This document shows positions 1-35,990 of a stretch of 35,990 nucleotides of DNA, one piece after another. Positions within the stretch are counted from its first letter, which is position 1. Each line of letters starts with the position of its first letter. This DNA comes from an uncultured Actinomycetes bacterium (GTDB lineage: Bacteria > Actinomycetota > Actinomycetes > Nanopelagicales > Nanopelagicaceae): contig CAIJYZ010000028.1 of assembly GCA_903825015.1 (NCBI GenBank), positions 1-35,990 of the forward strand, given 5' to 3'. The notes under the pieces are model-generated. The model ran no database searches and was not told where the DNA came from. It saw only the letters and a program-made list of their open reading frames with translations. Both the position numbers and the translations under genes were made by a program.

Positions 1-60
1 GCCGCGCCTGCAAAGAAAGTAGCAGCCAAGAAAGCCGCGCCTGCAAAAAAGGCCGCTCCA
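1..60 (+). repeat. Short in-frame repeats encoding the Lys/Ala/Pro tail
   Basis: The 14-base word GCCGCGCCTGCAAA occurs at 1-14 and again at 34-47. Related AAG/AAA-GCC-GC units continue to about base 120. They encode AAPAKK-like motifs of the basic tail and are in frame, so they are protein low-complexity repeats rather than a mobile or CRISPR repeat. Slippage-driven length variation between strains would be expected. Confidence 0.7.
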
Positions 61-702
61 GTGAAAAAAGCTGTAGCAAAAAAGGCGGCCGTAAAAAGCA
101 TCCCAGTTAAAAAAGCACCAGGTAAGCCTTTTCCATCTAAGACAACCTTGACTGTCGATGAGAAATCACAAACAGTTTCTGTCTCAACGATCACAGCACC
201 TGTTGCTGCTCCGGTTATTGAAGAGCGTCGCTTGGTTATGCCACCTCCACCACGCCCGGTAAAAAGTGGCAAGAAGATTGCGCCATTGAAGCCAATTAAA
301 GTTGCGCCAACACCGATTGTTGTGAGCGAGAGCGAATCTCCATGGAGCGCTGCAGAGCTCAAGAGTATTCGAAGCGAAATTGCAAAGGAGCTTTCTCGCT
401 TGCGCGAAGAGCTAGCTAAAGTTGAAGTAGAAATGGATTCACTCATTCAAGAATCTGGCGAAGGCGCCGGAGATGATCAGGCAGATGCCGGAACAAAAAC
501 TTTTGAACGTGAACATGAGATGTCATTAGTAATAAATGCCCGAGACATGGTTTTGCAGACAGAACGGGCGCTAGAACGAATTGATTCAAAGAGTTACGGA
601 AACTGCGAAGAATGTGGAAATGCAATTGGAAAGGCCCGTTTACAAGTATTCCCTCGGGCCACTTTGTGCATGATCTGCAAGCAGAAGGAAGAACGGCGCT
701 AA
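1..702 (+). CDS. TraR/DksA-type C4 zinc-finger protein with Lys/Ala-rich N-terminal tail (5' end outside window)
   Basis: The reading frame is open from base 1, so the true start lies upstream; the first ATG/GTG-like codon in the window (GTG at 61) falls inside a continuing Lys/Ala/Pro-rich tract and is not a convincing start. Visible protein: a basic low-complexity region of about 60 residues with AAPAKK and AVAKK-type repeats, a Pro-rich linker, a helical/coiled-coil stretch rich in Glu and Arg, and a C-terminal four-cysteine zinc finger (CEEC ... CMIC) followed by a basic end. DksA/TraR proteins bind RNA polymerase through its secondary channel and modulate initiation. The histone-H1-like tail suggests added DNA or RNA binding, which is inference. 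The gene sits directly upstream of lspA, a common actinobacterial arrangement. Family assignment is firm; target and function are not. Confidence 0.85.
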   Translation, partial: AAPAKKVAAKKAAPAKKAAPVKKAVAKKAAVKSIPVKKAPGKPFPSKTTLTVDEKSQTVSVSTITAPVAAPVIEERRLVMPPPPRPVKSGKKIAPLKPIKVAPTPIVVSESESPWSAAELKSIRSEIAKELSRLREELAKVEVEMDSLIQESGEGAGDDQADAGTKTFEREHEMSLVINARDMVLQTERALERIDSKSYGNCEECGNAIGKARLQVFPRATLCMICKQKEERR

Positions 703-704
703 CA

Positions 705-1184
705 GTGCGCGTATGGCGCACACTCTTAGGTGTTGCCTGGCTCATCTGGATAAGCGATCTCGCCACCAAAATTTGGGCCGTAAGCGCACTTTCACACCGT
801 GGCCCAGTAAGAATCATTGGTTCATTTTTTCAACTTAACTTTGTCAGAAATTCAGGCGCTGCATTTTCTTTCGCACCTGGTGCAACACTCTTGCTCTCCT
901 TTTTTGGAATCGCAGTTTTTGTTGGGATCCTTTATTACACACCTTTGCTTACATCAAAAGGCTGGGCAGTTGTACTCGGTCTTGTGATGGGTGGAATTTT
1001 AGGAAATCTCACCGATCGCATATTCCGTGAGCCTGGATTGCTGCGCGGTCACGTAATCGATTGGATGCAACTGCCGCATTGGCCTATATTCAATATTGCA
1101 GATTCTGCGATTGTCGTCGCGGCATTTATCTCCATGGTCCTCACAGCCCGAAATATTCCACCAATTGAAAAAACTAGAGTTTAA
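705..1184 (+). CDS. lspA: Lipoprotein signal peptidase (signal peptidase II)
   Basis: Membrane aspartyl protease that removes the signal peptide from diacylglyceryl-modified prolipoproteins. With the GTG start at 705 the protein has 159 residues, normal for the family. It has about four hydrophobic helices and the family blocks GNLTDR (100-105), GHVIDW with Asp119, and FNIADS with Asp133; Asp119 and Asp133 are the expected catalytic dyad. The frame is open upstream to an ATG at 612, but that would overlap the zinc-finger gene by 91 bases and add a non-hydrophobic extension, so GTG 705, two bases after the preceding stop, is preferred. A GGAAGAA purine run at 687-693 could serve as a somewhat distant ribosome site. 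Its substrate-making partner Lgt is encoded at 16783 in the same window. Confidence 0.9.
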   Translation: MRVWRTLLGVAWLIWISDLATKIWAVSALSHRGPVRIIGSFFQLNFVRNSGAAFSFAPGATLLLSFFGIAVFVGILYYTPLLTSKGWAVVLGLVMGGILGNLTDRIFREPGLLRGHVIDWMQLPHWPIFNIADSAIVVAAFISMVLTARNIPPIEKTRV

Positions 1185-1196
1185 AGAAGAGTTGAT

Positions 1197-2138
1197 ATGA
1201 GTAATCGAGAACATCGCACGCTCTCTGTCCCAGAGGGTGTTGCAGGCGAGCGTATTGATAGCGCTTTGACACGAGTTCTGGGTCTGTCTCGTACTGCAGT
1301 TGTTAAGTTGTTAGAAGATGGCGACATAACAACTTCAGGCAAAGCTATGCTCAAATCTGATCGGGTAGCTGCCAATCAAATTATTGAAGTATTTATGCCA
1401 GCGCCCATTAATCAAGATCCGATTCCACTAACCCCGCTAGAAGGATTAACCATTGTTTACGATGATGATGCAATTGTTGTCATTGATAAACCAGTGGGTT
1501 GTGCGGCTCATCCAAGTCCAGGATGGATGGGGCCAACTGTTGTTGGCGCTTTAATGGCAGCTGGTTATTCAATTTCAACAAGTGGCGCGGCAGAGCGTCA
1601 AGGCATTGTTCATCGATTAGATGTTGGAACTAGTGGATTAATGATTGTTGCAAAGAGTGATCGCGCATTCACGGTTCTCAAGGATGCTTTCCGGAACCGT
1701 ACGGTGGACAAGATTTATCATGCATTAATTCAAGGTCATATGGATCCAACTACCGGCACAATCGATGCGCCAATCGATCGTCATCCAAAAGAAGATCACC
1801 GTTTTGCTGTCATGGCTACGGGTAAAGATTCGATTACTCATTATGAAGTTATCGAGTTTTATCGCGGTGTTTCATTAGTAAAAGTCGAATTAGAAACAGG
1901 CCGCACGCATCAGATTCGCGTTCACTTTTCAGCTCTCAATCATCCACTTGTTGGAGACACAACCTATGGCGCAGACCCCGTGCTAGCTAAGTCTCTGGAG
2001 ATGAGACGACCATGGCTCCATGCCAAAGAACTTGCCTTTGACCACCCCATCACAGGAGAGCATTTGCGATTTAGTGCGCCATATCCAGCCGATCTCACAC
2101 GCTCACTGGCGTTGCTATCTGATGCCGTTCTTCCTTAA
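1197..2138 (+). CDS. rluD: RluA/RluD-family 23S rRNA pseudouridine synthase
   Basis: Converts specific uridines in rRNA to pseudouridine. The 313-residue protein has an N-terminal S4-like RNA-binding domain (about residues 12-60) and the RluA-family catalytic motif HRLDxGTSG, with His139 and nucleophile Asp142, followed by the GRTHQIRVH block near residue 235. The ATG at 1197 is preceded by an AAAGAAGAG ribosome site, 12 bases after the lspA stop, so the two are probably co-transcribed. Family membership is certain. The RluD symbol (large-subunit helix 69 modification) follows from length, the S4 domain and the conserved lspA neighbourhood; the exact uridine targets cannot be read from sequence. 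Confidence 0.88.
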   Translation: MSNREHRTLSVPEGVAGERIDSALTRVLGLSRTAVVKLLEDGDITTSGKAMLKSDRVAANQIIEVFMPAPINQDPIPLTPLEGLTIVYDDDAIVVIDKPVGCAAHPSPGWMGPTVVGALMAAGYSISTSGAAERQGIVHRLDVGTSGLMIVAKSDRAFTVLKDAFRNRTVDKIYHALIQGHMDPTTGTIDAPIDRHPKEDHRFAVMATGKDSITHYEVIEFYRGVSLVKVELETGRTHQIRVHFSALNHPLVGDTTYGADPVLAKSLEMRRPWLHAKELAFDHPITGEHLRFSAPYPADLTRSLALLSDAVLP

Positions 2139-2142
2139 GCAA

Positions 2143-2148
2143 TAATCT
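2143..2148 (+). promoter_or_regulatory. Possible -10 element for dnaE
   Basis: TAATCT lies 9 bases before the dnaE ATG at 2158, in a 19-base gap with no recognisable ribosome site. It fits the TANNNT pattern and would give a leaderless or near-leaderless mRNA. No good -35 is visible, so this is a weak call. Confidence 0.35.
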
Positions 2149-2157
2149 ACGTTCACC

Positions 2158-5100
2158 ATGAAATCTGAGAACTTCGTACATCTGCACGTCCATACCGAGT
2201 ATTCAATGCTCGATGGCGCTGCCCGCGTTCCAGATTTAATGGCTGAAGTTGCCAAGCAGGGCATGCCAGCAATTGCTATGACCGACCATGGAAATGTTTT
2301 CGGGGCCTATGAATTCTATAAGCAGGCGAAAAAAGCCGGCGTTAAACCAATCATTGGTATTGAAGCCTACGTTGCCCCTGAATCACGCTTTGATAAAAAA
2401 CGCGTTCAGTGGGCAAGTGGCGGTGAAGATGATGTCTCTGGAGGCGGCGCATATACGCACATGACAATCCTTGCCGAAAACAATGTTGGGCTTGGAAATC
2501 TTTTCCGTCTTTCTTCTCTTGCATCTCTTGAAGGTTATTACTACAAGCCACGTATGGATCGCGAACTCTTGTCGAAATATTCAACTGGTCTGATTGCAAC
2601 TACTGGATGTCCAGGCGGTGAAATTCAAACTCGCCTTCGCATGGGTGCATACAAAGAGGCGATAAAGGCAGCAAGTGACTACCGTGATATTTTCGGCGTA
2701 GACAATTTCTTTTTGGAAGTAATGGACCACGGGATCGAAATCGAAAGCCGTGTTAAAGCTGACTTACTCAAACTCGGTAAAGAGCTAGGTCTTCCGCTAT
2801 TGGCTACTAATGATCTGCACTACACATTGCAAGCAGATTCTGGTGCCCACGAAGCTTTGTTGTGCGTTCAATCAGGTTCGACTTTGGCTGACCCAAAGAG
2901 ATTCAAATTTGATAATGATTCTTTCTATGTAAAAACACCTGCCGAAATGCGCGAACTTTTCAAAGATATCCCTGAAAGCTGCGACAACACTTTATTAATT
3001 GCCGAACGTTGCGAAGTGACAATGCGCGAAGGTGAAAATCTACTCCCGCAATTTACGGTTCCTGCTGGTGAGACTGAGGATTCTTGGCTCAAAAAAGAAG
3101 CAGTTCGGGGAATGAAACAGCGCTTAGGTTCAAAGCTAACACTCGAGCATGAAGCGCGTCTGGAGTATGAACTAGGCGTTATGGAAAAAATGGGATTTCC
3201 TGGTTACTTTCTAGTTGTTGCAGATTTAGTCGGACATGCAAAAACCGTGGGAATTCGCGTTGGCCCTGGTCGTGGCTCTGCGGCGGGCTCACTGGTGGCA
3301 TATTCATTGGGCATTACAGGCTTGGATCCACTTGAACACGGGCTTTTGTTTGAACGTTTCTTAAATCCAGAACGTATCTCTATGCCAGATATCGACCTGG
3401 ACTTTGACGAGCGCCGACGCAGCGAAATGATTCGTTATGCAACTAATAAATATGGTGAAGACCGAGTCGCACAGATCATTACCTATGGAACGATTAAATC
3501 CAAACAGGCAATTAAGGATTCAACGCGTGTACTTGGTTACCCATATGTAATCGGTGAAAAACTTACAAAAGCGCTGCCTCCTACGGTTATGGGCAAAGAT
3601 ATTTCTCTTGGGGGAGTCTTTGATCCTAAAGATGATCGCTACGCAGAAGCAGGCGAATTTCGCGCACTGTACGAATCAGATCCAGATTCAAAGCGTGTTG
3701 TAGATACGGCACGTGGACTTGAAGGCCTTAAACGTCAGTGGGGAGTACATGCAGCTGGCGTAATTCTTTCTCGCGAACCTTTATTAGATGTAATTCCGAT
3801 TCATCGCCGAGAAGCCGATGGCGCAATCATTACGCAGTTTGATATGGGTGCGTGCGAATCTATTGGTCTACTTAAAATGGACTTCTTAGGACTTCGAAAT
3901 CTTTCAGTTCTAGATGATGCACTAATAAATATTAAAGAGAATCAAAATATTGACGTGGTTCTAGAAGATCTCACCCTTGATGATAAAAAGACATACGAGC
4001 TACTCTCACGTGGAGATACTCTGGGTGTATTTCAACTCGATGGTGGACCAATGCGCGCCCTTCTTAAATCAATGTCTCCCGATTCATTTGAAGATATTTC
4101 AGCGGTTATTGCGCTTTATCGTCCTGGTCCCATGGGCGAAAATGCACATAACAACTATGCCGATCGCAAAAATAAGCGTAAGCCGGTCGAACCAATTCAC
4201 CCCGAACTCTCTGAAGTTTTGCAAGAAATCTTGGGCGATACCTACGGCCTTATTGTTTACCAAGAGCAAGTAATGGCGATCGCCCAAAAGGTTGCTGGCT
4301 TCTCTCTTGGACGCGCAGATCTTTTGCGTAAGGCCATGGGTAAGAAAAATAAAGATATTTTGGATAAGGAATATGTTCCTTTTGAAGCGGGCATGAAAGC
4401 CAATGGGTTTTCTACCGCTGCAATCAAGCGACTTTGGGATGTTCTCATTCCCTTTTCAGACTACGCCTTTAACCGTGCGCACTCTGCTGGTTACGGCGTA
4501 GTTTCATATTGGACCGCTTATTTAAAGGCCAACTATCCAACTGAGTACATGGCCGCCCTGCTTACAAGTGTGCGCGATGATAAAGACAAGTCAGCTTTGT
4601 ATTTGAGTGAATGCCGAAGGATGGGTATCAATGTTTTACCGCCCGATGTCAATGAATCAAATGGTGAATACACACCACGCGGAAAAGATATTCGCTTCGG
4701 ACTAGCTGCAATCAGAAACGTTGGCGAAGGCGTTGTTGCATCTATCAAAGCATCGCGTGAATCTAAGGGCCGATTTGCATCCTTTGGTGATTTTCTCGCC
4801 AAGGTCGATGCCCAAGTCTGCAACAAGAAAACAATTGAGTCTCTTATTAAGGCTGGAGCTTTTGGATCACTTGGCGCCACTCGTAAAGGCTTAATTGCAA
4901 TCCACCTTGAAGCCATTGATTCAGTAATCGAAAGTAAGCGGGCAGAAGCCATTGGTCAGTTCGATCTCTTTGGTGGTGATTCAATTACAGAAGTTGTAGG
5001 ACTCGATATTGAAATCCCATCCGGCGAATGGGATAAATCAATGCTTCTTAGTTATGAACGTGAGATGTTGGGGCTTTACGTATCTGATCACCCGTTGCTT

Positions 5101-5655
5101 GGTGTCGAACATGTGTTGCGTGCAAATACAGATATGTCTATCAGTGAACTCGTTGACGAAGGTGCGCAGCACGAATCCATCGTCACAATTGGCGGATTAA
5201 TTACAAGCGTTAATCGTAAAGTTTCTAGACAAGGTGCTTCTTGGGCCGTAGTAACCGTAGAAGATCTTGAAGGCTCACTGGAAGTGCTCTTCTTCGCCAA
5301 GACTTACCTTCAGTACTCGATGTCATTAACTGAGGATCGAATCGTCACTATTCGTGGTCGCGTTGATCGACGTGAAGAGACGCTTCGATTCACCGCCCTT
5401 GAAATGTCGATGCCCGATATTTCTGCAGGACCAACTGGGCCACTGGTCATCACAATCCCGATGTCACAGTGCACGCCACCTGTGGTTGATCGCATCAAAG
5501 AGATTCTTCGATCTCATCCCGGAAAACGAGAAGTCCATCTTTCCTTGAGTGAAAATGGCAGCAATACAGTGATGAAGATTGATGCTTCGGTCACAGCTTC
5601 ACCATCTCTGAGCGCAGATCTTAAATCGATTCTGGGTCCTTACTGCCTGGTTTAA
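2158..5655 (+). CDS. dnaE: DNA polymerase III alpha subunit (DnaE1 type)
   Basis: Replicative DNA polymerase catalytic subunit, 1165 residues, the usual actinobacterial size. Order of domains: PHP domain (about 5-280), palm/thumb/fingers with the catalytic PDIDLDF motif (Asp411, Asp413), tandem helix-hairpin-helix region, and an OB-fold near 1000-1080. All nine PHP metal ligands known from the mycobacterial enzyme appear conserved: His10, His12, Asp19, His44, Glu69, His101, Cys151, Asp219 and His221. This indicates an active PHP 3'-5' proofreading exonuclease rather than dependence on a separate epsilon subunit. The gene follows rluD by 19 bases with no ribosome site. Confidence 0.97.
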   Translation: MKSENFVHLHVHTEYSMLDGAARVPDLMAEVAKQGMPAIAMTDHGNVFGAYEFYKQAKKAGVKPIIGIEAYVAPESRFDKKRVQWASGGEDDVSGGGAYTHMTILAENNVGLGNLFRLSSLASLEGYYYKPRMDRELLSKYSTGLIATTGCPGGEIQTRLRMGAYKEAIKAASDYRDIFGVDNFFLEVMDHGIEIESRVKADLLKLGKELGLPLLATNDLHYTLQADSGAHEALLCVQSGSTLADPKRFKFDNDSFYVKTPAEMRELFKDIPESCDNTLLIAERCEVTMREGENLLPQFTVPAGETEDSWLKKEAVRGMKQRLGSKLTLEHEARLEYELGVMEKMGFPGYFLVVADLVGHAKTVGIRVGPGRGSAAGSLVAYSLGITGLDPLEHGLLFERFLNPERISMPDIDLDFDERRRSEMIRYATNKYGEDRVAQIITYGTIKSKQAIKDSTRVLGYPYVIGEKLTKALPPTVMGKDISLGGVFDPKDDRYAEAGEFRALYESDPDSKRVVDTARGLEGLKRQWGVHAAGVILSREPLLDVIPIHRREADGAIITQFDMGACESIGLLKMDFLGLRNLSVLDDALINIKENQNIDVVLEDLTLDDKKTYELLSRGDTLGVFQLDGGPMRALLKSMSPDSFEDISAVIALYRPGPMGENAHNNYADRKNKRKPVEPIHPELSEVLQEILGDTYGLIVYQEQVMAIAQKVAGFSLGRADLLRKAMGKKNKDILDKEYVPFEAGMKANGFSTAAIKRLWDVLIPFSDYAFNRAHSAGYGVVSYWTAYLKANYPTEYMAALLTSVRDDKDKSALYLSECRRMGINVLPPDVNESNGEYTPRGKDIRFGLAAIRNVGEGVVASIKASRESKGRFASFGDFLAKVDAQVCNKKTIESLIKAGAFGSLGATRKGLIAIHLEAIDSVIESKRAEAIGQFDLFGGDSITEVVGLDIEIPSGEWDKSMLLSYEREMLGLYVSDHPLLGVEHVLRANTDMSISELVDEGAQHESIVTIGGLITSVNRKVSRQGASWAVVTVEDLEGSLEVLFFAKTYLQYSMSLTEDRIVTIRGRVDRREETLRFTALEMSMPDISAGPTGPLVITIPMSQCTPPVVDRIKEILRSHPGKREVHLSLSENGSNTVMKIDASVTASPSLSADLKSILGPYCLV

Positions 5656-5685
5656 ATTCACGTACCTACACAACAGCCGGGCGGT

Positions 5686-5691
5686 TACAAT
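5686..5691 (+). promoter_or_regulatory. -10 element of a leaderless promoter for the his-trp run
   Basis: TACAAT (5 of 6 to TATAAT) ends 6 bases before the GTG at 5698, placing the expected transcription start at the G or next base of the start codon. No Shine-Dalgarno sequence lies upstream. The 42-base gap after dnaE has room for a promoter; the -35 region is poor, as is common in actinobacteria. Confidence 0.55.
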
Positions 5692-5697
5692 TTGCTA

Positions 5698-7005
5698 GTG
5701 ATTCGTACCGTTGATCTTCGAGGAAAAGCCTTAACTAAGGCTGGATACAACAACGAACTTCCGCGCGCAACGCTAGATGTTGCCGAAGCGATGCGCCTGA
5801 TAGAGCCAATATTGCATCGTGTCAAAAACGGTAACGAATCTGAACTTATAAAATTAGCCGAAGAGTTTGATGGCATCACTCCGCCAAGTATTCGTGTTCC
5901 AATTAAAGCCCTAGATGATGCTTTAGCTTCTTTGGATCCTGCGGTTCGGGCAGCACTTGAACTTTCAATCCAAAGAGTACGTACAGTTCATAACGATCAG
6001 GTGCGCGGTGATAAAACAACCATAGTTGTTGATGGTGGATCAGTAACCGAGAAATGGATACCAGTTGATCGTGTTGGTTTATACGTTCCTGGTGGCAGAG
6101 CAGTTTATCCGAGCAGTGTTGTTATGAATGTTGTGCCTGCGCAGATTGCTAAGGTTTCATCGATAGCCGTTGCATCGCCTCCACAAAAAGCATTTGGAGG
6201 ATTACCTCACCCAACGATTTTGGCAACATGCGCATTGCTAGGAGTCACAGAAGTCTTTGCCGTTGGGGGAGCGCAAGCAATTGCAATGTTTGCATATGGT
6301 GTTGAGGGTTTATGTGAGAAAGCTGACCTCGTCACTGGACCAGGCAACATCTATGTTGCAGCAGCCAAACGTGCCTTACGCGGAACTATTGGAATTGATT
6401 CAGAGGCGGGCCCAACCGAAATTGCAATTCTCGCCGACTCTTCTGCCATCGCTTCCGATGTTGCTGCTGACCTGATTAGTCAGGCCGAACACGATGTAAT
6501 AGCTGCCGCGGTTCTAGTTACGGATTCTCCGCAGTTGGCTTCGGCAGTTGAAAAAGAGCTCAGAGTCCGTGTAGCTGCAGCTAAACATGGCGAGCGAATC
6601 ACAAGCGCACTTACAGGAATTCAATCGGCAATAGCCCTAGTAGATTCAATCGAGCAGGGAATTGATGTAGTCAATGCATATGCCGCAGAACATTTAGAAA
6701 TTCAAACAAGAACTGCTCGCGCCGATTCTGAAAAAATTCGAAACGCAGGAGCAGTCTTTCTCGGACGCTTCTCGCCGGTATCACTTGGTGATTATTCTGC
6801 CGGTTCAAACCACGTTCTGCCTACTGGGGGATGTGCCTGCCACTCAAGTGGTTTATCGGTTGCAAGTTTCTTGCGAGGGTTACATTTTATTGAATATGGT
6901 CAGAAAGCTTTTACCGATTTAGTTTCAACCGTTGTTACCTTAGCTAATTCAGAGGATTTACCTGCACACGGTCAAGCAATGACTGCGCGATTGGAAAATC
7001 TGTAA
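5698..7005 (+). CDS. hisD: Histidinol dehydrogenase
   Basis: NAD-dependent zinc enzyme that oxidises L-histidinol through histidinal to L-histidine, the last two steps of histidine synthesis. At 435 residues it is full length. Visible signatures are the [12 protein letters not shown] block, the zinc/substrate region SQAEHD, the catalytic AAEHLEIQT motif, and the C-terminal [12 protein letters not shown] segment. A TTG at 5692 also opens the frame, but GTG 5698 is chosen because it gives the family-typical MIRTVDLRG start and lies at the predicted transcription start of a leaderless message. It heads a his-trp run and abuts hisC with no gap. Confidence 0.96.
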
Positions 7006-8091
7006 ATGAAATGGCCAGCATGGTTGCCACTTCGCGCAGATCTTGCACCGATGAGCCCGTACGGTGCACCTCAAGTTGCCTCTGTTGCCGCACTTAATAC
7101 AAATGAAAACCCATATCCACCTTCTGCTGCCTTGCAAAAAGCAATCGCTGATGCGGTTTTAAAAGTTGCGGCAGATCTCAATCGTTATCCTGAAAGGGAT
7201 GCAACAACTCTGCGGGAAAAATTAGCCCAATACATCAATGGATTGAGCACCACCTCATTTAACGCTGAGAATATCTGGGCGGCAAATGGAAGCAATGAGA
7301 TTATTCAATCTATTTTCTTGGCCTTTGGCGAGGGCTCTGTTCTAGGTTTTACCCCTTCTTATTCCATGCATCCTTTAATCGCTAAAGTCACGGGCAGTAA
7401 ATGGATTGATGGTCAAAGAAACTCGGATTTTTCTCTCAATGTAGAAAAAGCAGTGGCGCAGATTCAACAGCACAAGCCAACGTTAACTTTTATTACCACG
7501 CCTAATAATCCAACAGGTGGCGCAGTTACTATTGAAGAGATTGAAGTTCTAGCCGATACAGTAGCTAAGGTTGGAGGGTTGCTAGTTGTTGATGAAGCAT
7601 ATGCAGAGTTCTCTTCCGAAATCTCTGCTTGTACTTTAATTCCTAATAATCCTCATGTCATAGTTATACGTACAATGAGCAAAGCCTTTGCTTTTGCTGG
7701 TGCGCGTGTTGGTTATTTAGTGAGCGATCCCATCGTTAAAGATGCCATGATGCTTGTGCGTCTTCCGTATCACTTAAGCGCTCTGACTCAAGCCGCAGCC
7801 TGTGTTGCCTTGGATTTTAAAGATGAACTCTTGGGTTTTGTTTCTACCCTGACGCAATCTCGCCAGGTACTGGAGGATTGCCTGCATGAAATGGGGTTAG
7901 CAACGATTCCGAGCAGCGCAAACTTCATCTTGTTTACTGGTTTCAAGGCCGAAGCCCCTAAACTTTGGAGCGAACTTCTAGCAAAAGGCGTTCTCATTAG
8001 AGATGTTGGCCTTGCTGGCTATTTGCGAGTAACTATTGGCAATGAAGCCGAAAATAATCTATTTATTTCAGCGATGAAAGAACTCGTCTAG
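7006..8091 (+). CDS. hisC: Histidinol-phosphate aminotransferase
   Basis: PLP-dependent class I/II aminotransferase that converts imidazole-acetol phosphate and glutamate to histidinol phosphate. It has 361 residues. The ANGSNEII block, the TPNNPTGG motif and the PLP lysine in TMSKAFAFAGARVGY (Lys226) are present. The ATG directly follows the hisD TAA, so it is probably read by coupled translation. The N-terminal SPYGAPQ segment is typical of actinobacterial HisC. Some HisC enzymes also transaminate aromatic amino acids; nothing here decides that. Confidence 0.94.
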   Translation: MKWPAWLPLRADLAPMSPYGAPQVASVAALNTNENPYPPSAALQKAIADAVLKVAADLNRYPERDATTLREKLAQYINGLSTTSFNAENIWAANGSNEIIQSIFLAFGEGSVLGFTPSYSMHPLIAKVTGSKWIDGQRNSDFSLNVEKAVAQIQQHKPTLTFITTPNNPTGGAVTIEEIEVLADTVAKVGGLLVVDEAYAEFSSEISACTLIPNNPHVIVIRTMSKAFAFAGARVGYLVSDPIVKDAMMLVRLPYHLSALTQAAACVALDFKDELLGFVSTLTQSRQVLEDCLHEMGLATIPSSANFILFTGFKAEAPKLWSELLAKGVLIRDVGLAGYLRVTIGNEAENNLFISAMKELV

Positions 8092-8103
8092 AAAGAGGCA
8101 CTC

Positions 8104-8688
8104 ATGAGAACAGCACGCGTCGAAAGAGCAACTAAAGAGTCACATGTACTTGTTGAGCTCAACTTAGATGGTCAAGGTGTAATCGATGTTTCAACCGGTG
8201 TGCCTTTCTTTGACCACATGATGTCCCAACTCGGGAAACACTCTGGTTTCGATCTAAGAGTTAAAACAACTGGTGATATTGATGTTGATTCTCACCATAG
8301 TGTCGAAGATACCTCGCTTGCTTTTGGTCAAGCTTTGCGTGAAGCGTTAGGGGATAAGGCAGGGATTCGCCGTTTCGGAGATGCGATGGTTCCACTTGAT
8401 GAAGTCTTAGTACAAGCAGCGGTTGATCTTTCTGGTCGGCCATATTTAGTCCATCGCCAACCTGAAATCGTTGAACTAATTGGTAGCTTCGATACAACTT
8501 TAGGTAAACACATTTGGGAATCTATTGTTGCTGAAGCCCATATTGCGCTGCACATTCGCGTACTCGAAGGTCGTAATGCACACCATGTCTTTGAAGCCCA
8601 GTTCAAGGCGGTCGCACGAGCACTTCGTGATGCAGTTTCACTCGATGGTCGAGTCGCAGGAATTCCATCGACTAAAGGCTCTCTTTGA
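8104..8688 (+). CDS. hisB: Imidazoleglycerol-phosphate dehydratase
   Basis: Manganese-dependent dehydratase of histidine synthesis, monofunctional at 194 residues: there is no fused histidinol-phosphatase domain. Both metal-binding histidine repeats are visible, DSHHSVEDT in the first half and NAHHVFEAQFKA in the second, and FFDHM near the N-terminus. A GAAAGAGG ribosome site precedes the ATG. The stop overlaps the TTG start of hisH by three bases in a TTGA arrangement. Confidence 0.95.
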   Translation: MRTARVERATKESHVLVELNLDGQGVIDVSTGVPFFDHMMSQLGKHSGFDLRVKTTGDIDVDSHHSVEDTSLAFGQALREALGDKAGIRRFGDAMVPLDEVLVQAAVDLSGRPYLVHRQPEIVELIGSFDTTLGKHIWESIVAEAHIALHIRVLEGRNAHHVFEAQFKAVARALRDAVSLDGRVAGIPSTKGSL

Positions 8689-9287
8689 TAGCAATTCTTG
8701 ATTATGGATCGGGCAACTTACGATCTGCCGAACGTGCGTTTGCAACTTCTGGCAGAGAAGTAATTGTCACTTCTGATCGCGCAGTTGCGTTGCAAGCTCA
8801 AGGCTTAGTTGTACCTGGGGTAGGTGCTTTTGCTGCTTGCATGAATGGTCTTAACCAAATTGATGGCGCAGCAATAATCCGCGAAAGAATTGCTAATGAG
8901 CGTCCAGTGCTTGGCATATGCATCGGAATGCAGATTCTATTTAGTCGCGGAACCGAACATTCCGAAAATGGGATTCATGCCGGCGTGGGTGTTTGGGATG
9001 CAGAGGTCTCAAAGTTGAATGCTCCAATTCTGCCTCACATGGGTTGGAACACTATTGATACAGATAGTGGGTCGATATTGTTTAAGGGAGTTGAAGATCA
9101 ATCCTTTTACTTTGTGCATTCCTTTGCTGCTAAATCAGCTGTAGGGAAAATGCAAAGCTGGAGCACTCACGGTGAAAAATTCCTTGCTTCCGTTGAAGAT
9201 GGATATGTATCTGCAACACAGTTTCATCCTGAAAAATCCGGTGATGCTGGATTAGCTCTTATTAAGAATTGGACACAATCACTATGA
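8685..9287 (+). CDS. hisH: Imidazole glycerol phosphate synthase, glutaminase subunit
   Basis: Class I glutamine amidotransferase that delivers ammonia to HisF. At 200 residues it carries the triad Cys79 (in GICIGMQ), His181 and Glu183 (in FHPEKSG), plus the YGSGNLRS start typical of HisH. The start codon is TTG at 8685, overlapping the hisB stop; no alternative ATG lies nearby and TTG gives the conserved N-terminus. Its stop overlaps the priA ATG (ATGA). Its synthase partner hisF is two genes downstream. Confidence 0.95.
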
Positions 9288-10009
9288 GTTACCTAGAGCT
9301 GTTGCCTGCAGTGGATGTTAAAGATGGACGCGCAGTTCGATTAGTACAAGGTGAGTTAGCGCAAGAGAGCATCTACGGCGCACCATTAGAAGTGGCACTT
9401 GAATTTCAAAGCGCTGGAGCTGAATGGTTACACCTTGTTGATTTAGATGCAGCCTTTGGTCGAGGAAGCAATGCCGAACTCTTGGCAGATGTTGTCGCTG
9501 CGCTGGATATTAAAGTCGAACTCTCTGGTGGAATTCGAGATGATGAATCACTGAAGAGAGCGCTAGCAACAGGATGCCGTCGAGTTAATTTAGGAACTGC
9601 AGCTCTTGAAGATCCCGAATGGACTGCTCGTGTAATTGGCCAATATGGAGATCGAATTGCAGTCGGTTTAGATGTTCGGGGCCATGTCCTCGCAGCTCGT
9701 GGATGGACCAAAGAAGGCGGAGATCTTTTTGAAACTTTAGCCCGCTTAGATAGAGATGGTTGCCAACGTTATGTCGTTACTGATGTAACTAAAGATGGAA
9801 CTTTAGCGGGGCCAAACCTTGAACTCTTGAAATCCGTTTGCGCGGCAACAGACAAACCAGTTATAGCAAGTGGCGGAATCTCATCTTTGCAAGATATAAA
9901 AGCCCTATGTGATCTCAATGCCACGGGTGTCGAAGGTGCCATTGTTGGAAAAGCTTTGTATGCCGGGGCATTTACTTTGCAACAGGCCTTGGAGTTAACA
10001 GGTAAATGA
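9284..10009 (+). CDS. priA: PriA: bifunctional ProFAR isomerase / phosphoribosylanthranilate isomerase
   Basis: A (beta/alpha)8 isomerase that in actinobacteria serves both histidine (HisA) and tryptophan (TrpF) synthesis. It has 241 residues from ATG 9284, which overlaps the hisH stop by 3 bases; the frame opens earlier at 9269 but that start would lie inside hisH. The general acid/base pair is Asp11 ([14 protein letters not shown]) and Asp167 (VVTDVTKDG). The [14 protein letters not shown] and [12 protein letters not shown] segments closely match mycobacterial PriA as I remember it. The lack of a trpF gene in the trp run that follows supports dual function. Confidence 0.92.
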
Positions 10010-10779
10010 CATTGTCAGTTCGAATTATTCCCTGCCTAGATGTCACCGACGGCAGAGTGGTTAAGGGTGTCAATTTTACAAACCTTGTTGATGCTGGCGA
10101 TCCAGTTGAGATGGCCTCGCTCTATGGTTTAGAAGGAGCCGATGAGCTAACTTTTCTTGATATCTCTGCAAGTGTTGTTGGTCGTGAAACCACCCTTGAT
10201 GTTGTTCGCAGAACTGCTGAGCAGGTTTTCATCCCTTTAACTGTTGGTGGCGGTATACGTAGCGTCGATGATGTCGATCGTTTACTTCGAGCTGGCGCAG
10301 ACAAAGTTTCGATCAACACCGCAGCAATTGGACGGCCAGAATTAATTGCCGAAATTGCTGATCGATTTGGTTCTCAAGTTTTGGTTCTTTCAGTTGATGC
10401 ACGTAGGGCCCGAACTGAATCTGGTTTTGAAGTAACAACCCATGGCGGACGCGAAGGCACCGAGATGGATGCACTTGCTTGGGTTGAAAAAGCCTGCGCA
10501 CTTGGAGTCGGCGAGATTCTTTTGAACTCCATGGATGCTGATGGTACCCGAGCCGGATATGACATCGGCATGATCACGGCGGTTCGAGCAGTTTCAAAGG
10601 TTCCATTAATTGCAAGCGGTGGAGCAGGCACGTTATCTGACTTTGCTGCAGCCCTTGATGCCGGAGCTGATGCTTTGTTAGCGGCCAGTGTCTTTCACTT
10701 TGGAATTCATCGAATAGGCGATGTGAAGTCTTATCTTGATTCGCACAATTATCCGGTGCGCACCCTGGCCGGCAAGTAA
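10006..10779 (+). CDS. hisF: Imidazole glycerol phosphate synthase, cyclase subunit
   Basis: Cyclase that uses HisH-derived ammonia and PRFAR to make imidazole-glycerol phosphate and AICAR. It has 257 residues, (beta/alpha)8 fold, with catalytic Asp12 ([14 protein letters not shown]) and Asp131 (LSVDARR). The [12 protein letters not shown] and [11 protein letters not shown] phosphate-binding loops are present. The ATG overlaps the priA stop (ATGA), so translation is likely coupled. Confidence 0.96.
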
Positions 10780-10781
10780 GG

Positions 10782-10787
10782 CAGAAT
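10782..10787 (+). promoter_or_regulatory. Possible internal -10 element before hisI
   Basis: CAGAAT ends 6 bases before the hisI ATG at 10794, the same spacing as the hisD and polA promoters. The only ribosome-site candidate, AAGG at 10778-10781, is 12 bases from the ATG and so poorly placed. An internal leaderless promoter for hisI-trp is plausible but lacks a clear -35. Confidence 0.35.
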
Positions 10788-10793
10788 TAGCCC

Positions 10794-11132
10794 ATGAGCA
10801 CACTTGATCCAGCGGTATTAACTCTGCTCAAAGATCCAACTTCTCTTATACCTGCCGTCGTTCAAGATGCAATCAGCAAAGATGTGTTGATGCTGGCGTA
10901 TATGAACGCACAATCTTTGGCGCAGACTTTGGAAACTGGAAAAGCAACCTTTTGGTCACGATCTCGTAATGAGTTGTGGGTAAAAGGTGCAACTTCTGGG
11001 CATTTTCAAGAGGTGCAATCTGTCGCCCTTGATTGTGATGGCGATGCGATATTAATTACTGTTATTCAAACTGGCGTTGCATGCCACACTGGCGAAAATA
11101 CTTGTTTTCATAAACCGTTAGCTCTTGGGTAG
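10794..11132 (+). CDS. hisI: Phosphoribosyl-AMP cyclohydrolase
   Basis: Zinc/magnesium enzyme that opens the purine ring of phosphoribosyl-AMP in the third step of histidine synthesis. It has 112 residues and is monofunctional: no HisE pyrophosphohydrolase domain is fused. The signature blocks [19 protein letters not shown] and [10 protein letters not shown], with the metal-binding cysteines, are all visible. It sits 14 bases after hisF and is the last his gene before trpE; hisE and hisG must lie elsewhere. Confidence 0.95.
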
Positions 11133-11136
11133 TCCT

Positions 11137-12621
11137 ATGAACCTGGAAGAGTTTCGCGCTTTTGCAAAGATTTCAAATGTAATTCCCGTATCTCGTCGTC
11201 TGCTTGCAGATGGTGAAACACCACTTGGTGTTTACAAAAAATTAGCAAAAAATCAACCCAATACTTTTTTGCTTGAATCAGCTGAACATGGTGGCGCATG
11301 GTCTAGATACTCATTTATTGGAGTTCGCAGCGAAGCAACCCTTAGCGAAAAAGATGGAAAGGCTTATTGGCAGGGTACGGCCCCTGCTGGTGCACCGACT
11401 GGAATCGATCCACTAGAGGCATTACGTCTGTCGGCTGCACATTTGAAATCTCCCTTGATTGCAGGCCTTCCACCTTTGACCGGAGGATTAGTTGGATTTA
11501 TGGGATACGACGTTGTGCGTCGCCTAGAAAAACTTCCAAATCTTTCCGTAAAAGATCTTCCGCTGCCCGAATTAAGTTTCATGTTAACAAGTGACTTAGC
11601 TGTTCTTGATCACAGCGACGGAACTATCACTTTAATTGCTAATGCGATTAACTGGGATGGCAGTGATGATCGAATCGATGAAGCATTTGCTGCCTGCAAC
11701 GAACGCTTGGATCGAATGCAACTTGATTTATCGGTGTCTTTACCCGGAGACATCGCGCAAATCGATACACATGCTGCCCCGATTTTTGAGGCAAATATGA
11801 CAGGGGATGAATTTAAATCAAAGATTGCACAAGCTAAAGAGGAGATCCTTGCGGGAGAAGCTTTTCAAATTGTTTTGTCACAGCGTTTTTCCATGCCTTG
11901 CACTGCAGAAGCCATCGATGTCTATCGGATGTTGCGACTAAATAACCCAAGCCCATATATGTATTTATTCCGTTTTAATGAAGGAATTACAATCGTTGGA
12001 TCAAGTCCGGAGGCGTTGGTAAAAGTTAATCAGCGAGAAGTCATGATTCATCCAATCGCGGGTACCCGCAAACGTTCATCCTCTCCCGAAGAGGATCACC
12101 GTTTAGGTGAAGAGTTGCTGGCTGATCCAAAAGAGCGTGCCGAACATTTGATGTTGGTCGATCTCGGTCGAAATGATTTAGGCCGTGTCTGTGCAGCGGG
12201 TTCAGTGGAAGTTATTGATTTCATGCATATCGAGCGTTATTCCCATGTCATGCATATTGTTTCAACTGTGACTGGAAAACTTGCCCAAAATGCAACTCCA
12301 GTAGATGCCCTATTTTCTGTATTTCCAGCGGGCACTTTGTCAGGTGCACCAAAGCCCCGCGCTATGGAGATTATCGAAGAGCTCGAACCAACGCGCCGCG
12401 GCGTTTACGGTGGAATTGTTGGCTACATAGATTTCACTGGAAATATCGATACCTGCATTGCAATTCGTACCGCGCTGATTCACGATGGCACAGCATATGT
12501 TCAGGCCGGTGCTGGAATTGTTGCTGATTCCGATCCAGAGTCAGAGAATCAAGAGTGTCGAAATAAAGCTGCAGCGGTTTTAATGGCAATCGATTCAGCC
12601 AATAGATTGCGCAAGAATTAA
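11137..12621 (+). CDS. trpE: Anthranilate synthase component I
   Basis: Chorismate-using synthase of the first tryptophan-specific step. It has 494 residues from ATG 11137; an in-frame TTG at 11125 lies inside the end of hisI, and neither has a strong ribosome site, so the ATG is preferred. The LLES motif near residue 45, associated with tryptophan feedback binding, is present. The catalytic C-terminal half contains the HPIAGTRKR block, HIVSTVTGKL, PAGTLSGAPKPRAM and the DTCIAIRTA segment. No trpG or trpD follows, so the glutaminase and phosphoribosyltransferase are encoded elsewhere. The stop overlaps the start of a small membrane ORF. Confidence 0.95.
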   Translation: MNLEEFRAFAKISNVIPVSRRLLADGETPLGVYKKLAKNQPNTFLLESAEHGGAWSRYSFIGVRSEATLSEKDGKAYWQGTAPAGAPTGIDPLEALRLSAAHLKSPLIAGLPPLTGGLVGFMGYDVVRRLEKLPNLSVKDLPLPELSFMLTSDLAVLDHSDGTITLIANAINWDGSDDRIDEAFAACNERLDRMQLDLSVSLPGDIAQIDTHAAPIFEANMTGDEFKSKIAQAKEEILAGEAFQIVLSQRFSMPCTAEAIDVYRMLRLNNPSPYMYLFRFNEGITIVGSSPEALVKVNQREVMIHPIAGTRKRSSSPEEDHRLGEELLADPKERAEHLMLVDLGRNDLGRVCAAGSVEVIDFMHIERYSHVMHIVSTVTGKLAQNATPVDALFSVFPAGTLSGAPKPRAMEIIEELEPTRRGVYGGIVGYIDFTGNIDTCIAIRTALIHDGTAYVQAGAGIVADSDPESENQECRNKAAAVLMAIDSANRLRKN

Positions 12622-12791
12622 TGGAGCAATCAATTGGTATTGGCGTAAGCGTCGTGGTCATTTATGCAACGGTTGCTTTTATTGGACGCAAGTTTCGAAT
12701 ATCAGCACGATACGAGCGAAAGCCTCGAATCCTTAATACGTGGAGCGCACTTGATAATGGCATTGATCCAACTGAGACGGATCAACAATGA
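12621..12791 (+). CDS. 56-residue single-pass membrane protein between trpE and trpC
   Basis: A short ORF starts at ATG 12621, sharing one base with the trpE TAA (TAATG), and ends at TGA 12789-12791, overlapping the trpC ATG by 4 bases (ATGA). This double coupling and full use of the 170-base gap are strong signs of a real gene. Residues 5-22 form one hydrophobic helix, followed by a basic stretch (RKFRISARYERKPR) and an acidic tail with the motif WSALDNGIDPT. Many actinobacteria have a larger multi-helix trp-associated membrane protein (TIGR02234) here, and the tail resembles what I recall of that family's C-terminus. This may be a reduced form with only the last helix and tail. Function is unknown. 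Confidence 0.75.
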   Translation: MEQSIGIGVSVVVIYATVAFIGRKFRISARYERKPRILNTWSALDNGIDPTETDQQ

Positions 12792-13567
12792 GCGTTTTAG
12801 ATTCAATCATTGAGGGCGTACGTGAAGATCTAGCCCAGCGCAGACAACCACTTGGTCGGTTACAGGAAGCTATTGATCAAGCCGCTCCCGTGCGAGACCC
12901 GCTGGAATCATTATTGGTTTGCCAGATGTCAGTTATCGCCGAAGTAAAACGTGCTTCTCCAAGTAAGGGAGCCCTTGCAAGGATTGAAGATCCGGCGGCA
13001 CTAGCGCAGCAGTACGAAATCGCTGGAGCAAGTGTTATTAGCGTCCTAACTGAACGCAGACGATTTGGAGGATCGTTGGCAGATCTGGATGCAGTACGTT
13101 CTCGAGTTAATATTCCTATTTTGCGCAAAGATTTTATGATCGATGAATATCAATTTTACGAAGCACGTGCGCACGGCGCCGACGTAGTTCTTCTGATAGT
13201 TGCAGCGTTAAGCCAATCCCAGCTCAATGATTTTCACCAGTTGGCCGAAGGACTTGGTATGCGCGCCTTGGTTGAAGTTCATACACACGATGAACTTGAG
13301 CGAGCGTTAGAGATTTCACCGCAGATCGTTGGCATTAACTCTCGCAATCTAAAAACTCTCGAAGTCGATTCAAAGAGCTTCGCCGAACTCATTCCAAAAA
13401 TTCCAACGAACTTGGTACGAGTTGCCGAATCAGGAATCTCTACGCGCGCAGATGTTGAATTTGCCCAAAATCAAGGAGCCACTGCGATTTTGGTAGGCGA
13501 GGCGTTAGTACGAGCTGGTGACCCCGCCGCTGCGATGCGCGAACTACTTGGTGCGGATAGGATTTAA
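12788..13567 (+). CDS. trpC: Indole-3-glycerol phosphate synthase
   Basis: Closes the indole ring from carboxyphenylamino-deoxyribulose phosphate. It has 259 residues and a (beta/alpha)8 fold. The [13 protein letters not shown] motif with the catalytic lysine, the [12 protein letters not shown] block, [10 protein letters not shown] and the AESGIS phosphate loop are all present. It is monofunctional, with no TrpF domain fused, which fits PriA supplying that activity. The ATG overlaps the preceding 56-codon ORF by 4 bases. Confidence 0.95.
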
Positions 13568-13569
13568 TA

Positions 13570-14766
13570 ATGACAATCGAAACTAGCGATGTATTGGGCC
13601 ATTTCGGTCAGTACGGTGGTCGCTTCGTTCCTGAGGCATTGATAGGCGCACTCGATGAGTTAGAGGCCGCGCACAACGCTGCCAAAGTTGATCCGGAGTT
13701 TCAGGCTGAACTTGCTGAGCTGCATCGTACATATACAGGTCGTCCGAGCATCATCACTGAAGTCAAGCGCTTTGCAGAACATGCAGGTGGGGCAAGGATT
13801 TTGCTTAAGCGCGAAGATCTCAACCACACAGGAAGCCACAAAATTAATAATGTTTTAGGCCAAGCACTTCTAACGGTGAAGATGGGCAAGAAACGTATCA
13901 TTGCTGAAACAGGTGCTGGTCAGCATGGCGTTGCGGCTGCAACTGCAGCTGCATTGATGGGCCTTGAGTGCGTTGTTTATATGGGCGAAGAAGATACCCG
14001 TCGCCAATCACTCAACGTTGCACGAATGAAGTTATTAGGCGCCGAAGTTATTCCTGTAACTTCAGGATCGCGAACATTAAAAGATGCAATAAATGAAGCG
14101 ATGCGTGACTGGGTTACAAACGTTGCAACTACGCACTACATGTTAGGAACAGTAGCTGGGCCACATCCATTTCCAACGATGGTCCGTGATTTTCATAAAA
14201 TTATCGGCGAAGAAGCGCGCGAGCAGGTCTTAGCTCTTACTGGAAAATTGCCAGACGCGGTGCTTGCTTGCATCGGCGGCGGTTCAAATGCCATCGGAAT
14301 CTTCCACGCTTTTATTCCAGATACAGCTGTACGACTTATCGGTCTTGAAGCAGGCGGTGATGGCGTTGAAACTGGTCGCCATGCAGCAACAATTACTGGT
14401 GGTTCTGCTGGAGTTTTACATGGAACACGTTCATATGTTTTACAGGACGAAAATGGTCAAACCGTCGAATCACATTCGATCTCTGCAGGACTTGATTACC
14501 CAGGTGTTGGTCCAGAGCACGCCTATTTACATGACATTGGTCGCGCCGAATATCGCGCAGTAAATGATGATGCGGCAATGGAGGCCTTTGCACTTTTGTG
14601 CCGAACTGAGGGAATCATCCCTGCAATTGAAAGTGCTCATGCACTTGCCGGAGCTTTAATCGTCGGTAAAGAGTTAGGACCGCAAGCAACTTTGCTTGTT
14701 AATCTTTCAGGTCGTGGCGATAAAGATGTGCAGACCGCTGCAGAGTATTTTGGAATCCCACTATGA
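13570..14766 (+). CDS. trpB: Tryptophan synthase beta chain
   Basis: PLP enzyme that joins indole, channelled from TrpA, with serine. It has 398 residues. The PLP lysine is Lys91 in [14 protein letters not shown]; the GAGQHGVA loop and the GGGSNAIG phosphate-binding loop are intact. It is the TrpB1 type by length and by linkage to trpA. An AGGA ribosome site lies about 8 bases before the ATG. Its stop overlaps the trpA ATG by 4 bases, giving coupled 1:1 synthesis. Confidence 0.97.
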
Positions 14767-15566
14767 GTACGCCACTTGATTTAGTTTTTGAAAAAACTCG
14801 TGCCGAAAATCGCGCAGCTCTGATTGCATATATTCCCGCAGGTTTTCCATCTCAAAGCGGATGTGCAAAAGCAATCCTGACGTTAGCCGATGCAGGTGTA
14901 GATGCAATTGAAATTGGCTATCCCTATAGCGATCCAGTGATGGATGGCCCAACTATTCAAGAAGCTGCCGAGATTTCCCTTAAAGGTGGCACTGGTAGCG
15001 CCGATGTATTTGCCGCCCTTAAAACCGCCAGCTCTACCGGAGTTGCAGCCGTGGTTATGACCTATTGGAATCCAATTGAAAAATATGGCGTAGATGCATT
15101 TGCGAAATCTATTTCAGATAATGGTGGATCAGGAGTAATCACTCCCGATTTAACAATTGAAGAGTCTGGCCGCTGGCTAGAAGCAACTTCTAAATATGCA
15201 ATCAACCCAATCTATGTCGTTGCACCTAGCACGGGTGATGCGCGTTTAGCACAAGTAACTTCCAAGACTGGCGGCTTTGTTTATGCCGCATCGGTTATGG
15301 GCGTCACTGGTGCTCGAACAAATGTTTCCGTTGATGCAAGTGAATTAGTTTCACGGGTGAAGAAAACTACCCAACTGCCTGTATCTGTTGGTCTCGGTGT
15401 TTCAACTCGAGAACAGGCTAAGCAGGTCGCTGCATATGCAGATGGAGTAATCGTCGGTTCAGCTTTTATTAAGTTGCTCCTTTCTGCAAAGAGTGAACAA
15501 GAGGGATTAGATGCCATCGGTGCATTGGCTAAGGAGTTAGCGTTAGGAGTTCGTGAGGGTCGATGA
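14763..15566 (+). CDS. trpA: Tryptophan synthase alpha chain
   Basis: Cleaves indole-glycerol phosphate to indole and glyceraldehyde-3-phosphate. It has 267 residues. The catalytic Glu50 ([11 protein letters not shown]) and Asp61 (VMDGPTIQ) correspond to the Glu49/Asp60 pair of the enteric enzyme. The ATG overlaps trpB (ATGA), and the TGA overlaps the next ATG, so the downstream membrane protein is in the same transcription and translation unit. Confidence 0.96.
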
Positions 15567-16060
15567 AAAAACTAAATAATAAATTTCAGCCGTTCATCAC
15601 TTTAATTTGCCGCTTACTTCTTGGCGCAGTTTTAATCTCTGCAGGGGGATTGAAAGCGCTCAAGCCTTCTGTTTCCGCAGGAGCCGTAGCGGCATATAAA
15701 ATTCTTCCTACAAATCTTGCCCACTTAGTGGGCTATGCGCTGCCTTGGTTAGAAATTGCTGTTGGAGTGTTGTTACTAATTGGACTCTCTGCCAGGTTTG
15801 CAGCGGTAATTGGCGCTGGCGTGATGCTGATATTCGTTGCGGCCATTATTTCTGTGTGGGCACGCGGAATCCTTATTGATTGTGGATGTTTCGGTGGTGG
15901 AGGAGCAGTCGATCCAACAAAGGCAGCCCAAGTTCATCATGCATATTTATTAGAGATTTTGCGCGATTTAGGTTTGGCATTAACGGGCATCTATCTATAC
16001 TTTTTCCCCTACGGACGTTTAAGCATCGAAAAACCACTTGCAATCATCGAGGAGCAGTAA
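15563..16060 (+). CDS. DoxX/MauE-like membrane protein with CxCFG motif
   Basis: A 165-residue membrane protein with four hydrophobic helices. After the third helix comes a DCGCFGGGG motif (Cys107, Cys109), as in MauE and related DoxX-type proteins that are linked to periplasmic disulfide chemistry. Its ATG overlaps the trpA stop by 4 bases, and its TAA overlaps the ATG of a membrane-anchored DsbA-like protein. The pairing suggests it helps oxidise or reduce that partner, much as VKOR or DsbB does, but this is inference. It has no evident link to tryptophan synthesis beyond sharing the operon. Confidence 0.8.
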   Translation: MKKLNNKFQPFITLICRLLLGAVLISAGGLKALKPSVSAGAVAAYKILPTNLAHLVGYALPWLEIAVGVLLLIGLSARFAAVIGAGVMLIFVAAIISVWARGILIDCGCFGGGGAVDPTKAAQVHHAYLLEILRDLGLALTGIYLYFFPYGRLSIEKPLAIIEEQ

Positions 16061-16779
16061 TGGCTAAGCAGGCAAAGGCAACCAAGGCAAACGGTGGAGA
16101 TAATTTCACGCGATGGTTAGTTATTGGAATGGTTACTTTGGTTGTTGCGACCGGCGCTATTTTCAGCGTTGTTAGCCAGAAAACTAAGGCCAATGAATCT
16201 TTTGTCGCTCTCAAAGATTTCAAAGTTGGTGCTGCAATTCCTGCAACTGTCGATGCAACTAATGGCTCCGGAATAACTCTAAATCCAGAAATTACTAAGA
16301 CAATCGATTTGTGGGAAGACCCACAGTGCCCAATCTGCAATACATTTGAAGGCGTCAACGGCGCATATATTGATGATTTAGTTCGTACCAAGAAAGCTAA
16401 AGTTGTTTTCCACGTTGTTTCATTTATCGGAAATGAATCTATTTCAGCGGCAAATGCCGAATATTGCGCCGCCGATGAGGGCCACTATTTAGATTTTCAT
16501 AAGGCTGTCTATCTAGTCCAACCGTCCCTTGAAAACTCAGGCTTCTTCACAAGTACTAATCTTTTAAAGATTGGCACATATGTTGGATTGAAATCTAAGA
16601 GCTTCGTTGATTGCGTCAATAAGGCTTCAAAACTTGATCAAGTAAAGGCCGCTTACGAATCAATGGTCACGTACAAAGTTCAAGGTACTCCAACGGTTTT
16701 CTTTAACGGAAAGCTTTGGCAGCGCAAGAACAGCGGATTCGTACTCGATGAATTCTCCGCTGCCTTCGAAGCAAGCTAA
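16060..16779 (+). CDS. Membrane-anchored DsbA-like thioredoxin-fold protein
   Basis: A 239-residue protein with a basic N-terminus, one transmembrane anchor at about residues 19-38, then an extracytoplasmic thioredoxin fold with the active site CPIC (Cys90, Cys93) in a WEDPQ context and the cis-proline segment QGTPTVFFNG near the C-terminus. This is the DsbA/DSBA-like oxidoreductase family that forms or isomerises disulfides outside the cell membrane. The ATG at 16060 has a GAGGAG ribosome site and overlaps the MauE-like stop by one base; longer upstream extensions of the frame lie inside that gene and are rejected. Further conserved-looking cysteines follow in the insert (near residues 139 and 187). 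Confidence 0.86.
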   Translation: MAKQAKATKANGGDNFTRWLVIGMVTLVVATGAIFSVVSQKTKANESFVALKDFKVGAAIPATVDATNGSGITLNPEITKTIDLWEDPQCPICNTFEGVNGAYIDDLVRTKKAKVVFHVVSFIGNESISAANAEYCAADEGHYLDFHKAVYLVQPSLENSGFFTSTNLLKIGTYVGLKSKSFVDCVNKASKLDQVKAAYESMVTYKVQGTPTVFFNGKLWQRKNSGFVLDEFSAAFEAS

Positions 16780-16782
16780 ATC

Positions 16783-17589
16783 TTGATTCGCTCAATTCCA
16801 TCGCCAACGCTTTCGGCGTTGGAGTTGGGGCCACTAACGATTCATATGTATGCCTTGTGCATAATCTCAGGAATCGCCGTTGCTATATGGCTGGGCGATA
16901 AGAGATTTCGTGATCGTGCGCCTAATGGAAAATCTGTAGTCTCTGAAGTTTCTATCATGGCCGTTCCATTTGGAATTATCGGTGGCCGTATCTATCACGT
17001 CATCACTTCCCCCGATGCATATTTTGGTAAAGGTGGCCACGCACTGGATGCATTCAAAATTTGGGAAGGTGGACTTGGAATTTGGGGCGCGATTTCACTT
17101 GGGGCATTAGCTGCGTGGGTTCGCTATAGGCAGTTAGCCAAAAAGATTGACCTGCCTGACTTCTTAGTTTTTCTCGATGCCCTTGCTCCAGGTGTTCTAT
17201 TTGCTCAGGCAATTGGCCGATTTGGAAATTGGTTTAATATCGAATTATTTGGCCGGCCTCTCAATGCACCATGGGCGTTGCAAGTTCCAGTCAGATTCAG
17301 ACCCAGTGGGTATGCAGCTTTCGAGAGTTTTCACCCAACTTTTCTTTATGAATCAATCTGGTGTGCCTTTCTTGCTTTCGCCCTGATTAAGTGGGGGAAG
17401 AAATTTAAGCAGGGCCAAGTTTTTTCACTCTACATAATTGGATATTGCATAGGCCGCCTTGGTATCGAATCAATTCGAATTGATACTGCTCACACAATCG
17501 CGGGATTACGCTTAAATATTTGGGTCAGTTTGATTGTCGCAGTTTTGGGCGCAGTGACTCTCATCTCACAATCAAAGAAAGAGCAGTAG
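16783..17589 (+). CDS. lgt: Prolipoprotein diacylglyceryl transferase
   Basis: Transfers diacylglycerol to the lipobox cysteine of prolipoproteins, the step before LspA. It is a 268-residue polytopic membrane protein. The family signature is visible as GRFGNWFNIELFGRP in the middle, together with HPTFLYES and the late arginine block GYCIGRLGIESIR. The start is TTG at 16783, three bases after the DsbA-like stop; it gives the family-typical N-terminus, and the next ATG is inside the first helix. The trp-lgt linkage is common in actinobacteria. Confidence 0.94.
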   Translation: MIRSIPSPTLSALELGPLTIHMYALCIISGIAVAIWLGDKRFRDRAPNGKSVVSEVSIMAVPFGIIGGRIYHVITSPDAYFGKGGHALDAFKIWEGGLGIWGAISLGALAAWVRYRQLAKKIDLPDFLVFLDALAPGVLFAQAIGRFGNWFNIELFGRPLNAPWALQVPVRFRPSGYAAFESFHPTFLYESIWCAFLAFALIKWGKKFKQGQVFSLYIIGYCIGRLGIESIRIDTAHTIAGLRLNIWVSLIVAVLGAVTLISQSKKEQ

Positions 17590-17597
17590 ATATCGGG

Positions 17598-17603
17598 TAG
17601 GCT
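17598..17603 (+). promoter_or_regulatory. Possible -10 element for the VIT1 family gene
   Basis: TAGGCT ends 7 bases before the ATG at 17611, the spacing seen at other apparently leaderless starts in the window. The overlapping GGTAGG could instead act as a ribosome site with about 9 bases spacing, so the two explanations compete. Confidence 0.35.
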
Positions 17604-17610
17604 TTTTTGC

Positions 17611-18318
17611 ATGTCACTAGAAGAAATTTATCGCCGCAATCTTGAGCACCGCACACACCGAGCAGGTTGGTTACGTGCTGCAGTATTAGGTGCAAACGAT
17701 GGACTCGTATCAACAGCATCACTCATGATCGGTGTTGCAGCCGCGGGCAAGAATGATTTCCTAATTACGGCCGGTCTTGCAGGAATTTCAGCTGGTGCGA
17801 TGTCGATGGCAGTTGGCGAATACGTTTCAGTGCGTTCACAAAATGATGTCGAAGAATCAGATAGATTATTAGAAATTGCTCACCTTGCAGCAGATCCAGA
17901 AGGTGAACTACTCGAACTTCAACATATTTATATTGATCGTGGTTTATCACCTGAACTCGCTCTCACGGTCGCGACAGAGATGCATAAGAAAGATCCTTTG
18001 GCTGCTCACCTTCGCGATGAATTAGGGCAACACCCACATACCAAAGCCCGACCAGTGCAAGCTGCCATCGCATCAGCATCCAGCTTTATTGTCGGAGGCT
18101 TTGTTCCATTTCTTGGAGCATTTGCACCAACCCTTGGCGCTAAGGCCTGGAGCATCGTGGCATTTACCGTCGCTGGTTTAGTTATCACAGGCATAGTCAG
18201 CGCTCGAACCGCCGGATCAAAAATCCTTGTTCCAACTGTTCGAGTCATCCTTGGTGGCTGCTTAGGCATGCTCATCACGGCCGTTATTGGTCAGATTGCC
18301 AACGTCTCAGGGATTTAA
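17611..18318 (+). CDS. VIT1/CCC1-family Fe2+/Mn2+ transporter
   Basis: A 235-residue membrane protein of the VIT1/CCC1 (DUF125) family, which moves iron or manganese out of the cytoplasm. The N-terminal HRAGWLRAAVLGANDGLVSTASLMIGV segment, split here by normal family positions, is the hallmark first helix. It is followed by the second helix with the EYVSVRSQ block, a cytoplasmic Glu-rich metal-binding helix pair, and three C-terminal helices. It is 21 bases downstream of lgt and may be the end of the long run or have its own promoter. Substrate (Fe versus Mn) cannot be decided. Confidence 0.88.
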   Translation: MSLEEIYRRNLEHRTHRAGWLRAAVLGANDGLVSTASLMIGVAAAGKNDFLITAGLAGISAGAMSMAVGEYVSVRSQNDVEESDRLLEIAHLAADPEGELLELQHIYIDRGLSPELALTVATEMHKKDPLAAHLRDELGQHPHTKARPVQAAIASASSFIVGGFVPFLGAFAPTLGAKAWSIVAFTVAGLVITGIVSARTAGSKILVPTVRVILGGCLGMLITAVIGQIANVSGI

Positions 18319-18374
18319 TTTCTTTAATAATCGCTAGGTTTGTTGCTACTCTTTGCCAGCGTTAAAGGGCCAAG

Positions 18375-18402
18375 GTTGTCCCGCAATTTCTTTATGGACA
18401 AC
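18375..18402 (+). promoter_or_regulatory. Hairpin in the gltB leader next to the ribosome site
   Basis: GTTGTCC (18375-18381) and GGACAAC (18396-18402) form a perfect 7-bp stem with a 14-base AT-rich loop. The stem ends one base before the AGGAG ribosome site (18403-18407) of gltB. A possible -10 (TACTCT, 18347-18352) lies upstream, giving a leader of about 60 bases. No T-tract follows, so it is not an intrinsic terminator. A role in translation control is inference. Confidence 0.5.
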
Positions 18403-18416
18403 AGGAGCTCATCGCC

Positions 18417-21400
18417 GTGGTTTTGTCTTCTAACTATCCGCCAGCACAAGGTCTCTATGACCCTGCCCAAGAACATGATGCTTGCGGTGTGGCGATGGTT
18501 GCAACGCTTAACAAAGTAGCAACGCATGAGATTGTAGAAAAAGCTTTAACGGCGCTTCGAAATTTAGAACATCGCGGTGCATCGGGTGCTGAGCCAGATA
18601 GCGGCGACGGCGCAGGAATCCTTATTCGTGTTCCAGATAATTTCTATCAAGCGGTTACAGAATTTGATTTACCTGCGGCGGGATCCTACGCAACAGGTAT
18701 TGCTTTTGTTGAACAAGGCGTAGATGTTAAATCAGCTGTCGAAAAGATTGCTAAAGAAGAAGGTCTCATTGTCTTAGGTTGGCGCGAACTTCCAATCAAC
18801 TCATCATCTCTTGGTAAAACTGCGCTTTCGGTAATGCCTAATTTTCATCAGTTATTTATTGCTGGTGCCAACGGTGAAAAAAATATCAATCTTGATCGTT
18901 TGGCTTTTTGCCTGCGCAAACGTGCCGAGCATGGTCTAAAAGTTTATTTCCCTTCTCTTTCTTCTCAGACCATTGTTTACAAGGGAATGCTTACAACTGG
19001 TCAACTCGAAGAGTTTTTCCCTGATCTCTCAGATGAGCGTGTAGTTTCACCACTTGCTTTAGTGCACTCCCGTTTTTCTACTAATACTTTTCCATCATGG
19101 CCACTTGCTCACCCCTATCGTTTTATTGCGCACAATGGTGAAATTAATACAGTTAAGGGAAACCGAAACTGGATGCGCGCCCGTGAATCTCTTCTTGCAA
19201 GTGATGTAATCCCAGGTGATCTCAAGCGGTTATTTCCAATTGTTGAAATGTCTGGCAGCGATTCGGCTTCATTCGATGAAGTTCTCGAACTCTTGTATCT
19301 AGGTGGCCGTTCGTTACCGCATGCGGTTCTCATGATGATTCCAGAAGCATGGGAAAACCATGAAACGATGCCGCAAAACCGTCGGGATTTTTACGCTTTT
19401 CATGCCTCTCTTATGGAGCCATGGGATGGCCCAGCATGCGTAACATTTACAGACGGCAATCAAGTTGGTGCGGTTCTAGATCGAAATGGCTTACGCCCAT
19501 CGCGTTTTTGGGTAACCAATGACGGCCTTGTCGTCTTGGCATCTGAAGTTGGTGTTCTAGATATTCCAGCGCAAAACATTGCCCGTAAAGGTCGCTTACA
19601 ACCAGGCAAAATGTTCTTAGTCGATATTGAAGCAGGGCGCATTATCGAAGATGGCGAAATCAAAGATCAATTAGCCGATGCCGCTCCATATAGCGATTGG
19701 TTGCATGCTGGAATTGTTAAGTTAAATGAACTTCCAGCGCGCGAACATATTGTTTATCCCCACTCTTCCGTTTTACGTCGTCAACGTGCCTTTGGGTACA
19801 CAGAAGAAGAAGTACGCATTCTTATAACTCCAATGGCCAAGAACGGCATGGAGCCCCTTGGTTCTATGGGAACAGATACTCCAATTGCTGCAATATCAAA
19901 TAAGCCTCGCCTAATTTTTGACTACTTCTCGCAACTTTTTGCTCAAGTCACTAACCCACCGTTGGATGCGATCCGCGAAGAGTTGGTTACAAGTCTTGGT
20001 ACATCAATGGGACCAGAACATAACCTTCTCGATCCCGGTCCAAGTAGCTGTCGCCAAATCTCATTGGCATTTCCTGTTATTGATAATGATGAACTCGCAA
20101 AAATAATCCATGTCAATGCTGATGGCGATCATCCTGGTCTTGGCGCACATGTAGTTCGAGGACTTTTCTTTGTTGCAGGCGGGGGAGAGTCTCTTAGAGA
20201 TCGTCTTGATGCAATTAGAGAAGAAGTCTCTCAAGCTATCGATGATGGTGCGCGCATCATTGTTTTATCTGATCGCGATGCAGATGCCGAAGAAGCTCCA
20301 ATTCCTTCTCTGCTACTTACATCTGCAGTGCACCACCATTTGATTCGCGAAAAAAGTCGCACCAAAGTTGGGCTAGTAGTTGAAGCAGGAGATGTCCGTG
20401 AAGTTCATCATGTTGCGCTCCTGATTGGTTACGGCGCTGCCGCAGTTAACCCTTACCTTGCAATGGAAACCGCTGAAGATTTAGTTCTACAGGGTGTTAT
20501 CACTGGAATCACTCCTGAAAAAGCAGTACGCAACTTGATTAAGAGTCTTGGAAAAGGTGTCTTAAAAGTGATGTCCAAGATGGGCATCAGCACAATCGCT
20601 TCATATACAGGCGCACAAGTATTTGAAGCTATTGGTCTTAGCCAAGAGCTAGTAGATGAATATTTTGTGGGTACCACTTCGCGCTTGGGCGGCGTAAATC
20701 TTGATGTGATTGCGCAAGAAACAATTGCTCGTCACCACATTGCATATCCGCCAGGGGGAGCAGTTCCCGGAACAAAACGATTACCTATCGGTGGCGAATA
20801 TCAATGGCGTCGCGAAGGTGAACCGCATTTATTTGATCCAGAAACTGTCTTTACTTTGCAACATTCCACACGCAATAAGCGCTATGACGTCTTTAAGCGT
20901 TATACCAACCGTGTAAATGATCAAAGCACTCGTTTGATGACCCTTCGTGGCCTCTTTGCATTTAATGAAGGAGTGCGCCCAGCGATTTCAATCGATGAAG
21001 TTGAATCAGCTTCATCGATCATTAAGCGATTCTCGACCGGTGCGATGTCATATGGCTCGGTATCTCAAGAAGTTCACGAAACTTTAGCAATTGCTATGAA
21101 TCGCCTTGGCGGAAAATCCAACACTGGCGAAGGCGGCGAAGACCCTGAGCGCTTTTTGCCAATGGCTAATGGAGATTCAAAACGCTCTTCGATTAAGCAG
21201 GTTGCATCAGGACGCTTTGGTGTTACAAGTGATTACCTTGTTAACGCTGATGACATTCAAATCAAAATCGCGCAAGGAGCAAAGCCTGGTGAAGGCGGCC
21301 AATTACCAGGCAACAAGGTTTATCCGTGGATTGCAAAGGTTCGTTACTCAACTCCAGGCGTTGGTTTAATTTCACCACCCCCACATCACGACATTTATTC

Positions 21401-22934
21401 CATTGAAGATCTCGCACAACTTATTCATGATCTAAAAAACGCTAATAAGAATGCACGAGTACACGTCAAACTAGTTGCAGAGGTCGGCGTTGGAACTGTT
21501 GCAGCTGGCGTAAGTAAGGCACACGCCGATGTAGTTTTGATTTCAGGTCACGATGGCGGCACGGGCGCATCCCCACTTACTTCCCTGAAGCACGCAGGCG
21601 CTCCATGGGAGCTAGGTCTTGCAGAAACACAGCAAACTTTGCTACTCAATAACCTTCGCGATCGAATCGTGGTGCAAACCGATGGTCAGCTTAAAACCGG
21701 CCGAGATGTTGTCATTGCAGCCTTACTAGGTGCTGAAGAGTTTGGTTTTGCTACTGCACCACTTGTTGTTTCTGGTTGCGTAATGATGCGTGTGTGCCAT
21801 TTGGATACCTGCCCAGTTGGCGTTGCAACTCAAAATCCAGAGCTACGTAAGCGCTTTAGCGGCAAACCCGAATTCGTTGAAACTTTCTTCGAATACATCG
21901 CAGAAGAAGTTCGCGAAATTCTTGCAAGCTTAGGTTTCAAAACATTGCTTGAAGCCGTCGGTCATGTTGAATATCTTGATACCAAGCGGGCAGTCGATCA
22001 TTGGAAGGCAAGCGGTTTGGATCTTGCGCCACTGCTAGTTCGCCCTGATGTAGTTAGTTCACTCCATAACACCACTAAGCAAGACCATGGTTTGGATGCC
22101 GCGTTAGATAACCAGCTCATAGCTCTTTCTGCTGATGCGTTAAATAAAAAGGAGTCAGTAAAGATTGATCTGCCTGTTCGAAATGTGAATCGAACTGTTG
22201 GAACGATGCTTGGGGCTCAAATCACTCGTCAACATGGAGGAAGCGGACTTCCTGAAGGAACTATCGATGTGACCTTACATGGCTCTGCTGGCCAGTCTCT
22301 AGGCGCATTTATTCCAAGCGGTCTAACTATTCGACTATTCGGAGATTCCAACGATTATGTTGGCAAGGGAATCTCTGGTGGACGCGTGATTGTTCGCCCA
22401 GATCAGAATTCAACTTTTGCTTCTCATGAAAATGTCATTGCCGGAAACGTTATTGGTTATGGCGCAACTTCTGGTGAGATCATGATTCGTGGAGTTGTTG
22501 GTGAGAGATTCTGTGTTCGTAACTCAGGTGCAATTGCAATCGTTGAAGGTATTGGTGATCACGGTTGTGAATATATGACTGGGGGAACTGTTGTTGTACT
22601 CGGCCGCACAGGTCGAAACTTTGCGGCAGGCATGTCAGGTGGACGTGCTTTTGTTCTTGATTTAGATCATGCAAATGTCAATACAGACATGGTTGACATT
22701 CTCGCAGTTCCAGAGGATCAAGCCGAGAAACTTCAGATACTTGTTTCTTCTTTTGCACTGGAAACAGATTCAGAAGTAGCAAATGAAATGTTAAGTAATT
22801 GGTCAGAATCAGTCAAGAGAATTTCACTTGTAATGCCACGCGATTATGCTCGCGTTCTTGATGCGATGGCCCGTGCCACTCGTGAAGGTTTACCAGTTGA
22901 TGCCTTGGTGATGGAGGTTGCAGCAAATGGCTGA
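18417..22934 (+). CDS. gltB: Glutamate synthase (NADPH) large subunit
   Basis: Makes two glutamates from glutamine and 2-oxoglutarate with GltD. It has 1505 residues in four domains: N-terminal type II glutaminase whose Cys23 (HDACGV) becomes the nucleophile after removal of a 22-residue propeptide; a central domain; the FMN/2-oxoglutarate synthase domain, with 3Fe-4S cysteines 1121, 1127 and 1132 ([12 protein letters not shown]); and the C-terminal beta-helix GXGXG domain. The GTG start at 18417 is supported by AGGAG 9 bases upstream and by correct propeptide length. It overlaps gltD by 8 bases. No GlnR-type box was seen in its leader. Confidence 0.96.
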
Positions 22935-24381
22935 TCCAAAAGGATTTATTACTACACCGCGTGAGACACCAAAACGCCGTCCAGTTGATGTACGCATATT
23001 GGATTGGCGCGAAGTCTACGAACCGCAGAGCATCGAACATCTGCAAAAGCAGGCTGGTCGATGCATGGATTGCGGAATTCCATTTTGCCATTCCGGATGT
23101 CCGCTAGGAAACCTAATTCCAGAGTGGAACGATTTAATGTGGCGCGGAGATAAATCCGAAGCAATTAATCGTTTACATGCCACAAACAACTTTCCTGAGT
23201 TCACTGGACGATTATGTCCAGCACCATGTGAAACTGCTTGTGTTGTTGGAATCAACCGTGATGCAGTCACAATCAAACAAGTAGAACTTCGAATAGTTGA
23301 AGAAGCATTTGATGCTGGAGATGTTAAGCCACTGGCACCAGATCGCATTACTGGAAAAACTGTTGCAGTTATTGGTTCAGGCCCTGCTGGTTTAGCCGCG
23401 GCTCAACAGCTAACTCGCGCCGGACATACAGTGGCCGTATATGAACGAGCCGAAAAAATTGGTGGCTTGCTTCGATATGGCATCCCAGAGTTTAAAATGG
23501 AAAAACATATTTTAGATCGCCGTCTAGCGCAGATGGAAAAAGAGGGAACTCGTTTTCGCTCAGGTGTTGATGTAGGTACTGAGGTTACAGGCGCAGATCT
23601 TCGTAAGAAGTATGACGCAATAGTTTTAGCTGTAGGTGCTACTAAGTGGCGCGATCTTGCCGTTCCAGGTCGCGATCTCAAAGGCATTTACCAAGCTATG
23701 GAGTTCTTGCCATGGGGAAACAAACAGGCGTTGGGTGAAGTTGAAGTTGCACCAATTAACGTTGCTGGCAAGCATGTAGTAATTCTTGGTGGCGGTGACA
23801 CCGGAGCTGACTGTCTCGGTACCTCCATACGACAAGGTGCTGCAAGCATTACTCAACTTGAAATTATGCCAAGGCCAACCGAAGAACGTCCGGCTTCACA
23901 GCCGTGGCCAACGTACCCGATGATTTATCGCGTATCTAGCGCTCATGAGGAGAAAGACAATCGTCTATTTTCTGTAAGCACTGAAGAGTTTCTTGGAGAT
24001 TCCGAGGGCAATCTTCGCGCATTGCGCATCGTCGAAACTAAGTTTGAAAATGGAAAGTTCGAGCCAGTTGCAGGAACTCAAAAAGATATTCCCGCTGACT
24101 TTGTCTTTCTTGCGATGGGCTTCACCGGACCTGAGCAGTCACCATTAATTTCACAACTAGAAGTAAAACTGGACGATCGCGGAAATATTGATCGCAATGC
24201 AAACTTTGAAAGCAGCGAAGAGGGAATTTTCGTCGCAGGAGATGCTGGACGAGGTCAATCACTAATTGTTTGGGCAATTGCAGAAGGTAGAAGCGCCGCA
24301 GCCGCCGTTGACAGATATCTCACGGGCGAGACGCAACTTCCTTCTCCGATTGAACCGACAACCCGACAACTGATGGTTTAA
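22927..24381 (+). CDS. gltD: Glutamate synthase (NADPH) small subunit
   Basis: Supplies electrons from NADPH to GltB. It has 484 residues. N-terminal cysteine clusters ([14 protein letters not shown] and CPAPCETAC) bind two 4Fe-4S centres, followed by the FAD site [11 protein letters not shown] (near 150) and the NADPH-binding GGGDTGADC (near 290), and a late FAD block VAGDAGRG. The ATG at 22927 is favoured over an upstream TTG (22918) because GGAGG at 22913-22917 is correctly spaced for it. It overlaps the end of gltB. Confidence 0.96.
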
Positions 24382-24390
24382 GGTAGGAAA

Positions 24391-25830
24391 ATGCGTAGAG
24401 CGAAAATTGTGTGCACGATGGGTCCAGCCGTTGAATCTCCGGAAAAAGTGAAGGAGCTCATCGACGCCGGAATGAATATGGCTCGCCTGAACCTTTCACA
24501 TGGATCTTATGAAGAGCATCAGGGACGACTCGATCGTGTTCGTGCTGCAGCCAAAGAAGCAGGCCGACCTGTGGCAATCCTTGTCGATCTTCAAGGTCCA
24601 AAGATTCGCCTTGCTCGCTTTAAAGCAGGACCACATGATTTAGCACGCGGAGATATATTTACAATTACAACTGATGAAGTTGAAGGCACAAAAGAGCGCG
24701 TGGGGACTACATATAAAGGTTTACCAGGGGATTGCAAGGCCGGAGATCGCATTCTCATCGACGATGGAAAAGTAACTGTTGAAGTAATTGAAATTAAAGG
24801 CAATGACGTAATCACTAAAGTCATCGAGCCAGGTGCTGTAAGCAACAATAAGGGAATCAATCTTCCTGGGGTAGCAGTTTCGGTCCCAGCCCTTTCTGAA
24901 AAAGATATTGATGATTTGCGTTGGGGACTTCGCGCCGGCGCCGATTTCATCGCACTTTCCTTTGTTCGAAGCGCCGAAGATATTAAAGACGTTCACAAGA
25001 TTATGGATGAAGAAGGAATTCGAGTTCCCGTAATTGCAAAGATCGAAAAACCACAGGCGGTAGAAAATCTTGCAGAGATTGTGGATGCATTTGATGCCAT
25101 CATGGTGGCTCGTGGAGATCTTGGTGTAGAGCTTCCAATTGAAGATGTTCCGCTGGTGCAGAAGCAGTGCGTAGAACTTGCTCGCGATATGGCCAAACCC
25201 GTAATCGTTGCTACTCAAATGCTGGATTCAATGATTACAAACTCACGTCCCACACGGGCCGAAGCTACTGACTGTGCCAATGCCGTCCTTGATGGCGCCG
25301 ATGCCTTGATGCTTTCGGGTGAAACAAGTGTCGGCGAATTTGCAATCGAAGCTGTGCAGACTATGGCCCGCATTATTCAAAAGACAGAAGAAGGTGGACT
25401 TGACCGTATTCGCCCAATTAAAACAGCGCCACGCACTAAGGGTGGAGCCATCACAAAGGCTGCAACTGAAGTTGGTGCAATTGTTGGTGCAAAGTATTTG
25501 GTTGCTTTCACTCAAAGTGGAGACTCTGCTCGTCGTATGTCGAGACTACGTTCACCGATTCCGATTCTTGCGATGACTCCTGAAGTTGGCACGTATAACC
25601 GTTTAGCCCTTTCATGGGGTGTCGAATCGATGCTGACTCCAGTTGTTGGTGCAACAGATGAGATGGTTAAGCTCGTAGACAGCGTACTTATCGAGTCAGG
25701 TCGCGCCGATGTAGGCGATGAAGTGATGATTGTTGCTGGTTCTCCTCCTGGAATTCCTGGCTCAACGAACGCAATGCGCGTTCACCGTGTAGGAGATGCA
25801 GTTGGCGGAGTAGCTGCGGCTTACCGCTAA
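24391..25830 (+). CDS. pyk: Pyruvate kinase
   Basis: Glycolytic enzyme converting phosphoenolpyruvate and ADP to pyruvate and ATP. It has 479 residues. Visible features: the N-terminal RRAKIVCTMGPA start, the ARLNLSHG block, the B-domain insert (about 70-170), the catalytic lysine motif VIAKIEKPQA, the MVARGDLGVE loop and a C-terminal allosteric domain. The ATG follows AGGTAGGA by a few bases and lies 9 bases after gltD, so the three genes may be co-transcribed. Next to GltBD it links carbon flow to glutamate synthesis, but shared regulation is not shown. Confidence 0.96.
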   Translation: MRRAKIVCTMGPAVESPEKVKELIDAGMNMARLNLSHGSYEEHQGRLDRVRAAAKEAGRPVAILVDLQGPKIRLARFKAGPHDLARGDIFTITTDEVEGTKERVGTTYKGLPGDCKAGDRILIDDGKVTVEVIEIKGNDVITKVIEPGAVSNNKGINLPGVAVSVPALSEKDIDDLRWGLRAGADFIALSFVRSAEDIKDVHKIMDEEGIRVPVIAKIEKPQAVENLAEIVDAFDAIMVARGDLGVELPIEDVPLVQKQCVELARDMAKPVIVATQMLDSMITNSRPTRAEATDCANAVLDGADALMLSGETSVGEFAIEAVQTMARIIQKTEEGGLDRIRPIKTAPRTKGGAITKAATEVGAIVGAKYLVAFTQSGDSARRMSRLRSPIPILAMTPEVGTYNRLALSWGVESMLTPVVGATDEMVKLVDSVLIESGRADVGDEVMIVAGSPPGIPGSTNAMRVHRVGDAVGGVAAAYR

Positions 25831-25855
25831 GATTGGCTCCGTTCGCATATCGAAA

Positions 25856-25928
25856 GCCTCGGTACTCCAACGGTAGAGAGGGCAGTCTCAAACACTGCAC
25901 AGTGTCGGTTCAAATCCGACTCGGGGCA
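25856..25928 (+). tRNA. tRNA with anticodon CAA (Leu by anticodon), class I shape
   Basis: A 73-base cloverleaf: acceptor 25856-25862 pairs with 25921-25927 (7 bp, with G-T pairs), T8/A9, a 3-bp D stem (25865-25867 with 25878-25880) with a GG-containing loop, anticodon stem GCAGT/ACTGC (25882-25886 with 25894-25898), loop CTCAAAC giving anticodon CAA at 25889-25891, variable region of 5 bases (25899-25903), T stem GTCGG/CCGAC with loop TTCAAAT, and A73. CCA is not encoded. CAA reads leucine UUG, but leucine tRNAs normally have a long variable arm, which is missing here. It lies between pyk and the ANTAR gene. Confidence 0.88.
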
Positions 25929-25959
25929 CTCACTGCATCTGTGAAAGGATGAGTAGAAC

Positions 25960-26535
25960 ATGAGCGTTCGCATTCTGGTTGCCGAAGATGAAGCGTTAAT
26001 CCGCATGGATCTCGTCGAAATGTTGCAAGATGCTGGTTATGAAGTTGTTGCACAGGCAACTAATGGTCAAGAAGCAATTGATCTTGCAGTTGAGTTCAAA
26101 CCCGATTTAGCAATTCTCGATGTGAAGATGCCAATCCTTGATGGAATTTCTGCAGCGGAAAAGATTATTGATTTAGCGCCAGTTCTTATGCTGACTGCAT
26201 TTTCTCAAAAAGAGTTAATTGATCGCGCGCGTGATGCCGGTGTTATGGCATATGTTGTTAAGCCATTTACAATCGGCGATCTAATTCCGGCAATCGAAAT
26301 TGCAATCAGTCGACATTCTCAAATGCGCTCACTAGCCGCCGAAGTTGCCGATCTGCATGATCGACTTGAAACTCGGAAAATAATTGATCGCGCTAAAGGT
26401 ATTTTGATGAAAGCGCTAAATCTTTCAGAGCCAGAAGCTTTCTCTTGGATTCAACGAGCAGCGATGGACCGTCGGATGACGATGAAACAGGTAGCCGAGG
26501 CGGTAATTAGCCCCGATGCCGTGCCCGAGCGGTAG
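25960..26535 (+). CDS. pdtaR: REC-ANTAR response regulator (PdtaR type)
   Basis: A two-component regulator that acts on RNA. It has 191 residues: a receiver domain (about 3-120) with acidic pocket EDE and phospho-acceptor Asp54 (AILDVKMP), a short linker helix, and a C-terminal ANTAR domain (about 130-187, KIIDRAKGILMKALNLSEPEAF). Phosphorylated ANTAR proteins bind paired hexaloop RNA stems and cause antitermination. The mycobacterial homologue pairs with the PdtaS kinase, which is not in this window. A GAAAGGATGAG ribosome site precedes the ATG, 31 bases after the tRNA, with which it may be co-transcribed. Confidence 0.93.
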   Translation: MSVRILVAEDEALIRMDLVEMLQDAGYEVVAQATNGQEAIDLAVEFKPDLAILDVKMPILDGISAAEKIIDLAPVLMLTAFSQKELIDRARDAGVMAYVVKPFTIGDLIPAIEIAISRHSQMRSLAAEVADLHDRLETRKIIDRAKGILMKALNLSEPEAFSWIQRAAMDRRMTMKQVAEAVISPDAVPER

Positions 26536-26557
26536 TTCATTCAACTCTGCACAAAAC

Positions 26558-26573
26558 GTTACATAAATGAAAC
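26558..26573 (+). promoter_or_regulatory. GlnR-like operator upstream of the binding-protein gene
   Basis: GTTAC-N6-GAAAC matches the actinobacterial GlnR half-box pair gTnAC-N6-GaAAc exactly, including the AC-N9-AC spacing. It lies 105 bases before the transporter gene ATG, and possible -10 elements follow at 26578-26583 (TAGGCT) and around 26594-26599 (TCATAT). Only one box pair is seen; a second tandem pair is absent. GlnR-type regulation of nitrogen uptake genes is well known in the phylum, but no glnR gene is in the window. Confidence 0.5.
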
Positions 26574-26606
26574 GAAATAGGCTGTTTTCAGGCTCATATG
26601 GGCTTG

Positions 26607-26677
26607 TTATTCCCTAACCCCTGCCATTACCCTGACCACCTCCCTGTCCCGGGACACAAGAACAGGAAAGGCACTAC
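26607..26677 (+). promoter_or_regulatory. C-rich, G-poor leader with ribosome-site-masking fold
   Basis: Five runs of three or four C lie at 26612-26650 with only three G among about 40 bases, a composition like a Rho loading site; the opposite strand is correspondingly G-rich. CCTGT (26643-26647) can pair with ACAGG (26662-26666) and CCT (26639-26641) with AGG (26669-26671), covering the ribosome site AGGAAAGG at 26664-26671. A competing perfect palindrome, TGTCCCGGGACA, occupies 26645-26656. Regulation by switching between folds is inference. Confidence 0.45.
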
Positions 26678-27826
26678 ATGAACAAGAAGATCAAGCAATC
26701 GCTTGCCATTGTTACTGCTGCAGCCCTTGCATTTGGGCTAGGTTCAGTTTCAACAGCTAGTGCAGCTACAAAGACTTTCTCAATTGCATACCAAGGTCCA
26801 CTTTCAGGTGGAGAAGCATCAACTGGTATTGATGAGCAGAACGCAGTTAAGTACGCTGCAAAGCTTTTCATGGCAGCAAACAAGGGTTACACAATCAAGG
26901 TTGTCTCTGTTGACGATCAGGGAGATCCAGCTGTTGCATCAACAGTTGCTCCAGGAATCGGCGCTAACAAGAACATTCTTGGTGTTGTAGGACCTGCTTA
27001 CTCAGGTGCAACAATCGCATCACTTCCATATTACAAGGCTGGCGGATTAGCACTTATCTCTCCATCAGCAACTCGCGTATCTCTAACAGATCCAACTTCA
27101 CCTGACTTCGGCGGACCAGTTTTCCACCGTGTTGTAGGTAAAGACGATCTACAGGGTCCAGCTTTGGCTAAGTACGCAACAGCAGGCGTTTCAAATGCAA
27201 AGGTTTTCGTTTTCGATGACCAATCAGCATATGCAGTACCTCTTCGTGGCTTCGTAGAAGCAGGATTAAAGAAGGTTGCTGGAGCAACACTTGTTGGCGG
27301 AGACTCAGTTCCAAATACAACTACAGACTTCAGCCCAACAGTTGCAAAGATTAAGACATCTGGCGCAACAGTTGTTATCTACACTGGTTACTACAGCCAA
27401 GCTGCTGTATTCATTAAGCAGCTTCGTGACTCAGGTTCAACAGCAGTATTTGCTGGTGGCGACGGAGTATTCAACCAGGAGTTCCCAAAGCTTGCAGGAG
27501 CTGCAGCTGAAGGTTCAAAGGTAACTGGCGTTGGCGGACTTGCAGGAATCAGCGCAAAGCTAGAAGCTGATTTCAAGAAGAAGATGGGCGTTTCATCTGG
27601 TGTGTACTCAGTAGAGGCATTCGATGCAGCAAACATCTTCCTTTCAGGCATCAAGGCTGGAAAGACAACTCGCGCTGCAATGCTTAAGTATGTAAATGCA
27701 TACTCAGGCAAGAGCATCTCTGGAAACACAATTAAGTTCAACAAGAATGGCGACATTTCTTACGGACTATTTGCTGGTTTCACATCTAAGAACGGTGTTC
27801 TAGTTAACACAGGTATCGTTAAGTAA
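26678..27826 (+). CDS. livK: ABC transporter substrate-binding protein, branched-chain amino acid (LivK) family
   Basis: Extracellular binding protein of a HAAT-family importer for branched-chain amino acids or related compounds. It has 382 residues: basic N-terminus, hydrophobic core, and a signal-peptidase I site of the ASA-A type near residue 30, then a periplasmic-binding fold of the Peripla_BP_6 family. There is no lipobox cysteine, unusual for a monoderm binding protein. Nearly all of about 32 lysines use AAG, unlike neighbouring genes, indicating very high expression. A strong AGGAAAGG site precedes the ATG. A GlnR-like box lies upstream and a large hairpin follows the stop. Ligand is not certain: urea- and amide-binding proteins belong to the same fold family. 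Confidence 0.88.
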   Translation: MNKKIKQSLAIVTAAALAFGLGSVSTASAATKTFSIAYQGPLSGGEASTGIDEQNAVKYAAKLFMAANKGYTIKVVSVDDQGDPAVASTVAPGIGANKNILGVVGPAYSGATIASLPYYKAGGLALISPSATRVSLTDPTSPDFGGPVFHRVVGKDDLQGPALAKYATAGVSNAKVFVFDDQSAYAVPLRGFVEAGLKKVAGATLVGGDSVPNTTTDFSPTVAKIKTSGATVVIYTGYYSQAAVFIKQLRDSGSTAVFAGGDGVFNQEFPKLAGAAAEGSKVTGVGGLAGISAKLEADFKKKMGVSSGVYSVEAFDAANIFLSGIKAGKTTRAAMLKYVNAYSGKSISGNTIKFNKNGDISYGLFAGFTSKNGVLVNTGIVK

Positions 27827-27836
27827 TTAACTAGGA

Positions 27837-27911
27837 CTTACGCTTAACAAGCTGGTGGGTGTTTTGGAAAACTCTTGTAAAAGAGCCCAAGACACCCACT
27901 ACTTGCGTAAG
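27837..27911 (+). other. Long three-tier hairpin between livK and livH
   Basis: Nested pairs: CTTACGC (27837-27843) with GCGTAAG (27905-27911); a 13-bp stem 27855-27867 with 27887-27899, all paired with one G-U; and an apical CTCTT/AAGAG stem (27872-27876 with 27881-27885) with a GTAA loop. It starts 11 bases after the livK stop. No T-run follows, so it is more likely an mRNA-stabilising or partial-termination element that raises livK above the permease genes, an established pattern in binding-protein operons. Confidence 0.7.
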
Positions 27912-27920
27912 GTGTACCTC

Positions 27921-27926
27921 TATACT
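27921..27926 (+). promoter_or_regulatory. Possible -10 element for livH
   Basis: TATACT (5 of 6 to consensus) lies 28 bases before the livH ATG and just beyond the intercistronic hairpin, so a short leader with the AAGGAG ribosome site (27945-27950) would be made. No convincing -35 is present. Confidence 0.4.
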
Positions 27927-27954
27927 CGCGCAGAAGAAATAGCGAAGGAGCACG

Positions 27955-28905
27955 ATGTTTTCAGTACTTATTGATCAGTTCTGGTCGCTGACAATTGCAG
28001 GAATTGCCCTCGGCTTTATATACGTCTTGATCTCCCTCGGTTACACCATGGTTTACGGAGTCTTACGCATGATCAACTTTGCGAACTCTGAAATCTTTAT
28101 GTGGGGAACTTTTGGAACAGTAGTAACTAACCGAGATATTTTTCATTACACGCAGACTTCTGAGCCCGCTCACGGATTTAAATTAGCTCTAGTCCTTATT
28201 ACGAGCTTATTGATGTCAATGTTAGTAGCCGGCCTCACGGCAGTCTTTGTCGAATTTGTCGCATATCGTCGCCTACGCATGAAGGGCACTAATCGTCTTG
28301 CGACTCTCATCTCTGCAATTGGTATTTCAATCGCACTGCAAGAAGTAATGCGTCTGTTGACTAGTTCACGACCTGTTGGATCACCGCGCGTACTTGAAAA
28401 GATTATTTTGACTGAAGTATGGGGCGCAAATATCCGCCTAGATACAGTCATCACAATCATTGCTGCGGCAATCATCTTCTTTATCCTTGAGCGTTTCATC
28501 AAATTGTCTCGTATGGGTAAAGCAATTCGCGCAGTTTCACAGAACGAAGATGCTGCAAAGCTCATGGGAGTAAACCTCAACCGTGTAATCACGACAACAT
28601 TTCTTGTTGGTGGTTTAGCAACGGGCGCCGCAGGCTTCTTTTACATAACGGTATTTGAGTACACAAAGTTCAATATTGGTTTCACGATGGGTATGGCCGC
28701 TTTTACAGCAGCGGTGCTTGGTGGAATTGGAAATATTCGCGGAGCGTTCTTCGGAGGACTCACATTGGGTCTGCTCGAAGTTTACGCTTCAGCAATTCTT
28801 GGAACTCAATGGAAGGCAGTAACTGTCTTCATCGTCTTAGTTCTTGTTCTTCTCTTCAAGCCAAATGGTTTATTTGGTGAAGCCGTTCAGACAACGAGGG
28901 CATAA
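27955..28905 (+). CDS. livH: Branched-chain amino-acid ABC transporter permease (LivH family)
   Basis: One of two membrane subunits of the importer. It has 316 residues with about eight hydrophobic helices. The family signature LGYTMVYGVLRMINFANSE near the N-terminus and the cytoplasmic loop SRMGKAIRAVSQNEDAAKLMGVN, which contacts the ATPases, are both present. An AAGGAG ribosome site lies 4 bases before the ATG. livM starts 3 bases after its stop. Confidence 0.92.
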   Translation: MFSVLIDQFWSLTIAGIALGFIYVLISLGYTMVYGVLRMINFANSEIFMWGTFGTVVTNRDIFHYTQTSEPAHGFKLALVLITSLLMSMLVAGLTAVFVEFVAYRRLRMKGTNRLATLISAIGISIALQEVMRLLTSSRPVGSPRVLEKIILTEVWGANIRLDTVITIIAAAIIFFILERFIKLSRMGKAIRAVSQNEDAAKLMGVNLNRVITTTFLVGGLATGAAGFFYITVFEYTKFNIGFTMGMAAFTAAVLGGIGNIRGAFFGGLTLGLLEVYASAILGTQWKAVTVFIVLVLVLLFKPNGLFGEAVQTTRA

Positions 28906-28908
28906 CTC

Positions 28909-29946
28909 ATGAAAATTAGAAATTACTGGAACCTTCGCGACTGGGGTGCAGGCATTTGGGAGCGAGCTAATCGCCCTAAGCGCATAGCTATCGCACTGAC
29001 TTCTATATTCCTAGTCGGTCTCTTGCCCTTTGCTGGTGCATCTTTCTTGGCAACTCCAATCGCGGCCTATGACGCAGTTTTGGTTTATCCCGTTGGAATC
29101 TTCGTATTGATGGCACTTGGTCTCAATATTGTGGTTGGAAAGTCAGGAATGCTTGATTTGGGTTACGTTGCATTCTTTGCAATCGGTGCTTACACAATGG
29201 CGCTTATGGGAACTCACACTGGTTTAAATACCTGGGAAATCATGCCTTTTGGTATCGGCTTTGCCATGCTGGCCGGTGTTCTACTTGGTTTGCCTACTCT
29301 TCGTCTACGCGGTGACTACCTAGCAATCGTTACTTTAGGTTTTGGTGAAATCGTTCGCCTAGTCGTTCTTAACTCTTCATGGAGTAAGGGCCCTAATGGA
29401 ATTGCAAACGTTCCAATGCCACCAGATATCGGACCTCTAAAGTTTAAGCTCGATGACCAGAAAGTCTTTTTCTGGGTAGTTGTAACGATGATTTTGTTAA
29501 CAATCTGGATGATCCGCCGCTTAAGTGTGCGACGTCCAGGTCGTGCTTGGGAAGCTATCCGTCAAGATGAGGATGCTGCCGAACTTATGGGTGTCCCAAC
29601 TCTTAAGTACAAGATCTGGTCATTCACATTAGGTGCAGCTGTTGGTGGAGCTGCCGGTGTTCTTTACGCCTCTAAGAATCTATTTATTGCCCCTGAAATG
29701 TTCACGCTCAATGTTTCAATTTTGATTCTATCCTGCGTTGTTTTTGGCGGAATTGGAAACATCTGGGGAGTAGTTGTTGGAGCAACGATTCTTGGCTACC
29801 TGCCAGATCGAATCCGTTTCATCTCAGATGCACGTCTGCTTGTTTTCGGAACAGTTCTAGTTGTTGTAATGAACTTCCGTCCAGATGGACTATTGCCTCG
29901 TAAGAAGCGTGAAAAAGCAATTGTCAAGAAAGAGGTGAATGCATAA
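28909..29946 (+). CDS. livM: Branched-chain amino-acid ABC transporter permease (LivM family)
   Basis: Second membrane subunit, 345 residues, with a basic N-terminal segment of about 25 residues and about nine hydrophobic helices. The LivM block VGKSGMLDLGYVAFFAIGAY, the LRGDYLAIVTLGFGEI segment and the ATPase-contact loop RPGRAWEAIRQDEDAAELMGV are visible. It is translationally tied to both neighbours: 3 bases after livH, and its TAA shares a base with the livG ATG. Confidence 0.92.
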   Translation: MKIRNYWNLRDWGAGIWERANRPKRIAIALTSIFLVGLLPFAGASFLATPIAAYDAVLVYPVGIFVLMALGLNIVVGKSGMLDLGYVAFFAIGAYTMALMGTHTGLNTWEIMPFGIGFAMLAGVLLGLPTLRLRGDYLAIVTLGFGEIVRLVVLNSSWSKGPNGIANVPMPPDIGPLKFKLDDQKVFFWVVVTMILLTIWMIRRLSVRRPGRAWEAIRQDEDAAELMGVPTLKYKIWSFTLGAAVGGAAGVLYASKNLFIAPEMFTLNVSILILSCVVFGGIGNIWGVVVGATILGYLPDRIRFISDARLLVFGTVLVVVMNFRPDGLLPRKKREKAIVKKEVNA

Positions 29947-30722
29947 TGTCCGAGACACTTCTTTCGCTTCAAAATGTCACAATGAAGTTTGGTGGCGTAA
30001 CAGCCCTGGGCGAAGTAAATCTTGAAGTTAAAAAAGGTGAAATCCTTGCCTTGATTGGCCCAAACGGCGCCGGCAAAACAACCGTGTTTAACGTTGTTAC
30101 TGGTGTTTATAAGCCAACTAGCGGATCAATCACTTTTGCTGGTACTAAAATCAATAAGCAGAAGCGTTTTGAGATTACTCAGATGGGAATTGCTCGTACT
30201 TTCCAAAACATTCGTTTATGGGGAGACATGACAACTTTGGAAAACGTGATCACCGCAACCGATGCCCATAAGAAGAGTGGTCTAGTTGGCGCTCTATTTG
30301 GTTTGCCTCGTGCTCGCCGCGAAGAGCGCGAAAATCGCGAACGTGCACATGAGATCTTGAAGTTCATCGGAATCGATGAGTACTCAGATCGATTGGCAAA
30401 GAACTTGCCATATGGAGTTCAGCGACGCCTTGAAATCGCACGTGCAATGGGAACAAATCCTCAGTTACTTCTTTTGGATGAGCCAGCTGCAGGATTCAAC
30501 CCGGCAGAAAAAGTTGAACTTGCTGCTTTGATTAAGCGAATTCGCGATGCTGGTTATACCGTTCTACTCATTGAACATGACATGTCCTTGATTATGGGAA
30601 TCTCAGATCGGGTCGCAGTCCTTGACTTCGGAATCAAGATCGCAGATGACCTACCAAGTAAAGTTCAAAACGATCCAAAGGTTATCGAAGCCTATTTAGG
30701 AGTGCCATCAGATGCGTCTTGA
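29946..30722 (+). CDS. livG: Branched-chain amino-acid ABC transporter ATPase (LivG family)
   Basis: Cytoplasmic ATPase subunit, 258 residues. Walker A GPNGAGKT (about 38-45), Q-loop [11 protein letters not shown], signature-region [15 protein letters not shown] (a Gly-Val-Gln variant of LSGGQ typical of LivG), Walker [11 protein letters not shown] and the switch histidine in IEHDM are visible. The AGFNP segment after Walker B and the extra C-terminal region are LivG features. It overlaps livF by 11 bases, so the two ATPases are made together. Confidence 0.93.
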
Positions 30723-31434
30723 AATTAAAGATCTTCACGTTCACTACGGCAAGATCGAAGCGATTAAGGGAATCTCCGTTGTAGTTAACGAAGGTGAAAT
30801 CGTTACTTTGATTGGTGCTAACGGTGCCGGTAAGACAACAACGTTAAAGACAATCTCTGGTCTGCGCAAAGTAACTTCAGGCGCAATCATCTTTGATGGT
30901 CAGGATATTTCAAATGTTCCAGCGCACGAGCGCGTAGATCTTGGAATCTCACAAGCACCTGAAGGCCGTGGAATTTTCCCTGGTATGACTGTTCTTGAAA
31001 ACCTTGAGATGGGAAAGTTTCACCGCAAGAATCGTAAAGCTGAGATGAGCGAAGATCTCGATAAGGTCTACACACTCTTTCCACGTTTGAAAGAGCGCGT
31101 TGCACAAGCTGGCGGAACTTTATCGGGTGGAGAGCAGCAGATGTTGGCCATTGGCCGCGCATTAATGTCTCGTCCAAAGGTTTTGCTTCTTGATGAGCCA
31201 TCCATGGGTCTTGCACCTCAGATGATTGCAAATATTTTCCGCATTATTACCGAGATTAATAAGACCGGTGTGACTATTTTGCTCGTTGAACAAAATGCTC
31301 AACAAGCACTACAACGCGCGCACCGTGCTTATATTTTGGAGACAGGTAACGTAGTTAAAGAGGCAAAGGCCTCTGACCTACTCAATGATCCTGCTGTGCG
31401 CGAGGCATACCTTGGCACCGGAGCACACTCTTAA
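30712..31434 (+). CDS. livF: Branched-chain amino-acid ABC transporter ATPase (LivF family)
   Basis: Second ATPase subunit, 240 residues. Walker A GANGAGKTT (about 35-43), LivF-specific PEGRGIFPGMTVLENL in the Q-loop region, canonical signature LSGGEQQMLAIGRALM, Walker B LLLDEPSMGLAP and the glutamine-type switch EQNAQ are present. It ends the transporter operon. Its stop is only two bases from the stop of the oppositely oriented thioesterase gene, leaving no room for a separate terminator. Confidence 0.94.
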   Translation: MRLEIKDLHVHYGKIEAIKGISVVVNEGEIVTLIGANGAGKTTTLKTISGLRKVTSGAIIFDGQDISNVPAHERVDLGISQAPEGRGIFPGMTVLENLEMGKFHRKNRKAEMSEDLDKVYTLFPRLKERVAQAGGTLSGGEQQMLAIGRALMSRPKVLLLDEPSMGLAPQMIANIFRIITEINKTGVTILLVEQNAQQALQRAHRAYILETGNVVKEAKASDLLNDPAVREAYLGTGAHS

Positions 31435-31436
31435 AT

Positions 31437-31850
31437 CTAAGCTCGTTCGGCAAGGATTAAGCAGGTAATACGTGCAGTGCATGTGCGTTCGCCTGCTTCA
31501 TTAGTAATAATGATTTCCCAGCTACAGAGCGTTTTTCCTAGTGAAATCGCAGTTGCTACACCAGTTACGATCCCCGTTGTTGCTGACTTATGGTGCGTCG
31601 CATTGATATCTACGCCAACGATTTTTCGATTAGGGCCGGCATGCAATGAAGTTCCAATTGACCCCAAACTTTCAGCAAGTACAACATTTGCACCGCCATG
31701 CAAAAGACCCATTGGTTGAGTATTTCCTTCAACTGGCATGGTGCCCACTAATCGGCCTGGTTGGGCTTCAAGAATTTTGATGCCCATTTTTTGGTCTAAT
31801 GCGCCACTGCCGCGTTCTTTGTAAAACTTAAGAAACTCTTCGTTGATCAT
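31437..31850 (-). CDS. Hotdog-fold acyl-CoA thioesterase (PaaI/4HBT type)
   Basis: A 137-residue single hotdog-domain protein. It carries the HGG motif followed by a conserved glutamate (LLHGGANVVLAESLGS), as in PaaI, EntH and hydroxybenzoyl/DHNA-CoA thioesterases. These hydrolyse aryl- or acyl-CoA esters; the substrate here is unknown. The frame also opens at a TTG (31871), but ATG 31850 is chosen because a TAGAAT -10 lies exactly 7 bases before it. It is convergent with livF and divergent from polA. Confidence 0.85.
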   Translation of the reverse strand: MINEEFLKFYKERGSGALDQKMGIKILEAQPGRLVGTMPVEGNTQPMGLLHGGANVVLAESLGSIGTSLHAGPNRKIVGVDINATHHKSATTGIVTGVATAISLGKTLCSWEIIITNEAGERTCTARITCLILAERA

Positions 31851-31857
31851 GAGAAGT

Positions 31858-31886
31858 ATTCTAGTGTGCAACCTAAGATGTGCCCA
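31858..31886 (-). promoter_or_regulatory. Leaderless promoter of the thioesterase gene
   Basis: On the minus strand TAGAAT (31863 to 31858) is 7 bases before ATG 31850, and TGGGCA (31886 to 31881), 4 of 6 to TTGACA, lies exactly 17 bases further upstream. The -35 overlaps the polA start codon. No ribosome site is present, which fits a leaderless transcript. Confidence 0.55.
31874..31879 (+). promoter_or_regulatory. -10 element of a leaderless polA promoter
   Basis: TAAGAT ends 6 bases before the ATG at 31886, placing the transcription start at the A of ATG. No ribosome site is visible. It lies inside the spacer of the opposing thioesterase promoter. Confidence 0.55.
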
Positions 31887-34471
31887 TGAGCAAACGCCTA
31901 TTACTAATTGATGGGCACTCGATGGCTTACCGAGCTTTTTATGCTCTACCGGCGGAGAATTTCACGACAGCTTCTGGCCAACACACCAATGCCATCTATG
32001 GCTTTGCGACGATGCTTTTATCGCTCTTAAGCAGTGAGAAACCTACGCATGTGGCGGTTGCCTTTGATGTTTCGCGCAAAACTTTTCGATCTGAAATCTT
32101 TCCAGAATATAAAGCTAATCGCGCAAAGACCCCTGATGAATTTCGCTCTCAAATGTCTTACCTTCATGAACTCGTAACAGCCTTTGGTATCGCCCAGTTT
32201 GAAGTTGAAGGTTTTGAGGCCGACGATATTTTAGCGACCATTGCTAAACGGGCCGAAAAGGAAGGCGCCGAAGTTCTCATCTGTACGGGGGATCGTGATT
32301 CATTTCAATTAGTGAATGAAAAGACAACGGTGCTTTACCCAAAGCGTGGGGTTAGCGATTTAGCACGCATGACACCTGAGGCAGTGCAAGAAAAATATGG
32401 AATGTCTCCAACCCAGTATCCAGATTTTGCAGCCTTGCGTGGAGATCCCAGCGACAACCTTCCTTCGATTCCAGGCGTTGGTGAAAAGACTGCCGCAAAA
32501 TGGATCGTTGAATATGGTTCGCTCAAAGAGCTTTTGTCGAATGTAGATAAAGTCGGTGGAAAAGTAGGTCAATCTCTACGTGACTCAATCGATAACGTCA
32601 TCAGAAACCGCGAACTTACTCAGCTAGTTGCCGAAGTCCCACTTGATTTAAGTATCGATGCGCTTTCATGGGTTGGCGTTGATGAAAACCACACGAATCC
32701 GCTATTTGATCGCCTGGAGTTCAAGACGCTCAAAGATCGCATGAAACCAATTCTTATCAAAGGTACGTCAAAAATTGCGCAGCCAGAGTTTCAACTCTTC
32801 GCCGACGAGATGACTGAAGGCGTTTTAACTCCTGCCGAACTCGATACCAAAATTGCCAACCATAAATCAGCAATCGCTATCGCTTATTCTTTAGAAGAAG
32901 AGAAATTGCATCGATATGCTGTTGCATTTTCTAAAGAGGAAGTATTTCTTGTTCATTCTTCAACAATGGGGGATTGGGCCTTTGATACATCTATTCCAAA
33001 AATCGCACATGACGCTAAATCCTTATCTCGAACCAATGGCTTAGTCGGTATTGAGTTTGATACTTCACTGGCGGCATATCTTGTTAACCCCGGCGTGCGT
33101 GCTCAAGAGTTGAAAGATTTGCAAGAACGTTGGGGAGATAGCAGCGCCATAAACTTCTCATCACCGGAGCAAGAGCTGCTAACTAGTGCCAGGGTGCTCT
33201 TCACACTTCGAGAATCACTGACTCGCGAACTCAATGAACGCAATCTCTGGAATCTCTTTGTAGATATGGAGCTTCCCGTAGCAGCCCTTCTTGCCAAGAT
33301 GGAGTCGATCGGAATCGCTGTTGATCGTAAAGAGCTAGAAAAACTTGCTCAGTTCTTTGAAGGCGAAGTAAGCCGCGAGACTAAAGCTGCGCATGATTCA
33401 GTGGGTCACGAATTTAACGTTGCATCTCCTAAACAGTTGCAAGTTGTTTTATTTGACGAACTCAACTTGCCAAAGACTAAGAAGATTAAAACTGGTTACA
33501 CCACCGATGCCGAAAGCCTTGATTGGTTGCATCAAAAGAGCGGGCATCCTGTTCTAACTTCACTGCTTCGTATCCGTGAAACCAAGAAACTGGGCAGCAC
33601 AGTTGAAGGCTTAATTGCAGAGATTGCAAAAGATGGTCGAATCCATACACATTTCCAACAGACTGTTGCTGCAACTGGACGACTTTCATCTACAGGTCCT
33701 AACTTGCAAAACATCCCAGTGCGCACCGAAGAGGGACGCACAATTCGTAACTGCTTTGTAGCGGGTAAAGGTTATGTGGGCTTGTTAACCGCTGATTACA
33801 GCCAGATCGAGATGCGCATCATGGCCCATCTTTCACATGACGAGAAACTCTTAAAGGCCTTTGAATCAGGTGAAGATTTGCATGCAACTGTTGCGGGCCA
33901 AATATTTGGCGTGGCACCAAACGAAGTAGATCCAGAGATGCGCAGACAGATTAAGGCTATGTCATATGGACTCGCATACGGCCTGTCCTCTTATGGTTTG
34001 TCCGCTCAGTTAGATATTTCTCCACCGGCAGCACAGGATTTGATGGACAAGTATTTTGAGCGCTTTGGCGGAATTCGCGATTACTTGAAAGTTGTAGTCG
34101 AGGATGCACGCAAAGTTGGCTATACCGAAACAATCATGGGACGGCGCAGATATCTGCCTGATTTAATGCACGACAATCGTCAGCGCCGCGAAGTTGCAGA
34201 ACGCATGGCGCTCAATGCGCCTATTCAAGGATCGGCAGCAGACATTATTAAGTTGGCGATGCTTAAAGTACAAGCGGCGATTGAGAAAGAAAAACTTGCC
34301 TCAAGATTACTTCTGCAAATTCATGATGAGTTAATTGTTGAAGTTGTAAAGGGTGAAGAAGAAAGAATTACAGCATTAGTAAAACGTGAGATGGGCGTCG
34401 CTTATCCGCTTAAAGCACCACTAGATGTGAATGCAGGACTTGGTCTGACTTGGCATGAAGCGGCGCACTGA
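31886..34471 (+). CDS. polA: DNA polymerase I
   Basis: Repair and Okazaki-fragment polymerase, 861 residues from ATG 31886; a GTG two codons earlier (31880) also opens the frame but lies before the predicted transcription start. Domains: 5'-3' exonuclease/FEN (about 1-290, with DGHSMAYRAF, EADDILAT, TGDRDSFQLV), a degenerate 3'-5' exonuclease-like region (about 310-480) in which the usual DxE of motif I is replaced by hydrophobic and other residues, and the polymerase domain with motif A (TADYSQIEMR), motif B (RRQIKAMSYGLAYG) and motif C (QIHDELIVEV). Loss of proofreading is usual in actinobacterial Pol I. The gene ends flush against the stop of the MFS gene on the other strand. Confidence 0.96.
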   Translation: MSKRLLLIDGHSMAYRAFYALPAENFTTASGQHTNAIYGFATMLLSLLSSEKPTHVAVAFDVSRKTFRSEIFPEYKANRAKTPDEFRSQMSYLHELVTAFGIAQFEVEGFEADDILATIAKRAEKEGAEVLICTGDRDSFQLVNEKTTVLYPKRGVSDLARMTPEAVQEKYGMSPTQYPDFAALRGDPSDNLPSIPGVGEKTAAKWIVEYGSLKELLSNVDKVGGKVGQSLRDSIDNVIRNRELTQLVAEVPLDLSIDALSWVGVDENHTNPLFDRLEFKTLKDRMKPILIKGTSKIAQPEFQLFADEMTEGVLTPAELDTKIANHKSAIAIAYSLEEEKLHRYAVAFSKEEVFLVHSSTMGDWAFDTSIPKIAHDAKSLSRTNGLVGIEFDTSLAAYLVNPGVRAQELKDLQERWGDSSAINFSSPEQELLTSARVLFTLRESLTRELNERNLWNLFVDMELPVAALLAKMESIGIAVDRKELEKLAQFFEGEVSRETKAAHDSVGHEFNVASPKQLQVVLFDELNLPKTKKIKTGYTTDAESLDWLHQKSGHPVLTSLLRIRETKKLGSTVEGLIAEIAKDGRIHTHFQQTVAATGRLSSTGPNLQNIPVRTEEGRTIRNCFVAGKGYVGLLTADYSQIEMRIMAHLSHDEKLLKAFESGEDLHATVAGQIFGVAPNEVDPEMRRQIKAMSYGLAYGLSSYGLSAQLDISPPAAQDLMDKYFERFGGIRDYLKVVVEDARKVGYTETIMGRRRYLPDLMHDNRQRREVAERMALNAPIQGSAADIIKLAMLKVQAAIEKEKLASRLLLQIHDELIVEVVKGEEERITALVKREMGVAYPLKAPLDVNAGLGLTWHEAAH

Positions 34472-35698
34472 TCACTTAACTTCATTAGAAATATCTTTGA
34501 TTGCGGCAAGATCTTCTGCCTCGGTTGGAACATCATTTGCTGCCGCTAATCGTCCCTTACCAATTGTAAAGATTGTTAATCCAATGGCCAGCATGATTGG
34601 AGTAAGGGCTAAGCCTGCACGAGGTGAATAATGTTCGGAGACAAATCCTCCAACTGCAGCGCCAAGAGCCATGAAAGAACCTTCAACGCTCCAGATCCAA
34701 CCAAGGGAAGATGTTTGGGAACCTTGTGGACGCACAGCTTCAAGAACTTCAAAGTAAAAGACTTGCACAGCTCCGCCTATAAAACCGATTCCAGCGCCGA
34801 CCACGGCCATGGTCCAATCTGGATTAGTAAATACAATTGGGATGCATGCGATAACCCATAACAGATATGCGCGCAGCAGGGCAGAGCGCGGTGCCATTTT
34901 TTTGGAAACCAGTCCACCTAATAGGCCGCCAATTACATTTGCGATTCCAAAAGCCGCAAATATCCAAGCTACACGGTGTGCCACACCTTCTTGCGTTGCA
35001 AGAGCTGGGACCGCTACATCAAATACGCCCCATCCAAATCCGATAAAGCATCCTTCAAACATAAGAATTTGAATTGCACGATCTCGCCAGAGTTTTTGTT
35101 GGCCTTTAGCTTTCTTTTCAGGAATCCAGTTTCTAGATACAGATGTGAGTGCTAATGCAGTTCCACCAATGAGCATCAATGCCGATGTAACTCCAAGACC
35201 AAGTGCTGGATGGGATGAAAGTGCAAGAGTTGTAATAACAATTGGTCCAATAACCGAAGTAAAACTCATCATTGACGAATCAAGTGCGTATGCTGTTCTC
35301 AAATAATCTTCGGGAACAATATCTTTCCAAAGAGGGCGTACTGACAAGTTAATGGGTGGAGCCGTTGCACCGAGAAGAAAGGCTGTAACTAGAATCGATT
35401 CTTTCGTGTGCATACTGCTCAGAGCAAGAATTAAAGCCGCATAAGAAGGAACCAAGATACGCAGCGGCCATTTTTGTCCCCAGCGATCCATAACTGAGCC
35501 TCTTACCCCTGCAGTCAAAGATCCAGCCAGTGAGTTCAATCCGATAGCTAATCCAGCAGCTGCAACTGAGCCCGTTGATTGTTGGGTCTTAAAAAAAATT
35601 GCCAAGCCGATCATGGAGTAAGCAAGGCGTGCCGGAAAAGCGCTAATTCCCAAGATAACCACATTAGGTAGCGCAAATAGCTCTTTGTATCGTTTCAT
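34472..35698 (-). CDS. MFS transporter
   Basis: A 408-residue, about 12-helix major facilitator protein from ATG 35698; a longer frame to 35788 adds 30 mostly polar residues without family character and is not favoured. The N-terminal half shows PARLAYSMIGLAIFF and the loop DRWGQKWPLRI, a form of the MFS loop 2-3 motif, and the C-terminal half has GGLLGGLVSKKMAPRSALL in the equivalent place. This resembles drug or metabolite efflux proteins, but the substrate is unknown. Its stop is immediately adjacent to the polA stop (TGATCA). A TAGACT or GATAAT element 4-10 bases upstream suggests a very short or absent leader. Confidence 0.85.
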   Translation of the reverse strand: MKRYKELFALPNVVILGISAFPARLAYSMIGLAIFFKTQQSTGSVAAAGLAIGLNSLAGSLTAGVRGSVMDRWGQKWPLRILVPSYAALILALSSMHTKESILVTAFLLGATAPPINLSVRPLWKDIVPEDYLRTAYALDSSMMSFTSVIGPIVITTLALSSHPALGLGVTSALMLIGGTALALTSVSRNWIPEKKAKGQQKLWRDRAIQILMFEGCFIGFGWGVFDVAVPALATQEGVAHRVAWIFAAFGIANVIGGLLGGLVSKKMAPRSALLRAYLLWVIACIPIVFTNPDWTMAVVGAGIGFIGGAVQVFYFEVLEAVRPQGSQTSSLGWIWSVEGSFMALGAAVGGFVSEHYSPRAGLALTPIMLAIGLTIFTIGKGRLAAANDVPTEAEDLAAIKDISNEVK

Positions 35699-35702
35699 AG
35701 CG

Positions 35703-35714
35703 ATTATCAGTCTA
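35703..35714 (-). promoter_or_regulatory. Possible -10 elements of the MFS gene
   Basis: On the minus strand TAGACT (35714 to 35709) and GATAAT (35708 to 35703) stand in tandem, 10 and 4 bases before the ATG at 35698. No ribosome site is seen. Either would give a very short or absent leader; which is used cannot be told. Confidence 0.35.
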
Positions 35715-35742
35715 TCCACCCAGTGGATTTTCGCGCTTGGAT

Positions 35743-35772
35743 TTGCCCTAACTACGGCGCAAACCGTACCCT
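35743..35772 (+). promoter_or_regulatory. Possible rpsA promoter
   Basis: TTGCCC (35743-35748) and TACCCT (35767-35772) are separated by 18 bases in the 128-base divergent gap, giving a leader of about 48 bases before the rpsA start. This is a fair actinobacterial match but not decisive. Confidence 0.4.
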
Positions 35773-35826
35773 TGCCCTTCAGCCGCAATAGCGGGAACTA
35801 CTACTCATCTATCCCTACGGAGCAAC

Positions 35827-35990
35827 TTGACTACAGCACCAGTAATTGCAGTAAATGACATCGGATCAGCTGCCGACTTTCTAGCAGCAATCGAAGGCAC
35901 AATCAGAAATTTCAATGACGGAGATCTAGTAACAGGAACAATCGTCCAGGTAGGACGCGAAGAAGTTCTTGTCGACATCGGATATAAAAC
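35827..35990 (+). CDS. rpsA: 30S ribosomal protein S1, N-terminal part (3' end outside window)
   Basis: The frame runs off the window after 54 codons. The visible residues include VNDIGSAADFLAAIEGTI, then FNDGDLVTGTIVQVGREEVLVDIGYK, the start of the first S1 RNA-binding OB-fold, and match actinobacterial S1 closely. S1 recruits structured mRNAs to the 30S subunit. The start is TTG at 35827 with GGAG 4 bases upstream (35819-35822); no ATG or GTG in frame lies near it. It is divergent from the MFS gene and follows polA as in other actinobacteria. Confidence 0.93.
   Translation, partial: MTTAPVIAVNDIGSAADFLAAIEGTIRNFNDGDLVTGTIVQVGREEVLVDIGYK

Follow-up and report, generated by a model that had tools for sequence, protein, structure and literature searches.

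By which regulator is the LIV-type transporter operon of this genome controlled, and does the motif GTTAC-N6-GAAAC ahead of it take any part in that control? The DNA analysed here, 35,990 nucleotides long and called the window below, makes up contig C28 of the draft genome G000 (1.36 Mb, 130 contigs, 86% complete), and the first-pass annotation had read the motif as a GlnR-type operator. With a probability of about 0.8, positions 26558 to 26573 of the forward strand (GTTACATAAATGAAAC) can be taken as a predicted operator to which GlnR, a nitrogen regulator of the OmpR family, would bind. The sequence supports this interpretation through the site itself, a glnR gene in the same genome, boxes shared with amt and glnA, conservation and helical phasing upstream of livK in the genus, and a counterpart in probable Streptomyces genomes.

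The box and its setting

The site comprises two half-sites, GTTAC (26558-26562) and GAAAC (26569-26573), separated by six bases and arranged on the forward strand as an 11-bp direct repeat. It lies, as had been stated from the letters, in a non-coding gap (142 bp) ahead of the transporter operon, between the stop of an ANTAR gene (26535) and the ATG of livK (26678). All the genes concerned are on the forward strand: a PdtaR-like response regulator with an ANTAR domain (25960-26535; Response_reg, ANTAR), the LivK-type substrate-binding protein (26678-27826; Peripla_BP_6), two LIV-type permeases (27955-28905 and 28909-29946; both BPD_transp_2) and two LIV-type ATPases (29946-30722 and 30712-31434; both ABC_tran and BCA_ABC_TP_C). 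Among solved structures, LivK is closest to binding proteins for leucine and for Leu/Ile/Val (best E 1.9e-25), and the imported substrate is presumably an amino acid. The ANTAR gene, the liv operon and polA stand in one row (25960-34471), and directly upstream of the ANTAR gene there is a tRNA-Leu (anticodon CAA, 25856-25929, 74 nt) without the long variable arm that is usual for tRNA-Leu; in an Rfam search of 25800-27000, the tRNA alone exceeds a gathering threshold.

Between the box and livK, a -35 element (TTGTTA, 26604-26609, forward strand) and a -10 element of the TAnnnT type (TACCCT, 26628-26633, forward strand) can be proposed, with an 18-bp spacer. The TTG of the former, and also the latter, are kept in relatives; a strict sigma-70 scan found neither of the two and called no promoter. 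The box starts 46 bp and ends 30 bp ahead of the proposed -35.

Is the match, taken by itself, more than a coincidence? GTTAC-N6-GAAAC is present as claimed and, in its half-sites and its 6-bp spacing, fits exactly the gTnAc-n6-GaAAc box of the S. coelicolor amtB and glnA promoters, as given in Table 2 of PMC10704036; its fixed bases are ten, and not nine as first counted. Neither the window nor the G000 assembly contains another exact match. Near matches are not enriched: 30 with at most two mismatches were found in the window (27.1 expected), and 60 with at most one mismatch across the genome, where the reversed pattern gives 146. With a matrix built from 33 distinct amt sites, whose own scores range from 9.2 to 22.1, the site reaches a weak 10.3, a value equalled or exceeded at five other places in the window. 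The initial argument that such a box is unlikely by chance holds insofar as chance would seldom produce an exact match within 142 bp, but the gap was picked post hoc and near matches show no enrichment. Counted alone, the exact match is thus weak and not decisive, in view of the absent enrichment and the weak matrix score, and the case rests on conservation and position. Moreover, the textbook form of the box is here partly fortuitous, since amt and glnA of the genus usually carry (G/T)TAAC-N6-G(T/A)AAC.

A GlnR gene and the boxes of other nitrogen genes

Six OmpR-type DNA-binding domains are encoded in the genome. One of them belongs to a protein (L002:1060-1740, contig C3) that matches the PDB entries 8hih (its best match, E 2.6e-82) and 8hig (E 1.4e-80) over nearly its full length, so that the glnR gene whose presence the first-pass annotation had proposed to check does exist. 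Both entries, which bear the PDB names transcriptional regulatory protein and OmpR family regulator, we take to be the GlnR proteins of M. tuberculosis and Amycolatopsis; the entry that is itself named GlnR, 4o1h, matches the receiver at E 5.1e-24. This receiver has no N-terminal acidic pair and keeps D50, and an atypical receiver of precisely this kind is a feature of GlnR. A GNAT-like gene comes next, in the place that mshD occupies in M. tuberculosis. Across the genus, GlnR matches (E<=1e-40) were found in 68 of the 101 genomes, in 28 of the 32 of good quality and in all the single-contig ones (G014, G015, G040, G052, G065, G068, G082, G097). Among the matches listed, absences are confined to draft genomes, and the absence of the gene can therefore not separate GlnR from MtrA.

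MtrA, also of the OmpR family, is indeed the competitor to be weighed. Its gene is encoded in this genome as well (L003; 2gwr, E 3.8e-87), and in Streptomyces, according to PMC9045223 and PMC10704036, it has a consensus highly similar to that of GlnR, competes with it, and binds and represses at amtB, glnR, glnII and glnA. MtrA could, then, be the main binder of the livK box, as a repressor or as a competitor of GlnR, which we consider unlikely on account of two observations discussed below: the position of the box relative to the promoter, and the recovery with GlnR of a homologous site in S. venezuelae. Binding by GlnR and by MtrA need not be mutually exclusive.

Do the genes that GlnR would be expected to control together with the transporter carry the box? 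For each of amt and glnA, 30 loci were listed. Upstream of amt, a GlnR-type box, mostly (G/T)TAAC-N6-GTAAC, was found in 28 of the 30 (the exceptions being L111 and L131) with a crude consensus score that also picks up chance hits. In most of these amt promoters (L110-L139) a second GlnR-type box, for example GTGAC-N6-TTAAC or GTGAC-N6-GAAAC, begins 31 bp after the start of the first, and there is often an extra GTAAC about 33 bp downstream. Upstream of glnA, a site scoring at least 12.8 with the amt matrix is present in 29 of the 30 loci, and the remaining one has just 80 bp of upstream sequence. The glnA of the genome itself carries TTAACACAGCCGTAAC (score 18.3), and its amt is at a contig end, with the upstream region off the contig. 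The boxes of amt and glnA are the same 11-bp direct repeat as that at livK, and the proposal to look for them at these genes is thus borne out. Whereas the livK gap carries one box pair, amt often has two, and the S. coelicolor amtB and glnA promoters (PMC10704036) have two or three. As for urt, none of 61 genomes has a UrtA above the family cut-off. No amt-matrix site of 9 or more lies in 18318-18417, ahead of the large ORF at 18417 that we take as gltB from its size and its reductase neighbour, although the S. venezuelae glutamate synthase carries a GlnR peak (PMC3087709).

Recurrence and helical phase upstream of livK

If the box works as an operator, it would be expected to recur at orthologous promoters. 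The named relatives of this livK are freshwater actinobacteria, including Candidatus Planktophila and Nanopelagicaceae genomes. Upstream regions were analysed for 68 of 87 livK matches (the other 19 include L052 and L054, which end at the gene start), comprising homologues down to about 41% identity and the second liv operons of G038, G082, G008 and G042, and the matrix used was made from amt sites only. In 42 of the 68 regions the best site reached a shuffle p<=0.05, and 41 of these 42 sites start 35-37, 46-47 or 56-57 bp before the TTG of the -35, spacings that differ by one helical turn. Taking all best hits, 58 of the 68 fall in these bins, which were set after inspection of the data, as compared with 8.4% of shuffles and 3/68 with the reversed matrix; in the other 10 regions, no hit lies inside the bins. 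Where three half-sites stand in tandem, the best hit may also be displaced by 11 bp. The pattern persists when the regions are grouped at 60% identity (67 regions), with 32 of 40 groups in the bins. The letters of the box vary by group (GTTAC-N6-GAAAC, GTTAC-N6-GTAAT, ATAAC-N6-GAAAC, GTAAC-N6-GTAAC, GTAAC-N6-TTTAC), and in the nine nearest livK promoters its ten fixed positions average 93% identity. A related box thus recurs at the orthologous genes, in phase with the promoter, and letters that change under a repeat and a helical face that stay would be the pattern expected of an activator site. Separately, some genomes (L199, L202, L203, L206) have another liv operon within a few kb, with its own box of the (G/T)TAAC-N6-GT(A/T)AC type.

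These data suggest how GlnR would act. A head-to-tail dimer would bind the two half-sites of the 11-bp repeat, the first of which begins 46 bp ahead of the livK -35, and in relatives it would keep its helical face even though the spacing shifts by one or two turns. With its end 30 bp ahead of the -35, the box is better placed for an activator than for a repressor that works by blocking, and GlnR would most likely activate the LIV-type operon under nitrogen shortage, together with amt and glnA. The same position speaks against MtrA, which in Streptomyces represses nitrogen genes (PMC9045223 and PMC10704036).

Does this arrangement extend beyond the genus? Of 197 genomes of the class, 175 have the ANTAR gene, and the regions downstream of it were examined in 20 of these 175: 13 contain LIV-type transporter genes, and the nine with a LivK match were read. 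In three genomes that belong to the same family but to different genera, polA directly follows the ANTAR gene. Among six large genomes of the f19 family, five have ATAACAAGA(G/A)(C/A)GTCAC (i.e., ATAAC-N6-GTCAC) upstream of livK, and this site was not found upstream of livK in the sixth (L296). These genomes are probably Streptomyces, judging from the gene neighbourhood and the fit to a published site: according to PMC3087709, GlnR ChIP-chip in S. venezuelae recovered Sven_1634 (homologue of SCO2008, a branched-chain amino acid binding protein) on ATAACAAGACAGTCAC, though the glnR strain showed almost no change in its transcript (-1.3 fold). The livK of the f19 genomes may well be SCO2008 itself, because the sites are near-identical. 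The likeness to the window extends to the kind of gene, to a single box of the a-N6-b type and, in the probable Streptomyces, to its place upstream of livK in the neighbourhood of the ANTAR gene. There are also differences: the letters are not the same, in vivo binding was shown for Sven_1634 and is predicted here, and in most of the probable Streptomyces the liv operon is convergent to the ANTAR gene, while in the window both are on the forward strand. That ChIP-chip placed GlnR at the S. venezuelae homologue weighs against MtrA as the main binder, despite the similarity of the Streptomyces MtrA sites (PMC9045223) and the presence of an MtrA gene in this genome too.

A second element in the livK leader and its implications

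The livK promoter has a further conserved part. Just after the proposed -10, at 26640-26655 of the forward strand, there is an element, CTCCCTGTCCCGGGAC, of which a single copy is present in 62 of the 101 genomes of the genus (backward control, 0), 22-39 bp before the livK match in 58 of these 62, and in the other four before livK starts at contig ends (three) or before a different binding-protein-like gene (G087). It is more conserved than the GlnR-type box, being invariant in the nine nearest relatives, and contains the palindrome TCCCGGGA. The second liv operons carry a leader variant, TCCCCATCCCGGGA, and no similar element was seen in nine leaders from outside the genus.

This conservation, along with the lack of enrichment noted above, could be held to mean that the box is a functionless chance match and that livK is controlled through 26640-26655 only. 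We consider that very improbable: the box recurs in phase across the genus and has its equivalent at the probable Streptomyces homologue, and the conservation of one element leaves room for the other.

The folding of the leader RNA is inconsistent, with z between -2.35 and +1.22 in seven leaders. A hairpin pairing the leader segment CCUCCCUGU with the Shine-Dalgarno region ACAGGAAAGG was tried and discarded, as it folds in some leaders and fails in others. ANTAR proteins act on RNA hairpins. With the ANTAR gene directly upstream and six OmpR-type domains encoded, one may wonder whether the box belongs to the ANTAR regulator encoded next to it or to some other OmpR-type protein. Such an assignment is hardly credible, given that the site is upstream of the promoter, that the leaders have no consistent structure and that the box matches the GlnR consensus forms of Table 2 of PMC10704036.

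Along with GlnR as the probable reader of the box, a more tentative idea is that the livK promoter is a two-part switch, in which the phased GlnR box would be combined with a livK-only element (TCCCNNTCCCGGGA) at the proposed transcript start, to which an undescribed regulator or RNA mechanism would respond, perhaps one that senses the imported amino acid; we find this somewhat doubtful. Were it true, import would need both nitrogen shortage and a second signal.

For this lineage the GlnR-type operator is new, but its kind is known, and a homologous Streptomyces gene has a counterpart of it; since a site of the same kind was already known before a related Streptomyces gene, the find is sound yet unsurprising. 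In full-text literature searches, GlnR was not found together with "Nanopelagic" or "freshwater Actinobacteria"; it was found mentioned along with Planktophila, the two being left unconnected in the text available. In lakes, streamlined freshwater actinobacteria reach very high abundance and subsist on scarce dissolved nitrogen, and a GlnR regulon that joins an amino-acid importer to amt and glnA would be a direct and testable link from nitrogen supply to uptake. Furthermore, the phase-locked spacing classes may offer a natural test of the contact between GlnR and RNA polymerase.
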